Source of the DNA: Actinoplanes derwentensis
Lineage (GTDB): Bacteria > Actinomycetota > Actinomycetes > Mycobacteriales > Micromonosporaceae
Direction: 5' to 3'
Assembly (NCBI RefSeq): GCF_900104725.1
Contig: NZ_LT629758.1
Coordinates: 7,712,001-7,776,000 of the forward strand
DNA: 64,000 nucleotides
The notes under the pieces are model-generated. The model made no database searches. It was not told the DNA's origin and was given only the letters and a program-made list of their open reading frames with translations. Within the stretch, counting starts at the first letter, position 1. Every line of letters begins with the position of its first letter. The translations under genes were made by a program, and so were the position numbers. This document shows positions 1 through 64,000 of this stretch, piece after piece.

Positions 1-2
1 GC

Positions 3-374
3 CCCGACCTTAGTCAGGCGAAGTTCGCCTATCCGCGTAGTCGGCCGAAGCCGCCTTTCGAGTACACCTTCGTGCCGTCACGGCGCTACCGGCTGCGGGC
101 GTACGCCGGGAAGGCGGGGGAGCCCATGCGTGACCTGACCGATGGCAACTTCCGAGCCATCACCTCGGGTGTTTCGGTATCGATCGCGGCTGCCGAGGCC
201 GGAGCCGAGGCGCATCCGGATTTTCTCCTTCTGCAGTTTTGGCCGCCCGCGCCCGCAGCCGGGGAGGAAGTGTGGATGTGCCCGTGCGGCCGGCCGACTG
301 AGCCGTCGGAGCAACCGCATTGGGATATGCGCGTTGAGGTGCCGCGGAAGCGGGGCAAGGTGGTGGTGTTCTGA
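3..374 (+). CDS. Hypothetical protein, 5' end cut by window edge
   Basis: The frame is open from base 3 to a TGA at 372-374, so the visible 123 codons are probably the C-terminal part of a longer gene. A GTG at 72 is in frame, but open coding-like sequence continues upstream of it, which argues against it as the true start. The tail contains a short Cys pair (MCPCGRP) that could be half of a zinc knuckle. It ends in a basic segment, VPRKRGKVVVF. I do not recognise the family. Two minus-strand hypothetical genes follow convergently. Confidence 0.5.
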   Translation, partial: PDLSQAKFAYPRSRPKPPFEYTFVPSRRYRLRAYAGKAGEPMRDLTDGNFRAITSGVSVSIAAAEAGAEAHPDFLLLQFWPPAPAAGEEVWMCPCGRPTEPSEQPHWDMRVEVPRKRGKVVVF

Positions 375-454
375 TGTCCTCTGCGGCAGTAATCACCTCC
401 CATCTCTTACTAGTTAAGCCGTGGAGCGCCCGACGAGTTGGGCATCACGGTTCG

Positions 455-988
455 CTACCGGCCGGGCGGAGTGAGCCTGGACTGCTGATCCGGAGCCTGC
501 GGGTCGATCACGGTCAACCCGACCTGGGCGAAGCCCTCGACACTCGCTTCGGAGTCCTCGTCGGTCCACCAGCGGGCGATGGCGTCGCGCAGCGCATGGT
601 CGGCGACCGGAGAGAGTCGGCCGACGTACTCAAGGAGTTCTTTCTCGTCGACGTCCCACTTGCGGCCGTACGACGCGAGGTCGGGCACGGGGGTGTCGCG
701 GGCGATCGTGAACCCGTCGGCCAGGGACATATACACCGTGCCACCGAGTGTCGCGTCGATCGCCGTGCCGGTGAGGACGTCGGCGATGCAGGACGCCTGC
801 GCGACGGTGAGCCGGATCCGGCGTAGCTCCAGGGCCAGCGCGGAGCGCCAAAGGCCTAACTCAATCACTGCTTGCTGGTGGTGACTGGGTGTGAACATGC
901 GTTCGGTCCGGCCTTTGAGCCAGGCCGCGGTTTCAGGGTTGCTGATACGTGCCTGGATGCGGTTGTCAGGCTGCTTGTCGTCGACCAT
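455..988 (-). CDS. Conserved hypothetical protein (possible plasmid/phage accessory protein)
   Basis: A 177-aa reading frame with ATG at 988, preceded on the minus strand by AAAGGA about ten bases upstream. The first 75 residues are helical and basic; the C-terminal half is acidic, with DEKE and WWTDEDSE stretches. No signal peptide, membrane segment or catalytic motif is visible. It follows the 278-aa gene on the same strand after a 78-bp gap, so the two may be co-transcribed. The function is unknown; a DNA-binding role for the N-terminus is only a guess. Confidence 0.6.
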   Translation of the reverse strand: MVDDKQPDNRIQARISNPETAAWLKGRTERMFTPSHHQQAVIELGLWRSALALELRRIRLTVAQASCIADVLTGTAIDATLGGTVYMSLADGFTIARDTPVPDLASYGRKWDVDEKELLEYVGRLSPVADHALRDAIARWWTDEDSEASVEGFAQVGLTVIDPQAPDQQSRLTPPGR

Positions 989-1066
989 CTCAGTCAGTTC
1001 CTTTCAGGCCGTTAAATCGTTTAGGCAACGGGTCTCGGGTGCGAGCATTCGGGAGCGGACGGCGAG

Positions 1067-1903
1067 TCAGTCGCCGGTTCCCCAGACTCCGCTGCGGCCG
1101 TGAGCGTAGGCGCGCTGCTGGAGAAAACGGACCGGGTGGTCGAGCCGGAGCGCGCGGTGGGTGCGGCCGTCGTCAGGATGGTGGGTGAGCAGCCGATTTG
1201 TGGCGTCCCAGTGGTGGGAGGTGACCCGTCGTCCGTCGGGGTCTTTGCGCCAGTCGTCGCCGAGCCATCCGGTCGGTGCGTCGTGTGCCCGGCTGGTGGC
1301 GATGGCGTAGATGTCGCCCTGCCGGTCGATCTGTTTGCCGGCGGCGAGTGCTTTGGTGACGGCGGCGGGCGTGAGCCAGGTGAGTGCGGCGGTCACGGTG
1401 GTGACGGTTCCGGGTAGACGGACGGCCCAGTCGCCGGCGTCGTCGTGTCCACACAGGTACGACAAGCTAGCGCGGCGGGAGCCGTAGGCGCGACTGTAGT
1501 AGCGCCAGCCCTCGACGTGCAGCACGACCAGGCCGGCCTCACGGTCGACGAGTCGCAGCGGCAAGGTGCGCAGCGCTGACGCCTTCTCGCCGGACTCGAT
1601 GCCAGTCTCGCCACCGCGGCGCGCGATCTCTGCGGTGCACCGGACGGTCAGTGCTGAGACTAGGCGGGAGGCGAGATCCGACGGCGGTGAGGCCACCTGC
1701 CGCGCCGTTGCCCGAGCCCGGCGGAGCTTTGCGATGGCGGTCTTCGATCGCGCACCGGGAAGATTGGATGCGCGAAGCGCGTCGGCGAGCGCGGCCGGCG
1801 AGTCAATCACTGCGGGACTCAGAACAGTGGTGGACACGGTCCTCTCCAGCTTCATCAGGAGGTTCTTGAGGTTGCGCGATCGGAGGGGATCAAGCAACAC
1901 CAT
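1067..1903 (-). CDS. Hypothetical protein, accessory region
   Basis: A 278-aa frame. ATG 1903 gives the longest form; an internal Met (start of MKLERTVSTT) could be the real start. The direct repeat GTAGACGAAT/GTAGACTTAT just upstream looks like promoter or operator DNA close to the start, so a very short leader is possible. Residues 60-110 are basic, and the C-terminal half is rich in Trp, Asp and His (GWLGDDWRKDPDGRR) without a catalytic signature I know. It is the first gene of a possible two-gene minus-strand unit with the 177-aa gene. Confidence 0.55.
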   Translation of the reverse strand: MVLLDPLRSRNLKNLLMKLERTVSTTVLSPAVIDSPAALADALRASNLPGARSKTAIAKLRRARATARQVASPPSDLASRLVSALTVRCTAEIARRGGETGIESGEKASALRTLPLRLVDREAGLVVLHVEGWRYYSRAYGSRRASLSYLCGHDDAGDWAVRLPGTVTTVTAALTWLTPAAVTKALAAGKQIDRQGDIYAIATSRAHDAPTGWLGDDWRKDPDGRRVTSHHWDATNRLLTHHPDDGRTHRALRLDHPVRFLQQRAYAHGRSGVWGTGD

Positions 1904-2237
1904 CGTATGACATAAGTCTACATTCGTCTACAGCTGTACTCGACTGGAGGGCGTGGCGGCGCTGATCGGCACGACGTACCGCGATGAGGTTGAGCGTGCT
2001 GATCCCCAACCGCGTGGGGCGGCGCGGATGCGAGTCGGGCGGTCGCCCCGCGGAGGGCTTTTGCGGAGGTCGTGCGATGTACGTCGGCGCCCCGGCTGGC
2101 GCTGGCCGGCGTGGGCTTATGTCGGGTGCCGTGGAGGTCGAGGGGGATGACCGGGCGCCGCTCCCACGTCAGAGCTCGTAGCTCGGGATTTACTCAGGCG
2201 TCTCCGGTCACCCTCCTCGGCCTCCGCAGTGATCCTG
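1904..2237. other. Intergenic region next to the IS110-family insertion
   Basis: 334 bp between the 278-aa gene and the stop of the IS110 transposase. Short plus-strand frames (from GTG 1953 or ATG 1984) exist, but they are Arg/Gly-rich and look like chance frames in GC-rich DNA. One end of the insertion sequence must lie in roughly 2180-2237. IS110 elements have no clear terminal inverted repeats, so the junction cannot be placed by eye. Confidence 0.4.
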
Positions 2238-3482
2238 CTATTCGGGCTGTCGTGCGCGGGGAAAGGCGAGGTGTTCCTCGAAGTGGGCGCCCGCGGTCAG
2301 GCAGTGATGCAGGCCGGTGAGCAGGCGTGTGCTGACGCGGCGCAGCGCCCCGGCGTAGGTGTCGCCGGCGGCGCGGCGCTGGTCGTAGCGGGCGCGGGCG
2401 CCGGGGGATCGGGTCAGGGAGCAGAACGCCCATTGGTGGCAGACGGCTTTGAGGCGCCGGTTGCAGACGTATCGGTGGGCGACCTGGCTGCTGTTGCCGC
2501 TGGACCAGGTCAGCGGGGCGATCCCGGCGTAGGCGCGCAGACCGCGCGCGGTGGCGAACCGTCGGGGGTCGTCGCCGAGTTCGGCCAGGAGCCGGGCGCC
2601 GCCGAGGGGGCCGCAACCGGGGAACGACAGATAGATCGAGGCGTGCGGGTGTTGGAGGAACGCGTCGGTCAGTTCGGTCGTGAGCTGGTCGGTGGTGTTG
2701 CAGGCGTGGTTGAACTGGTTCAGCAGGGCGCGGACTTCTACGGCGGTGGCCTTCTCGATTTCGCGGGGTAGCCGCAGGACGGGTTGGGCGAACAGGTCGC
2801 GTAACCGGTAGGCCTCGTCGTCGACGAGCCTCAGCCGGACCGGTGCGAGGATCTTGGAGAGGCGGTACTGGGTCAGCCGTGCCGCGGCTTCTGCCGTCGG
2901 GCCGGCCTCAAGGACCGTCCGGGCTTCGAGTCGGCGCAGCCCGAAGTCGCGGCCTTCCCAGGCGATCAACGCGGTGGGATGGACCTGGTGCAGCAGCCGG
3001 CGAAGTTTCGCCTGCAACTGCTCGCGCAGCAGCTGGGACCGGTACTGGGCACGGGCCAGCACGGTGATGGCCTCGGCGACGGGACTTGTGGCCGGTAGGG
3101 GCTGGAGTTCGCCCCACTTGTCGCGTAGCAACCTCGCCAGTAGCTCGGCATCCGAGCGGTCGGCCTTCTTCCGGGTCACCGACCGGTAGGCGCGGAATCG
3201 GGCCATGTCGCTCGGCGGGATCTGGAAGACGGTCTGGCCGCGGGCGCGCAACGCCTGGACCAGCAGGCCGCCGTTGGTCTCGATCGCTATCGGGACCTGC
3301 TTGCGGCTGTGCTGGTGGCCGGCGAGCAGCCCGGACAGCAGCGTGAACAGCTCACGCAGACCATCGGGGGAGGCGGCGATCCGTAGGTGGTGCACGGTGG
3401 TGCCGTGGGCGTCGATCACCGCGGCGTCATTGAGCCGGTCGGCCCAGTCGATCCCGCAGTAGAAGCGTGGTGGCCGTTGCAT
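2238..3482 (-). CDS. IS110-family transposase (DEDD recombinase)
   Basis: The 414-aa protein has the full IS110 architecture. The N-terminal RuvC-like domain (residues ~1-160) opens with YCGIDWADRLNDAAV, the first acidic residue of the DEDD set, followed by IAIETNGG and the KADRSDAELLARLL signature. The C-terminal Transposase_20 domain carries SFPGCGPLGGARLLAELGD and LRAYAGIAPLTWSSGNS. Length is normal for the family and no frameshift is seen, so it may be active. ATG 3482 is preceded by AGGAGACCTGC, a good ribosome site. The enzyme recombines donor and target DNA guided by a structured RNA made from the element's own non-coding end. Confidence 0.93.
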   Translation of the reverse strand: MQRPPRFYCGIDWADRLNDAAVIDAHGTTVHHLRIAASPDGLRELFTLLSGLLAGHQHSRKQVPIAIETNGGLLVQALRARGQTVFQIPPSDMARFRAYRSVTRKKADRSDAELLARLLRDKWGELQPLPATSPVAEAITVLARAQYRSQLLREQLQAKLRRLLHQVHPTALIAWEGRDFGLRRLEARTVLEAGPTAEAAARLTQYRLSKILAPVRLRLVDDEAYRLRDLFAQPVLRLPREIEKATAVEVRALLNQFNHACNTTDQLTTELTDAFLQHPHASIYLSFPGCGPLGGARLLAELGDDPRRFATARGLRAYAGIAPLTWSSGNSSQVAHRYVCNRRLKAVCHQWAFCSLTRSPGARARYDQRRAAGDTYAGALRRVSTRLLTGLHHCLTAGAHFEEHLAFPRARQPE

Positions 3483-3710
3483 GCAGGTCTCCTATCCCGG
3501 GCACGGTGGGGTGGCTTCAGCCGAACCGCCGAGATGACGCGGATCGCCGCCGAATACGACTGAACTCACCGCTGCCGGCGAAGTGCCGGTGGGAGTCATG
3601 TCGTGCGGCAGCAGGCCGCTGTTACTCGGGCAGCTGCTGAAGTGAGCACCCCCGCGTGGGCGGGGAAGAGGAGCACCGTGACCGACAGCTCGGTAGGTCA
3701 CGGCAGGGAC
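3483..3710 (-). ncRNA. Candidate IS110 bridge RNA region
   Basis: The non-coding segment immediately 5' of the IS110 transposase contains a series of stem-loops: CCGTGACC 3676-3683 with GGTCACGG 3696-3703 (8 perfect pairs, 12-nt loop), CAGCAG 3609-3614 with CTGCTG 3634-3639, and CCGGC 3575-3579 with GCCGG 3585-3589. Bridge RNAs of IS110 elements come from this position and contain loops that base-pair with target and donor DNA. The location and folding support the call; boundaries and guide loops are inferred. Confidence 0.45.
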
Positions 3711-4106
3711 CGCTGTTCTGTGGAAGAACGCTCTCGTCCGATATGGACTGTAGCGAACGGTCCGCCGCGACTGCCACCTTGATCGGCACCCGGGTTCGGT
3801 CGCTGAGGGGCGGGTGCCGGACGCGTCGGTGATTACCGTGTGCGCGCTGGGGCGGCGGATCGGCTTGGTTCGCTGCCGCCCGGGCGATCATGCGTGCTTG
3901 GTTCGGGTGGCGTGTGGAGCCGAGCGGCGGCCATCGCGTGGGGGAGAAACCTTGCGATAGAAAGACCGCCGCCCGGCGTCCTACAGGGTAGAGATGCAGA
4001 CGGAACGGCAGGTTGGCCGGACCTGACTCAACCGCCTGGCCGAACCAGTGACGCCAGGGCTAGCTGATCGGTGATCGACTCCGTCGCGCGTCGCCACCGC
4101 GGTGCT
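3711..4106. other. Intergenic region between IS110 end and RepA-like gene
   Basis: About 400 bp with no convincing gene. The short frame at 3840-4067 is Arg/Gly/Pro-rich and has no ribosome site. One element junction probably lies in the first part of this stretch. The rest would hold the terminator of the minus-strand RepA-like gene, which ends at 4107. Confidence 0.35.
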
Positions 4107-5579
4107 TCAGCGAAGCTGGTTGATCCGCACGCCGTCGGCGTCGACCGTGACCCGGCATCCTGGCATGCAGCCCAGCACTCTGCGGATCTGATGGTCGATC
4201 GCGTATCGGAACCGTGCTGCGTGCTCGGCTGGCGGCGACATCCTTCGGCGGGAGTCGTCTGCCCTATCCGCGGCCGGGGCGGGGAGTTCGCCTTTGTCGT
4301 TGCGTTCGCCGAAGCGTTGCCACATCTGGTCCCAGCTGTAGGTGACCGGTTCCAGGAACGTGCGGGCGTGGCGGGCGAGCCATTGGTAGAGCTCCAGGAG
4401 CCGGGCGTCGTGGGCGAGGTGATGAACGATCAGCGGGTCGAGGTGGACGGTCTCCCGGATGACCTGGTCGGTGAATTCGGCGGACAGGGTGAACTCCGCG
4501 TGGTGGGGGCCGTCGTCGCTCCACCTCCAGCCGATCATCAGGCGCCGGCTCACCTCGTAGGGATCGGCTGCTGAAGCCGGCCGGTCCATGCAGATCGTGG
4601 TGGTGAACAGCGCCTGTAACTGTTCGCGCACCCGAGCGGGCTCGTGAGCGGCGTCCTCGATGCCGTTACCGGCCAGGAACGCGTACAGGTCCCTGGTGTG
4701 CAACTCGCGCTGTCCGCCGATCAGGGCCTGCCCGCCGAGCCAGGCCAGCATCAGCCGCGCGATGTTCCCCCAGGGCAGCGTCCCGCCAGCCCGCTCCCCG
4801 GGTGCGCCGTGGTTTGGCCCGGCCGACAGGTACACGGCCGTCCCGCTGCGGCTGTCGGGGCGCAGCGGCCAGAACCTGGCCTCGTCCGAGGCGGCCTTCA
4901 CCGGGAGGCCGACGTGGGTACTGATCGCCGGCACGGCCAGGGTGCGGTGCCAGGCCAGCTCCGGGAAGCGGCGGCTGGCCTCGTGGGCTCGAAGGTTCCC
5001 GGCGTTGTGTTGATGGGTGTGCAGGTGGCGCAGCAGTCTGCTCGCCTGGGCGGCGTCGTGGGCGGATGTCGTGGCGGTCTGTTCGTCGGCGTTCACCGCG
5101 GTCTGTCGCCTCCACCGTGTTCCGCGCGGCAGAGCGTCGAGGAGTTTCTGTGCCTGTTGGCCGGTGCGGATGGTGACTTTGGCCGGGCCGCGGACCAGGT
5201 CGATGTCCTGCCTGTTCGGGCACGTCGCCCGGATGCCGGGGGCGCCGTACAGCTGCTTGTTGAGTCGCCGGGGCAGCAGCAGACGCAACAGGCGATCGGC
5301 GTGTTCCGGCTCGACGACCAGACGGATGCTCGTGGGCTCGGGGCTGACGAAGCGGATGGCCCGCAGGGTCGCGGTGTCGCTGCGCAGCAACGCCCAGACG
5401 TCGTGTTCGAGTTCGGCCTGCGCCCCGGAGGTCTCCGGGATGGCGGGGCCGGTCGTGCCGAGCATCTGCTTGGCGCGGCTGTAGCTCTCGTTGGTGTTCA
5501 GGGACCTGTCGAAGGCGGCCTGGCTGTACACAGTGGATCCTTGTCTCGACGTGAACGCCCGGCTCGCCACGTCGATCAT
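4107..5579 (-). CDS. Plasmid replication initiator-like protein (RepA type, tentative)
   Basis: A 490-aa soluble protein. The central part (residues ~240-420) reads like winged-helix plasmid initiators of the RepA_C kind: LPWGNIARLMLAWLGGQAL, then RELHTRDLYAFLAGNGI, REQLQALFTTTICMD, FTLSAEFTDQVIRETVHLD, and LLELYQWLARHARTF followed by SWDQMWQRFG. The N-terminal third is variable. A 16-bp palindrome covers the start codon, as expected for a self-regulated initiator. It is divergent from the AlpA-like gene across 240 bp. No obvious iterons are seen. A general DNA-binding or helicase-loader role is an alternative; the family call is from motif memory only. Confidence 0.45.
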   Translation of the reverse strand: MIDVASRAFTSRQGSTVYSQAAFDRSLNTNESYSRAKQMLGTTGPAIPETSGAQAELEHDVWALLRSDTATLRAIRFVSPEPTSIRLVVEPEHADRLLRLLLPRRLNKQLYGAPGIRATCPNRQDIDLVRGPAKVTIRTGQQAQKLLDALPRGTRWRRQTAVNADEQTATTSAHDAAQASRLLRHLHTHQHNAGNLRAHEASRRFPELAWHRTLAVPAISTHVGLPVKAASDEARFWPLRPDSRSGTAVYLSAGPNHGAPGERAGGTLPWGNIARLMLAWLGGQALIGGQRELHTRDLYAFLAGNGIEDAAHEPARVREQLQALFTTTICMDRPASAADPYEVSRRLMIGWRWSDDGPHHAEFTLSAEFTDQVIRETVHLDPLIVHHLAHDARLLELYQWLARHARTFLEPVTYSWDQMWQRFGERNDKGELPAPAADRADDSRRRMSPPAEHAARFRYAIDHQIRRVLGCMPGCRVTVDADGVRINQLR

Positions 5580-5586
5580 GATCGAC
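5571..5586. promoter_or_regulatory. 16-bp perfect palindrome over the RepA-like start codon
   Basis: GTCGATCATGATCGAC equals its own reverse complement and contains the initiation codon of the RepA-like gene (5577-5579). Its position suggests an operator at which the initiator, or the neighbouring AlpA-like protein, shuts off expression. Which protein binds is inference. Confidence 0.5.
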
Positions 5587-5784
5587 CGTGGGTGTTGAGT
5601 GACGGTGTTCGCTGGCTAGACCACAACCTGCGTGCTTTTTCGTCCGAACGAGCGTGGCGCTGTCAGCCGGGACACACCACTACAGACGAGGCATCTGCAC
5701 TACCTATGCCCGCACGCTACCGCACCCGTGCCGGTCGGCCGTCGACTGTTCACCCCATCGTGGCTGGCGGTGCGCCCACTGGTC

Positions 5785-5812
5785 TTGACACAGCTTGTCG
5801 TAAAACTATAGT
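5785..5812 (+). promoter_or_regulatory. Near-consensus promoter of the AlpA-like gene (leaderless)
   Basis: TTGACA at 5785-5790, 16-bp spacer, TATAGT at 5807-5812. The predicted start point about seven bases on coincides with the ATG at 5820, so the transcript would begin at or one base before the start codon. There is no Shine-Dalgarno sequence, which fits. Two copies of GTCGTA (5797-5802 and 5811-5816) flank the -10 box and could bind a regulator. Confidence 0.65.
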
Positions 5813-5819
5813 CGTAGAA

Positions 5820-6029
5820 ATGTCAGTGAAGCCGGTCCGTCTCATGGGCGCACACGAGATCCGTATCCGTCTCGGTGGCGTCAGCCGCCAGCGCGCCTAC
5901 CAGATCACCAGCAGGTCAGATTTTCCGACTCCGATCGCCGACCTGGCCCAGGGCAAGGTCTGGCTGATCGAGGATGTCGAGACGTGGATGAAGGCGCACC
6001 GGCGCGACGCGTCCGAGGACGATATCTAG
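5820..6029 (+). CDS. AlpA/excisionase-like helix-turn-helix protein
   Basis: 69 aa starting at ATG 5820, directly after a strong promoter and without a ribosome site. The sequence LMGAHEIRIRLGGVSRQRA, then ITSRSDFPTPIADLAQGKVW and DVETWMKAH, is the MerR-like fold of AlpA/Xis proteins: a first helix pair that reads DNA, a PxP turn, and a C-terminal W-x-x-xD-ETW helix. Such proteins control excision or early expression in phages, plasmids and integrative elements. It is divergent from the RepA-like gene and is followed by a terminator, so it is a single-gene transcript. A longer overlapping frame upstream is a shadow. Confidence 0.75.
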   Translation: MSVKPVRLMGAHEIRIRLGGVSRQRAYQITSRSDFPTPIADLAQGKVWLIEDVETWMKAHRRDASEDDI

Positions 6030-6131
6030 CCGTGCGCCGGCATGCCGGCGCCAATTCCTGGCGGCGAATCTCTTGACAGAGATCGCTAACTCACCCATCC
6101 TGAATATCTTCGCAGCACCATAACCAAGATC

Positions 6132-6164
6132 AGCGGCCCCCGGAGGTATCGGGAGCCGCTTTTT
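6132..6164 (+). terminator. Intrinsic terminator after the AlpA-like gene
   Basis: AGCGGC-C-CCCG pairs with CGGG-A-GCCGCT and is followed by a run of T (TTTT from 6161). It lies between the AlpA-like stop and the HNH gene, separating regulatory from late phage transcription or acting as an attenuator for the HNH operon. Confidence 0.7.
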
Positions 6165-6182
6165 GCGTCTTCGGGGGTGGTC

Positions 6183-6527
6183 ATGGCGACGCGACAAGGC
6201 CGAACGCCGTGGGAGGGCTCCACCCGCAGAAGGCGGCTGCCCGCGAACTGGGACAGCGAACTGAAACCAGCCGCACACCAGCGCAATCCGCAGCACATCT
6301 GCCACTGGTGCGGCAGGCCGGACGGCAACGACCTGGACCATCTCCAGCGCGGTGACGATCACCGGATCGAAAACCTCGACTGGATCCACGGCCGTAACGA
6401 CGTGCTGGCCGGCCGGTCGGAACGCAACTGCCACGGCGAGAAATCCGGAGCGGAAGGCGCGGCTGCCGCCGCCGCGAAACTGCGAGCACAACGACGCCCA
6501 CCGGAACCGCATCCCGCGTTCACGTGA
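6183..6527 (+). CDS. Phage HNH endonuclease
   Basis: 114 aa from ATG 6183 (an in-frame GTG lies 6 bp upstream). The zinc-HNH core is clear: C40-HW-C43, then D52-H53, DDH and N64 in the second strand-helix element, and C83-H84 with a following Gly/Lys stretch. Phage HNH proteins next to terminase genes take part in DNA packaging in several long-tailed phages, so the place just ahead of the terminase block is meaningful. The basic RRRR and RQGR segments fit nucleic-acid binding. It starts the late operon, directly after a terminator. Confidence 0.85.
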   Translation: MATRQGRTPWEGSTRRRRLPANWDSELKPAAHQRNPQHICHWCGRPDGNDLDHLQRGDDHRIENLDWIHGRNDVLAGRSERNCHGEKSGAEGAAAAAAKLRAQRRPPEPHPAFT

Positions 6528-6645
6528 GCCGGCCTTTCCGCCCGGCTCCCTCAGGCATTTCCCTCGCGTGCGCGAGGCGTACCGGAGCCCGGTCCCCCGC
6601 TGGTCTCTCGTATGCCTCGCGCCGCATCTCTTTCTGGAGGTCAGC

Positions 6646-6882
6646 GTGGCTTCGTTCGGCGACGCGGCAAAACAGCAACCCGACGAGCCGGACGGCGACT
6701 TCACGATCCTCGGCGGCACGCTGCTGGTCGAGGTCGCCGTAGACCCGTCCCGGCTGGAAGTGTTGTACGGGCAGGTCCGGGACGCGACCCGGCGTGGTGT
6801 CCTCGACGGGTACGCCGACGCGGCTGAAGAGATCGCCCGTTTCGAGCAGGCGCAGGACACCGCTGGTGGAGCCGCGCCGTGA
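6646..6882 (+). CDS. Small phage protein coupled to the Ntn hydrolase
   Basis: 78 aa from GTG 6646, chosen because GGAGG lies at 6636-6640. The stop overlaps the next gene's start in GTGA, so the two are translationally coupled. The protein is acidic, with a predicted beta strand (FTILGGTLLVEVAV) and then a long helix (SRLEVLYGQVRDATRRGVLDG, residues ~36-56). I do not recognise it. Its coupling suggests a partner, chaperone or inhibitor of the hydrolase, but this is inference. Confidence 0.65.
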   Translation: MASFGDAAKQQPDEPDGDFTILGGTLLVEVAVDPSRLEVLYGQVRDATRRGVLDGYADAAEEIARFEQAQDTAGGAAP

Positions 6883-7448
6883 CCACGGTTGTCGGTCTGG
6901 CCGGGCCGGCCGGTGTGTGGATGGCAGCCGATTCCCGGACCAACGTCTACGACCGGCCGGTCGGCGGTGCGGTGAAGATCCTGCGGATGCCGCTCGACGG
7001 CGACCAGGTCGTGCTGGTCGGGTTCTCGGGCAACGCGGGGATGCCCGGACTCGCCCGCCGCGTTTGGCGCGAGGACCTGCGGCTCCCCACCCGGGGCGAC
7101 GGCCTTCAGCAGTGGTGCGACGAGATCGCATCGCTGTTCACGGAGCCCATGGTCGCGGCGGGGATGAGTGACGCCGGCCTGCTCGACGGCAACTTCCTGC
7201 TCGGCGTCCCCGGCGCCGGGGATCTGCCGTCGACGCTGTGGACGATCGGGCATCACATGGCGATCCGGCACCACGACGACCGCGGCGCTGTCGGCTCCGG
7301 CGAGGGCCCGGCGATCGGCGCGCTCGACGCGCTACTCGCCCTCGGCACGGAGCCCAGCGCCGCGGTTCACCAAGCCTGCATGATCGCGATCTCTCGGGAT
7401 CGCTGGTCCGGGCGCCCGGTCCAGCAGGAGTTCACACCAGCGGCCTGA
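6879..7448 (+). CDS. Proteasome/HslV-like Ntn hydrolase in a phage locus
   Basis: 189 aa starting M-TT. If Met is removed, as in HslV, Thr1 is exposed as nucleophile. Counting from that Thr, Asp17 lies in MAADSR, Lys32 in GAVKIL (Lys33 in classical proteasome subunits), and Gly47 in LVGFSGNAG. These match the catalytic Thr1/Asp17/Lys33 set and the Gly47 oxyanion region. Length fits an HslV/beta-type subunit without a long propeptide. It sits between an HNH nuclease and the terminase, and no HslU/ClpX ATPase or separate capsid protease is visible. Capsid maturation, host-protein degradation or another amidohydrolase activity are all possible. Confidence 0.7.
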   Translation: MTTVVGLAGPAGVWMAADSRTNVYDRPVGGAVKILRMPLDGDQVVLVGFSGNAGMPGLARRVWREDLRLPTRGDGLQQWCDEIASLFTEPMVAAGMSDAGLLDGNFLLGVPGAGDLPSTLWTIGHHMAIRHHDDRGAVGSGEGPAIGALDALLALGTEPSAAVHQACMIAISRDRWSGRPVQQEFTPAA

Positions 7449-7459
7449 CCCGGGGATTC

Positions 7460-7843
7460 TCAGCCGATACCGCTCCAGGCCAGCATCCATTGCGGCTCCT
7501 CGTCGTCGGGAACCTTGAGGATCCGCGCCGCCCACCGGAGGTTCGCCGTCTCGGCGCCCAACGGCAGCTCGGCCAGGAACGCGATGGGTTCCTTCTCGGT
7601 GCGTTCGAGGTAGGAAGCCAGCACGAACTGCTCCGGTTGCCCGTCGCCGACGTCCTCGTTGAAGAGCCCGAGCAACCCGAGTTGGTAATCCGGATCGCGG
7701 TTCGCCTCATCGTCCAGGAAGCCGCTGGCGCTGGCGTCGGTGAACATGTTCTGGGCGTGCGCGGCCGTCAGCAGCAGGGTCGTCGCGTCCTCGCTGTCGT
7801 AGTTGCTGATGGCGAATCCGTAGGCGAGAACCGCGTCTCTCAT
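7460..7843 (-). CDS. Acidic hypothetical protein, opposite strand
   Basis: 127 aa on the minus strand between the Ntn hydrolase and the terminase, with no signal or membrane segment. It has about 25 Asp/Glu against 7 Lys/Arg, so it is strongly acidic. ATG 7843 is the only good start. As a reverse-strand gene in the early-late gap it may be expressed from the prophage. A DNA-mimic or anti-host role would fit the charge, but no family is recognised. Confidence 0.6.
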   Translation of the reverse strand: MRDAVLAYGFAISNYDSEDATTLLLTAAHAQNMFTDASASGFLDDEANRDPDYQLGLLGLFNEDVGDGQPEQFVLASYLERTEKEPIAFLAELPLGAETANLRWAARILKVPDDEEPQWMLAWSGIG

Positions 7844-8078
7844 CGACGTCCTTCGGTAGATGGTGATACCCGCTCATGTTCTCCGCGCGCCTACGGCGAC
7901 GACGGACAAACTGTGCGACCTCGGCCGCTCGTCCAGCCGGGCCCGCTCGCTTACCTGAGCAGGCCGGTGCAGTACCCCGCTGCTCCCTTGCGCGCCCGTT
8001 GGCGCATATCAGGCCGTGCTCCCGCAACAGGACAGGCCGATTTTCTGCCCGCGATTCCCGGAATGGGAGTGAACACCG

Positions 8079-8543
8079 ATGCCCGGACCCCCGCCGAAGG
8101 ACGTGAAGCACGGCCACACTGCCCGCGCATTGGCATGGACGGAAGTCCCGGATGTGCCGTACGAGGACGGGCCGCCGTTGCCGCCGCTGGGCGGCCGCAA
8201 GAAGTGGCATCCGCTCGTCGAACAGTGGTGGGCGATCGTCTCGCGGATGCCGCACTGCGTGCTGTGGAGGCCTGAGGACTGGCACAAGGCCCTCGAACTG
8301 GCCTACGACAAGGACTTGTACTGGCGCAACGGCAACGACCGGACCACCTCGCAGGCCACCGAGATCCGCCGCAAGGAGGACCAGCTCGGGATCGGCATGG
8401 ACGCTCGGACCAAGCTGCGGATCCGGTATGTGACGCCGAAGAACGACGAGCAGCCGGCGGTGGCCGCCGTGCCGCCGGCCGCCGCGAGTGGCAAGGTGCT
8501 GTCCATCGCCGAGCGCCGCAAGGCCGCGCAGAAGACTGCGTAA
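8079..8543 (+). CDS. Terminase small subunit
   Basis: 154 aa. The opening MPGPPPK, the segment PLGGRKKWHPLVEQWWAIVSRMP, and the helical middle ending in RRKEDQLGIGMDARTKLRIR are typical of P27-like terminase small subunits of actinobacterial phages, which bind pac/cos DNA. The C-terminus is an Ala/Pro linker followed by a basic helix (IAERRKAAQKTA) that could contact the large subunit. TGGGAGTGAACACCG precedes the ATG. The large subunit follows after 15 bp. Confidence 0.8.
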   Translation: MPGPPPKDVKHGHTARALAWTEVPDVPYEDGPPLPPLGGRKKWHPLVEQWWAIVSRMPHCVLWRPEDWHKALELAYDKDLYWRNGNDRTTSQATEIRRKEDQLGIGMDARTKLRIRYVTPKNDEQPAVAAVPPAAASGKVLSIAERRKAAQKTA

Positions 8544-8558
8544 CGGGGCGGGGCCGGG

Positions 8559-10280
8559 ATGCCGCACCAGCGAATCCTGTCGCCCGACTACGACCCCAAC
8601 CGCTCGCTCGGGTGGCTCGCCACCGCCTGGATCGAGTTCTTCGTGCGGCATGGGCCCGGTGACGTAGCGGGCCAAGCCGTCCACCACGGCCAGGAGTACA
8701 CCGAGTTCATCGTCGCCGCCTACGCGGTCGGCGACGACCCGACCAACAACCACTTCCTACACGACACGATCTTCTTGAGCAGGCCGAAGGGCTGCGACAA
8801 GAGCGGCATCGCCGGCCGGCTGTGCCTGTGGGAGGCCTTCGGACCCTGCCGGTTCGCCGGCTGGGCCGAAGGCGGCGAGACCTACACCGATCCGCACGGA
8901 TTCGGGTTCACCTACACCTACGAGCCCGGCGAGCCGATGGGCCGGCCGGTGCAGTCACCGTTCATCAGGATCCTCGCCACCGAGGAGAACCAGACCGGCA
9001 ACACCTTCCGGACCGTTCACTACAACCTGACCAACGACGACTGCCCGCTCTACTACTGGCCCGGCCACGACACCACCAAGGACAAGGTCTTCCTCAAGGG
9101 CAACGGCGGCGGAGAGATCCGCACGTCGACGGCATCCGCCGCGTCGAAAGACGGCGGGCTCGAAACGTTCGTGGTCGCCGACGAGTCACACCTCTACGAC
9201 ACCACCGAACTGCTCGACATGAAGGAGACCGTCGCGCAGAACCTGGAGAAGCGCAAGCAGAACGCCGGCACGCTGCTCCTGGAAACCACGACGATGTTCG
9301 CGCCCGGCGACGGATCCGCCGCCGAGGCCACCTTCGAAGAAGCCAAGGCGATCCTCGAAGGCCGCAAGAAGCGGGGCGCAGCCCGGCTGTACTACGACCA
9401 CCGGTGGGGCCACATCGTCAACCTCGCCGACGAGGTCGCCCTGCGGCAGGCGATCCGCGACGCCTATGGCGACGCCCTCGAATGGATCAGCCTCGAATCG
9501 CTGGTCAACAAGGCCTACGACTCCCGCACCTCCCCGGCCAGGTTCCGCCGCTACTTTTTGAACGCCCAGACCTCCGCGAAGGACGCCTGGATCACGGTCG
9601 AGCAGTGGGACGACTGCGGCCGTGCCGACCGGGAACTGCGCGACGGTGACCTGGTAACGCTCGGCATGGACGGCAGCGTCACCGGGGATGCCACCTGTGT
9701 TTCGGCATGCCGGGTGTCGGACGGTCACGTCGAGTTGCTCGGCTGCTGGGAGCACCCGCCCGGTGCCGCCGGCGAGGACTGGATGGTCCCGCGTGAGGAA
9801 GTCGACGCGTGCATCGCCGACGCGTTCCGCCGCTTCCAGGTCGTCGGCTTCTTCGCCGACCCCCCACACTGGACGGACTTTCTCGCGGTCTGGACAAACC
9901 AGTTCGGCGACCAGCTGAAAGTCAAGGCGAGTCTGAAGTTCCCGATCCACTGGTGGACGAACCGGCAGACGCAGATGGCCGAGGCCCTCGCCGCGTTCCG
10001 CGAGGCCGTGGTCGAGAAACGTCTGTCGTTCACCCCGTCCGACGATCGGGCGGGCCGGGTCGCGGAGCTGTCGGCGACGCTTAAACGCCATGTCGGGAAT
10101 GCCCGTGAACGGCCGTCCCGAGCGGGGTTGCAGATCGGCAAGGAACACAAAAATTCGGACAAGAAGATCGATGGAGCGATGAGTACCGTTCTCGCGTGGA
10201 CCGCGCGGACCGCCGCGATCGCGGCCGGCGTGAAGCCGCAGGCGCCACCGGAGCTCTACCTGCCCAAGCGGATCCGGTAA
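8559..10280 (+). CDS. Terminase large subunit
   Basis: 573 aa, the usual size. The ATPase half has a Walker A-like loop SRPKGCDKSG (residues ~74-83) and Walker B plus catalytic Glu in FVVADESHLYD (D208, E209). A coupling motif region lies near LLLETTT. The nuclease half begins around 365, with LGMDGSVTGDA supplying the first metal-binding Asp (D371). The enzyme cuts concatemeric phage DNA and drives it into the prohead through the portal. The gene appears intact. The region immediately downstream is disrupted by the 10610-12112 element, not the terminase itself. Confidence 0.92.
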   Translation: MPHQRILSPDYDPNRSLGWLATAWIEFFVRHGPGDVAGQAVHHGQEYTEFIVAAYAVGDDPTNNHFLHDTIFLSRPKGCDKSGIAGRLCLWEAFGPCRFAGWAEGGETYTDPHGFGFTYTYEPGEPMGRPVQSPFIRILATEENQTGNTFRTVHYNLTNDDCPLYYWPGHDTTKDKVFLKGNGGGEIRTSTASAASKDGGLETFVVADESHLYDTTELLDMKETVAQNLEKRKQNAGTLLLETTTMFAPGDGSAAEATFEEAKAILEGRKKRGAARLYYDHRWGHIVNLADEVALRQAIRDAYGDALEWISLESLVNKAYDSRTSPARFRRYFLNAQTSAKDAWITVEQWDDCGRADRELRDGDLVTLGMDGSVTGDATCVSACRVSDGHVELLGCWEHPPGAAGEDWMVPREEVDACIADAFRRFQVVGFFADPPHWTDFLAVWTNQFGDQLKVKASLKFPIHWWTNRQTQMAEALAAFREAVVEKRLSFTPSDDRAGRVAELSATLKRHVGNARERPSRAGLQIGKEHKNSDKKIDGAMSTVLAWTARTAAIAAGVKPQAPPELYLPKRIR

Positions 10281-10609
10281 CCGGGACGTCCTCGAGGAGA
10301 CGAAGCCGGTCAGAGGGTAAGCCGGTCGAGTAGGTCACGCAGAGCCCTCAACCGGCGCTGCGTTTGTGGTTCCGGCGGACGGGTGAGGCTTAGCGGCCCG
10401 ATCTCGTGGATGACCGCACGGAACAGGACTTCCCGGTCTTCGTCGGTGTGAATCAGGCAGCCCCAGGAGGCCCGGCCCCGTTCACTGGCCAGGGTGGCGC
10501 GCAGTTCGCGTAGATGATCGGCGGGCTTACCGCTGGACCGCGCGATCTCGTGGTCAACAGCCTCAACCAGCGCGGCGCGATCGTCGTCGTCGTCACGCAG
10601 CAGACCGGA

Positions 10610-10741
10610 TGTGACTTTCGGCGATAGTTAGCACCCGGCCGCAGCCCACACGCTGGTCAGTGCCGTGGCGTTCGGCGATGGTTGGCACCGATTTCCGGTT
10701 TTAGTTGGCACCGGTACGGCTTTTCGGCGGTAGCTGGCACT
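10610..10741 (+). repeat. Left-end repeat cluster of the element (four copies)
   Basis: Four variants of TTTCGGCG(N)TAGTTGGCACC occur at 10610-10635 (with the outer TGTGAC), 10671-10689, 10692-10712 and 10721-10741. The shared 3' part is TAGTTGGCACC or a close form. Multiple subterminal copies are the likely transposase binding sites. Confidence 0.85.
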
Positions 10742-10903
10742 GGCTTGCTCCGACCGGCGCCGGATGTCCGTCACCCTCGGTAGCACGATGTTGGTCGGGT
10801 CTTCGGGGAGCGAGCGCTATCTGCGGCATGAGAGCGCACCAAGGGGCAAAGAGCAATGGCTTGCGTACGACTCTGTCGGTTGCGTTCCTGACGGATTTTT
10901 AGC

Positions 10904-11074
10904 TTACCGTCCGTCGTCCTTGCTTGCTCGCAAGCTTTCATATCGGTCAATAAGGCAATCGGCGCACTGGCCGCTCGCGTGTTTATTGGTTTGAAAATGT
11001 TGGCGCTCCTTTTGGGTGTGCACGTTGCAAACGTCTTCACATATGACGCACTGAGTTGGCAGCCTAGCCATCAT
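10904..11074 (-). CDS. Small zinc-finger protein, element cargo
   Basis: 56 aa. The start at ATG 11074 is chosen because AGAGGA lies about eight bases upstream; a longer frame reaches 11119. Two CxxC pairs, QCVICEDVC and QCADCLIDRY, enclose a His-rich segment (NVHTQKERQHFQTNKH), which should bind zinc. It is the second gene after the nuclease-like gene on the same strand, 81 bp downstream, so probably co-transcribed. The function is unknown; it could be a DNA-binding partner, antitoxin-like regulator or small HNH-related remnant. Confidence 0.6.
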   Translation of the reverse strand: MMARLPTQCVICEDVCNVHTQKERQHFQTNKHASGQCADCLIDRYESLRASKDDGR

Positions 11075-11155
11075 CCTTGATCCTCTCACGTCGGCGAGAC
11101 CCTGGTGGCTTACGCACAATCTGCAGGGGTTGGCCGATAGAATTCAAAGCTAATT

Positions 11156-11890
11156 CTATCGAATGACCTCATGCAAAATGTTGACCGCGGCATTAATCGT
11201 TGACCCGATTTTCGTGTCGTCCATTTGAATATGGATTCCTTGTGCTGCAGGTGACCGAGAAAAGAGTGAACCACTGAAAACTGTAAGCGGCTGACCGTAA
11301 CCCTCACCCGTGTGCCAATTCTGTGCAAGTCGCGCCTCCGTCCAGCAGCGTCCAGATCCAGCCGGAGCAGGCTGGGCTAGTAGCGGCGTCCATACGGCGA
11401 GGACCGGGCGTACCTCATGTTTTGAAAAATCTGCGGGCAGCGAGCCTCTGTCTAGATTTCCGAGGACCTTTGCGGCGGCTTTCCAAGCCAAAAACGTATG
11501 GCGCTCTATATCAAATTTCCATTCGTCCAGCCCTTGATGCCAGGACGCCCAGGCGTAGTCTTCGATCGGCCCATTTTTTGGTACCGCCTTTCCCTGGTAA
11601 CTGGAAGCGGTCCAAAATTTGTATTCAACCGAAAGAAGCTCTTGGATGCCGGACTTGTCCGCTACAACGATTGCATCGTCCAGAACCGCCCTGTTCCCAT
11701 TTACCTCAACCCTAGGGCGACATTTATTGAGCCGGGTCACACTCACGAATCTCTGCTGTAGGTGAGCGACCAGTAGTGCCCTGAGGATATCTTCGCCTGC
11801 CGCCTTACTCACAAGACCGACGGACGCCGTGCGCCTTCTTACCCGCTCGTCGAAATTCTTTACCAATGCTTGGATTTGAAGCTCCGGCAT
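11156..11890 (-). CDS. PD-(D/E)XK nuclease-like protein, element cargo
   Basis: 244 aa from ATG 11890, preferred because AGAGGA precedes it by seven bases (an in-frame extension to 12058 lacks one). The motif LDDAIVVAD (D71-D72), about 17 residues, then LLSVEYKFW (E89-x-K91) matches the PD-(D/E)XK core. Glu33 in the first helix could be the upstream acid. The C-terminal half has Trp-rich segments (AWASWHQGLDEW) and no known DNA-binding domain. Base composition is clearly lower in GC than neighbouring phage genes, a sign of transfer. Likely a restriction or abortive-defence effector; substrate unknown. Confidence 0.65.
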   Translation of the reverse strand: MPELQIQALVKNFDERVRRRTASVGLVSKAAGEDILRALLVAHLQQRFVSVTRLNKCRPRVEVNGNRAVLDDAIVVADKSGIQELLSVEYKFWTASSYQGKAVPKNGPIEDYAWASWHQGLDEWKFDIERHTFLAWKAAAKVLGNLDRGSLPADFSKHEVRPVLAVWTPLLAQPAPAGSGRCWTEARLAQNWHTGEGYGQPLTVFSGSLFSRSPAAQGIHIQMDDTKIGSTINAAVNILHEVIR

Positions 11891-12066
11891 GTCGTTCCTC
11901 TGGCTCGGCAATATGCTCCGGAATTCTAGTTCACGTCGACCGTAGGTGGGTCCGTATGCACGCATTCTCATCGGCAAATCCCTGCTTAGGCAACCTCGCG
12001 GGCCCGTGACGGAGGGTAGCCAAGAGGCTCGTGGTTGCGGCTTCCACTGGCGCCGCATCGGCGACC

Positions 12067-12112
12067 GGTGTCAACAAGCCCTGAAAAGTGCCAACTAGGA
12101 CCGAAAGTCACA
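12067..12112 (-). repeat. Right-end inverted repeats of the element
   Basis: The outer copy is 12088-12112 (GTGCCAACTAGGACCGAAAG then TCACA), the inverse of the left end. A degenerate inner copy lies at about 12067-12087 (GGTGTCAACAAG...TGAAAA). The terminal CA is followed directly by the CCGGA duplication. Confidence 0.8.
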
Positions 12113-12218
12113 CCGGACCAGGCGATCCGGCCTTTCGGTGCGACGGTCATACCGTCGAATGGCACATGCGTTCGATCATGCGGTGTGGGGGTGTGGCGGG
12201 TCTGGCTGCTGTCTTGCT

Positions 12219-12263
12219 GTGACTTTCGGTTCCAGTTGGCACCTTTCGGCGTTAGTTGGCACC
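12219..12263 (+). repeat. Solo extra copy of the element left end
   Basis: TGTGACTTTCGGTTCCAGTT then GGCACC (12219-12243) and a second unit TTTCGGCGTTAGTTGGCACC (12244-12263) repeat the left-end pattern, in the same direction, 107 bp beyond the right end of the intact element. No matching inverted end was found before 13381. It may be the remnant of a second insertion that brought the CHAT gene. Confidence 0.7.
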
Positions 12264-12423
12264 AGCGACCCGATGTCGCAGGAGGACGTAGGCTTCGACC
12301 CGCCCACTTGGTTACCCTGCGTCACCGCGATCGACGTGTTCGGCGCACGGATCTGTTTGATATGCAGGTGATCGTGAGGCTCCAGGATCGGGGTGCGCAG
12401 CGCCTCGATCACTCTGCATATCA

Positions 12424-12477
12424 GGCGTTATGCGGCCCGCCAGGGCGAAGGTGAACGAAGTTCACCCGCATAATGCC
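12424..12477. other. Nested hairpin structure in a gene-free stretch
   Basis: An outer stem of about 12 pairs (GGCGTTATGCGG 12424-12435 against CCGCATAATGCC 12466-12477, one G-T pair) encloses an inner perfect stem GGTGAAC/GTTCACC (12450-12456/12460-12466) with a GAA loop. It sits just downstream of the minus-strand CHAT gene, so it may end that transcript, or be a mobile-element end. The rest of 12264-12500 holds no convincing gene. Confidence 0.5.
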
Positions 12478-12500
12478 GATGTGAGTGCATTGACGTGCCA

Positions 12501-13133
12501 CTACTGCAGGCGAACAAGTTTGAATTTTGCGAACTTTGTGCCACTAGGCCAAAGGGACCGATAGTAGTCGTTTGCCAATTTGAACGATTCGTCGACGCGA
12601 TCAAGAGTCGACATTCCTCGGCGGGTGCTTGACAGCAAAGCGGCGTAGAACGACATGTCGAAGGCAGTGAGGTTGGCGGGCGTCACCTCGTCAGGAGAAG
12701 CGATTAGTATTCTTACACCGCATGCCTTCAGGGCAACCTTCCATGCGTCATTGAAGAAGGTGCACGCAGTACTTACGACGGTTTCCGGGAGCTTGTCGCC
12801 TTTCGCGCCCATGCGGGTGAAGTCGTCGGCAGTAGTATTGGTCTTCCCGTTTCCGGTCTGAATCTTTGGGCCTTGCCCATGCGCAATTATATGAAGTATG
12901 TGGACGGGTTGCTTCGTGAAGCTCAGTAGTTCGGTCTTGTTGAAAGCGCGGCTCATCGAGACATTTGCCCTAGGCATAGCCCTGCCCTGCTGGATACTAT
13001 TCCGGTATAGGCCAAGAGAATTGGTGAGAAACATCGCTTCTTGGTCACTCATCAAATCTCGCATCCCACCGCACGACACGATGTGCACTCGAAGAGTCTG
13101 AACCGAAGGTTCCTTTGGGTTGGCACCCGTCAT
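12501..13133 (-). CDS. CHAT/caspase-fold protease
   Basis: 210 aa. First strand LRVHIVSCGG, then helix segment FNKTELLSFTKQPVHILHII with catalytic His85 in AHGQG, then LPETVVSTACTFF with catalytic Cys124, then KACGVRILIASPDEVTPANL and FDMSFYAALLSS. This is the order of a CHAT domain, a caspase-like cysteine peptidase. It lacks the TPR or sensor domain often fused to CHAT proteins, so it is a stand-alone effector or partner of something else. GC is lower than in phage genes. ATG 13133 is used, though its ribosome site is weak. CHAT proteases act as effectors in several bacterial defence systems; here the sensor is not evident. Confidence 0.75.
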   Translation of the reverse strand: MTGANPKEPSVQTLRVHIVSCGGMRDLMSDQEAMFLTNSLGLYRNSIQQGRAMPRANVSMSRAFNKTELLSFTKQPVHILHIIAHGQGPKIQTGNGKTNTTADDFTRMGAKGDKLPETVVSTACTFFNDAWKVALKACGVRILIASPDEVTPANLTAFDMSFYAALLSSTRRGMSTLDRVDESFKLANDYYRSLWPSGTKFAKFKLVRLQ

Positions 13134-13381
13134 GACCTTGACCGTACTCGACCAAACGAACTGCGGTCAGCGCAATCGAGCTGCGTTGTAGACCAGTATT
13201 GGCGTCGTCGAGGTTGGGGCCGAGTTCGTCTTCATCACCTCCGCAAGGGCACTGCGCTGCCGCTGATCGCGCGGTGCCGCTGTCCGAGACGCGGGCAGGG
13301 TGGCTGAGGTTCGGTCGTGCCCGGTGTGAGTGAGTAAGCGGCGATACAGAACGTGAGCTATTCGTGATTTGAGACGAGCCG

Positions 13382-13807
13382 GTGTCGCACTGGTACCGCG
13401 GCCGCTGGTCGGACGTCTATCGCGACGTTCCCACCATCCCCGGGCAAGTGCGGCCATCAGCGGCGATCAAGGCCCGCGGCAGAACACCGCACACCGGCGT
13501 GATCGGCACCGGCGGCTACGAGTACGGGGCGACCCGGCTCGCCCGGTCGGTGCTGCGGGTGCGCTCGATGCACCGGCGCGCGATCCATCCGACGCAGAAT
13601 CCGGTCGGCCTGCTCGACCCGCTGATCCGCTACGGGTGTCCGCCTGGCGGACTAGTCATCGATCCGTGCGCCGGATCCGCATCGACCGGCGTCGCAGCCC
13701 GCGCGGCGGGCCGCCGCGCGCTACTCGTCGAGGCCGACGAGGCGATGTGCGAGGCCGCGGCTCGCAGGCTTGCCGACCCGCAACAGCTCGGCCTGGACGC
13801 CGGATAG
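13382..13807 (+). pseudogene. C-terminal fragment of a DNA methyltransferase (N6/N4 class)
   Basis: The open frame starts just after an in-frame stop three codons upstream of GTG 13382. It encodes the second half of an N6-adenine/N4-cytosine methylase: HPTQNPVGLLDPLIR, then the SAM-binding motif VIDPCAGSASTGVAARAAG and LVEADEAMCEAAARRL. The N-terminal half with the catalytic DPPY/NPPY motif is missing, and no copy of it is found nearby. It lies directly right of the CHAT region, so the missing half was probably deleted when that DNA arrived. Activity is not expected. It is still in step with the phage late operon. Confidence 0.7.
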
Positions 13808-13835
13808 TCCGGCCGGTATTGGACGGGAGGTACGG

Positions 13836-14999
13836 ATGAACATCAGCACGGACATCGCCACGGTGTCGTCGTTGCGGACCTGGCACGCGGCACTGGCCGG
13901 CCGGCACTACAGCCCGGCGGTGATCGCGGCGATCGGCACGACAGCAACAGAGGGCGTCGGTGTCACCGCGTACGGCCGTGACTACCTCGGCCAGCTCGCC
14001 ACGGCGTTGCGCACCCGGTTTCCGGTGTCGCCGGAGATAGCGGGCGAGGCATATATCGAGCTGCGGCGCCGTCACGGGCAACCGGCGGTCGGCGGCGGTG
14101 CCGCGACGGTCGGCGGGAACTTCGTGTCGGCCTGGAGCGAGATGGGCGACTGGGGTTCCTACCCGTGGCCGGCGGTGCGGTCCGGTGGAACCGCGAACGG
14201 CACCACCGGATGGGGCCTGCGGGCGGTGCAGTTCAGTGCCGCCGGGCAGACGCTGACCTACTCTTTCGTCGGCAGCTCGGTGCACGTGTGGTACGGCATC
14301 CTTGCTGGTGGAGGCACGTTCTCGGTCACGATTGACGGGGTCGTGGTGGCCGCGTCGGTAACCACCGACAGCACGGTGACCGGCGGCAACGCCCGCTGGA
14401 TGTCGCCAGTATTGCCGCCGGGCCAGCATCAGGTGGTGATCACCTGCTTGGCCCCGGGCAGTGCGGGAACGTACGTGCACGGGTTCGCCACGTTCCACGG
14501 CGACGAGGGCCGGGGCATCCAGGTCTACAACGGCGGGCACAGCGGCCGGGTGACCGCCGACTTCACTACTCAGTCGACCGGCTGGGCGCCGCGGCTGGCC
14601 ACCATCCAGCCACACCTGGTAATCATCGAGCTCGGGTTCCAGGACTGGCGCATGAACGTGGCGGTCGCCACGATGAAAGCAAACCTCAAGACCATCATCG
14701 CGACGGTGCGGGCGAACACCACCACCAGCCCTTCCTTCGTGATCATCGGGTCGCCGAAGCTCACCAACCTCGCTCTCACCCAGGACTTCGCGCTGTTCAC
14801 CACTGCCTGGCGGGAGATCGTCGCGGAGGACACCGCAGGGATCGGCGGGAGCGGGGTCGCGTACTTCGACCTGGCCGCGCGGCAGACCGCCCCCGCGACG
14901 AACAACTCCCTCGGTCTGTACGGCAGTGACCAGCTGAGCCCCACCGACAAAGGGGCTGCGCACATCGCTGACGCGTTGACGGCGTTCCTCGCCCCCTGA
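13836..14999 (+). CDS. SGNH-hydrolase-fold phage protein, catalytic residues lost
   Basis: 387 aa from ATG 13836, chosen for GGGAGG at 13825-13830. The N-terminus (AAIGTTATEGVGVTAYG) matches the block I GDS loop of SGNH/GDSL esterases, but the Ser nucleophile is replaced by Thr (GTT). A beta-rich insert of ~130 residues (carbohydrate-binding-like) follows. The C-terminal block V is GSDQLSPTDKGAAHIADAL, where the usual DxxH has Ser in place of His. So it is probably a binding domain, not an esterase. It sits between the terminase region and the portal, in a late phage operon. Confidence 0.65.
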   Translation: MNISTDIATVSSLRTWHAALAGRHYSPAVIAAIGTTATEGVGVTAYGRDYLGQLATALRTRFPVSPEIAGEAYIELRRRHGQPAVGGGAATVGGNFVSAWSEMGDWGSYPWPAVRSGGTANGTTGWGLRAVQFSAAGQTLTYSFVGSSVHVWYGILAGGGTFSVTIDGVVVAASVTTDSTVTGGNARWMSPVLPPGQHQVVITCLAPGSAGTYVHGFATFHGDEGRGIQVYNGGHSGRVTADFTTQSTGWAPRLATIQPHLVIIELGFQDWRMNVAVATMKANLKTIIATVRANTTTSPSFVIIGSPKLTNLALTQDFALFTTAWREIVAEDTAGIGGSGVAYFDLAARQTAPATNNSLGLYGSDQLSPTDKGAAHIADALTAFLAP

Positions 15000-15038
15000 C
15001 CGCTCGCCGCCCACCGGCAGGCGGAAAGGGGGCGGCTG

Positions 15039-16559
15039 TTGATCTCCACGGACGTTTCCTACTCACCCGGCTGGTACCTCAAGACGCTGTTCAACCGGCT
15101 CGGCGACAAGCAACGCCGGGACCGGCTCCAGCTACTCGACAACCACCGGCGCGGGAAAGCGCCGCTGCCGCGCGGCGCGGAGAACGCCCGCGAAGCGTTC
15201 GAAGCCTTTTCAAGGATGGCCCGCAGCAACTTCGCCGAGCTGATCGTGTCCGCACTGGCCGAGCGGATGCGGCCGGTCGGGTTCCGCACGGCCGGCGACG
15301 GTGACGTGACCGGCGATCCCGAGGTGGGGTCGCTGTGGCGGCGCGCCGGCCTGTCGGTGATCTCCGGGGACGTGCACCACGCGATGCTCGCGCTGTCGGA
15401 GTCGTACGTGATCGTCGGCGAGGTCGACGACGAGATCGACGCGGCAGTGGTCACCCGTGAAGATCCGCACCTGATGATCGGCATGCCCGATCCGTGGCGG
15501 CCGCGCAGGTTGATCGCCGCGCTGAAGGTGAAACACGACGAGGCCGACGACGTCGACCGCCTGTACCTGTACCTCGACGGGTCGGTGTTCGGTCCTGGCC
15601 GGCCGGCGCAGATCCTGGTCGCCTGGCGTAAGGCACGAGGTCAGATGGGTCCGGTCGGCGCGTTCGACCCGAGATCCTGGTCATGGGACGAACGGCGCTC
15701 CGGCGTGCTGGCGCACGACCGGATCCCGGTCGTCCAGTTTCTGAACAAGGACGAGCTCGGCGAGTACGAGCCGCACCTGGACCTGATCGACCGTGTCAAT
15801 CACCAGGTGCTGCAACGGATGACCGTGGCCGTGATGCAGGCATTCCGGCAGCGCGCCGTCAAAGGCCTGCCGCTGCGATACCCCACCGACTTCCCGGACC
15901 CGGCGCTCGCCGGTAAAGAGATCGACTACTCCGGCGTGTTCGCCGCGGACCCCGCCGCGATCTGGCAGCTGCCGGAGACCGCAGAGATGTGGGAGTCCGG
16001 CGCCGTGGACCTACGGCCGCTGGTCGAAGGCGTATCCGCCGACGTACAGCACCTCGCGTCGGTGACCCGCACACCGCTGCACCTGATGCAGCCGGCCGGA
16101 GACAACCAGTCCGCCGAAGGCGCCAACCTCCAACGGGAGGGCCTGACGTTCAAAGCCCGCGACCGCATCGACCGAACCTCCGACCGGTGGACCCAGGTCG
16201 TGGGGCTGATGCTGTTGCAAGCCGGCGCCACTGACCGGCGAGCGCTGGCCCGGATGGAAACGATCTGGGCGTCGCCGGAACTGCTATCGCTGGCCGAACG
16301 CGCCGACGCCGCGTCGAAGGCCAAGGACGACATCCCCGTGCGGTCTCGGCTGACGCACATCTGGCAGTTCAGCCCCGACACCGTCGACCAGATGATGGCC
16401 GAACGCGCTGACGAACTGGTGCTGGCGCAGCAGGTCGCCTACGCGACCGCCATAGCCGCACAGGCCACCGCGGCCCCCGCCCCCGTGCTCGTGGGCGCGG
16501 CGGGCGGTGCACCGGTGCCGGACCCGCTCGCCCCGCCGACCACCGGAACGAGGACGTGA
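15039..16559 (+). CDS. Phage portal protein
   Basis: 506 aa from TTG 15039 with GAAAGGGGG upstream. It belongs to the SPP1/Gp6-like portal family: N-terminal RRDRLQLLDNHRRGKAPLPR, FAELIVSALAERMRPVGFR, mixed alpha/beta middle with VPVVQFLNKDELGEYEPHLD-like spacing, and a C-terminal helical part (DRIDRTSDRWTQVVGLMLLQ). The twelve-subunit ring forms the DNA entry vertex and docks the terminase. It is followed after 3 bp by a small gene of the same operon. Ala/Pro-rich tail. Confidence 0.88.
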   Translation: MISTDVSYSPGWYLKTLFNRLGDKQRRDRLQLLDNHRRGKAPLPRGAENAREAFEAFSRMARSNFAELIVSALAERMRPVGFRTAGDGDVTGDPEVGSLWRRAGLSVISGDVHHAMLALSESYVIVGEVDDEIDAAVVTREDPHLMIGMPDPWRPRRLIAALKVKHDEADDVDRLYLYLDGSVFGPGRPAQILVAWRKARGQMGPVGAFDPRSWSWDERRSGVLAHDRIPVVQFLNKDELGEYEPHLDLIDRVNHQVLQRMTVAVMQAFRQRAVKGLPLRYPTDFPDPALAGKEIDYSGVFAADPAAIWQLPETAEMWESGAVDLRPLVEGVSADVQHLASVTRTPLHLMQPAGDNQSAEGANLQREGLTFKARDRIDRTSDRWTQVVGLMLLQAGATDRRALARMETIWASPELLSLAERADAASKAKDDIPVRSRLTHIWQFSPDTVDQMMAERADELVLAQQVAYATAIAAQATAAPAPVLVGAAGGAPVPDPLAPPTTGTRT

Positions 16560-16562
16560 TTC

Positions 16563-16880
16563 ATGGCGGTCGTCCACATCGCCATCGGCAACAGCGACGA
16601 CCGGCTCACCCCACGGCAGTGGTCGGCGCTGATGACCGCGGTCGGCGGCGCGGTGTCCCGGGCCGCCGTGATGCCGGGCGCGCGGGTGCACGGGGCCTGG
16701 ACCAGTGGCAACCACCTGCCGTGGCAGAACGCCTGCTGGTGCTCCCCGTTGCCCGCCGGCCAACGGTTCGTCACGGTCCGGCGGATTCGGCTTGGCCGGC
16801 TGGCCAGCCGGTTCCGGCAGGGCCCGATCGCCCGGGCGGTCGCCGGCACCGAGTTCATCGGACCCACCGGCGGCCTGTGA
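16563..16880 (+). CDS. Small conserved phage protein after portal
   Basis: 105 aa. MAVVHIAIGNSDDRLTPRQW is the start, with a Trp/Arg-rich middle (AWTSGNHLPWQNACWCSPL) and a basic C-terminus (RRIRLGRLASRFRQGPIARA). It starts 4 bp after the portal stop and its stop overlaps the next start (TGATG), so it is translated as part of the head operon. I do not recognise it. A small alpha/beta virion or assembly protein is likely. Confidence 0.7.
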   Translation: MAVVHIAIGNSDDRLTPRQWSALMTAVGGAVSRAAVMPGARVHGAWTSGNHLPWQNACWCSPLPAGQRFVTVRRIRLGRLASRFRQGPIARAVAGTEFIGPTGGL

Positions 16881-17830
16881 TGGACGTTCCCCGGCACACC
16901 GGGCGGCGCCTGGCCGAGACCGAGGACCAGCTGATCACGCGGATGCTCGGCCACCCCACGTTCCCGGCACCGTTGCGGGGCCTGTGGTACTCGCCCGCGC
17001 TGCCCGGCCCGCCGGTGCCGCAGCCGTCCCGGTTCCGCGACGCGACGAACACCGGTCTGGCCAGGCTCGGCATCACCGAGACGGACCTGGCCGAATACAC
17101 CGGCCCGGGCGGCTACGACAGAGGCGGCCCGTACCTGATCGAGGATCAGGTCATCGGCGTGGACATCCGGCTCTACAACTCGGTGCAGATGACGATCCGC
17201 CGCTGCAAGATCCTCGCGCACATCGACGTCGACTCGGTGGACGCGGCGCTGACGCTGGAGGACTCCCACGTCGACGCCGGCCCGTGGTCGAACGCGGCGA
17301 TCGGGTTCCAGAATCTGACGATCCTGCGCTGCAACGTCCAAGGTGGAATCACGGCCGTCAACGGGTCGTACAACGTTGTCGTGCAGGACTCCTACCTGCA
17401 CGGACAGGTGATCAGTGCGGCCGGTTCCGACCATGCCGGCGGATTCCTGTGCTCCGGCGGCGGCAACATCGAGCTCCGCGGCAGCACGATCTGGTGCAGC
17501 GTCCAGGACAACGGCCACGGTGGCGGACCGTCGAACAATCTGAACCTTTTCGGTGATCTCGGACCGCTGCGCAACATCCGGGTCAAGGGCTGCTACTTCC
17601 CGGCGACCGCGGGCGGCTACTCCGTCAGTTTGGGTCACAACCCGGGCAAGCCGTACGGCGACAACCCGGCCGGCATCGTCTTCGTCGACAACGTGCTCGG
17701 CCGTGACCTGCAAACCGGCCGTGGCGGGGCGTACGGGACGGTCACCAGCTTCCTGGCGAGCGAGCCGTCGAACCTGTACGCGGGCAACGTCTGGGCGGAC
17801 AACGGCCAGCCCGTACCGGTGAACACCTGA
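16880..17830 (+). CDS. Right-handed beta-helix phage protein
   Basis: 316 aa from ATG 16880, which overlaps the previous stop. From about residue 75 on, the sequence is a series of short strands with regular Asn/Ser turns: VIGVDIRLYNSVQMTIRRCK, IDVDSVDAALTLEDSHVDA, FQNLTILRCNVQGGITAVNG, YNVVVQDSYLHGQV, NIELRGSTIWCS. That is the pattern of a parallel beta-helix as in pectate lyases and tailspikes. The catalytic Asp/Arg set of pectate lyase is not evident. It may bind or cleave a cell-envelope glycan. Its place in the head module is unusual. Confidence 0.7.
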   Translation: MDVPRHTGRRLAETEDQLITRMLGHPTFPAPLRGLWYSPALPGPPVPQPSRFRDATNTGLARLGITETDLAEYTGPGGYDRGGPYLIEDQVIGVDIRLYNSVQMTIRRCKILAHIDVDSVDAALTLEDSHVDAGPWSNAAIGFQNLTILRCNVQGGITAVNGSYNVVVQDSYLHGQVISAAGSDHAGGFLCSGGGNIELRGSTIWCSVQDNGHGGGPSNNLNLFGDLGPLRNIRVKGCYFPATAGGYSVSLGHNPGKPYGDNPAGIVFVDNVLGRDLQTGRGGAYGTVTSFLASEPSNLYAGNVWADNGQPVPVNT

Positions 17831-18031
17831 GCAACGCCCCTCGCGGCGCATTCGGCGCCTCCGGTATCGAGGCGATCACCGAGCTCGCCGCCGCAACGGC
17901 CGCCACCTGGCCCTCCAGCGCACGCCCATACCCGGCCCCCGCATGGCGGGCTCGACTAGGCGCGTATCTCGAACCCCTTCTTTCGAGCCCGCGCCTGGTT
18001 GGCGGCGGGCCTTCCTCGAGGAGACATCTCT

Positions 18032-18598
18032 GTGGCTGCGGCCTTTCCCGGTCCCGGTGACGTGCTGGTCATGGCCGTCCCCGGCGGCTGGCTCAAGAAG
18101 ATCGTCCGGTTCTTCATTCAGCTTCAGGCGTGGCTGACCGGCACCCCGGCCCGGCAGGACCACGTCGCGATCCTGACGCACCAGGACCAGGCCATGAACT
18201 GGTGGTGCATCGAAGGCAAGCCGTCGTCGGTCGGCTACGTCCGCGCGGACAAGTACCTGCGGCACGAATCGCTGGTCACCAACGCCGAGCAGCCGAAGAC
18301 CGACGAGCAGCGCGACCTGATCGTCAAGGTCGCGACCGAACTGCTCGGCACCCCCTACGACTGGGAGGCCATCCTCACCCTCGGCACGCGAGCGGCCCGG
18401 GTCAGCCGGCTGTGGGACCTGGCGGAAGCCAAGGACTGGGGCGAGAACGAGATCCCGGTCCACGTCATCTGCTCGTCGATGGCCGACCTCGCCTACGAAA
18501 AAACGGGACTCGCGTCACCGGGCGGCACCCAGGGCACCCGCTTCACCAGACCTACCGACTGGCTGGCGTTCTGCCGCGGCCGGGAGTGGACCCGATGA
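18032..18598 (+). CDS. Permuted papain-fold (NlpC/P60-like) peptidase
   Basis: 188 aa from GTG 18032, chosen for GAGGAG at 18018-18023. The order is Gly-Asp start (GPGDVLVMAVPG), a hydrophobic helix WLKKIVRFFIQL, then His in QDHVAILTH, an acidic residue in WWCIEGKP, then a GTPYDWEAI loop and the candidate Cys in VHVICSSMADLAY. This His-before-Cys order is that of circularly permuted papain-like hydrolases (YiiX/LRAT type). It probably cleaves peptidoglycan stems or an amide during infection. The stop overlaps the next start (ATGA). Confidence 0.65.
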   Translation: MAAAFPGPGDVLVMAVPGGWLKKIVRFFIQLQAWLTGTPARQDHVAILTHQDQAMNWWCIEGKPSSVGYVRADKYLRHESLVTNAEQPKTDEQRDLIVKVATELLGTPYDWEAILTLGTRAARVSRLWDLAEAKDWGENEIPVHVICSSMADLAYEKTGLASPGGTQGTRFTRPTDWLAFCRGREWTR

Positions 18599-18867
18599 AC
18601 GCGCCGCGCGTGGTCGACCTGGTCCACTACACCAGCTACGGCACGCCCGGCGGCGAGTATCCGAGCGTCTGCCGGGCCGCGGTCGTCACCGCCGCCGGCC
18701 AACCAGGCGAGAACGCGCGGACACCGGTCGCGTTGTGCGTGCTCAACCCGGCCGGTGCACAGTTCGTCCAGCGGGTGCTCCAGTCGGGCGCCGCCGACGG
18801 TGGACCGCACCCGGGCGGCACCTGGCACCGGCCGGGCCCCGGTTGCGTGGGTGAAGACGTTGACTGA
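18595..18867 (+). CDS. Small conserved actinophage-type protein
   Basis: 90 aa starting in ATGA overlap with the peptidase gene. The pattern VVDLVHYTSYGTPGGEYPSV, CRAAVVTA, ALCVLNPAGAQF and a Gly/His/Trp-rich tail (GGTWHRPGPGC) recurs in actinobacterial phages and prophages as a short protein of unknown function; I recognise the type but no name. Conserved Cys/His near the end could bind a metal. The next gene's likely GTG start (18851) overlaps its 3' end. Confidence 0.7.
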   Translation: MNAPRVVDLVHYTSYGTPGGEYPSVCRAAVVTAAGQPGENARTPVALCVLNPAGAQFVQRVLQSGAADGGPHPGGTWHRPGPGCVGEDVD

Positions 18868-20332
18868 CGCCCGGCATCCGTTCGGCGGCGGCATCGCGGA
18901 CTGGGCGTTCGCCGCCGACGCCGAAGGCGGTCTGGCCCTAGCCGCCGGCATGTCGATCACGTTCTGGGACGCCCGCGTGGAAGGCATCCAATACACCGAC
19001 CTGGCCACGGACGCGGCCGGCACCACCACGATGACGCAGGTGGCAACCGTCGCCGTGGCCGAGGACGGCTACGTGGTCGGCGACATCCCCGTCTTCTTCG
19101 GCCCGCCCGGCGTGACCGCGATGTGGGCGTCCGCGGGCGGCGGCCCCCGGCGGCTGATGACCAGCCCCGACCACGGCCTCACGGTACGACCCGAGGTGAT
19201 CGTCTCCGACCGGCTGTTCGACGCCGCCGACTACGGCGCCAAGCTGGACGGCACCACCGACGACACCACGGCCATCCAGGCCGCCATCAACGCGGCCGCC
19301 GCCCACACCGGCAACGCCCGGTCGCGGATCGTGCACGTGGCCGGGATCGCCCGGATCTCGGCACCGCTGATCCTGCCGCCGCTGATCACCCTGCGCGGCG
19401 GGTATCCGGCCCGCGCCGAGACGCCCACCCCACCGGCGATGATCAAAGCGCTGGCGACGTTCACCGGCGAAGCGATGATCCGCATGATCGACCAGGACAC
19501 CGGCGGCTACAGCACCGACAGCTACGGCCAGCGCATCTGCGACCTCACCCTCGACGGCAGCGCCGCCAAGGCCACCACCACATTCTCCGGCATCCGCTCC
19601 GACGGACTGGTCCGCGGCGTGCTCCTACAGAACGTGTCGATCTTCCAGGTCAGCGACCGCGGGGTACAGGCCGACAGCGCGAACGGCCGGACCGCCTCCT
19701 CCTGGCATCTGGACAACGTGCAGGTCGGCGCTGCCGGACTCGACGGGTTCCGGCTCTCGGGCCTGACCGACGCGACGATCGTCGGCTGCCGGGCGATCGG
19801 CTGCGGCCGCAACGGCTGGTTCCTCGACGCGATGCCCAACTCGACGTTCACCAACTGCCGGTCCGAGGGGAACCTGGTCGGCTGGTACATCTCCAGCAAC
19901 TGGGGCTCCAACAACGCAGCTGGCGGCGCGATGTGGGTCAACTGCTCCACCGACCGCAACACCCAGGACGGCTGGTACGTCGCCTCCACCGGCACCCCGC
20001 CGATGCTGTTCTCCAACATCTACTGCCGCCGTGACGGCCGCAACGCCGGAAACGGCGCAGGCGGCTACGCCGGATTCCGCATCGACGCGGCGACCACCCC
20101 GATCAGCATCAGCAACCTGGTGGTCTACCCCGGCGTCGACGACGACGGCGCCGGTACCAACAGCCCGCAGTACGGGCTGCGCGCCAACGCCGCGACCTGG
20201 GTGTCGGTGACCTCCGGCTACCTGCACGCCGCAGCCACCCCGCACCAGAACACCAGCGGAAACACCTACTACCACGTCGCGGCCGGGGTCGGGCAGGCCG
20301 CCGGCACCACCGCGGCGCCCGTCCGGATCTGA
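18851..20332 (+). CDS. Pectate-lyase-3-type beta-helix protein (tailspike-like)
   Basis: 493 aa from GTG 18851 (TTG 18860 is the alternative); longer upstream frames would run through the preceding gene. The N-terminal ~110 residues form a beta-sandwich-like domain. Then comes the Pectate_lyase_3 opening ADYGAKLDGTTDDTTAIQAA followed by SAPLILPPLITLRGGYP and regular helix rungs (ICDLTLDGSAAK, LQNVSIFQVSDRGVQAD, ATIVGCRAIGCGRNGW, NCRSEGNLVGWYISSN). Such domains are found in phage tailspikes that bind or depolymerise surface glycans. Catalytic residues cannot be assigned by eye. Confidence 0.75.
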   Translation: MKTLTDARHPFGGGIADWAFAADAEGGLALAAGMSITFWDARVEGIQYTDLATDAAGTTTMTQVATVAVAEDGYVVGDIPVFFGPPGVTAMWASAGGGPRRLMTSPDHGLTVRPEVIVSDRLFDAADYGAKLDGTTDDTTAIQAAINAAAAHTGNARSRIVHVAGIARISAPLILPPLITLRGGYPARAETPTPPAMIKALATFTGEAMIRMIDQDTGGYSTDSYGQRICDLTLDGSAAKATTTFSGIRSDGLVRGVLLQNVSIFQVSDRGVQADSANGRTASSWHLDNVQVGAAGLDGFRLSGLTDATIVGCRAIGCGRNGWFLDAMPNSTFTNCRSEGNLVGWYISSNWGSNNAAGGAMWVNCSTDRNTQDGWYVASTGTPPMLFSNIYCRRDGRNAGNGAGGYAGFRIDAATTPISISNLVVYPGVDDDGAGTNSPQYGLRANAATWVSVTSGYLHAAATPHQNTSGNTYYHVAAGVGQAAGTTAAPVRI

Positions 20333-20363
20333 CCACGACCGGACCCGGTGGGGAGGTGACGGC

Positions 20364-21521
20364 GTGACCCAGCCCAGCACCACCACGACCGGGCAGGCGC
20401 TGACGCCCGCACAGATGGCGGCACTGCTCGCGCTGGTCCAAGCCCAGGCGCGAGTGCGCCAGCAACTCACCGCGACCGCCGTCGCCGCGGTGCTCATGCC
20501 GTTCAGGGCGCTGTCCGGCGCGGACTGGTGGAACTCCGGCAAGGTGTCTGCGGCGATCCGCCAAGCCCTGATGATCATCCAGCCGGCGCAGCGCAACGCC
20601 GTCGCCCTCACCGACGCCTACCTCGCGCGCACCGCGACGATCATGACCGGCCGCACCGTGCGGCCGGCCGGGCCTATCGAGGTCACCCGGATCCGCCGCC
20701 GAATCCCCGCCGACATCGTCGAGCAGCTCGTCGCCGAACAGCGCCGCCCGGCGTGGATCGAACTCGGCGACACCTGGGACGGCCCCGCCGATACCATCGA
20801 CGACGACCCGGTCTGGGCGGTCGCCGAGCAGGAGATGGAATTCCTGCCGCCGTCGCACGCCTACGGGCGGGTCGCCGACGCCTACCGATGGCAGGTCACC
20901 GCCCGCGGTGATCCGCCGGAGACCGCCCAGGGCAAAGCGATCGCCCGGCTGACCGTGGTCGCGCAGACCGACGTGACCCTGGCCGTACGCGAGCAGTACC
21001 GGCGATCCCTCGGCCAGATACGCGCCGACGGCTACCGGCGCATCCTGCACCCCGAACTGTCCGAGACAGGGCCATGCGGGCTCTGCGCGGTCGCCGCCGA
21101 CCGCACCTACCGCACCGGCGACCTGCTACCGCTGCACGCCAAATGCGTGTGCGAAGTCCTGCCGATCTACGGCGACCTCGACCCCGGCCTGACCCTGAAC
21201 GCCGACGACCTCGGCGCCCTCTACGCAACAGCCGGCGGAACCCGCCGCGAACTGCTGCGCAAAGTACGGGTCGTGCTCGCCGAACACGGCGAGCTCGGCC
21301 CGACCCTGATCAACGGCGACCAGCACTACCGCGACCCGATCGAGGTGGCCCGGACCCGGTCGGCCGACAAACGCGTCCGCGACCAGGCGCAACTCGACGC
21401 CCTGCTGGAGATCCACGACATCTCCAGGCACCGGGCCGACCACGGCGAGAACCTGACCAGATCATTGCGGTGGCAGCGGGAGCGGATCGCGGAGTTGCAG
21501 GTGGCGCTACGTAAAGGCTGA
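20364..21521 (+). CDS. MuF-like minor head protein
   Basis: 385 aa from GTG 20364 with GGGGAGGTGAC upstream. Helical N-terminal two thirds, then the MuF/VG15-like signature: GYRRILHPELSETGPCGLCA, VAADRTYRTGDLLPLHAKCV, CEVLPIYG, with paired Cys and His. The C-terminus is charged and helical. These proteins enter the prohead with the portal and help start capsid assembly or DNA injection. Portal and MuF are usually adjacent; here four genes (beta-helix, peptidase, small protein, tailspike-like) plus one more lie between. Confidence 0.75.
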   Translation: MTQPSTTTTGQALTPAQMAALLALVQAQARVRQQLTATAVAAVLMPFRALSGADWWNSGKVSAAIRQALMIIQPAQRNAVALTDAYLARTATIMTGRTVRPAGPIEVTRIRRRIPADIVEQLVAEQRRPAWIELGDTWDGPADTIDDDPVWAVAEQEMEFLPPSHAYGRVADAYRWQVTARGDPPETAQGKAIARLTVVAQTDVTLAVREQYRRSLGQIRADGYRRILHPELSETGPCGLCAVAADRTYRTGDLLPLHAKCVCEVLPIYGDLDPGLTLNADDLGALYATAGGTRRELLRKVRVVLAEHGELGPTLINGDQHYRDPIEVARTRSADKRVRDQAQLDALLEIHDISRHRADHGENLTRSLRWQRERIAELQVALRKG

Positions 21522-21547
21522 GCAGGAATTCTGGCGAAACAGCCTCG

Positions 21548-22015
21548 TTAGATCGAGTCGTTGAAGCTCCTTTGCGGCGGTGCCGGTTTTGCGTTTTCGA
21601 GGATCTCTCGCTCTCTTCTGGTTGGGGGCTTCGCGAGGTGCCCTTCTGCCGCGATCATCAGGCGCAGGTTGTAGGCGATCTGCGCTGAGTTTTCGGCTTT
21701 CACGAGGACATAGGCGCTGGGCTGATTATCGGTCAACTCTGCAGCTGCCAGCGCGATTTCATGCGGATCCTCCACATTTTTAACCTGGTAGACCGAGAGT
21801 GCGCCCGGCATCCACCCGAAAAAGTTCCGGTCACGCTCAAGGCGAATGTCTTTAGCTTGTTCCTTGGCCAGATCTCGCTGAGCCTTCAGCCGATCCCGCA
21901 GGTCCCGCCACACTGAGGGCCCCGCCACGAGCGCTGCGATGGCCAGCGCTAGTGCCGAGAAACCTCCAACGAAATCGCCAAGGTTTCCCATGAGTTCGAC
22001 TGTTTTGTCATCCAT
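21548..22015 (-). CDS. Membrane-anchored moron protein
   Basis: 155 aa on the minus strand inside the head operon. One membrane segment at residues ~15-33 (FSALALAIAALVAGPSV), then a coiled-coil stretch (LKAQRDLAKEQAKDIRLERD) and a cytoplasmic or external domain ending RREREILENAKPAPPQ. GC is somewhat lower than the flanking genes. Opposite orientation and a following + strand terminator suggest an independently expressed prophage gene, for example superinfection exclusion; no family recognised. Confidence 0.65.
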   Translation of the reverse strand: MDDKTVELMGNLGDFVGGFSALALAIAALVAGPSVWRDLRDRLKAQRDLAKEQAKDIRLERDRNFFGWMPGALSVYQVKNVEDPHEIALAAAELTDNQPSAYVLVKAENSAQIAYNLRLMIAAEGHLAKPPTRREREILENAKPAPPQRSFNDSI

Positions 22016-22167
22016 GTCCGCTGACGATAGGTCATCCTCGCCTTAACAATCCCGTCGAGCAGCACCGGCCATCGCCGAGAGCCGAAACAGTGGGCGATTC
22101 CCTCGCAGAGATGTCCCGGAGTGTCCAGGCGCCAGGAACGGCCGGTCGTATACGAATCCTGAGTAAC

Positions 22168-22198
22168 AGACCCTCACTGACTCGGTGGGGGTCTTTTT
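22168..22198 (+). terminator. Intrinsic terminator before the scaffold gene
   Basis: A ten-pair stem, AGACCCTCAC (22168-22177) with GTGGGGGTCT (22185-22194, one G-T pair), 7-nt loop and TTTTT. It would stop head-operon transcripts, or serve as attenuator, ahead of the scaffold-capsid block. Confidence 0.75.
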
Positions 22199-22249
22199 CG
22201 TGCCCAAACGGGCTTTCCTGCACATCCGCGATTCAGATTGGGATCCCAC

Positions 22250-23401
22250 ATGAAGCCCATCCCGGCGATCACCGACCTCGGGGCACTGCCGCAGCACCCC
22301 ACTCTCACCCACCCCCACACGGGCTTGCCGATCACCGCGGTCGGCCGGCGCCGTGACGGCCAACCGATCTGGCCGGTGATCGGTGGCTCGCAGCCGGTCG
22401 GCGGTGGACCTGACCCGATCCCCGTCCTCGGCGCCACGCCGCCGCCTGCCCCACAGACCACACCGCAGCCGCAGCCGCAGCCGCAGCCGGTCCCGGCGCC
22501 GACCGGGCCGCCGACGCCAGTGCCGGTTCCTCCGCCGCTGGGCGGCGAGCACGGTTTCCCGCCGGGTACCCCGGTGGAGCAGATGACGCCGCCGCAGCAG
22601 ATCAACTTCTGGAGGCACCACGCCCGCCGCAACCAGGACCAGCTGCGGCAGTACGCCGACTACGAGCAGATCAAGGGCGAGCGCGATCAGCTGCGGACGG
22701 CGACGCAGACCGATCTGGAGCGTGCGCAGGCCACCGCCCGTACCGAAGGCGAGTCGGCGGGCCGGCTCGCGGCCGGCCGGCAGGTCGTCGAGGCCTTTTT
22801 CACCGCCGCGGCGGCGGGCCGGCTGACCGAGGAGCAGATCGCGCAGGCGGTCGCGGGCTTGAACATCGACTACTTCATGCCGAACGGGGCGGTGGACCGG
22901 CAGCGGGTCTACGACCACGTCAACCTGACCGTCGGTTACGCCCAGCCTTTCTACCCGTACGCGCAGCCCGGCCCCGTCGCGCTTCCGCCGGGTCCAGGAC
23001 CGTTGCAGGCGGTTCCACCGACGGCCTACGGCCAGATGCCCGCGCCGTACGTTGGTTACCCGCCGGCCACCGCACCGGCTCCGGCCGCGGTGCCGCCGGG
23101 TTATGGCCAGCCGGTGCCCGGATACCCGCCGCAGCCCATTCCGGGCCAGGCGCCGCCCGCCGCCCCGGCGTACGGCTATCCGGGACAGTCCGGCCATCTG
23201 TGGCCGGACCCGTACGGCGCCACGCAGCGCCAGGCGTACGACCCGTACGCGCAGGCCGCCGGTGGTCAGCCGCCGGTGCGGCAGGTCCCGGATTACGGGC
23301 AGGGCCCTAGCACGGCCGGGCCGCAGAACGGCCTGGTCGCCGGTGCCGCACGTGCGGCCGAGCGGCACGGCCGGACCCGTTCGCAGCAGACCGGCGGCTG
23401 A
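22250..23401 (+). CDS. Probable capsid scaffolding protein
   Basis: 383 aa from ATG 22250 (a TTG at 22238 adds four residues). The N-terminal 85 residues are Pro/Gln-rich with a QPQPQPQP tract. The middle (~105-215) is a charged coiled coil (INFWRHHARRNQDQLRQYAD, IKGERDQLRTATQTDLERAQ). The C-terminal third has many PPGYGQP/PYAQ-type segments and a basic tail RAAERHGRTRSQQ. It lies directly before the decoration and capsid genes, which is where scaffolds are found. The low-complexity tails are typical for actinophage scaffolds. Confidence 0.65.
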   Translation: MKPIPAITDLGALPQHPTLTHPHTGLPITAVGRRRDGQPIWPVIGGSQPVGGGPDPIPVLGATPPPAPQTTPQPQPQPQPVPAPTGPPTPVPVPPPLGGEHGFPPGTPVEQMTPPQQINFWRHHARRNQDQLRQYADYEQIKGERDQLRTATQTDLERAQATARTEGESAGRLAAGRQVVEAFFTAAAAGRLTEEQIAQAVAGLNIDYFMPNGAVDRQRVYDHVNLTVGYAQPFYPYAQPGPVALPPGPGPLQAVPPTAYGQMPAPYVGYPPATAPAPAAVPPGYGQPVPGYPPQPIPGQAPPAAPAYGYPGQSGHLWPDPYGATQRQAYDPYAQAAGGQPPVRQVPDYGQGPSTAGPQNGLVAGAARAAERHGRTRSQQTGG

Positions 23402-23419
23402 CACCCCCTGGCCGCGCCT

Positions 23420-23437
23420 GGGCCGGAGTTCCGGCCC
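23420..23437 (+). terminator. Hairpin after the scaffold gene
   Basis: GGGCCGGA (23420-23427) pairs with TCCGGCCC (23430-23437) over a tiny loop. There is no T run, a form common in actinomycetes. It is followed 18 bases later by the ACAACTGAATAG motif. Confidence 0.5.
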
Positions 23438-23455
23438 CGGGCTGATCCTCATCAG

Positions 23456-23470
23456 ACAACTGAATAGGAG
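23456..23470 (+). promoter_or_regulatory. Start-associated motif copy 1 (before decoration gene)
   Basis: ACAACTGAATAGGAG ends nine bases before ATG 23480 and contains its GGAG ribosome site. Same motif at 32625, 42668, 45310 and 47001. It resembles in layout the start-associated sequences known from cluster K mycobacteriophages. Confidence 0.65.
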
Positions 23471-23479
23471 TTTCCGTCC

Positions 23480-23890
23480 ATGGACATCAGTGTCCGCGAA
23501 CTGGGTGTCTTTCAACCGGAGGACCGCTCGTGGCTGGGTGATCTCGACGGCACCCAGGCCACCCGGCCGATCACGCTGACGCCGTCGCTGTTCACCCCCG
23601 CCCTCCATTTCCCGCAGGGTGTGCTCCGGTCCGGCACCCTGCTCGCGCAGGTCACCGCCGTCGGCGCCACCCAGGGACTCTGGGGCCCTTACACCCCGGG
23701 TGCGGCCAACGGCCTGCAACTGCCGCGGGGGTTCCTCTTCAACTCGACGCCGTTGCAGGTCGGCGGCCCGAATGTGGGTGCGCCGTTGCAGGAGCGCGGC
23801 TTCGTCATCCCGGCCCGGTTGCCGGCCGGCCACGGCCTCGATGCGGCCGCGCGTACGGCGCTGGCCGCTCACTGGATCTTCCGGGACTAA
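23480..23890 (+). CDS. Head decoration protein
   Basis: 136 aa, beta-rich, with LTPSLFTPALHFPQGVLRSG (a lambda gpD/HDPD-like strand and loop), LLAQVTAVGATQGLWGPYTP and an Ala-rich end. Decoration proteins trimerise on the capsid surface and stabilise the DNA-filled head. It lies 12 bp before the capsid gene, the expected position. A motif copy and ribosome site precede it. Confidence 0.8.
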   Translation: MDISVRELGVFQPEDRSWLGDLDGTQATRPITLTPSLFTPALHFPQGVLRSGTLLAQVTAVGATQGLWGPYTPGAANGLQLPRGFLFNSTPLQVGGPNVGAPLQERGFVIPARLPAGHGLDAAARTALAAHWIFRD

Positions 23891-23902
23891 GGGGGCCTTG
23901 CG

Positions 23903-24949
23903 TTGACCATCGTCATCGACGACATCGTGACGCCCGCCGAGCTGACGGGCTACGTGCGTGAGGTTCCCGCCCCGCGCAATCTGCTGCTGGAACGGTTCCT
24001 GCCGGTCCGGCTGGAGCGCAACATCAAGGCCCGGATCACCCAGATCAAGGCCACCAACAGGGCCGCGAAGTTCCGCAACTGGGACACTCCCGCCCCGCAG
24101 GGACGCAGGGACTCCTTCTCCAGCAGGGAACTCAGGTTCCCGCCGATCAGCCAGAAGCTGTCGGTAGGCGAGCAGGAGGAACTCGAACTGGAGATGGCCC
24201 GCACCGGCGGCGACAACCGCTCGGCGCTGGTCGACCAGATCTACGACGACGTGGACACCAACGTCAGCGCGATCTGGAATCGTTTCGAGCTGGCCCGTGG
24301 TGACGTGTTCGAGGACGGGGTCTTCACGATCCGGGAGAACGGTCTCGTCCTCGAGGCAGACTTCGGTCTGGACCCGCTGCACAAGGTCGCCCCGCTCATC
24401 GCGTGGGACAACCCGGAGACAGCGACACCGCTGTCGGACATGCGGCCGTGGATCCAGCGGTACGTCAACTCCACCGGTGAACGGCCCGGCTACATGGTCG
24501 TGTCCGAGTCGACCGTCGGCCACATGCAGATGTCCAAAGAGGTCCGCCAGGCCGCGGCCGGCGCCGGGCAGATCCCGTCGTACGTCACCGACGAGACCCT
24601 GGCACAGCTCATGCGCGTGCACCGATACCCGCAGATCGTGCCGTACGACTGCCTGCTCGACGTCGACGACGTCACCACCCGCACGATCGCCGAAGGCAAG
24701 GCGATCTTCCTGCCCGCCGAACCGGAGAGCCTCGGTTACACCGCGATCGGTATCACCGCCGAGGCGCTGATGCTCACCCGCGGCGCGAACCCGTCGCTGA
24801 TCTTCGCCGAGACACCCGGCCTGGCCGGTGTGGTGACTCTCGAAGGCGACCCGCCGCGGCGCCACACGAAGGTGAGCGCGGTCGGCATGCCGATGCTCAC
24901 CGACATCCGGCGGCTCATGGTCGCCACGACGTGGACCCCGACCCCGTAA
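23903..24949 (+). CDS. Major capsid protein (lambda gpE-like)
   Basis: 348 aa from TTG 23903. The gpE-like pattern is clear: TPAELTGYVREVPAPRNLLL at the N-terminus (an arm rather than a cleaved delta domain), ISQKLSVGEQEELELEMART with an acidic helix, NVSAIWNRFELARGDVFEDG, and the C-terminal GYTAIGITAEALMLTRGANP with VVTLEGDPPRRHTKVSAVGM. No capsid maturation protease is fused or adjacent, unlike HK97. It forms the icosahedral shell. Confidence 0.9.
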   Translation: MTIVIDDIVTPAELTGYVREVPAPRNLLLERFLPVRLERNIKARITQIKATNRAAKFRNWDTPAPQGRRDSFSSRELRFPPISQKLSVGEQEELELEMARTGGDNRSALVDQIYDDVDTNVSAIWNRFELARGDVFEDGVFTIRENGLVLEADFGLDPLHKVAPLIAWDNPETATPLSDMRPWIQRYVNSTGERPGYMVVSESTVGHMQMSKEVRQAAAGAGQIPSYVTDETLAQLMRVHRYPQIVPYDCLLDVDDVTTRTIAEGKAIFLPAEPESLGYTAIGITAEALMLTRGANPSLIFAETPGLAGVVTLEGDPPRRHTKVSAVGMPMLTDIRRLMVATTWTPTP

Positions 24950-24966
24950 GGAGCCGTGAGCAGCAG

Positions 24967-25332
24967 ATGAGCAGCATTCCCGAACTGGCCCACACCGTTC
25001 ACGTCGGCGGACGCGCCTATGCGGCGGGCACGATCCCGCCGGTGGCGATCGCCCGGCAGATCCTCAACCGGGCGGCGTGGGACGGCGGCGAGCTGCCGGA
25101 CCTCGACGACGCCGAGGACACCGAACACACCGCAGGTCCGGCCGATCCGCACGTCCTGGTGTCGGCCGGGTTCGGCGACAACGCCATCCCGAAGCAAGGC
25201 GATCCGGCGTTCGAGGGCCCGCGCACCGACGGTCTGCCGACCGACGGCGGTCCCGGCCGGGCCGCCACACCCCTCCCGGCCGCCGAGACGGCGGCGCGGC
25301 CGAAGCGGACCCGGCGCACCACCACCCCGTAA
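24967..25332 (+). CDS. Small head protein, acidic with Pro/Ala-rich tail
   Basis: 121 aa from ATG 24967. The N-terminal 40 residues are ordered-looking (VHVGGRAYAAGTIPPVAIAR), followed by an acidic low-complexity stretch (DLDDAEDTEHTAG) and a basic end (ARPKRTRRTTTP). It directly follows the capsid gene, where head-tail connector or head-completion proteins start. The family is not recognised. Confidence 0.65.
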   Translation: MSSIPELAHTVHVGGRAYAAGTIPPVAIARQILNRAAWDGGELPDLDDAEDTEHTAGPADPHVLVSAGFGDNAIPKQGDPAFEGPRTDGLPTDGGPGRAATPLPAAETAARPKRTRRTTTP

Positions 25333-25410
25333 GCCGGCGGGCCGAAGCCGGTGAACCCGCATCGCCGGGTGCCGGTCTCGGTCCGCCCCCGTCTCCGGAG
25401 GCACGCACGT

Positions 25411-25758
25411 ATGGCCGACGACCCGGCCGAGGAACGCACGGTCGTCTACCTCGGCAACCACGATCCGATCGAGGTCGTCGCCGACCTCGACGACCAGAGC
25501 ACGACGATCCGGCGCAGCACGCCAGGCCCGGCCAAGACCTACACCCGATGCGTGCTGCCGCCAGGCCTGGGACTGCTGGCCGCCGCCCGCGACATCACCA
25601 ACCTGGCCGGCGGTGTCTGGGTCTCGCACTCCGACGCCGAACATCCGGCGTGGGTGGCCGCGTCCGGGCCGCTCGGCTCGGACCTGGCCGCGCTGCTGGG
25701 CGCCCACTGGAGCATCGAGATCCGCGCCGTCGACCTCGACCACACGCCGGGAGGTTGA
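25411..25758 (+). CDS. Hypothetical head or connector protein
   Basis: 115 aa; ATG 25411 chosen because GGAGG lies ten bases upstream (25396-25400), whereas the frame extends upstream with no signal. Mostly beta strand with a Trp-rich C-terminal half (NLAGGVWVSHSDAEHPAWVA, ALLGAHWSIEIRAVD). No known motif. It lies inside the capsid-to-connector run, so a virion role is likely. Confidence 0.6.
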   Translation: MADDPAEERTVVYLGNHDPIEVVADLDDQSTTIRRSTPGPAKTYTRCVLPPGLGLLAAARDITNLAGGVWVSHSDAEHPAWVAASGPLGSDLAALLGAHWSIEIRAVDLDHTPGG

Positions 25759-25761
25759 TCG

Positions 25762-26151
25762 GTGTTGCACAACGCCGGCCGCGACTGGGCGGCCAGCAGC
25801 ATGTTCGACCGCAGCCCGGCCCGGGCGGCCACCGCCGACTACATCGCGGTGTCGGCCAGCACCGTGCCACCGGCCGCCGGTGACACCACCCTGGCCGGGG
25901 AGATCGCCACGGCCGGGCTCGGCCGCAGGCAGGCCACCTGGGCGCACACGGCCGGAGCCGCCACCAGCACGCTGACCGCGACGTTCGTCGCCACCGCAGC
26001 CGACGCGCTCCCGGTGACGCTCGCGAAAGCCGCGGTGCTCAACGCGGCGGCCGGGGGCGTCATGCCGTTCAGCGAGGTGCTGTCGGCACCGGCGCCCCTG
26101 AACCTCGTCAACGACGCCGTGACGATCACCGTGACGGTGACGCACGCCTAA
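25762..26151 (+). CDS. Beta-rich phage structural protein
   Basis: 129 aa from GTG 25762, four bases after the previous stop. The sequence ADYIAVSAS then PPAAGDTTLAGEIATAGLGR, TWAHTAGAATSTLTATF, and AVLNAAAGGVMPFSEVL with an alternating strand end (DAVTITVTVTHA) is a common pattern for short virion proteins made of one beta-sandwich domain. It may decorate head or tail. The exact role is not known. Confidence 0.65.
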   Translation: MLHNAGRDWAASSMFDRSPARAATADYIAVSASTVPPAAGDTTLAGEIATAGLGRRQATWAHTAGAATSTLTATFVATAADALPVTLAKAAVLNAAAGGVMPFSEVLSAPAPLNLVNDAVTITVTVTHA

Positions 26152-26181
26152 CCGCGGCGCGAGCGGAAGGAGCCCGCCGAC

Positions 26182-27276
26182 GTGGCCGACTCCCTGTTCA
26201 CCGCCGGCGTCGACGAGCCCGACGCCGACTACAGCGACGGCATCGCCAACGGCATCGCCGTCACCGTCCACTTCCCCCTGACCGCCGGCACGATCACCCA
26301 CGTCCGGTTCCGGGCTCCGGCCAACGTGACCGCCGGGGTCCATCAGGCCGCGGTCTGGGAGATCACCGGCCCAGACACGAACCCGTCCGGCATCCGGCTC
26401 ACCGACGTGCTGACATTCGAGTCGCTGCAGCCCGCCGCCTGGAACCTCCTCGAAATCCCCGGCGGCCTGCCCGTGGCCCGGGGCGGGCCCGGCGGCAAGG
26501 CCTACCGGGTGATCGTCTACTCCTCGCTCGGCCGGTACACCGCCCGCGGCGGCTACTTCGCCGCCCTCGGCGGGAAGACCTCACCGGGCGGGTACGTACA
26601 CGCGCCCCACAGCGGCGACGATCCGGTGGGGCTCGGCGCGCTGGCGCAGGGCACCTACGGGTACGTGCCGGCCGGGATCTATGTGGCCGACACGTTCGGC
26701 GCCGCCAGCTACTACGTCGACGTGGTCTTCGAACCCGCCGCCACACCACCGATACTCACCGGCGTCGCGGCGGCGATCACCGTGACCGACGCCGTCGCCG
26801 CGGCCGCCGCCTATACCCGCACCCTCGCGGCGACAACCACGCTCACCGGCACGACGGTTCCCGCGCTGGCCCTGGCACGAGGCGGCAGCGCAGCGCTGGT
26901 GCTGACCGACAGCGTGACGGCAGCGAACGCCACCAGCGGACGGACCGCCACCGAAGCGGTCATCCTCGGCAGCGCGGCCGGACGGTCGCTCTCCCACGCG
27001 CGGGTAGCCGCCGGGACGCTCACGCTCGGTGGCGGCGCCCGCGCGACGGTGTTCCGCAGCGCCGCGGCCGCCGAGACTCTGACGCTGTCCGCGGCCGCGT
27101 CCCGCAGCGGCCACATGCTGGCCCGCACCGCAGCCGTCGGCCATCAACTCACCGCGCAGGCCCAGGCGAGCGTGCCCACGCCGGTACCGGCGGTGCCGCA
27201 CACGCACCACGTGACCATGACCGTGGCCGTGCCCGGCCGTATCACCTTCACCGCCGGACCCGGCGTGACCGCATGA
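26182..27276 (+). CDS. DUF4082-type phage surface protein with repeats
   Basis: 364 aa. Residues ~1-190 read as a DUF4082-like sandwich: SLFTAGVDEPDADYSDG, VTVHFPLTAGTITHVRFRAP, GVHQAAVWEITGPD, YRVIVYSSLGRYTARGGYFA. The remainder is Ala/Thr-rich, made of imperfect ~28-residue repeats (LTGTTVPALALARGGSAA; LTLGGGARATVFRSAAAA; LTLSAAASRSGHM) with little charge. DUF4082 domains occur in surface and glycan-binding proteins. A decoration protein or virion-attached fibre is likely. Confidence 0.65.
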   Translation: MADSLFTAGVDEPDADYSDGIANGIAVTVHFPLTAGTITHVRFRAPANVTAGVHQAAVWEITGPDTNPSGIRLTDVLTFESLQPAAWNLLEIPGGLPVARGGPGGKAYRVIVYSSLGRYTARGGYFAALGGKTSPGGYVHAPHSGDDPVGLGALAQGTYGYVPAGIYVADTFGAASYYVDVVFEPAATPPILTGVAAAITVTDAVAAAAAYTRTLAATTTLTGTTVPALALARGGSAALVLTDSVTAANATSGRTATEAVILGSAAGRSLSHARVAAGTLTLGGGARATVFRSAAAAETLTLSAAASRSGHMLARTAAVGHQLTAQAQASVPTPVPAVPHTHHVTMTVAVPGRITFTAGPGVTA

Positions 27277-27292
27277 ACGGGGGTGGCGGCAG

Positions 27293-27985
27293 TTGAGTGC
27301 CGTTGTCGACGTCGGAGACGCGTTCACGCTCACGTTCACCTCCCTGCCCGGCGCGGTGGTGTATGTCGACTGGCTCGACCCCGACCTCACCCCCGTGATC
27401 AACCAGGAACTCGTGCCTGCCAGCCCAGCCGGGAGCAACACCTACCCGCGCACGTTCACCGCGCCCCGGCCCGGCATGTGGACCGCCCGGTTCCTGACCG
27501 CCGGTGCCACCGACGACTACCACGTGCGCGTGGTGTCCACCATCGGGCAGCCGCCGCCACTGGCCGCGGTCGGAGACGTGGTCGCCCAGTACGGTCCCCT
27601 GTCCGACGACGAGGCCACCCTGACCCGCTATCTACTGCGGGCGGCATCGGCGATGCTGCGCCAGCAGGTGCCGAACCTGGACCCGATGGTCACCGACGGC
27701 CGACTGAACCCGAACGTGGTGGCGCTGGCCCCCACCAACATGACCTTGCGGGTGCTGCGCAACCCCGACGGGCTGCGCGCGGAGACCACGGGCCCGTTCA
27801 GCCGGACCTTCGACGTGTCGGCCGCGGCCGGTCTGCTGGTGGTCACCCCGGTCGACCTGGCCAACGTGACACCCGGCGCCGCCGCGGCGACGAGTTCCGG
27901 GTGGGCGCCGCCGTCGACGATCCGGGTCACACCGGGCATGGCCCCGCCGCCGCACTGGAACAGGGGACGTAGTGGCTGGCACTGA
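27293..27985 (+). CDS. Head-tail connector (Gp15/Gp19-like adaptor)
   Basis: 230 aa from TTG 27293. The N-terminal ~80 residues form an Ig-like beta domain. Residues ~85-165 carry the adaptor helix bundle: VVAQYGPLSDDEATLTRYLL, RAASAMLRQQVPNLD, and VVALAPTNMTLRVLRNPDGL-RAETTGPFSRTFD. Adaptor rings sit under the portal. Fusion with an Ig-like domain at the N-terminus is a variation. The next gene overlaps its end by 14 bp. Confidence 0.75.
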   Translation: MSAVVDVGDAFTLTFTSLPGAVVYVDWLDPDLTPVINQELVPASPAGSNTYPRTFTAPRPGMWTARFLTAGATDDYHVRVVSTIGQPPPLAAVGDVVAQYGPLSDDEATLTRYLLRAASAMLRQQVPNLDPMVTDGRLNPNVVALAPTNMTLRVLRNPDGLRAETTGPFSRTFDVSAAAGLLVVTPVDLANVTPGAAAATSSGWAPPSTIRVTPGMAPPPHWNRGRSGWH

Positions 27986-28292
27986 GACCGTCACCGTGAT
28001 CCGCCCGCCCGGCAAAGACCCCTTCGGCGACCCGCTGCCCGACGGCGAGCAACGCTTCGACGTGCCGGGCTGCCGGTTCGCGCCCGGACCGTCGCGGGAG
28101 ACCGGCAACAGCAGCGGCGCCGTGCAGTCCGACGGCACCGTCTACGCCCGCCGCGGCACCGCCCAGATACCCAACGGCATCGCGGCCACCGACCTGGTCC
28201 AGGTCCGCGGCATCGTCTACACAGTGGTCGGCCACCCCCAGGACTGGGGTCGCGCCGGAACCGTGATCGTCCTGCGCCGCTACACCGGCTGA
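27972..28292 (+). CDS. Head-tail stopper/completion protein
   Basis: 106 aa from GTG 27972 within the 3' end of the adaptor gene. Beta-barrel pattern ETVTVIRPPGKDPFGD then CRFAPGPSRETGNSS, YARRGTAQIPNG, DLVQVRGIVYTVVGHPQDW and TVIVLRRYTG. Length and order (adaptor, stopper, tail completion, terminator, tail tube) fit the head-tail stopper that closes the head after packaging. Confidence 0.75.
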   Translation: MAGTETVTVIRPPGKDPFGDPLPDGEQRFDVPGCRFAPGPSRETGNSSGAVQSDGTVYARRGTAQIPNGIAATDLVQVRGIVYTVVGHPQDWGRAGTVIVLRRYTG

Positions 28293-28314
28293 ATCCTCGA
28301 GGGAGCTGAACCGG

Positions 28315-28923
28315 ATGGCACGACGCCGGCGCCGCAAACCGTACCGCGGCCCCACCCTGCTGACCGACCTCCGAAAGACGTACTACTGGGGCCGCAACCT
28401 CAAGATCCAGTTCGAGTTGCGGCGCGGAGCGATGCGCAGGCTCGCGCTCAGCGACGAACTGCGCGACGCCTGCCGGGCGGTGATCGTCGGACAGGCGCTG
28501 CCGTACGCGATCCGGGTCAGTCCCCGCGACCGGGTCAACGACGGTGACGGCACACTTCCGTACGTCGCGTCATGGCGCGTCGCCGAGGGCACGGACGTCT
28601 TCGTCGGCATGCGCCGCACCACGGTCAAGCTGATCAACGTCGCGCCGCACGCCGCCGCGGTGGAGTGGATCAACCCGGACACCGGCCGTGGTCACGGCTA
28701 TCACGTGCTCGGCCGGACCCTGGCCCACCTGGACGGCCAGACGGGCACCGAAATCCGTGGCACCCCGCAACGCCCCGCGTGGAAGGCCGCCCAACACCCC
28801 CGCGGCCCTGGCGGACGGTTCGTCGCGAAGACACCCACCGCCACAACCGCCGACCCGGCCGGGGGAGACGCCGCCGCGGTCGGCAACGCCGTCTACGACG
28901 CCCTCCGGCGCCGCCGCCGCTGA
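28315..28923 (+). CDS. Tail completion / head-tail joining protein
   Basis: 202 aa with a very basic opening (MARRRRRKPYRGPTLL). The HK97 gp10-like core includes FELRRGAMRRLALSDELRDA, DDGTLPYVASWRVAEGTDVF-like strand-turns and VAPHAAAVEWINPDTGRGHG. A linker rich in Thr/Pro/Ala precedes an Arg-rich tail (YDALRRRRR). These proteins join tail to head. Operon order supports it. Confidence 0.7.
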   Translation: MARRRRRKPYRGPTLLTDLRKTYYWGRNLKIQFELRRGAMRRLALSDELRDACRAVIVGQALPYAIRVSPRDRVNDGDGTLPYVASWRVAEGTDVFVGMRRTTVKLINVAPHAAAVEWINPDTGRGHGYHVLGRTLAHLDGQTGTEIRGTPQRPAWKAAQHPRGPGGRFVAKTPTATTADPAGGDAAAVGNAVYDALRRRRR

Positions 28924-28964
28924 CCACCGCCTATCGGGCAGCACGCGGAAGGGCGGTGAGGCGT

Positions 28965-29348
28965 ATGCCGCGCGGGTTCGCGCACATCGAGCGGACCCTG
29001 GCCGGGCTGCTCGTGCCTCGCTTCTTCGCCGGTGACGCCTCCCGGGTCGGCTCACAGACCCCCGCGGATCTGGACGACAGGCTCCCGTTCGCACAGGTGA
29101 GCAAGACCTCCGGCGGCCGGACCGCGGTCGATGACAACCCGGTCGTCGACGTCGATGTCTTCGCACTGCTGGACACCACCGCCTGGGAACTCGCGTCGGC
29201 GATCTGCGACTTCCTGCTCACCAAACCGTTCCCGCTCGACACCGTCTACTGCCCGGACGGGCCCCGGGAACTGCCCTGGCGCGCCGACGGAGCGATCCGC
29301 AGGTACGGCGCCACCTACTTCACCAGCTTGCGCCGCGTGCAGCTGTAA
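28965..29348 (+). CDS. Tail terminator protein
   Basis: 127 aa from ATG 28965; a GTG nine bases upstream is possible. Pattern MPRGFAHIERTLAGLLVPRF, LPFAQVSKTSGGRTAVDDNP, VVDVDVFALLDTTAWELASA and CDFLLTKPFPLDTVY matches the small alpha/beta tail terminators, which cap the tail tube at the head end. The next gene is the tube protein. Confidence 0.7.
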   Translation: MPRGFAHIERTLAGLLVPRFFAGDASRVGSQTPADLDDRLPFAQVSKTSGGRTAVDDNPVVDVDVFALLDTTAWELASAICDFLLTKPFPLDTVYCPDGPRELPWRADGAIRRYGATYFTSLRRVQL

Positions 29349-29473
29349 CCGGCACATGCCCGCGCGCTGCCCGATCTTCCGCTCGGCCCGCTGGCCGGCG
29401 AAAAGGCCCACCCGCCCTTTCACCGCCCCGCGCGTCGGGGCTCACCCATGCCTCGACCCGGAGGGGACGAACC

Positions 29474-30139
29474 ATGTCTTACGAAGACCTTCGTAACAAG
29501 AAGAACCAACTGATCCGCAGGGCCAAAGACGGCAGCGTCTTCATCGCGCGGATGAACGTCCCGCTGATGGCCACGCTGACCGCCGGCCCGACCGCGTCGC
29601 TGCTCACCCTCGACCCCGACGACTGGATGGACCTCGGGCACATCAGCACCGAGGGCGCCACCTACGACCGGGAAACCGAGACCACCGAAACCCAGTCGTA
29701 CGGCAGCCGCGAATCCACCCGCACCGACGTCACCCGCGACGAGATCAGCCTCAACGTCACCGCCCAGGAGACGAAACTCCTGACGATCGGCCTGTCGACC
29801 GGGGCCGAACTCGACGCGATCAAAGCCGCGGCCGTCACCGGTGAGGTCCAGATCGCCAAGCCCTTCACCCCGCGGCTGCGGTTCTACCGCACCTTCGGAC
29901 TGTTCCTCGACCACGACGACAACGGCAGGGAGATCTACTTCGCCCGGCTGATGCCCCGCGCCCAGATCAGCGAGTTCGGCTCCCAGGGATACAACGAGGA
30001 CGAAAACGGCATCTCGTACCCGATGGTCTGGCGCGGCAAAGAGGACAGCTCCGTCGGATACAGCCACAAATGGCTGTGGGGCGGACCCGGCTGGCTCGCG
30101 CTTCTGTCCGACATGGGCATCCCCCAGAACACCGCCTGA
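29474..30139 (+). CDS. Major tail tube protein
   Basis: 221 aa, with GAGGGGACGAACC before the ATG. Typical tube sequence: MDLGHISTEGATYDRETETT, ETQSYGSRESTRTDVTRDEI, SLNVTAQETKLLTIGLSTG, then FYRTFGLFLDHDDNGREIYF and the C-terminal WLWGGPGWLALLSDMGIP. It is hexameric and defines tail length together with the tape measure. A cargo insertion follows before the tail chaperone genes. Confidence 0.88.
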   Translation: MSYEDLRNKKNQLIRRAKDGSVFIARMNVPLMATLTAGPTASLLTLDPDDWMDLGHISTEGATYDRETETTETQSYGSRESTRTDVTRDEISLNVTAQETKLLTIGLSTGAELDAIKAAAVTGEVQIAKPFTPRLRFYRTFGLFLDHDDNGREIYFARLMPRAQISEFGSQGYNEDENGISYPMVWRGKEDSSVGYSHKWLWGGPGWLALLSDMGIPQNTA

Positions 30140-30337
30140 TCTAGCTCCAGCGGAGGCTATACCGGCGGGAAGCACCCCTGCGAGGTCGCTGGCCGGCCAC
30201 CAAAGCGATGGCATGACTTATGTCTTCTCGCTTTAAGGGGTGGGGCTCGGACCTGCTTGCGCTAGGCAAGAGAGGAGCCTTTGATGGTTTGTCCAGCATG
30301 AACGCGGCGGACTTGCAGTTGAAGGCAGCGGACCCGT
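30140..30337. other. Gap after the tail tube gene
   Basis: No convincing gene. A plus-strand frame from ATG 30220 (74 aa) and a minus-strand frame 30141-30392 both overlap here, but neither has a ribosome site or protein-like sequence. The boundary of the cargo insertion probably lies here. Confidence 0.35.
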
Positions 30338-30368
30338 TGCTGGGATCCGAACAGTTCGGATCCCAGCA
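30338..30368. terminator. 15-bp perfect inverted repeat, likely terminator of small moron gene
   Basis: TGCTGGGATCCGAAC (30338-30352), one base, then GTTCGGATCCCAGCA (30354-30368). It lies 24 bases beyond the stop of the minus-strand 56-aa gene and would fold into a strong hairpin in its transcript. No T run follows. Confidence 0.65.
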
Positions 30369-30391
30369 GCATCGATGGCTGGTCCAGGCCA

Positions 30392-30562
30392 TCAGAGCAA
30401 GTCTGACCAGCCGTCCAAGGGGGAACCGAACAAGATGGCCATGACGGTCGGCATGGCAACTCGTCCGATCTTCAAGGCCACCCCACCGACCTTCTTCCAG
30501 TCGATCCTCCGGGCGTTCCCATCGTCACTGGGGTGCTCGGGAGTCTTGCTGTCGTTGCTCAT
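30392..30562 (-). CDS. Small 56-aa moron protein with membrane-like helix
   Basis: A short minus-strand gene. ATG 30562 is preceded by AGGTGA eight bases upstream. The first 24 residues are polar (MSNDSKTPEHPSDDGNARRI), followed by an amphipathic to hydrophobic stretch (VGGVALKIGRVAMPTVMAIL, residues ~26-45) and a short end SPLDGWSDLL. A strong hairpin follows and a palindromic operator-like site lies about 125 bp upstream, so it looks like a complete small transcription unit. A membrane-active toxin or exclusion peptide is possible; not recognised. Confidence 0.5.
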   Translation of the reverse strand: MSNDSKTPEHPSDDGNARRIDWKKVGGVALKIGRVAMPTVMAILFGSPLDGWSDLL

Positions 30563-31364
30563 CGAAAGTTCACCTATATGTTCAATAGAAATTGAGCATG
30601 GGTTCGGCTTACGGATCGCTTCACATGGGGCAGATCTGGATGCCGTAGGGACGCGAAGCGAGGATAAATCAGGGCTTTCGGAGGAATACGTGATTCACGT
30701 AAAAATGTTCTGACTAATTCTAAAGTGGCTGGTCACCGGGGTTCCTCGCCAGGTGAGCGCCACCGGACCGCAGTTGCGCTCGATCGCGGCGGCTGCGGCG
30801 AGCGAGACGGCAGGTCGAAAGAGAGTCCACTCGACCTCCTGCTGCCGCACGGGGTCTGGTACCTGCATTTCAGGGTTTTGTTCCTTTGGGAGAGCGCCTC
30901 GCCGAGACCTTGAAAAGCGGTGATGCGCCTTCGTTGGCGAGCAACATCTGGACTCATCGATTCATGTCACGGTCCTGGCCGCCCAAGCCTGATCGTCCTG
31001 CGCCTCAACCTCGCCCCAACCACCTGAAAAGCCGCTACAAACAGTCGGACGACCGTTACCCGAAATGGCTCAATCACCAGCGATCGGTCACTTCCTAGGC
31101 GGGAGTTTTTCAGATCTGGCCCCACTAGAGATCTACTGCGTCTCCGTCAGGCCTCTATGACTGGATGAAGCACCGACAATCCACTCGCGTAAGCCTCGAG
31201 TTCGTGACTGCGCGGCCAGGCATTTGCCCAGCACGTTCCAGAGCCCGGCGCGCCCAGGTCGCGCGGCTGCGGCGCCGCCGCAACGGCCGGCGCGGTGTAC
31301 CGGGTGGGTGCACCGCTCGGACTTCGCCTGCCACCCACCCCAACCATCGTGGAGGTCTTCTGCC
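30563..31364. other. 800-bp low-GC stretch without a clear gene
   Basis: AT-richer at 30563-30720, which also holds the 15-bp palindrome. Plus-strand frames at 30725-30913 and 30886-31098 and minus-strand frames at 30733-30957 and 31155-31658 were considered; none has a ribosome site or protein-like composition. AGATCT occurs twice near 31120. It probably includes the promoter of the small moron gene, and the upstream region of the 62-aa late gene. Confidence 0.4.
30687..30701. promoter_or_regulatory. Operator-like palindrome upstream of the small moron gene
   Basis: TACGTGA, one base, TCACGTA: perfect 7+1+7 inverted repeat in AT-rich DNA with promoter-like character, upstream of the minus-strand 56-aa gene. 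Likely a regulator site. Confidence 0.5.
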
Positions 31365-31553
31365 ATGCCCGCATCCGACGGCTTCCGGCCGCGCACGTTC
31401 ATCAAGGCCGGTCGCGGCAGCGAACCCGTCGAACGCCTCGTATCCACCCCCGCCGAGGAGGTCGACGCCCTGTTCGACGGCTTTGCCGAACCGGCGCCTC
31501 CGGCACCGAGAAAGGCTACCGGTGCCGGGGCAACCGCCGCGAAGGCCGACTAG
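31365..31553 (+). CDS. Small phage protein before the tail chaperone region
   Basis: 62 aa from ATG 31365, chosen for GTGGAGG at 31349-31355; a longer frame upstream overlaps non-coding-looking DNA. MPASDGFRPRTFIKAGRGSE, then an acidic helix (TPAEEVDALFDGFAE) and a Pro/Ala/Lys tail. Similar short proteins lie between tube and chaperone genes in actinophages and may be tail assembly factors; no firm family. Confidence 0.6.
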   Translation: MPASDGFRPRTFIKAGRGSEPVERLVSTPAEEVDALFDGFAEPAPPAPRKATGAGATAAKAD

Positions 31554-31632
31554 CAAACGGCCCTCGTGCGCGGCCGCCCAGGCATAGGGCCCGGACGCTC
31601 CCGGCTGACGGAGTTCGACTGTCATCCGGCTG

Positions 31633-32160
31633 CTATCCCAGGCCGAACAGTTCCTCAAGCAGCGCTTGGGACCTGATGGGCAGCGGCTCCTCCGGAAGGC
31701 ACCGCTCGCACAACTGCCGCGCGGCCCGCACTCCTGTCACGCCGACAATCGCTGCGAGGCTTCGGAGATCCATTTCGTCACAGGTGTGGGCGGAGAACGC
31801 TTTCAGCACGAATACGTGTTCCGGTATCCCGGTCATCACCCGGAGGCCGGGATGGTCGAACGCCTCCCGCAGGCCAGGAGCTTGCTCGCCGGAGACATAC
31901 CGGATCGCCTGTTCCGTCAACCACGATGGCGGCAAAGTCATCGCCACAGCCACATTGTCGGCTTCTTCAAGAACAACAGTGTGCGAAATGAAACTGGCAC
32001 CGACCCGCCGGGTCACACGCTGCGCGTCGTAGGCCAGGACCATCGTTGCGCCATCGACGACGAACAGGTCAGCGACCACATTGCGGCGTAGCAGCCGATC
32101 GCCAAGTGCACCGAAGGCCCGGTCTACAGCGGCTCGGACCTGTGAGCCGTCGCCGCTCAT
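31633..32160 (-). CDS. Nucleotidyltransferase-fold protein (AbiEii/DUF6036-like), catalytic DxD missing
   Basis: 175 aa. The order is VVADLFVVDGATMVLAYDAQ, RVTRRVGASF, then ADNVAVAMTLPPSWLTEQAI, GLRVMTGIPEHVFVLKAFSA and DEMDLRSLAAIVGV. This follows MNT/AbiEii-type nucleotidyltransferases, where the segment after the AYDAxRxT motif normally carries the metal-binding DxD. Here it reads RRVGAS. The protein may have lost transferase activity or act as antitoxin-like partner. The start overlaps the stop of the upstream gene in ATGA, so it is coupled. Confidence 0.65.
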   Translation of the reverse strand: MSGDGSQVRAAVDRAFGALGDRLLRRNVVADLFVVDGATMVLAYDAQRVTRRVGASFISHTVVLEEADNVAVAMTLPPSWLTEQAIRYVSGEQAPGLREAFDHPGLRVMTGIPEHVFVLKAFSAHTCDEMDLRSLAAIVGVTGVRAARQLCERCLPEEPLPIRSQALLEELFGLG

Positions 32161-32522
32161 GCCGCCTCAAGATCGCGGGCGGCAAGGTAGACGCCGTGCT
32201 TGCGGAACGCGGCCGGCGCGGTCACTAAGGCCTCCATCCGTTTGGACGCGAGCGACGACGGAAACCACGGCGTCGCAAGAACCTGGCCCCGTGACCACTC
32301 CGGTGGAGCGAGGTCCAGCTGCGCGGAAAGATGCTCCGCTATCGCGGCCAAAAGCACATTCCACCGATCATCGTCAACCCGTTCGGGTTCATCCCGAAAC
32401 AGGTCCGGCTGCTGCCCGACAGGCGCCCATCGGAATTCCTCGAAGAACTCCCAGACGTGTTTCCAGCGGATCCTCTCGTCGCCCTGAGACGCGAGACGAC
32501 CAGCAAGATCCACCAATGTCAT
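32157..32522 (-). CDS. Partner protein of the nucleotidyltransferase (first gene of pair)
   Basis: 121 aa from ATG 32522; the frame runs on to 32786, but the upstream part overlaps the tail chaperone motif. Sequence: MTLVDLAGRLASQGDERIRW, VWEFFEEFRWAPVGQQPDLF, WNVLLAAIAEHLSAQLDLAP, and ATPWFPSSLASKRMEALVTA. It is helical and Trp-rich, with no catalytic motif. It is translationally coupled to the nucleotidyltransferase gene. Such pairs in actinobacteria resemble toxin-antitoxin or abortive-infection units; the role of each member is inferred. Confidence 0.6.
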   Translation of the reverse strand: MTLVDLAGRLASQGDERIRWKHVWEFFEEFRWAPVGQQPDLFRDEPERVDDDRWNVLLAAIAEHLSAQLDLAPPEWSRGQVLATPWFPSSLASKRMEALVTAPAAFRKHGVYLAARDLEAA

Positions 32523-32624
32523 CGGCCGATAGACCACGATCACCTGCCCAGCGGATGTTCTGGCCGCCGCGTGGTCGATCGTACGGCGACTCCCTGACAA
32601 ATGACGCAGACCCGCATGTCGATC

Positions 32625-32639
32625 ACAACTGAATAGGGC
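32625..32639 (+). promoter_or_regulatory. Start-associated motif copy 2 (before tail chaperone)
   Basis: ACAACTGAATAGGGC ends ten bases before ATG 32650. It follows a minus-strand cargo pair, so it may restart late transcription or set translation start. Confidence 0.65.
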
Positions 32640-32649
32640 CCATCCGATC

Positions 32650-33066
32650 ATGAACCTCGCACCCCAGAATCCCACCAGTACGACCACCATGACGCCCAGC
32701 GCCGAGCCGGCCAGCGACAGCACGGTTGCCGGGGTCTCGACGGAACCGACCGCTGAGGTCTCACTCGACCTGGATGCCCTGAACAAGTTCGACGTCGTCG
32801 ACGACGCGGTCGCCGAACCGTTCCTGGTCCGGCATCAGGGTCACGTCTTCACCTTCGCGGATCCGCGGGACTCGGATTGGAAGGACCTGCTGCAGAGCAT
32901 CCGCAACCCGGTGATGGCGATGCGGTATGCGCTGCCCGAGGACCAGCAGGACGTCTTCTACGGGCTGCGCCTGGAGGCGTGGAAGATCAACGTGCTGATG
33001 GAGCGCTGGCACAAGCACTACAAGCTGCCGCAGCAGCAGGACTTCGCCAAGCTGATCGCCGGGTAG
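32650..33066 (+). CDS. Tail assembly chaperone 1
   Basis: 138 aa with an unstructured Thr/Pro/Ser N-terminus (~35 residues), then the chaperone core: FLVRHQGHVFTFADPRDSDW, LLQSIRNPVMAMRYALPEDQ, FYGLRLEAWKINVLMERWHK and HYKLPQQQDFAKLIAG. This matches gpG-type chaperones that coat the tape measure during tail assembly. The following chaperone gene starts four bases later. Confidence 0.78.
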   Translation: MNLAPQNPTSTTTMTPSAEPASDSTVAGVSTEPTAEVSLDLDALNKFDVVDDAVAEPFLVRHQGHVFTFADPRDSDWKDLLQSIRNPVMAMRYALPEDQQDVFYGLRLEAWKINVLMERWHKHYKLPQQQDFAKLIAG

Positions 33067-33070
33067 CCCG

Positions 33071-33832
33071 GTGAACCTGCTCCGGGAGCTCGACGACCTG
33101 GACCGGGAGCAGCCGGGGCGGCCGTTCACGCTGCGGATCGCCGACCGGGTGCTCGCCCTGCGGGCTGCACAGGCGCTGAGCTGGCGGGACTTGGTCGATG
33201 GCCTGCACAGCCTGGTCGGGTTCGTGACCTGGATCAGCCCCGACGACACCGTGGGTGAGGTGCTCGGCGGGCTGGCGTTGTGGCAGATGCAGGCCGTGGT
33301 GCGCGCCTACCGGCAGCACTATGGGCTGCCGGCGTCACCGCAGCAGGATCAGCGGCTGCTCATGCTGCTGGGAACGCCGGCCTACCGGCGGGCGATCGAG
33401 TGGGATCTGCGCGCCCTGCACGGTCTGGATCTCGGCGCGGAGTGGCGGGAGCGCCGGTGGCGGCGGCTGCTCGACTTCATCGACGGCCTGCCCTCCCACT
33501 CGCATTTCGCCGAAGCGCTGGCCGCCGACGAGGACCTGGCCGAGGCGATCATCGACGCCGACGACGGCACCCCGAAACGCCCCGTTCGCCGGTTGTCGGA
33601 GTACAGCGCCGAGGTGGAGCTGCTGACGGTGCTCACCGACCGGGTCGCCGAGTTGATCCAGGTGACGGTGGCCAGCCGTGGCGGTAAACCCCGCAAGGTC
33701 ACGCCGATGCCCCGCCCGGCCAGCGCGGTGGAGAAGGTTCGGGGCCGCCGCCAGCGGCGCCGCCACGAATGGACCGTCGCCCGCGTGTACGGGCGCATCG
33801 GCCCGGACGCCCCACCACCACCGCACTCGTAA
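33071..33832 (+). CDS. Tail assembly chaperone 2 (gpT-like)
   Basis: 253 aa from GTG 33071, four bases after the first chaperone. LLRELDDLDREQPGRPFTLR, VLALRAAQALSWRDLVDGLH, GLALWQMQAVVRAYRQHYGL repeat the motif type of the first gene (paralogous core), and the C-terminus is Arg-rich (RGRRQRRRHEW). In many phages the second chaperone is made by programmed frameshift; here it has its own start, so a separate gene is more likely, though a -1/+1 slip near the first stop cannot be excluded. Confidence 0.7.
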   Translation: MNLLRELDDLDREQPGRPFTLRIADRVLALRAAQALSWRDLVDGLHSLVGFVTWISPDDTVGEVLGGLALWQMQAVVRAYRQHYGLPASPQQDQRLLMLLGTPAYRRAIEWDLRALHGLDLGAEWRERRWRRLLDFIDGLPSHSHFAEALAADEDLAEAIIDADDGTPKRPVRRLSEYSAEVELLTVLTDRVAELIQVTVASRGGKPRKVTPMPRPASAVEKVRGRRQRRRHEWTVARVYGRIGPDAPPPPHS

Positions 33833-33889
33833 CTCCCGATCCGGCGGCCGGCACCCGGCCCCGCCTCACCGACGGGAGGTGGTGCCGGG

Positions 33890-36800
33890 ATGGGCGCGGC
33901 CAAGACGTACAGCGCGGGAACCGCGTGGCTCCAGGTGGTCCCGAGCCTCGAGGACATCGAGGACCTGCTCGGCAAGGAAGTCGGCAAGCTCGGCCGGAAC
34001 ATCGAGAAGACCCTCGGCTCCGCGTTGCCGCAGGGGATGGCCCAGGGCGCGAAACGGGCGCGGCCGCTCGGTGAGCAGGCCGGCATGGTGTACGGCGGCA
34101 GCTTCGGTAAGACCGCGGTCCGGCAGATCGAGAAGGCGTGGCAGGCGCTGCCCGAGCCCGAGCCGAAGATGACCAAATGGCAGTCCCGGATCAACGAGGT
34201 CCGCAAGGAGCTGCGGTCGATCCAGGGTGACGCGCTCGGCGGGAACATCGATGAGAAGGCCCTGGTGGCGCGGGTGCAGGCGGCCGCGGACCGGCTGCAA
34301 GTGCTGCAAGGCGCCGCGCGGACGGCGGGTCAGTTCCACAACGCCCGCGACGCCGCGCGGGAGCTGGAGACGTTCCTCGACGTCGCCGATGATGCCGCCC
34401 GCCGCGGCGCGGTCGCCGGGCGGGGCTTCGGCGGGGCGTTCGTCGACCAGGTCGCACGCTCGCTCGACGAGGCGATCGCGGCGCTGCCCGCCTTCCCGGT
34501 CGGCGTCGACACCGATGAGGCCCGCGACCAGGTAGCCCGGCTGCGCGACGAGCTGTTCCGGCTGTCGGCGCTGACCATCGGCATCGACATCGACCCGGAC
34601 GCGGCGATGGCGCAGATCCTGCGGGTGCGCGAGGAACTGCGGGCGCTGGCCGACGACGGTGATGTGGAGATCCAGTTCGCGGCCGAGACCGCCGGCGGCA
34701 AACTCGGCCGGCTGCTCGGCGAGGACGCGCGACGGCGGGGCAAGGCCGACGCGGAGGCGTACTCCGGGGCGTTCGACACGCACCTGCGCTCGTCGCTGTT
34801 CGGTGCCCTCGAGGCGATCCCGGATGTGCCGCTGTCGCTGGACACCAGCGCGGCCCAGGCCAACCTGGCGGTCCTGCGTGACCAGATTGAGGATCTGGCG
34901 GACCGCCGGATCGGCGTGGACATCGACGCCATCGACGCGTACGCCGAGTTCCTGCGGCTGCACACCGCTTTGCGGGCGCTGGAGGCTGAGGACGTCGACC
35001 TGGACGTGCGGGTCAACGCGGCCAGCGCCGCGGATGCCATGTCCCGGTTCGCCAACGAGACCGACAATGGCTCCGGCGCGCTGCAGCGTATGGACCAGCA
35101 GGCCCGGCTCACGATGTCGCGGCTCGGTTTGATCGTCGGGCTCAGTGCGTCGTTCGGTGCGGCTTTCGTGCCGGCCGTGTTGTCGGCGGCTGCCGCGGTC
35201 GGCTTCCTCGGGGCGGCCGGGCTGGCGGCCGGGTCCGGGCTGGGGGTGCTGGCGCTCGGCCTTAACGGCATCGGTGACGCCGTCGGGGCGTTGAACCAGG
35301 CCGAACAGTCCGCCGACCGGACCGCGCAGACCGTGGCCCGGGCGCAGGCCTCGGTCCGGCAGGCTACCGAAGGGGTGGCTCAAGCCGAAGCCGGCCAGGC
35401 GCGTACACGGCAGCAGATCGCCGATTCCGCCGAAGACGCGGCCCGGCGAGTGCACACCGCGGAAGCCGATCTTGCCGAGGCGCGGCGGGCCGCCGGCCGC
35501 GACGCGCGTGACGGTGCCCGTGCCGTCGCGGCAGCGCAACGCGATGTCACTGAGGTCGAGGCCGCGGCTGTGGCGGTGCGCCGGGACCTGAACGCGGCCT
35601 ACCAGGAAGCGGCCCGCAGCCTGGAGGACTTGCAGTCGAAGCTGGCCACCAATGCGATCGATCAGCGCAAGGCTTCTACCGCGATCATGCAGGCCCACCA
35701 GGAGCTGCAAGCAGTCATCGCCAATCCGCGGGCGACCGACATCGAACGCCGTCAGGCGCGGGAACGTTACGACGAGCGGGTCCAGCAGTACAAGGATCTG
35801 CAACAGCAGGGCAACCGGCTCGGCCAGGACCTCGCGGCGGCCAACCGCAAGGGGCTGGAAGGCAGCGACGAGGTCGTGGCCGTGCGGGAGCGGATCGCCG
35901 CCGCCGATCAGCGGGTCGCCGATGCTCGGGCCCGGCTGACGCGCACGCAGGAGCAGGCGGCCGAGTCGCAGCGGCAGGCCGGAACCCGGATCGCGGCCAG
36001 TCAGCAGCAGGTCACCGACGCCCAGCGGGCGCAGGCCCGCGCGGCGGTCGACGGCGCGTACCAGGTGCAGCAGGCCAGCGCCGCGATCCGTTCCGCCCGG
36101 GCGCAGGAGGCGCAGGCCTACACCGACCTCGGTGCTGCCGGTGGCGAGGCGGCCCGCACCCTGACCACGGCGATGGCCGATCTGACGCCGGCCGGCCGGG
36201 AGTTCGCCGGGTTCATCTTCGGGCTCAAGGACGAAGCGCTCGCGCTACGGGCAGCCGGGCAGGAGAACCTGCTGCCCGGCCTGCAGGAGGCGATCACCCT
36301 GTCCCTGCCGTACCTGCCCGGTTTGGAGGACTTCATCGGCCGGGTCGCGGGCAAGGTCGGTGACCTGGCGGTGCAGTCATCTCGGGCGTTCGGCGGTGCG
36401 ACGTGGCAACGCTTCTTCGCCTTCGTCGGTCAGGACGCGGTACCGCAGTTGCAGCAGATGTACGACATCGGCTCGGATCTGACCGAAGGACTGCTCGCGC
36501 TGTACCTGGCGCTCGTGCCGTTCAACGGCCAAGTCGGTGGTGGTCTGGCATCGCTGGCACAGGACTTCGCCGACTGGGCGAACAACCTGGACCGCACGCA
36601 GGGCTACCGGGACTTCCTCGATTACGTGCGTGAGCAGGGCCCTGAGGTCGTCGAACTGCTGGGCAGCTTCGCCGAAGCGGTGGTCAACATCGCCGAGGCG
36701 GGGATGCCGCTGGGCGCTCTGATGATCGACGCCACCAACGGGGTGCTGGAGTTCGTCAACGCGATCCCCGGACCGGCGTTGACGGGGCTGGTCAGTATGC

Positions 36801-39172
36801 TCGGCTTGGCGGCGGCCGGGGTGATCGGCCTGTCGGCGGCGATCCGGGTCGGGAAGTTCAAGAACGAGTTGTCGGAGATCTTCGGCCCGGCGATGCAGTC
36901 GATGGTGCAGCGGTACGCCGTCGACACCGGCCGGGCCACCACCGAGACCGGGAAGCTGCGCACCGCGGTGGCCACCGCGGGTGGCGTGGCCAGCGCGGCG
37001 GGCAACAAGTTCCTCGACGCCGGCCAGCGCATGGCCGGGGTGGCCAGTGCCCTGGTCGGGCCGTGGGGCCTGGGCATCGCGGTCGCCACCGGCGCCGTCA
37101 TGTACTTCGGCGCCAAGACCGCCGAACAGCAGGCGAAGGTCGACGGCCTGACGTCGGCGCTCGCGGCGATCAACGACGAGTTCCGGGACCTCAAGGCGCA
37201 GGGCGTGCCTGCAGCCGACGCTACGGCCACCGCGATCCGCCGGGCGGTGGAGAACAACCCGCAGCTGCAAGAAGCGGTGGTGGCCCTCGACGAGATGGGC
37301 GTCAGTTTCGCCGAGATCGTCGAGGCGGCCTCCAGCGGTGACCCGTCGCAGATCGTGGCCCGGCTCAACGAGGAACTCGCCGAACAGGCCGCGATCGTCA
37401 ACCAGGGCGGCCGGTACGGGGCGAAGGAGAACGACGCCGCGGTCAAACGGATCCAGAACATCCAGGATCTCAAGGACGCGTTCGTCGCCAACGCGCAAGC
37501 GATCGGCCTGGCCGCCCGCGCGCAGGACGTGCTCAACACCGAGAACAGCGAGCACAACGCGATCCTGCAATTCCGGGAGCAGCACCCGGACGCCACGCCC
37601 GCGCAGATCCAGGCGCAGACCGGCGCCTACCGGGCCAACGCCGATCAGATCGACGACCTGACAGTGCTGCTCAACGCGTTCGCCGCGGGCCAGAACGACG
37701 CGACGATCAAAGCGGACGCGTTGCGGCGGGCCATCGACGATCAGAGCGGTGCGCTGATCTCGGCCGAAGAAGCCGGCGACACCTGGAACGCGCAACTGCT
37801 GTCGCTGAGCGAATCGGTGGACAGCAACGGGCGCAGCCTGGCCATGAACACCCGCGAAGGCCTGGCCAACCGCGACGCCCTGCAAGCGGCGGCGAAAGCC
37901 ACCCGCGACCTGTATCTGGAGGAGATCGCCTCCGGCAAACCGATGGCTGACGCCACCAAGGCACATCAGGACCGGATCGGCGCGCTGCGGGAGGAGGCCA
38001 AACGGCTCGGGATCGCCGGCACGGAGACCGACCGGCTGATCGACCTGTACGGCGAGGTCCCCGACGACGTGCAGACGATCTACACCACCAAGGGGTTCAA
38101 GGACGTCTACCTGGAACTCGCCCAGCTCAAGTTCATGCAGGACTCCCTGAACAAGGGCTGGTCGGTGGAGAAGGCCCAGAAAGAATGGGAAATCCGCAAG
38201 ATGTACCTCACCGGGGAGGGCGGTCCGCCGTTCCCGAATCTCCCCGCGAAGGCAGACGGCGGCCGGATCACCGGACCGGGCAGCGGCACGTCCGACGACG
38301 TGCTGCTCTGGGGCTCCAACGGCGAGTGGGTGCATACGGCCGCCGCGGTGAACTTCTACGGCGACGACTTCATGCAGGCGATCAACACCATGTCGCTGCC
38401 GAAACAGTGGCTGCCGGGATTCTCCACCGGCGGGCGCATCGGCGAGGACCCGCTGCCGCGTTACGCCACCGGCGGCAAGGTGATGACCTGGCCGGCCGCG
38501 ATCGACCTCACCAAGACGCTGATCCCGTCGCTGCAACAGGCCACCGCCGCGCTGGGCGACGCGGCCAACGGCCTCGGCTGGCAATGGCAGATGAAGGTGC
38601 TGCGCGCAGCGTTCCCCGGCCTGGCGTTGTACTCCGGGCACCGGGTGGACTCGCGTACCGCCAACGGCAGTCTCAGCTGGCACTCCCGGGAGGGCGTCGA
38701 CGCCGATGGCCGCAAGGTACGCGGCCGTGCCGTGGACGTCCCGCCCCGGCAGGACGTCTTCGACGCGATCCACCGCCGCTACCGGGCGAACACCAAGGAA
38801 CTGATCTGGGGCGGTGACCCGGACCGCAACATCTACCACGGTAAGACGCACCGGTTCAGCGACTCACTACTCGCACAGCACGGCCCCTACCAGGGGAAAC
38901 GTGGCCCTTCACCGCACATTCACTGGGCTTTCGACCAGGGCGGATGGCTGATGCCGGGCATGCCGAGCATCAACAACCTGCGCGAGCCGGAACCGGTGCT
39001 GACGCCGTGGCAGTGGGACGCCATCGAGGCGTACGTCGGTCAGGGCCTGGCCGGCGCCGGAACCGGGCCGACGTACCACTTCGCCTTCACCGACACCACG
39101 CTCACCCCGGAGCGGCTGTCGGCGATCCAGCAGCGCCAGGACGCGCTCGCCCGGGTCGGCCGCCCCCGCTGA
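33890..39172 (+). CDS. Tape measure protein with M15-type peptidase domain
   Basis: 1760 aa, the largest gene. Long helical and coiled-coil stretches fill residues ~1-900 (many VARAQ/RIAAADQRVADARARL segments). Hydrophobic segments at ~410-465 and ~960-1005 would insert in membranes. The C-terminal ~180 residues hold a LAS/M15-type peptidase: YSGHRVDSRTANGSLSWHSR, GRAVDVPPRQDVFDAIHRRY, and HIHWAFDQGG with the HxH zinc ligands. It sets tail length and probably cuts peptidoglycan cross-links on DNA entry. GTG/ATG usage and ribosome site (GGGAGGTGGTGCCGGG) are good. Confidence 0.9.
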   Translation: MGAAKTYSAGTAWLQVVPSLEDIEDLLGKEVGKLGRNIEKTLGSALPQGMAQGAKRARPLGEQAGMVYGGSFGKTAVRQIEKAWQALPEPEPKMTKWQSRINEVRKELRSIQGDALGGNIDEKALVARVQAAADRLQVLQGAARTAGQFHNARDAARELETFLDVADDAARRGAVAGRGFGGAFVDQVARSLDEAIAALPAFPVGVDTDEARDQVARLRDELFRLSALTIGIDIDPDAAMAQILRVREELRALADDGDVEIQFAAETAGGKLGRLLGEDARRRGKADAEAYSGAFDTHLRSSLFGALEAIPDVPLSLDTSAAQANLAVLRDQIEDLADRRIGVDIDAIDAYAEFLRLHTALRALEAEDVDLDVRVNAASAADAMSRFANETDNGSGALQRMDQQARLTMSRLGLIVGLSASFGAAFVPAVLSAAAAVGFLGAAGLAAGSGLGVLALGLNGIGDAVGALNQAEQSADRTAQTVARAQASVRQATEGVAQAEAGQARTRQQIADSAEDAARRVHTAEADLAEARRAAGRDARDGARAVAAAQRDVTEVEAAAVAVRRDLNAAYQEAARSLEDLQSKLATNAIDQRKASTAIMQAHQELQAVIANPRATDIERRQARERYDERVQQYKDLQQQGNRLGQDLAAANRKGLEGSDEVVAVRERIAAADQRVADARARLTRTQEQAAESQRQAGTRIAASQQQVTDAQRAQARAAVDGAYQVQQASAAIRSARAQEAQAYTDLGAAGGEAARTLTTAMADLTPAGREFAGFIFGLKDEALALRAAGQENLLPGLQEAITLSLPYLPGLEDFIGRVAGKVGDLAVQSSRAFGGATWQRFFAFVGQDAVPQLQQMYDIGSDLTEGLLALYLALVPFNGQVGGGLASLAQDFADWANNLDRTQGYRDFLDYVREQGPEVVELLGSFAEAVVNIAEAGMPLGALMIDATNGVLEFVNAIPGPALTGLVSMLGLAAAGVIGLSAAIRVGKFKNELSEIFGPAMQSMVQRYAVDTGRATTETGKLRTAVATAGGVASAAGNKFLDAGQRMAGVASALVGPWGLGIAVATGAVMYFGAKTAEQQAKVDGLTSALAAINDEFRDLKAQGVPAADATATAIRRAVENNPQLQEAVVALDEMGVSFAEIVEAASSGDPSQIVARLNEELAEQAAIVNQGGRYGAKENDAAVKRIQNIQDLKDAFVANAQAIGLAARAQDVLNTENSEHNAILQFREQHPDATPAQIQAQTGAYRANADQIDDLTVLLNAFAAGQNDATIKADALRRAIDDQSGALISAEEAGDTWNAQLLSLSESVDSNGRSLAMNTREGLANRDALQAAAKATRDLYLEEIASGKPMADATKAHQDRIGALREEAKRLGIAGTETDRLIDLYGEVPDDVQTIYTTKGFKDVYLELAQLKFMQDSLNKGWSVEKAQKEWEIRKMYLTGEGGPPFPNLPAKADGGRITGPGSGTSDDVLLWGSNGEWVHTAAAVNFYGDDFMQAINTMSLPKQWLPGFSTGGRIGEDPLPRYATGGKVMTWPAAIDLTKTLIPSLQQATAALGDAANGLGWQWQMKVLRAAFPGLALYSGHRVDSRTANGSLSWHSREGVDADGRKVRGRAVDVPPRQDVFDAIHRRYRANTKELIWGGDPDRNIYHGKTHRFSDSLLAQHGPYQGKRGPSPHIHWAFDQGGWLMPGMPSINNLREPEPVLTPWQWDAIEAYVGQGLAGAGTGPTYHFAFTDTTLTPERLSAIQQRQDALARVGRPR

Positions 39173-39251
39173 AACCCCCTGCCGATCGGCAGCCCGTCAC
39201 CCCCGCAGGTGACGGGTCCGATGTCGTCTCACGAGCCGGGGGAGGCGAGCG

Positions 39252-40256
39252 GTGCCGATTCTCGCCGGCGGTCTGTCCACCACCCCCGTGGTGGAAACGC
39301 CCAGCGTGGTGCAGCCGGTCTGGTCAGAAGACCTCGGCACGATCGCCGCGACCTGGATCGATCCCGACGGCACCGAATGGCCGCTGTCCAACCCGGATCT
39401 GGGCTGGTTCACCATGGACGGCCCGGCCGGATGGGGCTCCACACCGCTGGAGATCGTGGTGGACCCGCTGCCCCGCGGCGGCGAACAGGTGCGTTACATC
39501 CGGTCGAAGTCGCGGCGCATCCAGTGGCCGCTCTACATCGGCGGCGACGACCACGCCGAGTTCGTCACCCGGTACCGGCAGCTGATGCACGCCTTCACCG
39601 CGACCACCCAGCGCGGCGTGCCCGGATGGCTGCGCATCGGCCGGACCGGGTCCGGCCGGTACCGGCAGATCGCCGCGTACTACGAAGAAGGCTGGGAGGG
39701 CGAGTCCGGGCAGAACCACCTGTTCGCCAAACCGGTGGTGCAGCTGTACTGCCCGGACGGGTTCTGGTCCGGCGACACCCCGGTCGTGGCGGCCCGCACG
39801 TTCGAGGCCAGCAACCCCGACCCCGACGACCTCGTCACCTTCTACCGGCCGTTCATGTCGGTGACCAGCTCGCGGCTGGTATCCGGCGGAGACGACGGTA
39901 GCGGGGCGCCGTCCTCGACGACGGTCGTCAACGACGGCCAGGTCGAGGCATGGCCGGTCTGGAAACTACGGGGCCCGTTCGACAAGCTGACCTGCGTCAA
40001 CCTCACCACCGGCGCCCGGTTCTCCCTGACCTACAACCTGGCCGCCGGCGACGCCATCACGATCACCACGAACCGGCCCTCCGTGCGCGACCTCGCCGGC
40101 GTCAACCGTTCCCGGTTCATCGACTGGCTCAACCCGCTCGGCACCGAGTTGTGGCCGCTGGTCCCCGGCGCCAACGAAATCGCCTTCATCGCGATGGGCG
40201 CCGGTGCAGGCACCGGCGTGGAGATGACGTTCACGCCGCGCTACGAGACCGCCTGA
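39252..40256 (+). CDS. Distal tail (Dit-like) protein
   Basis: 334 aa from GTG 39252 with GGGGGAGGCGAGCG upstream. N-terminal beta domain (IAATWIDPDGTEWPLSNPDL, GWFTMDGPAGWGSTPLEIVV), then a Dit-like belt (SKSRRIQWPLYIGGDDHAEF, RYRQLMHAFTATTQRGVPGW) and a C-terminal galectin-like sandwich (AWPVWKLRGPFDKLTCVNLT). Position after the tape measure fits the tail-tip hub. It is followed by the Tal/Gp37-like protein. Confidence 0.8.
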   Translation: MPILAGGLSTTPVVETPSVVQPVWSEDLGTIAATWIDPDGTEWPLSNPDLGWFTMDGPAGWGSTPLEIVVDPLPRGGEQVRYIRSKSRRIQWPLYIGGDDHAEFVTRYRQLMHAFTATTQRGVPGWLRIGRTGSGRYRQIAAYYEEGWEGESGQNHLFAKPVVQLYCPDGFWSGDTPVVAARTFEASNPDPDDLVTFYRPFMSVTSSRLVSGGDDGSGAPSSTTVVNDGQVEAWPVWKLRGPFDKLTCVNLTTGARFSLTYNLAAGDAITITTNRPSVRDLAGVNRSRFIDWLNPLGTELWPLVPGANEIAFIAMGAGAGTGVEMTFTPRYETA

Positions 40257-40267
40257 TCGGGGGTGCG

Positions 40268-41551
40268 ATGTCATCCCCTCTTCCGGTGACCGGCCCGGCT
40301 GCGGCCCGGCTGCTGCGCGCCGACTACACCGTCCTGGTCACCGACCCGCAACTGACCGTACTCGGTGATCCGCTGCACGAATGGAGCCGCCTGCAAGCGA
40401 CCCTGCGGTGGAAAGAACCGGGCTCCGGACAGATCGTGCTACCCGCCCACAACTACATCCGCGACCAGCTGATGCCCGGCTGCCGGATCGTCGTGATCCG
40501 CCACGTCCTCGGCCGGTCGTCGGTGCTGCTGGCCGGGCCCATGGAACAACGGCTCCGGGAACGCGCCGACGACGGCGAGCACGGTGGTGTCGGCACGCTC
40601 ACGGTGTCATTCGCCGACGACACCGCCCACCTGGCCGCACGCGTGGCCTACCCGGACCCGACCAAACTGCCCAAAAACCAGACCAGCGACTACTGGACCT
40701 ACAGCGGCAACCCCGAACAGGGCATGCTGACCCTGGTCGACACCCAGGCCGGGCCCGGCGCGCTGGCGGCCCGCCGGGTGCCGAAGCTGCAGGTGGCCCC
40801 GTTTTCGGGGATCGCCGGCACCGGCACCATCGCGCTGGGGCCGACCTCCGACGTGGCACCGCGAGAACGCCTCGAACGACTGACCGACGTGCTGCGCCGC
40901 ATGTGCACCCTCGGCGTCGGCACCGGCCATCCCGACTCCCTCGGCTTCCGCGTGCGCCAGACGCAAATCAACGGCGCCGACACGCTGCTGTTCGAGCCGG
41001 TCAGGTCCCGCAATCTCGCCGGTGACGTCCACTTCTCGTTCGCCATGGGCAACCTGCGGTACTACAGCTTCGAACTCGGTGCCCCGACCCTGACCCATCC
41101 GATCGTCGGCGGGCAAGGCGAAGGCGTCGACCGGTTCATCGACGAATTCCCCACCACCGACCCGGCACAGCTGGCATGGGGCCGGTGGGAAGGCTACGTC
41201 GCCCGCGCCGGAGCCAGCCCGCGCGCGCAGCTGCAGGCCGCCGCGACCGAGGCGTTACAGGAGGCCGGCCAGTCCGGCCGCCTCGCCTCATCCGCGGCCG
41301 ACACCGTCGACCAACGATTCGGCGTGCACTACTCCGTCGGCGACCTGGTCTCCCTCGAACTGGACATCGGCGAAACCGTCAGCGCCCCGGTCCAAACCGT
41401 CTCCCTACAAGCATGGCCGACCGCGGGTGAGGTCGTCGGCACCACCATCGGCGACCAATCGGCCCGCTACGAGTCAGCATGGATTCGCGAGATGCGACTG
41501 ATGGACCAGCGCGTCGGCACCCTCGAACGCTACGCACTCACCGCCGTGTGA
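40268..41551 (+). CDS. Tail protein, ReqiPepy6 Gp37-like (tail-tip/Tal family)
   Basis: 427 aa from ATG 40268 with GATCGGGGGTGCG upstream; upstream in-frame sequence belongs to the shadow of the Dit gene. Sequence: ADYTVLVTDPQLTVLGDPLH, EWSRLQATLRWKEPGSGQIV, LAGPMEQRLRERADDGEHGG, and the C-terminal VHYSVGDLVSLELDIGETVS. This is the pattern of the Gp37-like hub/extension proteins of actinophage tails. It joins Dit and anchors fibres. Confidence 0.78.
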   Translation: MSSPLPVTGPAAARLLRADYTVLVTDPQLTVLGDPLHEWSRLQATLRWKEPGSGQIVLPAHNYIRDQLMPGCRIVVIRHVLGRSSVLLAGPMEQRLRERADDGEHGGVGTLTVSFADDTAHLAARVAYPDPTKLPKNQTSDYWTYSGNPEQGMLTLVDTQAGPGALAARRVPKLQVAPFSGIAGTGTIALGPTSDVAPRERLERLTDVLRRMCTLGVGTGHPDSLGFRVRQTQINGADTLLFEPVRSRNLAGDVHFSFAMGNLRYYSFELGAPTLTHPIVGGQGEGVDRFIDEFPTTDPAQLAWGRWEGYVARAGASPRAQLQAAATEALQEAGQSGRLASSAADTVDQRFGVHYSVGDLVSLELDIGETVSAPVQTVSLQAWPTAGEVVGTTIGDQSARYESAWIREMRLMDQRVGTLERYALTAV

Positions 41552-41742
41552 ACCGCGTGATTCCGATGACCATGGGCGGCCACCCCGACGGTTCAGACTC
41601 CCTCCGCCACGGCTCAAGAGATAAGAACTGCGACGGCCCAAAATCGGCCCCGCCTCACTCACATCTCATGCGCAGCGTCATCGTCAATGCTGCCAGCGGC
41701 ATTGACGATGGACCAGGCGTCGGTCAGATCCTAGGATCGACG

Positions 41743-42420
41743 TCAGACCGAAATCCTCGAAGCGACTTCCTCGATGCGGTGCGTCGCCCGGAAGTTGCCT
41801 CTACCAACGCGCTCGACATGGCCACGCTTGACCATGCGGGCCACAGCGGTACGCACGACGGCTTTCTTCAAAGCAATTTCTTCGAGGCTTAATTGCTCGC
41901 TTCTCTGCGTACCAATCAGATCATCGACGGTGAAGGTGCAGCCGCGGTCGGCAGTCAGCACCTTTGCGATTCGCATAGTCCAGGTAGGGGTTTCATTTGC
42001 CTCATCGGGTACGGGTGGAACTCGTTCGACGTTCAGTGATGGCATCAAAAACTGAATGCCACTTGAATGCAATTCATACCTTGCCCTCGGCGCGGTGGAA
42101 TCAAGTCGGCGACCGTTGAGTAACACCTCCTGGCTATCCCGCGGTCGCGCGCTTTCGCCGCACCTGCCGACCCGGGAGACCTCAGTATCCCTTCGCTGAC
42201 CCGCATCGCCTACCCCTGCAGCGATGCAAGCATCCCGGGCTTCCTTGAGCACCTCGAGCTTGATGCGAGCCGAAGTGGTCTGCTCTTTCAGTTCCGCTGC
42301 TGTAGCTATTACGCGTTCGAGTTTCTTCTGCGCGCTCTCCAGATCTCGCGCAGCTTTGTCGCATTGGCGCTGAAGGAATGTGACTAGCGATCGACTCGAC
42401 GAGGAAGGCATGCTGCACAT
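41743..42420 (-). CDS. Coiled-coil winged-helix moron protein
   Basis: 225 aa from ATG 42420 (frame open to 42519; ATG 42411 also possible). Residues ~5-60 are a coiled coil (RQCDKAARDLESAQKKLERV, IATAAELKEQTTSARIKLEV). The C-terminal 70 residues look like a winged helix: TWTMRIAKVLTADRGCTFTV, DDLIGTQRSEQLSLEEIALK, KAVVRTAVARMVKRGHVERV, GRGNFRATH. Lower GC than the flanking tail genes. It is a regulator-like protein expressed opposite to the late genes, possibly a repressor or antitoxin of the prophage; partner unknown. Confidence 0.65.
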   Translation of the reverse strand: MCSMPSSSSRSLVTFLQRQCDKAARDLESAQKKLERVIATAAELKEQTTSARIKLEVLKEARDACIAAGVGDAGQRRDTEVSRVGRCGESARPRDSQEVLLNGRRLDSTAPRARYELHSSGIQFLMPSLNVERVPPVPDEANETPTWTMRIAKVLTADRGCTFTVDDLIGTQRSEQLSLEEIALKKAVVRTAVARMVKRGHVERVGRGNFRATHRIEEVASRISV

Positions 42421-42667
42421 TTTATTGACGGTCTCTGTCGCAGGATTAACCCGACACTCCGACGTGGCGTTGCGTGGCATCTCCGGCCCGGTTGTGTGGA
42501 TGCCTTGATTGGTCGCCACGGTTCGTGAACGCCGCTACCTGCTGGGCACAACTGGAATCAGCAGACCGACAGCAAGTTCGGTCAAACCACTGTGTCGGGT
42601 CATCGTGGGCGGGGATCGGCCGGCGAACCCGAACTGACCGACACCGCCAGAACCAAACTGCGACGAC

Positions 42668-42683
42668 ACAACTGAATATGGAG
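42668..42683 (+). promoter_or_regulatory. Start-associated motif copy 3 (before tail fibre)
   Basis: ACAACTGAATATGGAG with GGAG as ribosome site, seven bases before GTG 42691. It again follows a minus-strand cargo gene. Confidence 0.65.
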
Positions 42684-42690
42684 GCCCTCG

Positions 42691-43653
42691 GTGGCCGAAA
42701 AGTCCTTTCCGTATGCCGGTGGCGGCGGGGTTACCGACGCCCGTTACGAGGCGCTGATGGCGGGGGTCACCGGCAACGGCCGGGTCGCGTACAACCCCAA
42801 CTCGACCACCCTGAGCCAGGGCCTGGTGTACGCCGATTCCACCGGCCGGCAAATCAAGGTCCGCGGCGGCCAGGCCGCCCTGATCCGGGGCTTCCGCTGG
42901 GAGACCGACAGCGAGGGGCTGCTCCAGCCGATTGAGGCGAACACCTCCGGCCAGCCGCGCCTGGATCTCGCGGTGCTGCGGCTGAACCGGGAGACCTACA
43001 CCGTCAGCTTCCGCATCGTGAAAGGGCTGCCCGCGGCAACGCCGGTGGCGCCCGCTGTCAGCCAGCAGACCGGCACGACCGGCGTGTGGGAGCTGCCGGT
43101 CGCCACGATCCGGGTCACCAGCAGCACCACGTCCGGGCTGCCGTCGATCGGCGCCACCGACGTGACCGTGATCGACAACTTCCTGGCCTCGCCCCCGATG
43201 ACCGGGCATTCCTCGAGGCGGCCGCCGGCGGCATGGGGTGGCCTGTGGACCGAGTACGACACCGGCAAGACCTTCATCGGTCGCGGCGGCGCCTGGCACC
43301 TGATCGGCGAGAACGGGGCCTCCACCCGCATCTGGGGGCCCGTGCACTGGAACGCCGCCTCAACGTTCATGTACGCCCAGCGGCGTAACGGGTGGGTGGA
43401 GTTCCACGGTTTGTTGTTGTTGTACGCGGGCGGTAAGAAGGCCGCGGGCAGCGACGTGACCATCTGCACGCTGCCCGACCAGTTCCGGCCGATCGCCGAC
43501 CGCACCCTGCTCGCCTACATCGCCGGTGCAAACCTGGCCCGCTGCTACCTCGACGCCTCCGCCGGGCGCATCGCCCTGAGCAACTACGCGGTGGCCCTGG
43601 AAAGCGGCGATTCCATCGCCATCCCTCCGGCCTCCTGGATCGCCGCGAACTAA
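42691..43653 (+). CDS. Tail fibre / baseplate upper protein
   Basis: 320 aa from GTG 42691. N-terminal VTDARYEALMAGVTGNGRVA, STTLSQGLVYADSTGRQIKV, RLDLAVLRLNRETYTVSFRI, VKGLPAATPVAPAV form the shoulder/neck domain of baseplate upper proteins. The C-terminal beta sandwich (WGPVHWNAASTFMYAQRRNG, LLLYAGGKKAAGSDVTICTL, DQFRPIADRTLLAYI) is a probable receptor-binding head. It is the last structural gene before lysis. Confidence 0.75.
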   Translation: MAEKSFPYAGGGGVTDARYEALMAGVTGNGRVAYNPNSTTLSQGLVYADSTGRQIKVRGGQAALIRGFRWETDSEGLLQPIEANTSGQPRLDLAVLRLNRETYTVSFRIVKGLPAATPVAPAVSQQTGTTGVWELPVATIRVTSSTTSGLPSIGATDVTVIDNFLASPPMTGHSSRRPPAAWGGLWTEYDTGKTFIGRGGAWHLIGENGASTRIWGPVHWNAASTFMYAQRRNGWVEFHGLLLLYAGGKKAAGSDVTICTLPDQFRPIADRTLLAYIAGANLARCYLDASAGRIALSNYAVALESGDSIAIPPASWIAAN

Positions 43654-43811
43654 AGGCGGCACCTACTGGGCGCCCCCGCTACTCGTCACGGTCGTCTGAC
43701 GCCGTCGGCCCCGTGTGGCGGCTGGACGGGCGTCTCGGCTTCTCACCTTGTGACCTGGCCGGCCTGCTTCTTCACGGGCCGGTCCCCTCTTTCGTGATCG
43801 GAATCAGATCC

Positions 43812-44384
43812 ATGGACACCGCGCACTGCACCACGTGCTCCTGCGGTCGAGGCGGAGTGATCCGCTGGCGGCCGATCGTCGCCGTGCTTCTCTTCATGTC
43901 CGGCTGGGACACCGTCGGCCTGCTGATCGGCGAGCAGATGTTCGCCGGCCCCAGCTACGACCTGCTGCGTGACCTCGTCGACGAGGTCACGGTCGCCGGG
44001 ATCACCCTCGGCGTACGCGTCTACGGCCTACTTCTGCTGGCCATCACCGGCTTGGTTACGTGGGCGCTGCTGGCCCACCGCTACCGGCACGGCAGCATGT
44101 CGAGGCCTCTGCGGCTGGGCCTGTCGGCCTTGGCCGCCTACTGGGTGTCCTGGTGCGCCGGTCTGGCGATGACGTTCATCGCCCACGGCCAGATCTACGC
44201 CTGGGGCGCCATCGGAAAGCTCGTCGGCATCGCCGCGATCGCGGTGCTGGCAGCACGAGTCCCGCCGCCGGAACCTGCGGTGGACTCCACAACAACGGGG
44301 AAGGTGAGACGTGCGGTGGGGGCCCCTGCAATGGCTGCGCAACAGCGCCGAACGGAGCGGCCTCATCCAGCTTCTGGCTCCTAG
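43812..44384 (+). CDS. Four-segment membrane protein, lysis region
   Basis: 190 aa from ATG 43812. A short Cys cluster (CTTCSCGRGG) precedes four membrane segments, roughly at residues 22-40, 58-85, 95-118 and 130-145 (VAVLLFMSGWDTVGLLIG; VYGLLLLAITGLVTWALLA; LGLSALAAYWVSWCAGLAM; LVGIAAIAVLAARV). The tail is hydrophilic. Its end overlaps the next gene. It may be a holin-like or superinfection protein; family unknown. Confidence 0.65.
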   Translation: MDTAHCTTCSCGRGGVIRWRPIVAVLLFMSGWDTVGLLIGEQMFAGPSYDLLRDLVDEVTVAGITLGVRVYGLLLLAITGLVTWALLAHRYRHGSMSRPLRLGLSALAAYWVSWCAGLAMTFIAHGQIYAWGAIGKLVGIAAIAVLAARVPPPEPAVDSTTTGKVRRAVGAPAMAAQQRRTERPHPASGS

Positions 44385-44745
44385 CCTGGCCGCCGACACG
44401 AGCCTGCTCGACAAACTGGCCGTCCCGGTGATCGGCGCGATCGGCGTCATCACCGTCGCCGTGATCACCCTCATCGGCACGTACCGGTCCAGCGGCCGCA
44501 CCGCACAGGTCCAGCGCGACAACGAACTGGATCAGCGCGCGGACCGGCAGAACGAGCGGCTGATGCAAGAGCTGGTCCGGGTGACCGCCCTGCTGGAGAT
44601 CCGCGAACGCGAACGCGACGCCGCCGTCCAGGCTCGCGACCAGGCCCGCGAGACGCTCGGCGAATACCGGGAGAAGTACGCCGCCCTGCGGGTGCGCGTC
44701 CGCCACGCGGGACTCGACCCCGACACCCTCGGCGAGAACCTCTAA
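44311..44745 (+). CDS. Single-pass membrane protein with coiled coil, lysis region
   Basis: 144 aa from GTG 44311, overlapping the previous gene by 74 bp in another frame. One strong membrane segment (VPVIGAIGVITVAVITLIGT, residues ~38-57) is followed by a long charged coiled coil (RADRQNERLMQELVRVTALL; REREREDAAVQ-type heptads; AYREKYAALRVRVR). Such a layout occurs in holin-associated or Rz-like spanin proteins, though lipobox and peptidase motifs are absent. A terminator follows. Confidence 0.65.
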   Translation: MRWGPLQWLRNSAERSGLIQLLAPSLAADTSLLDKLAVPVIGAIGVITVAVITLIGTYRSSGRTAQVQRDNELDQRADRQNERLMQELVRVTALLEIRERERDAAVQARDQARETLGEYREKYAALRVRVRHAGLDPDTLGENL

Positions 44746-44769
44746 CCGGCGCTCGCCTCCCGCATTTCA

Positions 44770-44798
44770 CGCCCGGACCGACACGGTCCGGGCGTTTT
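44770..44798 (+). terminator. Intrinsic terminator before the holin gene
   Basis: CGCCCGGACCG (44770-44780) pairs perfectly with CGGTCCGGGCG (44784-44794), loop ACA, then TTTT. Confidence 0.8.
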
Positions 44799-44843
44799 CT
44801 CGCGCCCCGCATGCGCGGGGCCAGCCCGAAGGAGAACTGCTGC

Positions 44844-45230
44844 ATGTCCCGTCTCAAGGCGTTGCTCACCAAGTACGGCAAGGCCCTCGTGCCGGCCGCG
44901 ATCGCCGTGGTCACCGCCGCACAGGCGCCGCTGACCGACCACCAGATCAGCACCCAGGAGGTGATCGCGTTCCTGATCGCGGTCAACGCCACGTTCTCGG
45001 TCTACGTCGTCCCCGTCCTGCACTACCGGTACGCCAAGACCACGGTCGGAGTGTTCAACGCCGTCCTCATGGCGCTGGCCACCGCGGTGATCGGCGGCAT
45101 CGACTGGCACGACGCCACCCAGCTCGTTCTGGCCGCGCTGATGGCGCTCGGCGTGAAAGTCGCCGACGCCGAGTCGGTCGGCAGGCCCGTCGACGGCGAG
45201 ATCGTCGACAGCCCTGTCACGGCCCTCTGA
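44844..45230 (+). CDS. Holin
   Basis: 128 aa from ATG 44844 with AAGGAGAACTGCTGC. Three hydrophobic segments: ALVPAAIAVVTAAQAPL, EVIAFLIAVNATFSVYVVPV, and VFNAVLMALATAVIGGI, plus a fourth weak one near ATQLVLAALMALGV. Small size, short basic N-terminus (MSRLKALLTKYGK) and position right before the endolysin are typical for phage holins, which open the membrane on time. Confidence 0.75.
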   Translation: MSRLKALLTKYGKALVPAAIAVVTAAQAPLTDHQISTQEVIAFLIAVNATFSVYVVPVLHYRYAKTTVGVFNAVLMALATAVIGGIDWHDATQLVLAALMALGVKVADAESVGRPVDGEIVDSPVTAL

Positions 45231-45251
45231 AAAACACGTCCCCTCCGCATT

Positions 45252-45295
45252 GTGGCTCTCGCGTTGACCGGCCTCCCCGGCGGCGCGAGGGCCAC
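45252..45295 (+). terminator. Hairpin between holin and endolysin
   Basis: GTGGCTCTCGCG (45252-45263) pairs with CGCGAGGGCCAC (45284-45295) with one T-G pair. Only a pyrimidine-rich tract follows. The start-associated motif lies 15 bases beyond. Confidence 0.6.
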
Positions 45296-45309
45296 CTTCT
45301 TCTGTTCAC

Positions 45310-45325
45310 ACAACTTCATAGGGAG
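45310..45325 (+). promoter_or_regulatory. Start-associated motif copy 4 (before endolysin)
   Basis: ACAACTTCATAGGGAG, a two-base variant of the motif, with GGGAG seven bases before ATG 45332. It directly follows a terminator-like hairpin. Confidence 0.6.
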
Positions 45326-45331
45326 CACCTC

Positions 45332-46306
45332 ATGGGTCTGATCGCCACCGTCCTGTGGCCTGGACTGCACGCGCTGGAACCGGCGTCCAAGCTCGGCGGC
45401 ATTCTGGCGCGCAAGCGCGGCTACCACGACAGCCGCGGCCATCACTTGCAGGTCGGCCGCACCAACGACTACTCGATCCGGATGCCGCTGGACCTCAAAG
45501 GTCCCGATGACGAAGCCGCCGCGATCGACTGGACCTTCCCGGACGCCCAGGCCGGCGACTTCACCACGATCAAGAAGTACAGCGCGCGGCTGCTCGCCGC
45601 CGGCCGGGCGAACGACCCGCGCACGTACGCGATGCGGGAGTTCTTCGGCAACGCCGACCTCGACCGCGACGTCGAGGGATGGGACTTCGTCCGCGACGAG
45701 ACGTCCTCCTCGGACAGCTCCCATCTGTGGCACATCCACATCAGCATCCGCCGCTGCTACGTCAACAACAGACAGGCGATCGACGCGATCCTGTCGATCC
45801 TGCGCGGCGAGGCCCTGGCGGTGTGGCAGAAACGGTGGGGAATCGCCCCGACCGTGCCGGCCCCGGCCAAGCCGGCACCGAAGCCGGGTGACACGTACAC
45901 CGTGAAGACCGGCGACACGCTGTCCGCGATCGCGAAAACGTACCGGACCACCGTCGCCGCACTGAAAACCCTCAACCGCCTCACCAGCGACAAGATCATC
46001 GTCGGGCAGAAGCTGCTGCTGGTGACGCCCGCCCCGGCAGTACCGGCCGCTCCGAAGTGGCCCGTCGGCGAGCACGACTACTTCCGGCCCCAGGCCAACG
46101 CGCCGTACTCCGCGACCGTCGCGAAGTGGCAGGCGCAGATGACCAAACTGGGCTGGGCGCTCACCGTCGACGGGCGCCTGGGCCCGAAGTCGGGCGCCGC
46201 TCTGCGGCAGATGCAGAAGCAGGTCGGTTTGGCCGCCGACGGCCTCCTCGGCAAGAGGTCGTGGACGGCCACCTGGACCTCCACGAAAGCGCGCCGCAAG
46301 AGCTGA
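45332..46306 (+). CDS. Endolysin with peptidase, LysM and peptidoglycan-binding domains
   Basis: 324 aa. The N-terminal ~165 residues form a LAS/M15-type peptidase: YHDSRGHHLQVGRTNDYS, EAAAIDWTFPDAQAGDF, and SHLWHIHISIRR with His134/His136. A Pro/Ala linker leads to a LysM domain (residues ~188-231; YTVKTGDTLSAIAKTYR, KIIVGQKLLLV). The last ~65 residues form a PG_binding_1 domain (KWQAQMTKLGWALTVDGRLG, QMQKQVGLAADGLLG). It would cut cross-links in the actinobacterial wall at lysis. It is intact and immediately follows holin. Confidence 0.88.
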   Translation: MGLIATVLWPGLHALEPASKLGGILARKRGYHDSRGHHLQVGRTNDYSIRMPLDLKGPDDEAAAIDWTFPDAQAGDFTTIKKYSARLLAAGRANDPRTYAMREFFGNADLDRDVEGWDFVRDETSSSDSSHLWHIHISIRRCYVNNRQAIDAILSILRGEALAVWQKRWGIAPTVPAPAKPAPKPGDTYTVKTGDTLSAIAKTYRTTVAALKTLNRLTSDKIIVGQKLLLVTPAPAVPAAPKWPVGEHDYFRPQANAPYSATVAKWQAQMTKLGWALTVDGRLGPKSGAALRQMQKQVGLAADGLLGKRSWTATWTSTKARRKS

Positions 46307-46367
46307 CGGCCACCCGCTACCGGGCAACGACACGGGCGAGATGGCCGCCCGGCCGCCCGGTGACACC

Positions 46368-46409
46368 TGACGGTGTGCACCCGACCGCTTAGCGGGGTGC
46401 ACACCGTCA
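46368..46409. terminator. 15-bp perfect hairpin after the endolysin
   Basis: TGACGGTGTGCACCC (46368-46382) pairs perfectly with GGGTGCACACCGTCA (46395-46409), 12-nt loop, no T run. Likely the end of the lysis transcript. Confidence 0.7.
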
Positions 46410-46653
46410 ACACCGCGTTGAGATGCGCGAAGTGGGAACGGTTCCGGCGCTGCGGCCATGTCGGCGGAGCAGGGGCTTTCCCGCTGCATCGAGCAGCGCT
46501 CTAAGTGTGCGCGACAGCAAATGCGAGCAGCGTTATGGTGACCCGCGAACGAGCAACATATTGGCGTGGAGTGTCGCCTAAAGGCGGTAGCCCGCCGCCC
46601 ATATACGCATGCCCGCATTCACATCCGAAGGCCATAGGCCGAAGGGACTGCCG

Positions 46654-46899
46654 ATGCTCCTGAATCAGGAAGATCAGACGGAAGCTCTCGTTCCCGCGTC
46701 GGCAGGAACGAGTGACGACCGTTCTCCGGTAGTCGAGGTAGTGGCCGGCTGGGACTCCGCCGACGACGGCTCGGACGTGATCGTGGCATGCCGCTCCGCC
46801 ACAGGAAACTGGTACCTCGCCGACACGAAAGCCTCCATCAGCGCAGCCCAGGTGGCACGTCTCGCTGGCCGCACCGCACCGCTCTGCGAACCGTACTGA
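46654..46899 (+). CDS. Small hypothetical phage protein
   Basis: 81 aa from ATG 46654 after GAAGGGACTGCCG; a longer frame reaches 46609. Sequence MLLNQEDQTEALVPASAGTS, then VEVVAGWDSADDGSDVIVAC and WYLADTKASISAAQVARLAG. Polar, with one beta-rich segment. No family is recognised. A minus-strand frame over the same DNA looks less protein-like. Confidence 0.5.
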   Translation: MLLNQEDQTEALVPASAGTSDDRSPVVEVVAGWDSADDGSDVIVACRSATGNWYLADTKASISAAQVARLAGRTAPLCEPY

Positions 46900-47000
46900 T
46901 CCTGCCGGAACCCTCTTCTTCGCCGCCCGCAACGGGCTTCCGACTTCCCCGTACTGCCCCAAAGGGTCCCTGACGATCCAGCACACCCCAGTCCTCATTC

Positions 47001-47014
47001 ACAACTGAATAGTC
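47001..47014 (+). promoter_or_regulatory. Start-associated motif copy 5 (before zinc-ribbon gene)
   Basis: ACAACTGAATAGTC lies 21 bases before GTG 47036; here the ribosome site (GGAGGG, 47025-47030) is separate from the motif. This copy shows that the motif itself, and not only the GGAG, is conserved. Confidence 0.6.
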
Positions 47015-47035
47015 CAACCGAACCGGAGGGCCTTC

Positions 47036-48346
47036 GTGTCCCAGCCGTGCTTGGTATGCCACTACCGCAACGCAGAAACGGTATGCGCCGACGACCGTCA
47101 TCTACTCGCGAAACAACTATCCGACATCCCCCGGAAACTCGTAGCCCTCGCACTGCAAATCATGCCGGGAACCGACATGGACAGTCCCCGCGTCGCCACC
47201 TCCCGCGTCGAAGCCCCCCTCCCGGTACGGCTCGACGCACTGTCGCTGCTGGCGGCCGGCAGCGAGCAAGTCACCAGCCCAATGCACCCCTTGATCCGCC
47301 GATGGTCGGTCACCACCACCATCCACGTGCAGACCGTCGTCCGCGGCGAAACGATCACCGAACAGCGACGCATCCCACAATGGTTCAGCGAGCCCGTTTA
47401 CGACGCCGACGGCAAACCGGTCCTGGTTCCCGACGACGACCAGATCGGCTCCATCCCGCCACGGGAATGGCTGGACATGACCGTCCGCGCCTGGCGCGCC
47501 CAGCTCGGCCACCGCGTTCCCGCCCGAACGTCCAAGGCCATCACCGCCCGACTCGGCGGCAAACACCCGCCGGTCACCATCTGGCCGGCACCCCGACGTC
47601 CACGCTCTCGCCCACTCACTCGGCGGGAACAAGTTCAGGCGGCCCTGCACCTGTTACACACTCCGGCCGGCCAACACACCTTCTGCCTGCTCCGAACAAT
47701 CCAGGCCAGCCTGCACCGCCCCCAACAGCCCCCGCCGCCCGTCGAACCGATCGATCCGCTGGCGGCCGACATACAGCACCGCTTCGGCACGCCGGCCACG
47801 TCCCAGTCCGTCACCTGGGACGTGAAGTATCTGCTCACCTGGTTGGACACCGCCTGCGACCGTGACCTCGGTATCGCCGAGTTCGCCGCCGAACTCGGCG
47901 CGGTCACCGCCGAACTGGCCCGTGCCCTCGGTGAAGAGCCGGCCCAGACACGAATCGGCCGCTGTCCGGCGTTCCTCCTCGAGGAACACCCCACCGGCCA
48001 CGATGAGCCACCAGCCGTGTCCCGCAGACCCTGCGGCGCCGAACTCCGGCATGAACCCGGCTGGGCACAGGTCCCCTGCCCGCGCTGCCACAGCGTGTGG
48101 GAGGTACGCGGGCCTGCGGCGATCCGCACCGCCCGCGAAATCCGCCGAGTCTGGCCCATCGACCGGCACCGCCGATACACCGCCGACGAAATAGACGGAC
48201 TGCCCTACCCGCGCTGCCCCACATGCTCGGTCCAGGTCACCGTCCGCTGGCGCGAAGTCACAGATCCCCGCGACAAGACGCGTACCTGGCAGCCAGCCTC
48301 TGCCCGCTGCGAGAACGGCTGCGAAGCCGCTGGCAGAACGCTGTAA
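47036..48346 (+). CDS. Actinophage zinc-ribbon protein
   Basis: 436 aa from GTG 47036. Cys pairs at the start (QPCLVCHYRNAETVCADD) and in the C-terminal third (VPCPRCHSVWEVRG, YPRCPTCSVQVTVRW, ARCENGCEAAG) would form several zinc ribbons. The middle is helical with Pro/Arg tracts (WPAPRRPRSRPLTRREQ). Proteins of this form recur downstream of actinophage lysis genes; the role is not defined, but nucleic-acid binding is likely. A motif copy and GGAGGG precede it. The next gene follows after 50 bp. Confidence 0.7.
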   Translation: MSQPCLVCHYRNAETVCADDRHLLAKQLSDIPRKLVALALQIMPGTDMDSPRVATSRVEAPLPVRLDALSLLAAGSEQVTSPMHPLIRRWSVTTTIHVQTVVRGETITEQRRIPQWFSEPVYDADGKPVLVPDDDQIGSIPPREWLDMTVRAWRAQLGHRVPARTSKAITARLGGKHPPVTIWPAPRRPRSRPLTRREQVQAALHLLHTPAGQHTFCLLRTIQASLHRPQQPPPPVEPIDPLAADIQHRFGTPATSQSVTWDVKYLLTWLDTACDRDLGIAEFAAELGAVTAELARALGEEPAQTRIGRCPAFLLEEHPTGHDEPPAVSRRPCGAELRHEPGWAQVPCPRCHSVWEVRGPAAIRTAREIRRVWPIDRHRRYTADEIDGLPYPRCPTCSVQVTVRWREVTDPRDKTRTWQPASARCENGCEAAGRTL

Positions 48347-48396
48347 CCGATCCACCACGACCTCAACGCAGATCCGACCGAGACCCGAGGACTTCG

Positions 48397-48639
48397 ATGA
48401 TCGGACGCTGGCACGGCAACGACTTTCTCATCGACCAGGAGGCAGCCGCCGTCATCGACGCCCGCGGCCTGTCCAAGCACACCGTCAGGACAAGACTTGC
48501 GGGCTTCGCCACTGCCTGTGATGTCGCGACCCGAGCTCCCCTGTACGACCACGAGGAGGCGGCTCACATCCTTGGCACCGTACGTCCTCGCCCCGCACGC
48601 CGCGCGACCGCGCAACGAGCACAGCGAGTCGGGCCATGA
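48397..48639 (+). CDS. Small DNA-binding protein (MerR-like HTH)
   Basis: 80 aa from ATG 48397 with CGAGG upstream. MIGRWHGNDFLIDQEAAAVI, then a helix-turn-helix-like piece (ARGLSKHTVRTRLAGF), APLYDHEEAAHILGTVRPR and a basic tail. The layout (Trp-His entry, helix pair, a second PLYD-xxE turn) is that of phage MerR-like binding proteins, usually found with zinc-ribbon proteins. It probably regulates or compacts phage DNA. Confidence 0.6.
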   Translation: MIGRWHGNDFLIDQEAAAVIDARGLSKHTVRTRLAGFATACDVATRAPLYDHEEAAHILGTVRPRPARRATAQRAQRVGP

Positions 48640-49205
48640 AGAAGGGGGTGCAAACCCATACGTAGGCGATCGCAGATTCCACATCTGAGCGTCATTCCTT
48701 CACCGCCAAGCCCTCCGCCGCGATGATTCCCACAGCGTCGGGCCACCACCACATCGGCTCGGCGACAGTTTCCCGGTACGGGACGGCGCTTCCCCGGTGT
48801 CGGCGGGTACGTGTGGCTGGTCGACTGGTACGACCACTACAGCAGTTGTCAGGCGTGGGGCCGGAATACGCTCAGGTGCCGCCCAGTGACGTGCTCGCAC
48901 ACTCCGTGCGGCCAGTAGCCGCCCGCGGCGTTGGTATCGACGGTTCCCCCGAGGAGTTAAAGCACCGCCTGGCCCGCCGGATAGATGCTCGACGTTCATG
49001 GGCTCGCGATCTAGACGTTGACGGTGGCGCTCGTAGCCGATGATGTCGGTCAGCTCGTCGAGCTTGGTCTTGCGGCTCTCCACGATTGACACCTTTTCAC
49101 GTCGCCATCGTCCCGCTGCGACGCAACGCACCTGCGGCACCCTCAACCACAATTCCCAACGTTATAGCAAATTCGGGCATTGCTTCTTCGGCATCAACGT
49201 TTGTC
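48640..49205. other. 566-bp stretch without a firm gene, likely prophage end region
   Basis: Frames on both strands were examined. Plus 48723-49043 (106 aa) and minus 48700-49152 (150 aa) both run through, and a short third frame holds GYVWLVDWYDHYSSCQAW, which looks protein-like but has no start or ribosome site. These could be gene remnants. The prophage's right end may lie here, but no tRNA or direct repeat with the left side was seen. Confidence 0.35.
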
Positions 49206-50222
49206 TCATCGCAGTGCCTCCCGCAGCTTCTCGTCGTAGGCATCAGCCCGGTTCCATAGTGCGGACACTGCCGCATGGCGTTGCTCGATGTAATCCGTCA
49301 GAGTCGGCATCGACATCACTGGTCCCGGTGCGACCAAATCCTGAAATGGTGTCACCGAAGCGGTGGTATAGCATCGGGCGGCTTGCGCGACCGCCATCAG
49401 GTCGGCCACAGGAATCTCATCATTTGATTCGCGGTAGGCAATAAGGAACTGAGCCAGAGCGTCGATGTGCGCGTCTCCGGAGAGAATTGCAGGAACGGCG
49501 CAGCCGATACGCGCCAACTCCCACCAGATCGGCCATCGATAGGGCGCCCGAAAGTCAATGAGCGCCGGGCCGATCCTGGAGCGGAAGATGACATTGCGTT
49601 CGGTGCAGTCGCCATGCAGAACTTGTATCGCCGGGACAGGCATGTTCCGGAGCGTCTCGGCGACTAAATTAAGTCGCTGCTCGCGCCAGTTCAGAACCTC
49701 GTTAGCACGGCTTCGCAGTGCGCCACTCAAATGCCCCGCGCCGTGAAGGCGGATCTTCATGTCCGTCATCGCATCCCGAAGACGCGGGAGGTCACACCAT
49801 CTGCCACCTGAGTGGCTGACCGGGCCTGGCCAGTCTGCCAGCCGTCGGTGCGCGCGACCGAGAAGCGTGCCCGCGCCTTCTAGTGTGTTCCCGTCGAGTG
49901 TCACGTTCGCGCCGTTGTGGCCTTCGACGAAAGACCACACGGAGACAGCAGGGCCACGCCCGATATGCAGGAACTCTCCGGATCTGTCGGGTATCGCTTC
50001 TGCGGTGGGTATCCCGCCCTCGTGCACGAAGCGGGCGATGCTGATTGCTGCCCGTTCGTCGGCAAGGTCTAAGCCAGGCGGGTAGATCTTGATAAATAGG
50101 CGATCGGTGCCGCCGTTATCGACAGTGAAGTTCACGGTCGAGAGGCCACCAGGAACCGGTGTTAGGTGTGGATTATTTAGCCCGTAGGAAAGAGATAAGA
50201 CTTCCTTCGCGTATTGGCGCAC
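49206..50222 (-). CDS. APH/choline-kinase family phosphotransferase
   Basis: 338 aa. Kinase-like fold with the ATP-lobe GGLSTVNFTVDNGGTDRLFI, Lys in FIKIYPPG, and the catalytic loop VLHGDCTERNVIF (HGDxxxxN), followed by the metal-binding Asp in ALIDFRAPYRWPIWWELARI. Members phosphorylate antibiotics, choline, sugars or amino compounds. GC is lower than in the operon to the right. Its position between prophage and a biosynthetic cluster allows a resistance or tailoring role, but the substrate is unknown. Confidence 0.8.
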   Translation of the reverse strand: MRQYAKEVLSLSYGLNNPHLTPVPGGLSTVNFTVDNGGTDRLFIKIYPPGLDLADERAAISIARFVHEGGIPTAEAIPDRSGEFLHIGRGPAVSVWSFVEGHNGANVTLDGNTLEGAGTLLGRAHRRLADWPGPVSHSGGRWCDLPRLRDAMTDMKIRLHGAGHLSGALRSRANEVLNWREQRLNLVAETLRNMPVPAIQVLHGDCTERNVIFRSRIGPALIDFRAPYRWPIWWELARIGCAVPAILSGDAHIDALAQFLIAYRESNDEIPVADLMAVAQAARCYTTASVTPFQDLVAPGPVMSMPTLTDYIEQRHAAVSALWNRADAYDEKLREALR

Positions 50223-50254
50223 GGGTTAATCGTATAGGCGTTGGATTGCGCTAC

Positions 50255-50767
50255 CTAGTCATCGCGGGCACTTGTACGCTTAAATTCGTAACGCTCTTGC
50301 GGCAACCCGTATTGCGTGAAGGTCCCGGTGAATGTCGCGCCTACTCGCGACAGGAGCCTACGGGAGCGCAGGTTCGCTTTCTGCGTCGTGGCAATCAGTA
50401 GGTCCTCACCGGTGTGCTCGAAGAACCAGCCTCGAATCAGGTCCACTGCTTCACTGGCCAGCCCTCGCCCCCAGTACGAATACCGAAACTTGTAAGACAC
50501 CTCCCACGGCCCGCGCTTGCGCTCGATACTTCCTTGCCCGGCTACCTCCCGGGTGTCCAGGGCAACGACAACGAACGTTCCCCAGCCCGGAGCCTCGATC
50601 CTGCGGCTGGCGTAATCCCTGGCAACGCTGGGCTCGACAGGCCCCTTCAAGTAGCGGCAGACACGAGGATCCGTCGCCATCTCGATCAGCGCCGGCTCGT
50701 CACCCAGCGCAGGTGCTCGCAGCAGTACCTTCGTGCCGGTGAGCGGATCCACCAACCAATCGATCAT
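50255..50767 (-). CDS. GNAT-family N-acetyltransferase
   Basis: 170 aa from ATG 50767 (the frame extends to 50839 without a ribosome site). It has the RimJ/RimL-type pattern: VLLRAPALGDEPALIEMATD, GTFVVVALDTREVAGQGSIE, VSYKFRYSYWGRGLASEAVD with the acetyl-CoA loop (YWGRGLASEA), and TTQKANLRSRRLLSRVGATF. It acetylates an amine of a protein or small molecule. Lower GC like the APH gene; the two may be one unit of accessory DNA. Confidence 0.82.
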   Translation of the reverse strand: MIDWLVDPLTGTKVLLRAPALGDEPALIEMATDPRVCRYLKGPVEPSVARDYASRRIEAPGWGTFVVVALDTREVAGQGSIERKRGPWEVSYKFRYSYWGRGLASEAVDLIRGWFFEHTGEDLLIATTQKANLRSRRLLSRVGATFTGTFTQYGLPQERYEFKRTSARDD

Positions 50768-51024
50768 AGGTACATGATCACAGAAGTTCGGCCTAGCTAT
50801 ATCGTTTCTCCCTGAATGAGGTGTCGCAATCGCCGCCAATGCAGAGACCGGCAGCGAGCGCTTCCCAGATGATGCCGAAGCTGCTGAATTCAGCGAGCCG
50901 ATAGCACGGGATCAGATAAGAGTTTGGTTGCGCCTTTCGATCACCGTCAGGCACTGCGGCCTGGTTGTGGTGGTGACCGTCGCCGAGGCACGGAAAAGCT
51001 GTACTTGCCGTCCGGGAGGGATCG

Positions 51025-51057
51025 CGTGTGCCCGGCCGCGGACAGTCCGGGCACACG
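51025..51057 (-). terminator. Terminator of the biosynthetic operon
   Basis: CGTGTGCCCGG (51025-51035) pairs perfectly with CCGGGCACACG (51047-51057), six bases after the PurF-like stop on the minus strand. No T run, as is common in actinomycetes. Confidence 0.75.
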
Positions 51058-51062
51058 GACGG

Positions 51063-52547
51063 TCATGGACGGCGAGATGCTGTCGGGACGGGGACGGGGT
51101 AGTCGCCGGTCATGCAGGCGGTACAGAGTCCGGCCGGCTGTGGGTTGATCGCTTCGACCAGGCGGTCGAGGTCGAGGTAGACCAGCGAGTCGACGTCGAG
51201 GTCTATGCGGATCTGCTCGATGGTTTTGGTGGCGGCGATGAGGGTGGTGCGGTCGCCGGTGTCCATACCGTAGTAGCACGGCCATCGATAGGGCGGCGAC
51301 AGCACCCGGAGGTGCAGCTCAGTCGCGCCGGCGTCGCGGAGCATACGAACGGTTTTACGGAACGTGCTGGCCCGGATGAGGGAGTCTTCGACGACCACGA
51401 GACGGCGGCCGGCGATGTTCTCGACGATCGGACCGAATTTCAGCCGCAACGCGGTGTCGCGGCGGGCCTGGGTGGGAGCGATGAACGACCGCCCGATGTA
51501 CGGGCTCTTGATCAGTGCCAGCCCGTACGGGATGCCGGACTCGGTGGCGTAGCCGAGTGCGCCGGAGATCGACGATTCGGGGATCGGCACGACCAGGTCG
51601 GCCTCGACCGGTGCCTGGCGGGCAAGGGCGATACCTGCCCGGCGGCGGGCGGCGTCCACGCTGGTGCCGGCGAGGACACCATCGGGCCGAGAGACGTAGA
51701 CGAACTCGAACGTGCACAGCCGACGTTTCTGGACGTCAGCGAAGCGGTGGCTGTGCACGCCGTCGTCGTCGATGACGACGATCTCACCCGGCGAGATTTC
51801 ACGTTCGACGGTGGCGCCGACGACGAACAGTGCCGGGGTTTCGGAGGCCAGTACCCAGCCGCCGGTTTCGAGGCGGCCGAGGAACAGCGGCCGGAAGCCG
51901 TGCGGGTCGCGAGCGCCGATCAGCCGGGTCTCGTCCATGATCACCAGGGAGAAGGCGCCTTGCAGCTGGGGGAGTACAGCGGTGACGGCATCGACCAGGC
52001 TGCCGTGACTGCGCGTGGTGAGATCGGCGGCCAGCATGGTCGCGACGACGTCGCTGTCGCTGCCGAAGACTTCGGCGGGGTAGCGGGCGGCGAGTTCTTC
52101 GGTGTTGACGAGGTTACCGTTGTGCCCGAGGGCGAAGTAGACGCCGCCTGCGCCGCGGGACACGGGCTGGGCGCCGTCCCAGGCGCTGGCGCCGGTGGTG
52201 GCGTAGCGGGTGTGCCCGATCGCCATGTTGCCGGGCAGGGCTTGGAGACGATGGTCGTTGAAGATGCTGGCGACCAACCCCATATCTTTGTCAACCAGGA
52301 TCTTGGTGCCATCGCTGACGGCGATGCCAGCGGATTCCTGGCCGCGGTGTTGCAGTGTGAAAAGGCCGAGATAGGTCAGGTGGGACGCGGATTGCTGCGG
52401 GTCACGGACGCCGAAGACGCCGCACGCCTCTCTAGGGCGGTCACTGGCTGCCACTGGCGCTACTCTACGGATCGGTTCGCCGCCCGGCGAACCGGCGGCG
52501 GTCACGTCCGGGTGGTTTCCCTCGACCTGACGGGTCATCTGGATCAT
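51063..52547 (-). CDS. purF: Amidophosphoribosyltransferase, PurF family (cluster paralogue)
   Basis: 494 aa from ATG 52547 with CGGAG nine bases upstream; two bases separate it from the methyltransferase stop. A ~41-residue leader precedes the nucleophile Cys42 (REACGVFGV). The glutaminase has LFTLQHRGQESAGIAV, IGHTRYATTGAS and LGHNGNLVNTEEL. The Fe-S cysteines typical of Bacillus-type PurF are present (RRLCTFEFVYVS, WPCYYGMDTGDR, LCTACMTGDYPV). The PRPP loop reads VVVEDSLIRASTFRK where primary-metabolism PurF has VDDSIVRG(T/N)T. It makes 5-phosphoribosylamine from PRPP and glutamine, or a related reaction. Likely specialised for the cluster product. Confidence 0.88.
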   Translation of the reverse strand: MIQMTRQVEGNHPDVTAAGSPGGEPIRRVAPVAASDRPREACGVFGVRDPQQSASHLTYLGLFTLQHRGQESAGIAVSDGTKILVDKDMGLVASIFNDHRLQALPGNMAIGHTRYATTGASAWDGAQPVSRGAGGVYFALGHNGNLVNTEELAARYPAEVFGSDSDVVATMLAADLTTRSHGSLVDAVTAVLPQLQGAFSLVIMDETRLIGARDPHGFRPLFLGRLETGGWVLASETPALFVVGATVEREISPGEIVVIDDDGVHSHRFADVQKRRLCTFEFVYVSRPDGVLAGTSVDAARRRAGIALARQAPVEADLVVPIPESSISGALGYATESGIPYGLALIKSPYIGRSFIAPTQARRDTALRLKFGPIVENIAGRRLVVVEDSLIRASTFRKTVRMLRDAGATELHLRVLSPPYRWPCYYGMDTGDRTTLIAATKTIEQIRIDLDVDSLVYLDLDRLVEAINPQPAGLCTACMTGDYPVPVPTASRRP

Positions 52548-52549
52548 GG

Positions 52550-53386
52550 TCAACTCCGGGTGGCCGTGAAGACGTAGACGCACCGTTCCTGCTCGGGTAG
52601 GCCGGCCGCTTCGCGGCTGACGTCGTCGGCGGCAGCCTGCACGTCTTTGACGGGAATACCAGGGAATACCTCGGCGGCGGTCGCCGGCACGCTGAAGAAC
52701 GACAGCCGTTCCGCCGGGGTACGCCGCAGCCGCAGAATGTCGCCGCAGCGCACGGTGAACCCGGCGTCGCCGAACAAGGCGGTCAGGGCCTTCTCCGTGA
52801 GGACCTCCCGGTCTTCCTGCCGGGCCTCGATGGGATGGCCTCGGTCGCAGAGCCGGCCGATCAGCAAGTCCATGAGGGTGTCGCCGGGTTCGACACGCAG
52901 CGGCCACACGACCGGATCGGTAGGGACGAAGACGGTGTCGTACAGGCTGAACACGATCGTGACGTCGTCGGCGGCCACGGCCTGAATCCGGGTGAGCAGG
53001 GCGGCTTTGTCGGCGACGTGGAACAGCGAGTTCGCGCACACGATCAGGTCGAACAGGCGGCTGGTCAGGGCGGCCGGCGGGTCGGCGGCGGCCAGGTCCG
53101 CTCGGTGATAGTCAATCGCGGCCTCCTGGGCCGTGGCGGCACGGGCCTCGGCGATCATCGCTGGCGAGGAGTCGACGCCGCTGATCGCCGCGTGGGGATA
53201 CATGCGCCGGAACAGCCGGGTGGAGTTTCCGGGCCCGCATCCGTAGTCCAGGACGCGGCGCGGGTCGGCAGGCGCGACGGCGGTCAGGGCGATGCCGATG
53301 CGGGCGTGGGTGGGATACCGACTGGTGTGTCTGCTGTAGTCGGTGGCACTGCCGTCCCAGATGGAGGCAGCTGTCTGCAGGGCCAT
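52550..53386 (-). CDS. Class I SAM-dependent methyltransferase
   Basis: 278 aa. SAM-binding motif I is VLDYGCGPGNSTRLF (residues ~45-59), then SGVDSSPAMIAEARA for the ribose-binding acid, DLIVCANSLFHVADKAALL as post-motif, and LFGDAGFTVRCGDILRL near the end. This is the Methyltransf_25/11 type acting on small molecules. It lies between the first transferase and PurF with two-base spacing to the latter, so it is part of the operon. The substrate is presumably a sugar or amino intermediate of the cluster. Confidence 0.85.
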   Translation of the reverse strand: MALQTAASIWDGSATDYSRHTSRYPTHARIGIALTAVAPADPRRVLDYGCGPGNSTRLFRRMYPHAAISGVDSSPAMIAEARAATAQEAAIDYHRADLAAADPPAALTSRLFDLIVCANSLFHVADKAALLTRIQAVAADDVTIVFSLYDTVFVPTDPVVWPLRVEPGDTLMDLLIGRLCDRGHPIEARQEDREVLTEKALTALFGDAGFTVRCGDILRLRRTPAERLSFFSVPATAAEVFPGIPVKDVQAAADDVSREAAGLPEQERCVYVFTATRS

Positions 53387-53420
53387 GATCGAGAGTGCCT
53401 TTCCGTCGGTCGCGAGCGGG

Positions 53421-54392
53421 TCAGGGAATGACGTGGCGGGCCTGGCGCAGGTACAGGTCCTCGATCATGCGGAGCTGGTCCTCGGCGGGATCGGGGAACC
53501 GGCGTGTGCGCCAGGGACGGCCGGTGGCGTCGAGGTCGGCGAACGATCGGGTGATCCGTTCACCGACCTCGTCCTTACGTCGGGTGACATCGGGGTCATC
53601 GCAGAGGTCGAGAATCTGTGCGACGGTCGCCGGATCCTCGGTGGCTTGCCCGGCGGCCATCTGCCGCTGGTAGACGGCGGTGGAGAATCCACCGATATGG
53701 TGCATTCCGTCCAGATCGACATGGATGGCAGGCCAGTTGCAGAACTCCAGCCCTAGGGTGAGGACCTTCGTGGGGGTGTATTCGTCGAAGAGCAGCAGGT
53801 TCTGCCGTAGGTAGTCACGGAAGTCGGGGGCGAGGGTGTCGAGCATCGCCCGGGTGTATCTGTCCGGGGTGGCCCGGCATCGGCGGCTGACGTGGTCGAA
53901 CGCCTGCCGTAGGTAGATTCCGAAGTATGAGCAGCCGAGCGTTAGGCCGTATTTGTTGTATGTGTGGTGGCCTGCGGCGCGTCGGTGTGCCTCCGTGATC
54001 ATGGTGTCCGCGCGGGTCGCCCAGAGCGGGATGCCGCTGAACACGGCCTCCCCCTGCGTCAGGAGGGACATGACCATCGGAGTGAAGTCGGCGGTGACGA
54101 CGATGTCACTGTCCATGAACGCGAAGTAGGGCTCGTCGGTGAAGGTGTCGGCCAGCAGACACAGGGCCTTGCCGTGAGGGATGACGTCGACGGATTGCAG
54201 GTCGTGGACTGACAGCCGGTCGCTGGTGTCGGCGATCCGTTGCAGCAGCGCGGCCTCGGCTGTCGAGCAGCCGTTGACGACCAGCCGGTACCGCCAGTAG
54301 GTGTGCTCGGTGAACATCGGCGCGAACCGGCCGAGAGCATTCACGGTTCCGCGCGTATAGATGATGTTGACGGTCGGGGTTGCGATACTCAC
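53421..54392 (-). CDS. GT-A-like glycosyltransferase 1
   Basis: 323 aa from GTG 54392 with CGGAGGGCACCA. It starts TVNIIYTRGTVNALGRFAPM. The metal-binding DxD is in FAFMDSDIVVTAD (D94-S-D96). LTLGCSYFGIYLRQAF and HVDLDGMHHIGGFST follow. The fold resembles nucleotide-sugar-dependent GT-A transferases that work on small acceptors. It is a paralogue of the next gene (54536-55501), sharing RxYRLVxNGC, TxDRLSVHDL and HIGG positions. The two probably act in sequence or as a heteromer. Confidence 0.7.
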   Translation of the reverse strand: MSIATPTVNIIYTRGTVNALGRFAPMFTEHTYWRYRLVVNGCSTAEAALLQRIADTSDRLSVHDLQSVDVIPHGKALCLLADTFTDEPYFAFMDSDIVVTADFTPMVMSLLTQGEAVFSGIPLWATRADTMITEAHRRAAGHHTYNKYGLTLGCSYFGIYLRQAFDHVSRRCRATPDRYTRAMLDTLAPDFRDYLRQNLLLFDEYTPTKVLTLGLEFCNWPAIHVDLDGMHHIGGFSTAVYQRQMAAGQATEDPATVAQILDLCDDPDVTRRKDEVGERITRSFADLDATGRPWRTRRFPDPAEDQLRMIEDLYLRQARHVIP

Positions 54393-54459
54393 TGGTGCCC
54401 TCCGGGACGTCTAACGGGTGGAGCCGACATGTTGTGAGGGCTGCCAGCTGACGCAGTAT

Positions 54460-54501
54460 CTGACGCCTGCGATGACCCGGCACGGCCATCACAGGCGTCA
54501 G
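54460..54501 (-). terminator. Hairpin between the two transferase genes
   Basis: CTGACGCCTG (54460-54469) pairs perfectly with CAGGCGTCAG (54492-54501), 22-nt loop, in the 143-bp gap between the paralogues. It could be a partial terminator or RNA-processing site that lowers expression of the distal half of the operon. Confidence 0.55.
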
Positions 54502-54535
54502 ACGGCGCAAGTACTCGCAGTGGCCTGCCGACCGG

Positions 54536-55501
54536 TCAGGCTGCCACCAGATGGGCCTGACGGGCGTAGAGGTCCTCGACCACGCGGATCTGGTCCTCCA
54601 GCTCATCGGGCAGTCGCTGGCCTCCGCGCCACGGCTCACCGGTCTCGTCGATGCTCGCGAACGATCGCATCGTCCGCTCACAGACGGCGAGTTTGCGGTC
54701 CATGTGGCCCCGGTACTCGTTGAAGCCGAGCATCGTCCGGATCGCCGCCGGCCCGGCGGGCTTCTGACCGGCGGACACCTGCTCCTGGAACGTCGCCATG
54801 GAGTATCCGCCGATGTGGATCAGGTCGTCGAAGTCGTTGTACGCCGTCTGCCGGTCGAGGTAGACGAAGCCGGTGTTGAGCAGCTTTCCGGGCGTGTAGT
54901 CGCTACGCCACGCGTCGCGATCCTTCAGGAATCCGCGGAAGCCGCCGTCGATGCCGCCGAGGTTCGCCGCGGTGTACTTGTCGAGGGTGACGGCGCAGCG
55001 TCGCTGGACCTCGTCGAGGGCGGTCCGGCGGTACACGGCGAAGTAGGAGCTGCCGAACAGCAGACCGGCCGGGGTGCGGATGTGCGGACCACAGACCTCC
55101 TGACGGTCGGGGGCCAGGACGGTGTCCTGCGGCCGGGCCCACAGCGGCGTGCCGCCGAAGATCGCGGCGTTGTCGTCCAGCAGCGCTGTCGCCGTGGCGG
55201 TGAAGTCGCCGGTGCACACGATGTCGCTGTCGGCGATGCCGAAGAACTCGTCACCGGTGAACGTATCGGCGAGCCGGCACAAGGTCTCGCCGTGCGGTAC
55301 GACCTCGCCGGATTCCAGGTCATGGACCGACAGCCGGTCGCTGACTGCGGCGATGCGGTGCAGCAGGGCGACCTCGTCCGGGGTACAGCCGTTGGCGACC
55401 AGCCGGTACCGCCAGCCGGTGTGGCCGGTGAACAGCGGCGCGAACCGGGCGAGCGCGGCGACGGTCCCGCGCGTGTAGATGATGTTGAGGATGGGGGTCA
55501 T
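54536..55501 (-). CDS. GT-A-like glycosyltransferase 2 (paralogue)
   Basis: 321 aa from ATG 55501, chosen for AAGGA about nine bases upstream; the frame runs on to 55564. MTPILNIIYTRGTVAALARF, RLVANGCTPDEVALLHRIAA, the DxD in FFGIADSDIVCTGDF (D91, D93), then LLFGSSYFAVYRRTALDEVQ and LIHIGGYSMATFQEQVSAG. Clear paralogy with the previous gene along its length suggests duplication inside the cluster. The C-termini end EDQIRVVEDLYARQAHLVAA versus EDQLRMIEDLYLRQARHVIP. Acceptor unknown. Confidence 0.7.
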   Translation of the reverse strand: MTPILNIIYTRGTVAALARFAPLFTGHTGWRYRLVANGCTPDEVALLHRIAAVSDRLSVHDLESGEVVPHGETLCRLADTFTGDEFFGIADSDIVCTGDFTATATALLDDNAAIFGGTPLWARPQDTVLAPDRQEVCGPHIRTPAGLLFGSSYFAVYRRTALDEVQRRCAVTLDKYTAANLGGIDGGFRGFLKDRDAWRSDYTPGKLLNTGFVYLDRQTAYNDFDDLIHIGGYSMATFQEQVSAGQKPAGPAAIRTMLGFNEYRGHMDRKLAVCERTMRSFASIDETGEPWRGGQRLPDELEDQIRVVEDLYARQAHLVAA

Positions 55502-55527
55502 GGGATGTCCTTCCAGGTGGGGTCGGG

Positions 55528-56508
55528 TCAGAGTTGGTGGTGAACGGAAGCGAAGGCGGCACACAGCGAATCGAGGCCGGTGTCGTCGATACGCAGGCTC
55601 AGGTGCCCGGCGAGCCCGGGTTCGGTCAGGACATTCGCGCTCAGCTGGGCTTGCCGCAGCAGCGCGGCGGTCTTGTACGCCTCGGCGGCGGTGAACAGGA
55701 CCACGTGGCCTTGGCTCGGGGCGACGGTCACGCCGGCGGCCGTCAGTAGGTCGGTCACCGCGATGCGCCGCCGGCGGATGATCGAACGGTTGGCGGCCAC
55801 GGTGCTCGGGTCGGTGAGGCTGGCCGCGGCGGCGACCTGGCCGAGTCTGTTGACGTCGTAGCGGCCTACCAGGGGCCCGTGGGTACGCATGACGTCGGGG
55901 TGCGCCACGACGTAGCCGACCCGCAGCCCGAACAGTTGATGCGCCTTGGAGAACGTGCGGGTGACCAGGATTCGGGCCCTGGAGTTGACGGCATTGCTGA
56001 TCGCGGCGGTCAGGTCGTCGTCCTGGTAGTCGCCGTACGCGTTGTCGAGCACCACTGCGGTGTCCGGGCCGAGCCGGGCGGCCACATCGACGACCTCGTC
56101 CAACGGCACGGTGGTGCCAGCCGCCGAGTGTGGGCTGTCAAGCAGGACCAGCCGGGTACGGTCCGAACACGCCAACGCGATCGCGGTCAGGTCGTGCCTG
56201 TAGCCGTCGCCGAGCGGAATCGTCCGGGTGTTCAGCAGGTAGTCCGCGGCGTTCTGCCGGTACGGCGGCCATGACCCTGCGGAGCAGACGATCCCGCCGC
56301 CGTGCGGGCCCTGCCGGGCAATCATGGCGTGTAGCAGCGCGGCGCTGCCGGGCCCAACCCGCACAGCGTTCTGTTCGACCGCGAGCTGGGCGGCCACTGC
56401 GGCGCGCAGTGTTTCGGACTCCGGTTCCGGTGGCAGCCCGGGATCCGGACAGCCACGGATTGCCTGCAGCGCGGCCGGGGAAGTCCTCAGCACGTCTGCG
56501 GCGTTCAC
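55528..56508 (-). CDS. PLP-dependent aminotransferase (fold type I, HisC-like)
   Basis: 326 aa, shorter than most HisC enzymes. The catalytic Lys188 is in TRTFSKAHQLFGLRVGY, D155 with Tyr158 in VVLDNAYGDYQ, and the phosphate-binding GPGSAALLHAM at 52-62. The usual NPxNPTG substrate loop is replaced by DSPHSAAGTT, so the substrate differs from HisC's. It overlaps the radical SAM gene by 4 bp (ATGA). It probably puts an amino group on a keto intermediate made by the radical SAM enzymes. Confidence 0.82.
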   Translation of the reverse strand: MNAADVLRTSPAALQAIRGCPDPGLPPEPESETLRAAVAAQLAVEQNAVRVGPGSAALLHAMIARQGPHGGGIVCSAGSWPPYRQNAADYLLNTRTIPLGDGYRHDLTAIALACSDRTRLVLLDSPHSAAGTTVPLDEVVDVAARLGPDTAVVLDNAYGDYQDDDLTAAISNAVNSRARILVTRTFSKAHQLFGLRVGYVVAHPDVMRTHGPLVGRYDVNRLGQVAAAASLTDPSTVAANRSIIRRRRIAVTDLLTAAGVTVAPSQGHVVLFTAAEAYKTAALLRQAQLSANVLTEPGLAGHLSLRIDDTGLDSLCAAFASVHHQL

Positions 56509-57608
56509 TGCCGGCCTGCCGGGGTGACGGTCAGCGGCAGCAGCGGCCGGGCCGGTGCACCGGTCAAGTCGAGACCGTTACGGTCCAGGAACGTGGCGAA
56601 CGACCCTTCGACCAGGCGGGTCCCGGCTAGTTCCCGGGTCAGCGGCGTGACGCGAGCTGTCATCTGCTGGTCGTCGAGGTCCGCCGACAGGTGCACACCG
56701 TTGCGCTCATCACCGTTCGGGCACGGGGTCACCCACCCCTCGACGGACAGTTTCAGCCCGTAGAAGCCCTCCTGGCAGTAGACCGGGCAGCCGGTGCACC
56801 GGTCACCGCGGAACGTGGACTCGTGACTGTCCTTGATGCGGATCTGCATGCCGGCGGAGTCGAACCAGCGGATGACGCATCCCTTGCGGAACTGCTCGAC
56901 CGGCGGCCCGAGCAGTTCGGTGAGCCGGTCGGTGATCGTGTCCATCGCCACGAACTCGGCCCGCCAGAAATCCCTGGTCGACGGCGTGTAATACAGGTCG
57001 AGCAGCGAGATGTAGACGGTGCCGCGGCCGACGTCAGCGTGTAGGTCGGCGATGAGCGCGATGATGGCGGGGATCTGCTCGACGGTGCGACGCATCACCA
57101 CCACGTTCACCCCGACGGGCAACCCCGCCTCCAGGCCGAGCCGGATCGCCGTCAGCGCCCGGCCGAAGTCCTCCGGCTTGCCTTGGGTGAGCTGCTGGGC
57201 AAGGACGGGGTCGGCGGCGTCGAGCGAGACTTTCAGCAGGTCCAGGTTCGGCGCGAGGTCGTCGAACATGTCCGGAAGGTGCAGGCCGTTAGTGGTCATC
57301 TCGGTGCGAGCGAAGTCGCGGCGGCCGGCCACGACGATCGCCGGCAGGTCGGATCGCAGGGTCGGTTCCCCGCCGGTCCAGGCAACAGCGTTGACGATCC
57401 CCGACGCGGCAACCGCGCGCTGCGCCCGGATGTAGTCGGCGGTCGAGAGCCGGTTGCCGCGCAGACAGGCGGGCACATGGTTCTCCATGCCTGCCTTCTT
57501 GGGGCAGTACAGACAGGCCAGGTTGCACTGGTGCGCGACCGCCGCGCGCAGGAACCGCAGGTTCTCGGCCGGCTTCGGATCCGGCCGGGGCAACAGGAGT
57601 CGGGCCAT
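56505..57608 (-). CDS. Radical SAM enzyme with C-terminal cysteine cluster (MoaA/SPASM-like)
   Basis: 367 aa. The SAM-cluster motif is HQCNLACLYC (C28-x3-C32-x2-C35), with NAVAWTGGEPTLR as the GGE motif and EMTTNGLHLP, VSLDAADP downstream. The C-terminal part carries C244 and DRCTGCPVYCQEGFYGLKLS (C271, C274, C278) plus C296, ligands for an auxiliary cluster as in SPASM/MoaA-like enzymes. It lies between the B12-type enzyme and the aminotransferase. It likely makes a C-C bond or rearranges a nucleoside or sugar; the precise reaction is unknown. Confidence 0.85.
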   Translation of the reverse strand: MARLLLPRPDPKPAENLRFLRAAVAHQCNLACLYCPKKAGMENHVPACLRGNRLSTADYIRAQRAVAASGIVNAVAWTGGEPTLRSDLPAIVVAGRRDFARTEMTTNGLHLPDMFDDLAPNLDLLKVSLDAADPVLAQQLTQGKPEDFGRALTAIRLGLEAGLPVGVNVVVMRRTVEQIPAIIALIADLHADVGRGTVYISLLDLYYTPSTRDFWRAEFVAMDTITDRLTELLGPPVEQFRKGCVIRWFDSAGMQIRIKDSHESTFRGDRCTGCPVYCQEGFYGLKLSVEGWVTPCPNGDERNGVHLSADLDDQQMTARVTPLTRELAGTRLVEGSFATFLDRNGLDLTGAPARPLLPLTVTPAGRQ

Positions 57609-57620
57609 CAGAGTGCCGCC

Positions 57621-58970
57621 TCACGCATCGATGTACGGGGACAGTTGCCGGTTCGCGTCACGCACGATCTCGGTGTACGCGGGGTTGTGCAGGCCGGGGA
57701 TCTGGGCCTGGTAGTAGTCGACGTCGGCCCACCCGGACAGGCTCGTCGGATGTTGCAGGCCGCGGCGGGCCAGCATTTTCGCCAGCGGGGTGCCCGGCCA
57801 CGGCTCCAGGAAGTGAATCTTGCACTGGTGTCGTGGATCGAGGTCCTTGATCGCGAACGCGCAGTCGATCGTCTGCTGGTAGTGGCCGGGCTCGGCGTCA
57901 GGCCAGCCGACGATGAACGTGAACATGCCCCGGATCCCGACGGCGGTCAGACGCCGCACCATCGTCTCGATACCAGCCGGGTCGTACCTCTTGTTCGAGA
58001 GGCGAATCAGCGCCGGGACCGGGGTTTCCATCCCGATCAGCACCCTGCACAGTCCGGCATCCGCCGCCGCCCGCAACTGCGTATCGGGCATCTCCTGCAG
58101 ATCCGCCGGATGCAGACTCGACGCCCACCGCAATCCGACCCGGGCGCGGAACCTCTGCGCGAACGCCATCGCCCGCACCGGATCGTGGAAGAAGTTCGGA
58201 TCGTGAAGTTTGATCCCGCCGGCCCGCGACCGCCGGGCCATCTCGGCGAGGACCTCCACCGACCGTTCGACCGGGTGGGTGTACCAGGAATGCCCGGACG
58301 TCTGCGGCTCGGTGCAGAAGGTGCACCGGCGCAGGCATCCTTCCGACGTCACGAAGCTAGTGGTGCGCGCATCGATGGCTTCGTCCGCGTTGACGTACGG
58401 CTCCCAATCGGTGATCAGGTCCAACCGCGGGTCCGGGTCATCGGCGATGATGGTCTGACCCGTGCCGTGGCCACCAAACCGCGGAACGGTGACCAGGTGC
58501 CCGCCCTTGACGAGGATTCGCGGATCGTCCGGGCCTGGTGGCCCCGCTGTCCCGGTCAGCCGGCCCAGCAGTAGTGCCAGCCCCGGGAAACCGCCGGTGC
58601 CCGGAATCACGGCGTGCGCCGGCGATTGAGCGAGCGTCTCGGCCGGGAAGAGTGTGGCGTGCGGTCCGCCCCACACCACGTACGCCCCCCGGTCACGGGC
58701 GATCGCCGAGGCTTCCAGCGCATCCCGCAGGGCCGCACCGGTCAGCGCGGTGACCGCCAGCACGTCGTCAGCTCCCAACGCTTGGACCCGGGCTCGCCAG
58801 CCGTCGTCGGCGCGGGCGTCGATCAGATGTGCGCCCAGGCCAGCCCCGCTGGCGGCCGGAGCCAGGTAGCACGCCCACCAGGGAGTCCACGTCTGCTCCT
58901 TCCCACCAGCGTTGGCGTAGTTCGCCTTCGCCATGGTTCGCGGCTGGAAAAACCACACATCGCGGATCAC
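57621..58970 (-). CDS. Cobalamin-binding radical SAM enzyme (B12-rSAM)
   Basis: 449 aa from GTG 58970, chosen for AGGAG seven bases upstream; a longer frame to 59300 would run through the divergent promoter. MIRDVWFFQPRTMAKANYAN and the Rossmann domain (VVWGGPHATLFPAETLAQ, ~98-115) match the N-terminal B12-binding domain, without the DxHxxG histidine. The radical SAM motif is TSEGCLRRCTFCTEP (C212, C216, C219). The core continues GIKLHDPNFFHDPVRAMAFA and VLIGMETPVPALIRLS. Members do methylation or rearrangement at unactivated carbon. First gene of the operon. Confidence 0.85.
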   Translation of the reverse strand: MIRDVWFFQPRTMAKANYANAGGKEQTWTPWWACYLAPAASGAGLGAHLIDARADDGWRARVQALGADDVLAVTALTGAALRDALEASAIARDRGAYVVWGGPHATLFPAETLAQSPAHAVIPGTGGFPGLALLLGRLTGTAGPPGPDDPRILVKGGHLVTVPRFGGHGTGQTIIADDPDPRLDLITDWEPYVNADEAIDARTTSFVTSEGCLRRCTFCTEPQTSGHSWYTHPVERSVEVLAEMARRSRAGGIKLHDPNFFHDPVRAMAFAQRFRARVGLRWASSLHPADLQEMPDTQLRAAADAGLCRVLIGMETPVPALIRLSNKRYDPAGIETMVRRLTAVGIRGMFTFIVGWPDAEPGHYQQTIDCAFAIKDLDPRHQCKIHFLEPWPGTPLAKMLARRGLQHPTSLSGWADVDYYQAQIPGLHNPAYTEIVRDANRQLSPYIDA

Positions 58971-59124
58971 CGCGAATCTCCTGTCACACGCATCCCTCGA
59001 CCCTGGCCTCACACCCGCAGCAACGGCAGAGACAGGACCGGTGCTCTTGGTGCGCACTGATGGCTGATGGTGTGGTTGGTGCGGATCACCCACCCTTGCG
59101 CGCGAACCGCTACCGTCTGCATTG

Positions 59125-59137
59125 GACATGCCATGTC
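59125..59137. promoter_or_regulatory. Palindrome in the divergent promoter region
   Basis: GACATG-C-CATGTC (6+1+6, perfect) lies in the 199-bp gap between the divergent B12-rSAM and regulator genes, 33 bp before the regulator start. A likely operator for the adjacent regulator controlling both directions. Confidence 0.55.
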
Positions 59138-59169
59138 GAATCGGGCCGTTCCACCAGAGGACGTGAATC

Positions 59170-60594
59170 GTGGCCAAGGAACCCCTGTCACCTGCCAACA
59201 GCAACCTGAACGAGTTGCTGCACCAAGCAGGATGGCGGCCTGAAACCCTGGCCCGACGGCTCAACGCGGCGCTGGCACGTAGCGGCTCCAATCGCCACAT
59301 CCACGAAAAGACCCCATACCGATGGATCCGCGGCGGAGAACTGCCGCACGGTGAGGTCCCCGACCTGGTGGTTCAGGTCCTGGCCGGCGCCCTGAACACG
59401 GATGTCACCTACGAGCAGGTGTGGGGCCGTCCGCGGACCCGTGGGCCCGCGCCACTGAGCGCCGATCACGGCAGCGATCTACCCTGGGACTCAACTGGCC
59501 TGCTCAGCCTCCTGGGGGAACCCGTGCCCACCCGCCGCACCGTTCTCGCGGTGACCGGCGCCGCGATCACCGGCCCGGCCTGGACCGCCCTCGAACACCC
59601 GGCCCCCACATTGAAGTCAACCGCCGACGAGGCCGGACGCGTCACTCCACCCCTGCTGAAAATGATCGACGGCATCGTCACCCAGGCACAACAGCTCGAC
59701 GACCAGCAAGGCGGTGCCGCGCGTGGCTACGTCGCCGACCAATTCAGCATCCTCGCCCGGCTCATGAGACGCGCCTCGTACGACGCCGCGACTGGCCGCC
59801 GTCTCGCCGCAGCCCTAGCCCAGCTCGCCCAAACCAGCGGATTCATGGCCTTCGACGCAGCCGACGACGGCCAAGCACAACGCTGGTATCTGATCGCTCT
59901 CCGCGCCGCTCACGCCGCCGACAACTCCGCACTGACCGCCAGCATCCTGGCCCTGATGTCCAACCAGGCCGCCGACCGCAGTCACCCCCTCGACGCCCTG
60001 CAACTGGCCAACGCCGCCCAGCACGCCGCCCGCCACACACCGCCCGTCGTGCGATCACTGGTCGCGACCCGAAGCACCCTCGCCTACGCCGCCGCCGGCG
60101 ACCTCACCGGTTTCAACCACATGCGCGAACAAACCCTCAACTTCCAGAACAACCCCGGCGATGAACCCGGACCGCCATGGGCCGAATACATCGACCACAT
60201 CGAACTCGACGCCATCACCGGCCGCGGCCTCGTCGTACTCGCCGAACACCTACCCCGGCAACGCGCCGACCTACTGCGCCAGGCAACCCACCTACTACAC
60301 ACACGCGCCTACACCCCACACGACGCCACACCACAACGCTCAGCCCTCCGCCACGGCGCCTGGCTCAGCCTCGCCCACCTCGCCGCACTACGACAAAATC
60401 AGCCGACTTCCACCACCGACGACCTCGACCGCTCGATCAAAGCCACCCGCCTCGCCATCACGCGAATCCCCGCTGTTAGCTCCGCCCGCAGCATCGCCCT
60501 ACTACACCGTGTCGCCGCAGACGTCGAACCTCTTGCCCGTCGTTCTCCAGCCGCACATACGCTGCTGCGCGACCTACGCTCGGCACTCCCCTGA
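59170..60594 (+). CDS. Cluster-situated transcription regulator (HTH plus helical repeats)
   Basis: 474 aa from GTG 59170. The N-terminal ~80 residues form a DNA-binding domain of actinobacterial type: NLNELLHQAGWRPETLARRL, HEKTPYRWIRGGELPHGEVP. A linker leads to a long TPR-like helical domain (RLAAALAQLAQTSGFMAFDA, DNSALTASILALMSNQAADR, PLDALQLANAAQHAARHTPP). Such regulators sit beside secondary-metabolite and integrative-element genes in actinomycetes. The divergent position and palindrome suggest control of the seven-gene operon. Confidence 0.72.
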   Translation: MAKEPLSPANSNLNELLHQAGWRPETLARRLNAALARSGSNRHIHEKTPYRWIRGGELPHGEVPDLVVQVLAGALNTDVTYEQVWGRPRTRGPAPLSADHGSDLPWDSTGLLSLLGEPVPTRRTVLAVTGAAITGPAWTALEHPAPTLKSTADEAGRVTPPLLKMIDGIVTQAQQLDDQQGGAARGYVADQFSILARLMRRASYDAATGRRLAAALAQLAQTSGFMAFDAADDGQAQRWYLIALRAAHAADNSALTASILALMSNQAADRSHPLDALQLANAAQHAARHTPPVVRSLVATRSTLAYAAAGDLTGFNHMREQTLNFQNNPGDEPGPPWAEYIDHIELDAITGRGLVVLAEHLPRQRADLLRQATHLLHTRAYTPHDATPQRSALRHGAWLSLAHLAALRQNQPTSTTDDLDRSIKATRLAITRIPAVSSARSIALLHRVAADVEPLARRSPAAHTLLRDLRSALP

Positions 60595-60791
60595 CGGATG
60601 GTCCATCCTGCACAACGATGTCGCCCTTCCTCGTGCCAGACGACGAGGCCCGGCACGAAAGCGCCACCATGACGGTGCCGCGCAGGCGACCCCCCATGGA
60701 CAGGGTGCCGACCGATCCGCAACAAGATGGAGTGGCATTTGCGACCGGTCTGGCCCGTCGGGTCGCCGTGTCAAAGGTTAGGCTGCTCGAC

Positions 60792-61451
60792 GTGATCCAA
60801 GCGGTGGTCTTCGACGTCGGTGAGTGTCTCGTTAATGAGGCGCGAGAGTATGGCACTTGGGCTGACTGGCTCGGAGTGCCACGACATACCTTCTCCGCGG
60901 TGTTCGGGTCGGTGATTGCGGGCGGGCTGGACTACCGGGAGACATTCCAGGTGTTCCGACCCGGTTTTGATCTAACGGAGGAGCGCGAGAAGCGCGCAGC
61001 TGCTGGTCAACCGGAGTGGTTCGACGAAGAGGATCTTTACCCTGATGTCCGGTCGACGTTGTCGGCCCTTCGCAGTGCGGGGCTCTGGGTAGGGATCGCT
61101 GGGAATCAAACCGTACGAGCAGGTGGCATCCTCCGCGCCCTCGATCTGCCAAACGACATGATCGCCACTTCTGACGACTGGGGCGTCTCGAAGCCCGACA
61201 TCGCCTTCTTCGACGCGGTGGCGGCGTCGATGCCCTGCAAACCGGAAGAGGCCCTCTACGTGGGTGACCGACTGGACAACGACATTCTTCCCGCGACCAC
61301 TGCGGGCTTCAAGACGGCATTGATTCACCGGGGGCCGTGGGGGGTCATTCAGAAGAACAACCGTCAGGCAGCCCAGGTGCCGACGATGCGGATCGACTCT
61401 CTAGCGGAACTGCCTGACCGGATCGAGGCGCTCAACCTCGCAGCGCGTTAA
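60792..61451 (+). CDS. HAD-superfamily hydrolase
   Basis: 219 aa from GTG 60792. Motif I is VVFDVGECLV, with the nucleophile Asp but Gly in the usual second Asp position (DxG in place of DxD). Motif II is VGIAGNQ, motif III Lys in WGVSKPDIAFF, and motif IV YVGDRLDNDILPATTAG. The second-Asp change is seen in some haloacid-type members that are not phosphatases. Convergent with the XRE regulator; the 3' ends overlap by 20 bp. A phosphatase or dehalogenase-like role cannot be told apart. Confidence 0.78.
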   Translation: MIQAVVFDVGECLVNEAREYGTWADWLGVPRHTFSAVFGSVIAGGLDYRETFQVFRPGFDLTEEREKRAAAGQPEWFDEEDLYPDVRSTLSALRSAGLWVGIAGNQTVRAGGILRALDLPNDMIATSDDWGVSKPDIAFFDAVAASMPCKPEEALYVGDRLDNDILPATTAGFKTALIHRGPWGVIQKNNRQAAQVPTMRIDSLAELPDRIEALNLAAR

Positions 61452-62700
61452 GGGTCGCGCTCCAGCCGTAGAGCCGGTCGTCAATCGATTGAACCTCGTC
61501 GCTGTCGGCCCAGGGTTGGAGGCCTTCGCGAACCTTCCGGACGCGTTCCATGCCAGTCGCATACCAGGTTATCGCGAGTTGATCCAAGGCTTCGTGAAGG
61601 CGCTTGCACGATTCCATAGGCTTGGCGGCGGCTACCTCCACGGCCGCTAGGTCGGCCAGGACTACCGCACGTTGCTTGCTTTCGCCGGCTTCCAGACCGG
61701 TGAGGGCCTCGGTGAGGGAGTCTCGTGCTTGAGACCAGCGCCCCGCGAGAAGCTGGATGTTGCCCTTGAAAGCCACCAGCCGGGCCCCGGAGAACCAGGT
61801 GAACCACTCAGGGGAACGGCTCTCATCCTCAGATGCAAGAGCGGCTTCGGCGCTGGCGATCGCGGCAAGCGCTTCGCCAGGCTGACCACAGCGAGTGTGG
61901 CATTCGGCCTCGACGGCATAGATCCACGCCACGAATTCGGCGGATGCCGATCCTCGCCGGGCATAGGTTCGTGCAGCACGAAGGCGATTGGCCGTCTCCG
62001 CCGGGTGATTGGCCCACCCGGGGATGAAAGCTGCGTGCGCAAGGATGGCCGAACCCAACAGCGAGTCGTTGGCTTCTCCCGCAGCCTGCAAGGCGTGGAC
62101 GAAAGTTGCGTCGGCAGCGTCGGGCTGGCGAAGGTCAAAGAACTCGATCCGACCGGCGATCAGGAGCGACTCGGCCAAAGCGAGCGAGACCACCCGACGA
62201 GGCACCCCACTTGTCTCCGCGAGCAACTGGAGGCCTAACCGCGTGTGTTCCACGACGGCGGGGTGCAGGTGATCTGGCTGCACGGTCGAATACATCCGGC
62301 GATGGGCAGCGGTGATCATGCTGTAGTCAGCGCCAATCGTGGCTGGCTGCACCGGCTTCGATGCCTGCGGAAGTGGTGAACCCAGAACCGTATGGCCGAC
62401 TTGGGCAGCGCTGGCGCCGCGGCCAATAGTGGACTCCCGCACCTCCCACGGCGGCGTGAAGCCGAGCCGCTCCACCGGGAGCTGGAGAACATGAACGAGG
62501 AGACGCTGGTGCTCGGTGCGAGGCCACGGCGGGGTATTCGACTCCCACCGTCGAACCTGGCGAACGCTCACCTCCATCTCGCTCAGCCCGATCCGAGGTG
62601 CCGCTCGATTCAACGCATCCACGAACGCCTGTTGCGAGGAATAGCCAGCATGTTGGCGTGCAGCCTTGAGGGCGGTGTTCCCGTGAGGGTGGCGGCTCAT
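61432..62700 (-). CDS. XRE-family regulator with TPR-like domain
   Basis: 422 aa from ATG 62700 with GGGAGAACACG, a good ribosome site (the frame extends to 62751). The XRE domain is NTALKAARQHAGYSSQQAFV, LNRAAPRIGLSEMEVSVRQV, RRWESNTPPWPR (residues ~8-60). The remainder is helical repeats (VVSLALAESLLIAGRIEFFD, LLGSAILAHAAFIPGWANHP, AECHTRCGQPGEALAAIASA). Common in actinomycetes as regulators of accessory genes. A 15-bp inverted repeat lies about 90 bp upstream. Confidence 0.8.
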   Translation of the reverse strand: MSRHPHGNTALKAARQHAGYSSQQAFVDALNRAAPRIGLSEMEVSVRQVRRWESNTPPWPRTEHQRLLVHVLQLPVERLGFTPPWEVRESTIGRGASAAQVGHTVLGSPLPQASKPVQPATIGADYSMITAAHRRMYSTVQPDHLHPAVVEHTRLGLQLLAETSGVPRRVVSLALAESLLIAGRIEFFDLRQPDAADATFVHALQAAGEANDSLLGSAILAHAAFIPGWANHPAETANRLRAARTYARRGSASAEFVAWIYAVEAECHTRCGQPGEALAAIASAEAALASEDESRSPEWFTWFSGARLVAFKGNIQLLAGRWSQARDSLTEALTGLEAGESKQRAVVLADLAAVEVAAAKPMESCKRLHEALDQLAITWYATGMERVRKVREGLQPWADSDEVQSIDDRLYGWSATLNALRG

Positions 62701-62789
62701 CGTGTTCTCCCATCCTTGCTTGTCTCCGAAGCATAGAACCAGAGGACTCATATCGGCCGTGGTGACAAGTTCAAGAACGAGAGATGGGC

Positions 62790-62804
62790 TTTAAGTCCCT
62801 TAAA
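62790..62804. promoter_or_regulatory. Inverted repeat upstream of the XRE regulator
   Basis: TTTAAG-TCC-CTTAAA in the region between the divergent XRE gene and the small + strand genes. An operator-like site, 90 bp upstream of the XRE start. Confidence 0.4.
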
Positions 62805-62981
62805 CGTCCTCCAAAGGGCCTTCTAAAGCACAGCAGGGTCAGTCATGGTCTAACGATGCGTAGCGACGACAGCACGTATTACTCGGTGCCAGTTGAGCTT
62901 GCGCCGGGTGGGGCGCGGGCTGTCATTGACGAGCTGGCTCCGGCCGGATCCCTTGACTACGTCCCTGCAAGGAGGTGGACG

Positions 62982-63233
62982 ATGGAGCGTCGCATCCCAT
63001 CCAGCACTCAGGAGATCGCCGGGGCGACCCTGACGATCAGCACGATGGGCGGCTTCTCGGTAGAGATCGACGGCCGGTACATCGGGTTCATGCACGCCAC
63101 CCACGGCGCCCTGTTCAACGCCTACCAGCGGGTGCCCGGCGAAAGGGGCAACTGGCTCGGCCGGCACTCCAAGGAAGGCGCCGTGCGCGCCATCATGCGG
63201 GCCAACGGCCTGGTGCCGACGGAGGTGGCGTGA
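62982..63233 (+). CDS. Conserved hypothetical protein
   Basis: 83 aa. ATG 62982 is chosen for the strong AAGGAGG at 62969-62975; ATG 62856 gives a 125-aa form. Sequence: MERRIPSSTQEIAGATLTIS, TMGGFSVEIDGRYIGFMHAT, NWLGRHSKEGAVRAIMRANG. A beta-strand opening and a helical C-terminus, with no known motif. The stop overlaps the next start in TGATG, so the two are coupled. Likely an actinobacterial integrative-element or regulon gene. Confidence 0.65.
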   Translation: MERRIPSSTQEIAGATLTISTMGGFSVEIDGRYIGFMHATHGALFNAYQRVPGERGNWLGRHSKEGAVRAIMRANGLVPTEVA

Positions 63234-63619
63234 TGGGGCTCCGCGACTATCCCCCAGCCGCGCAGATCCACCGCCCGGACTGCCCCGGCATCTCACAGGG
63301 GACTCTCCCGGAGCTGACCACGGCGGAGATCGCCCGCAGCCACCCGAACGCGGTCATGCACAACTGCTACCACTTCCACCAGAACACGGCCGGTGTCGTC
63401 GAGCCAGTGGTCTACCCCCCACACGACTACAAGCCGTCGACGAACAAGCCGGCCGACGCGCGTCGGCCCCTGTGCGCGACGTGCCGGGGCACCCACGGCG
63501 ACCAGCAGGTGGAAGGCGCTGGCCTGCTGCTGCCGACCCGGGGCCAGCGGATCCTCCTACCGGGTGAATCGTCCGGCGGGATCCCAGGCGGCGGCCTCAT
63601 CCTGCCGGGCAACCGCTAG
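63233..63619 (+). CDS. Conserved hypothetical protein with Cys/His-rich segment
   Basis: 128 aa from ATG 63233, overlapping the previous stop by one base. MGLRDYPPAAQIHRPDCPGI, then AVMHNCYHFHQNTAGVVEPV and RRPLCATCRGTHGDQQ: Cys/His spacing that may form a zinc site. The Gly/Pro-rich end (SSGGIPGGGLILPGNR) is low complexity. GGAGG lies 8 bases upstream. Family unknown. Confidence 0.65.
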   Translation: MGLRDYPPAAQIHRPDCPGISQGTLPELTTAEIARSHPNAVMHNCYHFHQNTAGVVEPVVYPPHDYKPSTNKPADARRPLCATCRGTHGDQQVEGAGLLLPTRGQRILLPGESSGGIPGGGLILPGNR

Positions 63620-63708
63620 CGCTGGCTGAAGGACCGACCAACAAACTTTGGTTTACGGCGTATGGCGGCATGCAGACCTTGCGCGTGATCGGTGACGGCT
63701 TCTCGCTC

Positions 63709-63723
63709 AGTCCACTGTGGACT
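63709..63723. promoter_or_regulatory. 15-bp palindrome before the last gene
   Basis: AGTCCAC-T-GTGGACT, perfect 7+1+7, in the 280-bp gap before the partial gene at 63899. The surrounding DNA is AT-rich (63735-63770), as expected for a promoter region. Probably an operator. Confidence 0.45.
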
Positions 63724-63898
63724 AGATCGGAAGTCACGTAGCTCTTAAATTACTGCAAAAGTTACAAACCCCGCGGATGGGCGATTCAGCCGTCGCGGCG
63801 AATCTGTCAATCCGTACGGCCTAGCTGTCGTCACGCCCCGACAACTCACGGCTGCCGGAACATCGTGCCCGTTTTCTGATGGAAGGGAATGTGCGGAA

Positions 63899-64000
63899 TT
63901 GAGTACGGATACGGTCACGGCCCAGCAAGGACTGGCGGGTGATCTTTGGCTTGCCATGCACGACACCATGGCGCGCGAAAAAGCGGCCCTGCCCCCTCAG
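63899..64000 (+). CDS. Hypothetical protein, 3' end beyond window
   Basis: The frame from TTG 63899 stays open to the window edge (34 codons). GGAAGGGA lies 63881-63888, a good ribosome site ten bases upstream. Starts MSTDTVTAQQGLAGDLWLAM and continues HDTMAREKAALPPQ, helical. The nearby GTG and ATG starts run into stops quickly, which favours this frame. Too short to identify. Confidence 0.4.
   Translation, partial: MSTDTVTAQQGLAGDLWLAMHDTMAREKAALPPQ

Follow-up and report, generated by a model that had tools for sequence, protein, structure and literature searches.

Here we report that a short mobile element, E1, interrupts a prophage gene in Actinoplanes derwentensis and is very probably a non-autonomous derivative of a Tn7-like transposon, of the actinobacterial TnsA group, that was moved in trans. 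The element lies in a stretch of 64,000 nucleotides (the window), which starts at position 7712001 of a single-contig genome of 10.65 Mb (Table 1). The original prediction was that an element with cargo but no transposase had inserted precisely into a prophage gene; our analysis supports this, and the length of 1503 bp, the ends and the perfect CCGGA duplication are all borne out from the sequence. The termini, TGTGACTTTCGG, stand in inverted orientation at 10610 (+) and 12112 (-). At up to one mismatch the terminal 12-mer is present three times in the window (0.17 expected), and at up to three mismatches a 20-mer repeat is present seven times (0.02 expected), which is far beyond chance; a weight-matrix scan for the sites found 0 ends in 20 mononucleotide shuffles of the window.

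Table 1. Features of E1, of the prophage gene that it interrupts and of the neighbouring element E2 (positions in the window).
Feature	Position	Strand	Details	Basis
E1, transposase-less element, very probably Tn7-like, TGTGAC...GTCACA	10610..12112	.	1503 bp	sequence, site scan
Target-site duplication CCGGA, left copy	10605..10609	.	identical to 12113-12117	
Target-site duplication CCGGA, right copy	12113..12117	.		sequence
Conserved A-arm	10610..10828	+		blastn
A-type end, four ~20-bp sites, candidate TnsB-binding	10610..10741	+	offsets 6, 60, 83, 112	
A-end site positions	10616-10635, 10670-10689, 10693-10712, 10722-10741	+		repeat search, weight-matrix scan
B-type end, two abutting sites	12067..12112	-	sites 12087-12106, 12067-12086	weight-matrix scan
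Interrupted prophage gene, first 11 codons	12118..12150	-		match to N-termini of P0007, P0008
Interrupted prophage gene, remaining 99 codons and stop	10310..10609	-		joined frame, homologues
Cargo gene, candidate PD-(D/E)XK nuclease	11156..11890	-	244 aa	alignment with relatives
56-codon ORF, zinc-ribbon-like by eye	10904..11074	-	two Cys pairs and His	no family over cut-off
Orphan B-type end of E2	12218..12263	+	sites 12224-12243 and 12244-12263	site scan
CHAT-fold protease-like gene	12501..13133	-	210 aa	Pfam CHAT below cut-off; AlphaFold
Phage N6/N4 DNA methylase C-terminal remnant	13382..13807	+	5' part missing	PF01555 positions 160-220 of 221

Tn7 has TGT...ACA termini and makes 5-bp duplications, and E1 shows both traits. 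It resembles Tn7-like transposons further in the arrays of ~20-bp sites that lie inside both of its ends in different arrangements. The two ends differ systematically: the array at 10610 has four sites set apart from one another, that at 12112 two abutting ones, a difference that the earlier reader had not mentioned. Such arrays are a general feature of Tn7-like transposons (PMC8649781), and we regard those of E1 as candidate TnsB-binding sites.

The site weight matrix distinguishes two kinds of end, A-ends with four sites and B-ends with two abutting sites, and the same offsets from the terminus (6, 60-61, 83-84 and 110-114 in A-ends; 6 and 25-26 in B-ends) recur around different interiors. 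The A-end offsets of L038, L060, L061, L126, L129, L131 and both L039 A-ends fall within 2 bp of those of E1, an agreement that is independent for A sites 2-4 only, the matrix having been trained on the terminal A-end site and both B-end sites. Each paired element that can be typed has one A-end and one B-end; the right end of L144 shows two A sites only, and the sites of L103 score weakly.

The assignment to the Tn7-like family follows from what these arrays enclose elsewhere, since asymmetric arrays of this kind flank elements with 5-bp duplications in which TnsA, TnsB, TnsC and TniQ are encoded. Arrays like those of E1 surround TnsA, TnsB, TnsC/TniB and TniQ in L126 (genome G147, duplication ATGGT) and L144 (G352, CGGGT), and E1 shares its ends and site spacing with these two elements and with the decayed L061 (G013, CCCGG). 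L061 retains a TnsA of NF033179 (E 1e-41), a TnsB cut after about 320 residues and, after the cut, a TniQ-like stretch (30% identity). Its TnsB is 60% identical to that of L103 (G081), an element found through its TnsA that has a full tns module and more distant ends; the duplication of L103, TCTGA, is not independent evidence, its search having required a 5-bp duplication. TnsB of L126 and TnsB of L103 share 64% identity from end to end. In the modules of L126, L144 and L103 the Pfam matches to TniB/TnsC and TniQ are above cut-off and those to TnsA and TnsB below it, and the TnsA proteins of L103 and L061 exceed the NF033179 cut-off. The nearest tns-bearing element by end sequence, L126, comes from another genus, and its sites are similar to those of E1, not identical. 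P0001 was considered as a displaced TnsA and ruled out, having no similarity to the TnsA of L103.

Repeated subterminal sites and short duplications are also seen in IS21 elements, the family to which the original prediction had assigned E1, and this genome contains three identical IS21 copies of 2732 bp. It is nevertheless highly improbable that E1 derives from an IS21 element without its transposase and was mobilised by IstA/IstB. The three copies end in TGGCTATGACGGTTG, their termini (TGGCTATGACGG...) are unrelated to those of E1, and they are flanked by 6-bp duplications. The site consensus matches each copy once, internally and with 5 mismatches, and the two longest IS21 frames (551 and 382 residues, the first IstA-like) found no match in the 23 loci examined. 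No istA was thus recognised in these loci, and the IS21 copies of the genome do not share the ends of E1; arrays of its type instead bound TnsA/B/C/TniQ modules. IS21 was accordingly rejected as the source of the ends.

Autonomous Tn7-like elements encode TnsB, and E1 does not. No tns match was obtained anywhere in the window, and none inside E1 even at E 0.5; in the whole genome 0 TnsA and 0 TnsB of this group were detected. We therefore class E1 as a non-autonomous derivative and not as a strict member of the family.

Further elements were sought with an end pattern, which matched in 16 of 354 genomes of the Micromonosporaceae (counting the window's own); this sample is small, and the pattern, built from the window and the first relatives, favours near kin. 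All 16 matching genomes were examined as stretches of up to 20 kb or to the contig end. The exact pattern occurs in two stretches of genome_contigs only (Actinoplanes sp. NBRC 103695 and Paractinoplanes toevensis), so that whole-genome searches allowing mismatches were needed; exact end patterns gave no match in IMG/VR. The plasmid and phage collections gave one chance-level match each (27 and 34 bp), and none to the whole region. A TnsA-like match was obtained in 22 of 67 genomes of the genus, in 16 of them over the cut-off.

Nine elements with both ends were recovered, eight with exact 5-bp duplications and the ninth, L039-left, with agreement at four of five bases; for two random 5-mers of the window the chance of agreement is 0.002. 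Site scan or end pattern, neither of which uses the flanks, located the ends of all nine; two further searches that ranked partners also drew on agreement of the flanks. A tenth paired element, L103, was reached by way of its TnsA. Other elements with these ends thus exist, and the outcome that the original prediction had named as refuting it, no other element using these ends, did not occur.

Complete tns modules are present in two of the nine (L126, L144) and a decayed one in L061, and the remaining six (E1, L039-left, L131, L129, L038 and L060) have no intact tns gene. Left out of this count are ten single ends (window 12218, L039 6535, L124, L125, L127, L128, L130, L141, L142 and L143), the partners of which may be diverged, deleted or beyond the stretch. 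A full tns module adjoins the single end of L143, and L062 and L040 contain isolated or decayed sites only.

The tns-less elements carry diverse cargo. L039-left, of 1563 bp, has a single gene, of 396 aa, for which Shedu is hinted at below threshold (E 0.2), and L131 has a NACHT ATPase of 759 aa. L129 combines EACC1 with a caspase domain and WD40 repeats; the caspase and WD40 parts lie in overlapping frames and are possibly one broken gene. The helicase of L038 matches HamB models at E 8e-59, but PDC-M23B better (1e-67), and no match was found for its 310-aa partner, where HamA would be expected for Hachiman. L060 carries a PAF-acetylhydrolase-like (esterase-like) gene and DUF3626, which are not obviously immune. 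By blastn 76-78% identity is shared among the A-arms of E1, L038, L141 and the two L039 elements, and their interiors do not align; the A-arm of E1 is 76-77% identical to those of both L039 elements over 219 and 181 bp and is also similar to L038 and L141 over 158-170 bp. Judged by these alignments, E1, L039, L038 and L141 are the same vehicle with different freight.

Two remnants suggest how such elements came about. In L129 a stump of tnsA, 43 residues long (58% identity, E 2e-08), survives 239 bp in from the A-end, and at L130, a solo end, what may be the C-terminal stump of a TniQ lies 0.9-1.0 kb in from the B-end (E 3e-06 in a small database; absent at E 1e-4 in another search). In L126 tnsA lies by the A-end and tniQ by the B-end, and the stumps stand on the corresponding sides; at least some tns-less forms thus arose by loss or replacement of the middle.

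The decay of tns genes inside such ends in L061 and L129, together with a genome in which no TnsA or TnsB was detected, also accords with E1 being a dead remnant, that is, an autonomous transposon that lost its tns genes after inserting here and never moved in trans. We consider this unlikely, given that the duplication is perfect, the interrupted frame is still open and the 1503 bp hold no trace of tns. The recurrence of elements without intact tns genes (6/9 paired), and the presence of one main gene in each of E1 and L039-left (1503 and 1563 bp), likewise speak against it.

Mobilisation in trans, as the original prediction had proposed, is the mechanism that we infer to be most likely from the anatomy of the element. 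E1 would have kept both cis-acting ends, and whatever lay between them would have been lost or have given way to one main cargo gene. TnsB, with TnsA and TnsC, would have come from an autonomous relative present in the same cell; TnsB would bind and pair the A-end and B-end arrays, and TnsA and TnsB would excise the element. TnsC and a target selector would then direct it to the prophage gene, where staggered joining over 5 bp would produce the CCGGA duplication and split the 110-codon frame. The helper would since have been lost, or would have stayed in the donor.

Like this genome, G009 and G196 gave no TnsB match; G005 has a 72-residue stump only, and the TnsB of G013 is the cut one. The helpers would thus have acted elsewhere or been lost. 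G163, the host of L131 and a draft marked as 10% contaminated, contains a full tns module, L162, on another contig; the end there differs from those of L131, and L162 was rejected as its resident helper.

When E1 and one copy of the duplication are removed, the joined flanks form a minus-strand open frame of 110 codons (12150 to 10310). For an independent test of the empty site, only the part downstream of the insertion (window:10313-10609:-, 99 aa) was used as query, and it retrieved two intact 109-aa JGI proteins, P0007 and P0008, which are 76% and 72% identical to it. Both have the N-terminus MTAAPKGRIAW, and the upstream flank in the window encodes MTVAPKGRIAW, a match at 10 of 11 residues. 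Because homologues found with the downstream piece start with the residues of the upstream flank, the empty site is confirmed. On this comparison the 110-codon gene is present intact elsewhere and the insertion point lies exactly where the earlier reader had placed it. P0007 and P0008 sit on contigs of 1.1 to 1.5 kb.

Both terminase subunits, small and large, are encoded in the surrounding region, as is a portal-like gene; the large subunit is matched in 1987 phage records, and for it and the portal the Pfam matches are just below cut-off. The only IMG/VR relative found via the terminase, L140 (82% identical), differs in the genes that separate terminase from portal and does not contain the 110-codon gene; it therefore says nothing for or against the empty site. 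Among the other insertion sites, no clear interrupted gene was seen at L060 and L129, and those of L038 and L131 show open frames of unclear standing.

The cargo gene of E1 is most likely the 244-aa frame and not a longer 300-aa ORF, the shorter start being preferred because the database entry P0003 and the relatives match it. These relatives are from Micromonospora tulbaghiae, a metagenome contig and, as a shortened copy, Paractinoplanes lichenicola; aligned with the window's own sequence, all four have invariant E33, D71 and E89-Y-K91. We take E33, D71, E89 and K91 to be the residue pattern of PD-(D/E)XK nucleases. The protein matched no family in Pfam, PADLOC or NCBIfam, and a PDB sequence search gave nothing significant (best E 0.27). 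Its structure model is of low confidence (pLDDT 44), too poor for a fold search; it has a predicted helix at 29-47 and strands at 66-77 and 83-92, where nucleases of this type have an alpha-beta-beta-beta core.

The nuclease named in the original prediction stays a motif-level guess. The cargo is probably a stand-alone nuclease of PD-(D/E)XK type, a proposal at motif level on four residues, and it could act against mobile DNA of other kinds or in phage-phage conflict; no part of our interpretation is less secure than this one. Only one other genome among the 67 of the genus, G032, carries the gene, which is split into two frames there. Alignment of this locus, L148, with E1 is confined to 762 bp in and around the gene, and no such ends were found there, which indicates that the cargo is not tied to the element. 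The 56-codon ORF of E1 is a possible gene at most.

The earlier reader had likewise not mentioned that the window has one more such end, its third, at 12218 (+). It is a B-end that faces right, 105 bp from E1, and marks a second element, E2; site scan, partner ranking and blastn found no A-end partner for it in the window. The CHAT gene, situated in low-GC DNA, is likely the cargo of E2. Its AlphaFold model (pLDDT 89.7) has its best PDB match in SAVED-CHAT (8tl0_C, E 4.9e-08), with caspases, separase and Craspase also among the top matches, and H85 and C124 are invariant in 13 sequences, in keeping with a caspase-like fold with His and Cys. The truncated methylase points to a deletion at the far side of E2, which probably removed the far end of the element together with the 5' part of the methylase gene. 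Tn7-like elements inserted in or beside one another leave multiple ends (PMC8649781), with which the pair at 12112 and 12218 may be compared.

E1 may be set beside other non-autonomous elements. Mobile insertion cassettes, or transporter IS, have transposon ends and a passenger gene but no transposase and move in trans, and E1 is like them in its ends, its passenger gene, its lack of a transposase and its proposed movement. These cassettes derive from IS, whereas the ends of E1 are Tn7-like multi-site arrays that would need heteromeric TnsA/B/C. Non-autonomous derivatives of the Tn3 family move or mobilise genes, usually with no gene of their own between the ends; E1 shares their non-autonomy and differs in not being Tn3 and in having a gene between its ends. 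Among the titles and abstract openings listed by a literature search, none describes Tn7-like cassettes without tns genes.

Tn7-like transposons include a TnsB clade dominated by Actinobacteria (Benler et al. 2021, PMC8649781). Their census required tnsB and another core gene, so that elements without tnsB could not enter it, and E1, with no core gene and 1.5 kb, is unlike the transposons counted there. The excerpts consulted of that paper describe defence cargo, Hachiman included, in tns-bearing transposons, to which the immune-type cargo of the relatives of E1 may be likened. The cargo of L129 similarly resembles the EACC1 two-gene conflict system (Kaur et al. 2020, eLife, PMC7159879) in its EACC1, caspase domain and WD40 repeats. 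In L129 this system makes up almost all of the cargo, and the element that carries it has no intact tns gene; such a vehicle goes unmentioned in the excerpts consulted of PMC7159879.

Different cargo between homologous arms, and immune-type cargo in L129, L131 and L038 and beside the orphan end of E2, would also suit a dedicated and recurrent helper-dependent vehicle that captures small conflict modules, as opposed to chance deletion derivatives. This extends the explanation given above without contradicting it, and we see it as possible, if somewhat doubtful. No capture mechanism can be seen, the cargo of L060 consists of DUF3626 and an esterase-like gene, and the pattern was built from few ends in a small sample. 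Moreover, defence cargo with Hachiman among it is already known in tns-bearing Tn7-like transposons, according to the excerpts of PMC8649781, and immune cargo alone is therefore no mark of a new vehicle.

Based on E1 as a non-autonomous Tn7-like derivative and on its relatives, it is quite possible, though we stop just short of calling it probable, that the Micromonosporaceae, and perhaps actinomycetes at large, harbour a population of helper-dependent Tn7-like cassettes that can enter prophages and combine fixed multi-site ends with exchangeable, often conflict-type modules (nuclease, CHAT protease, NACHT, EACC1-caspase and Hachiman-like). Such cassettes and their modules would have gone unseen so far because the large cargo survey started from tnsB. 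Tn7-like transposons are known carriers of defence genes and have so far been counted from the transposase outwards; when elements were caught by their ends alone, six of nine paired ones had no intact transposition gene, and several contained little beyond one immune-type module. If this holds more widely, ends-first searches would reveal an unseen layer of defence-gene traffic and provide clean boundaries for small candidate defence systems, and the heteromeric TnsABC machinery would prove to have parasites of its own, as simple IS do. Insertion into a prophage, as in E1, would place such a module on a vehicle able to leave the cell.

E1, the 1503-bp Tn7-like element that lacks tns genes, contains a short ORF whose product has two pairs of Cys residues and one His and by eye appears zinc-ribbon-like. 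Beside E1, in low-GC DNA, a stand-alone gene for a CHAT-fold protease comes after an orphan Tn7-like end of the B type; the protease has relatives in Cellulomonas chitinilytica and in metagenomes. Of the neighbouring phage N6/N4 DNA methylase the C-terminal part alone is left, probably because DNA was deleted on E2's far side, E2 being the second element to which the orphan end points.

Coordinates of the features
Feature	Locus	Position
Small ORF of E1	window	10904-11074
Orphan B-type end, CHAT-fold gene	window	12218-13133
Methylase remnant	window	13382-13807
Decayed A-end sites	L040 (G000)	4781-4852 (G000:C1:2744780-2744851)
First E1-group element	L039	4968-6530
Second E1-group element	L039	6535 onwards
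515- and 205-aa genes	L038	3756-5917
IS21 copies	L063-L065 (G000)	G000:C1:836064, 2847457, 10275866

Elsewhere in this genome, A-end sites belonging to the same Tn7-like group persist in decayed form, with no surrounding element seen. In Paractinoplanes toevensis, two elements of the group stand just 4 bp apart, B-end then A-end; the partner end of the second was not found up to the contig end. Directly outside the Hachiman-like element of L038, a relative's locus, lie two genes which may form a further conflict module, the shorter having a nuclease-like stretch (by eye).

The window's own genome also carries three IS21 copies (2732 bp each, 100% identical). Their terminal repeats are 59 bp long, duplications of 6 bp flank them, and the copies have probably been active in recent time.
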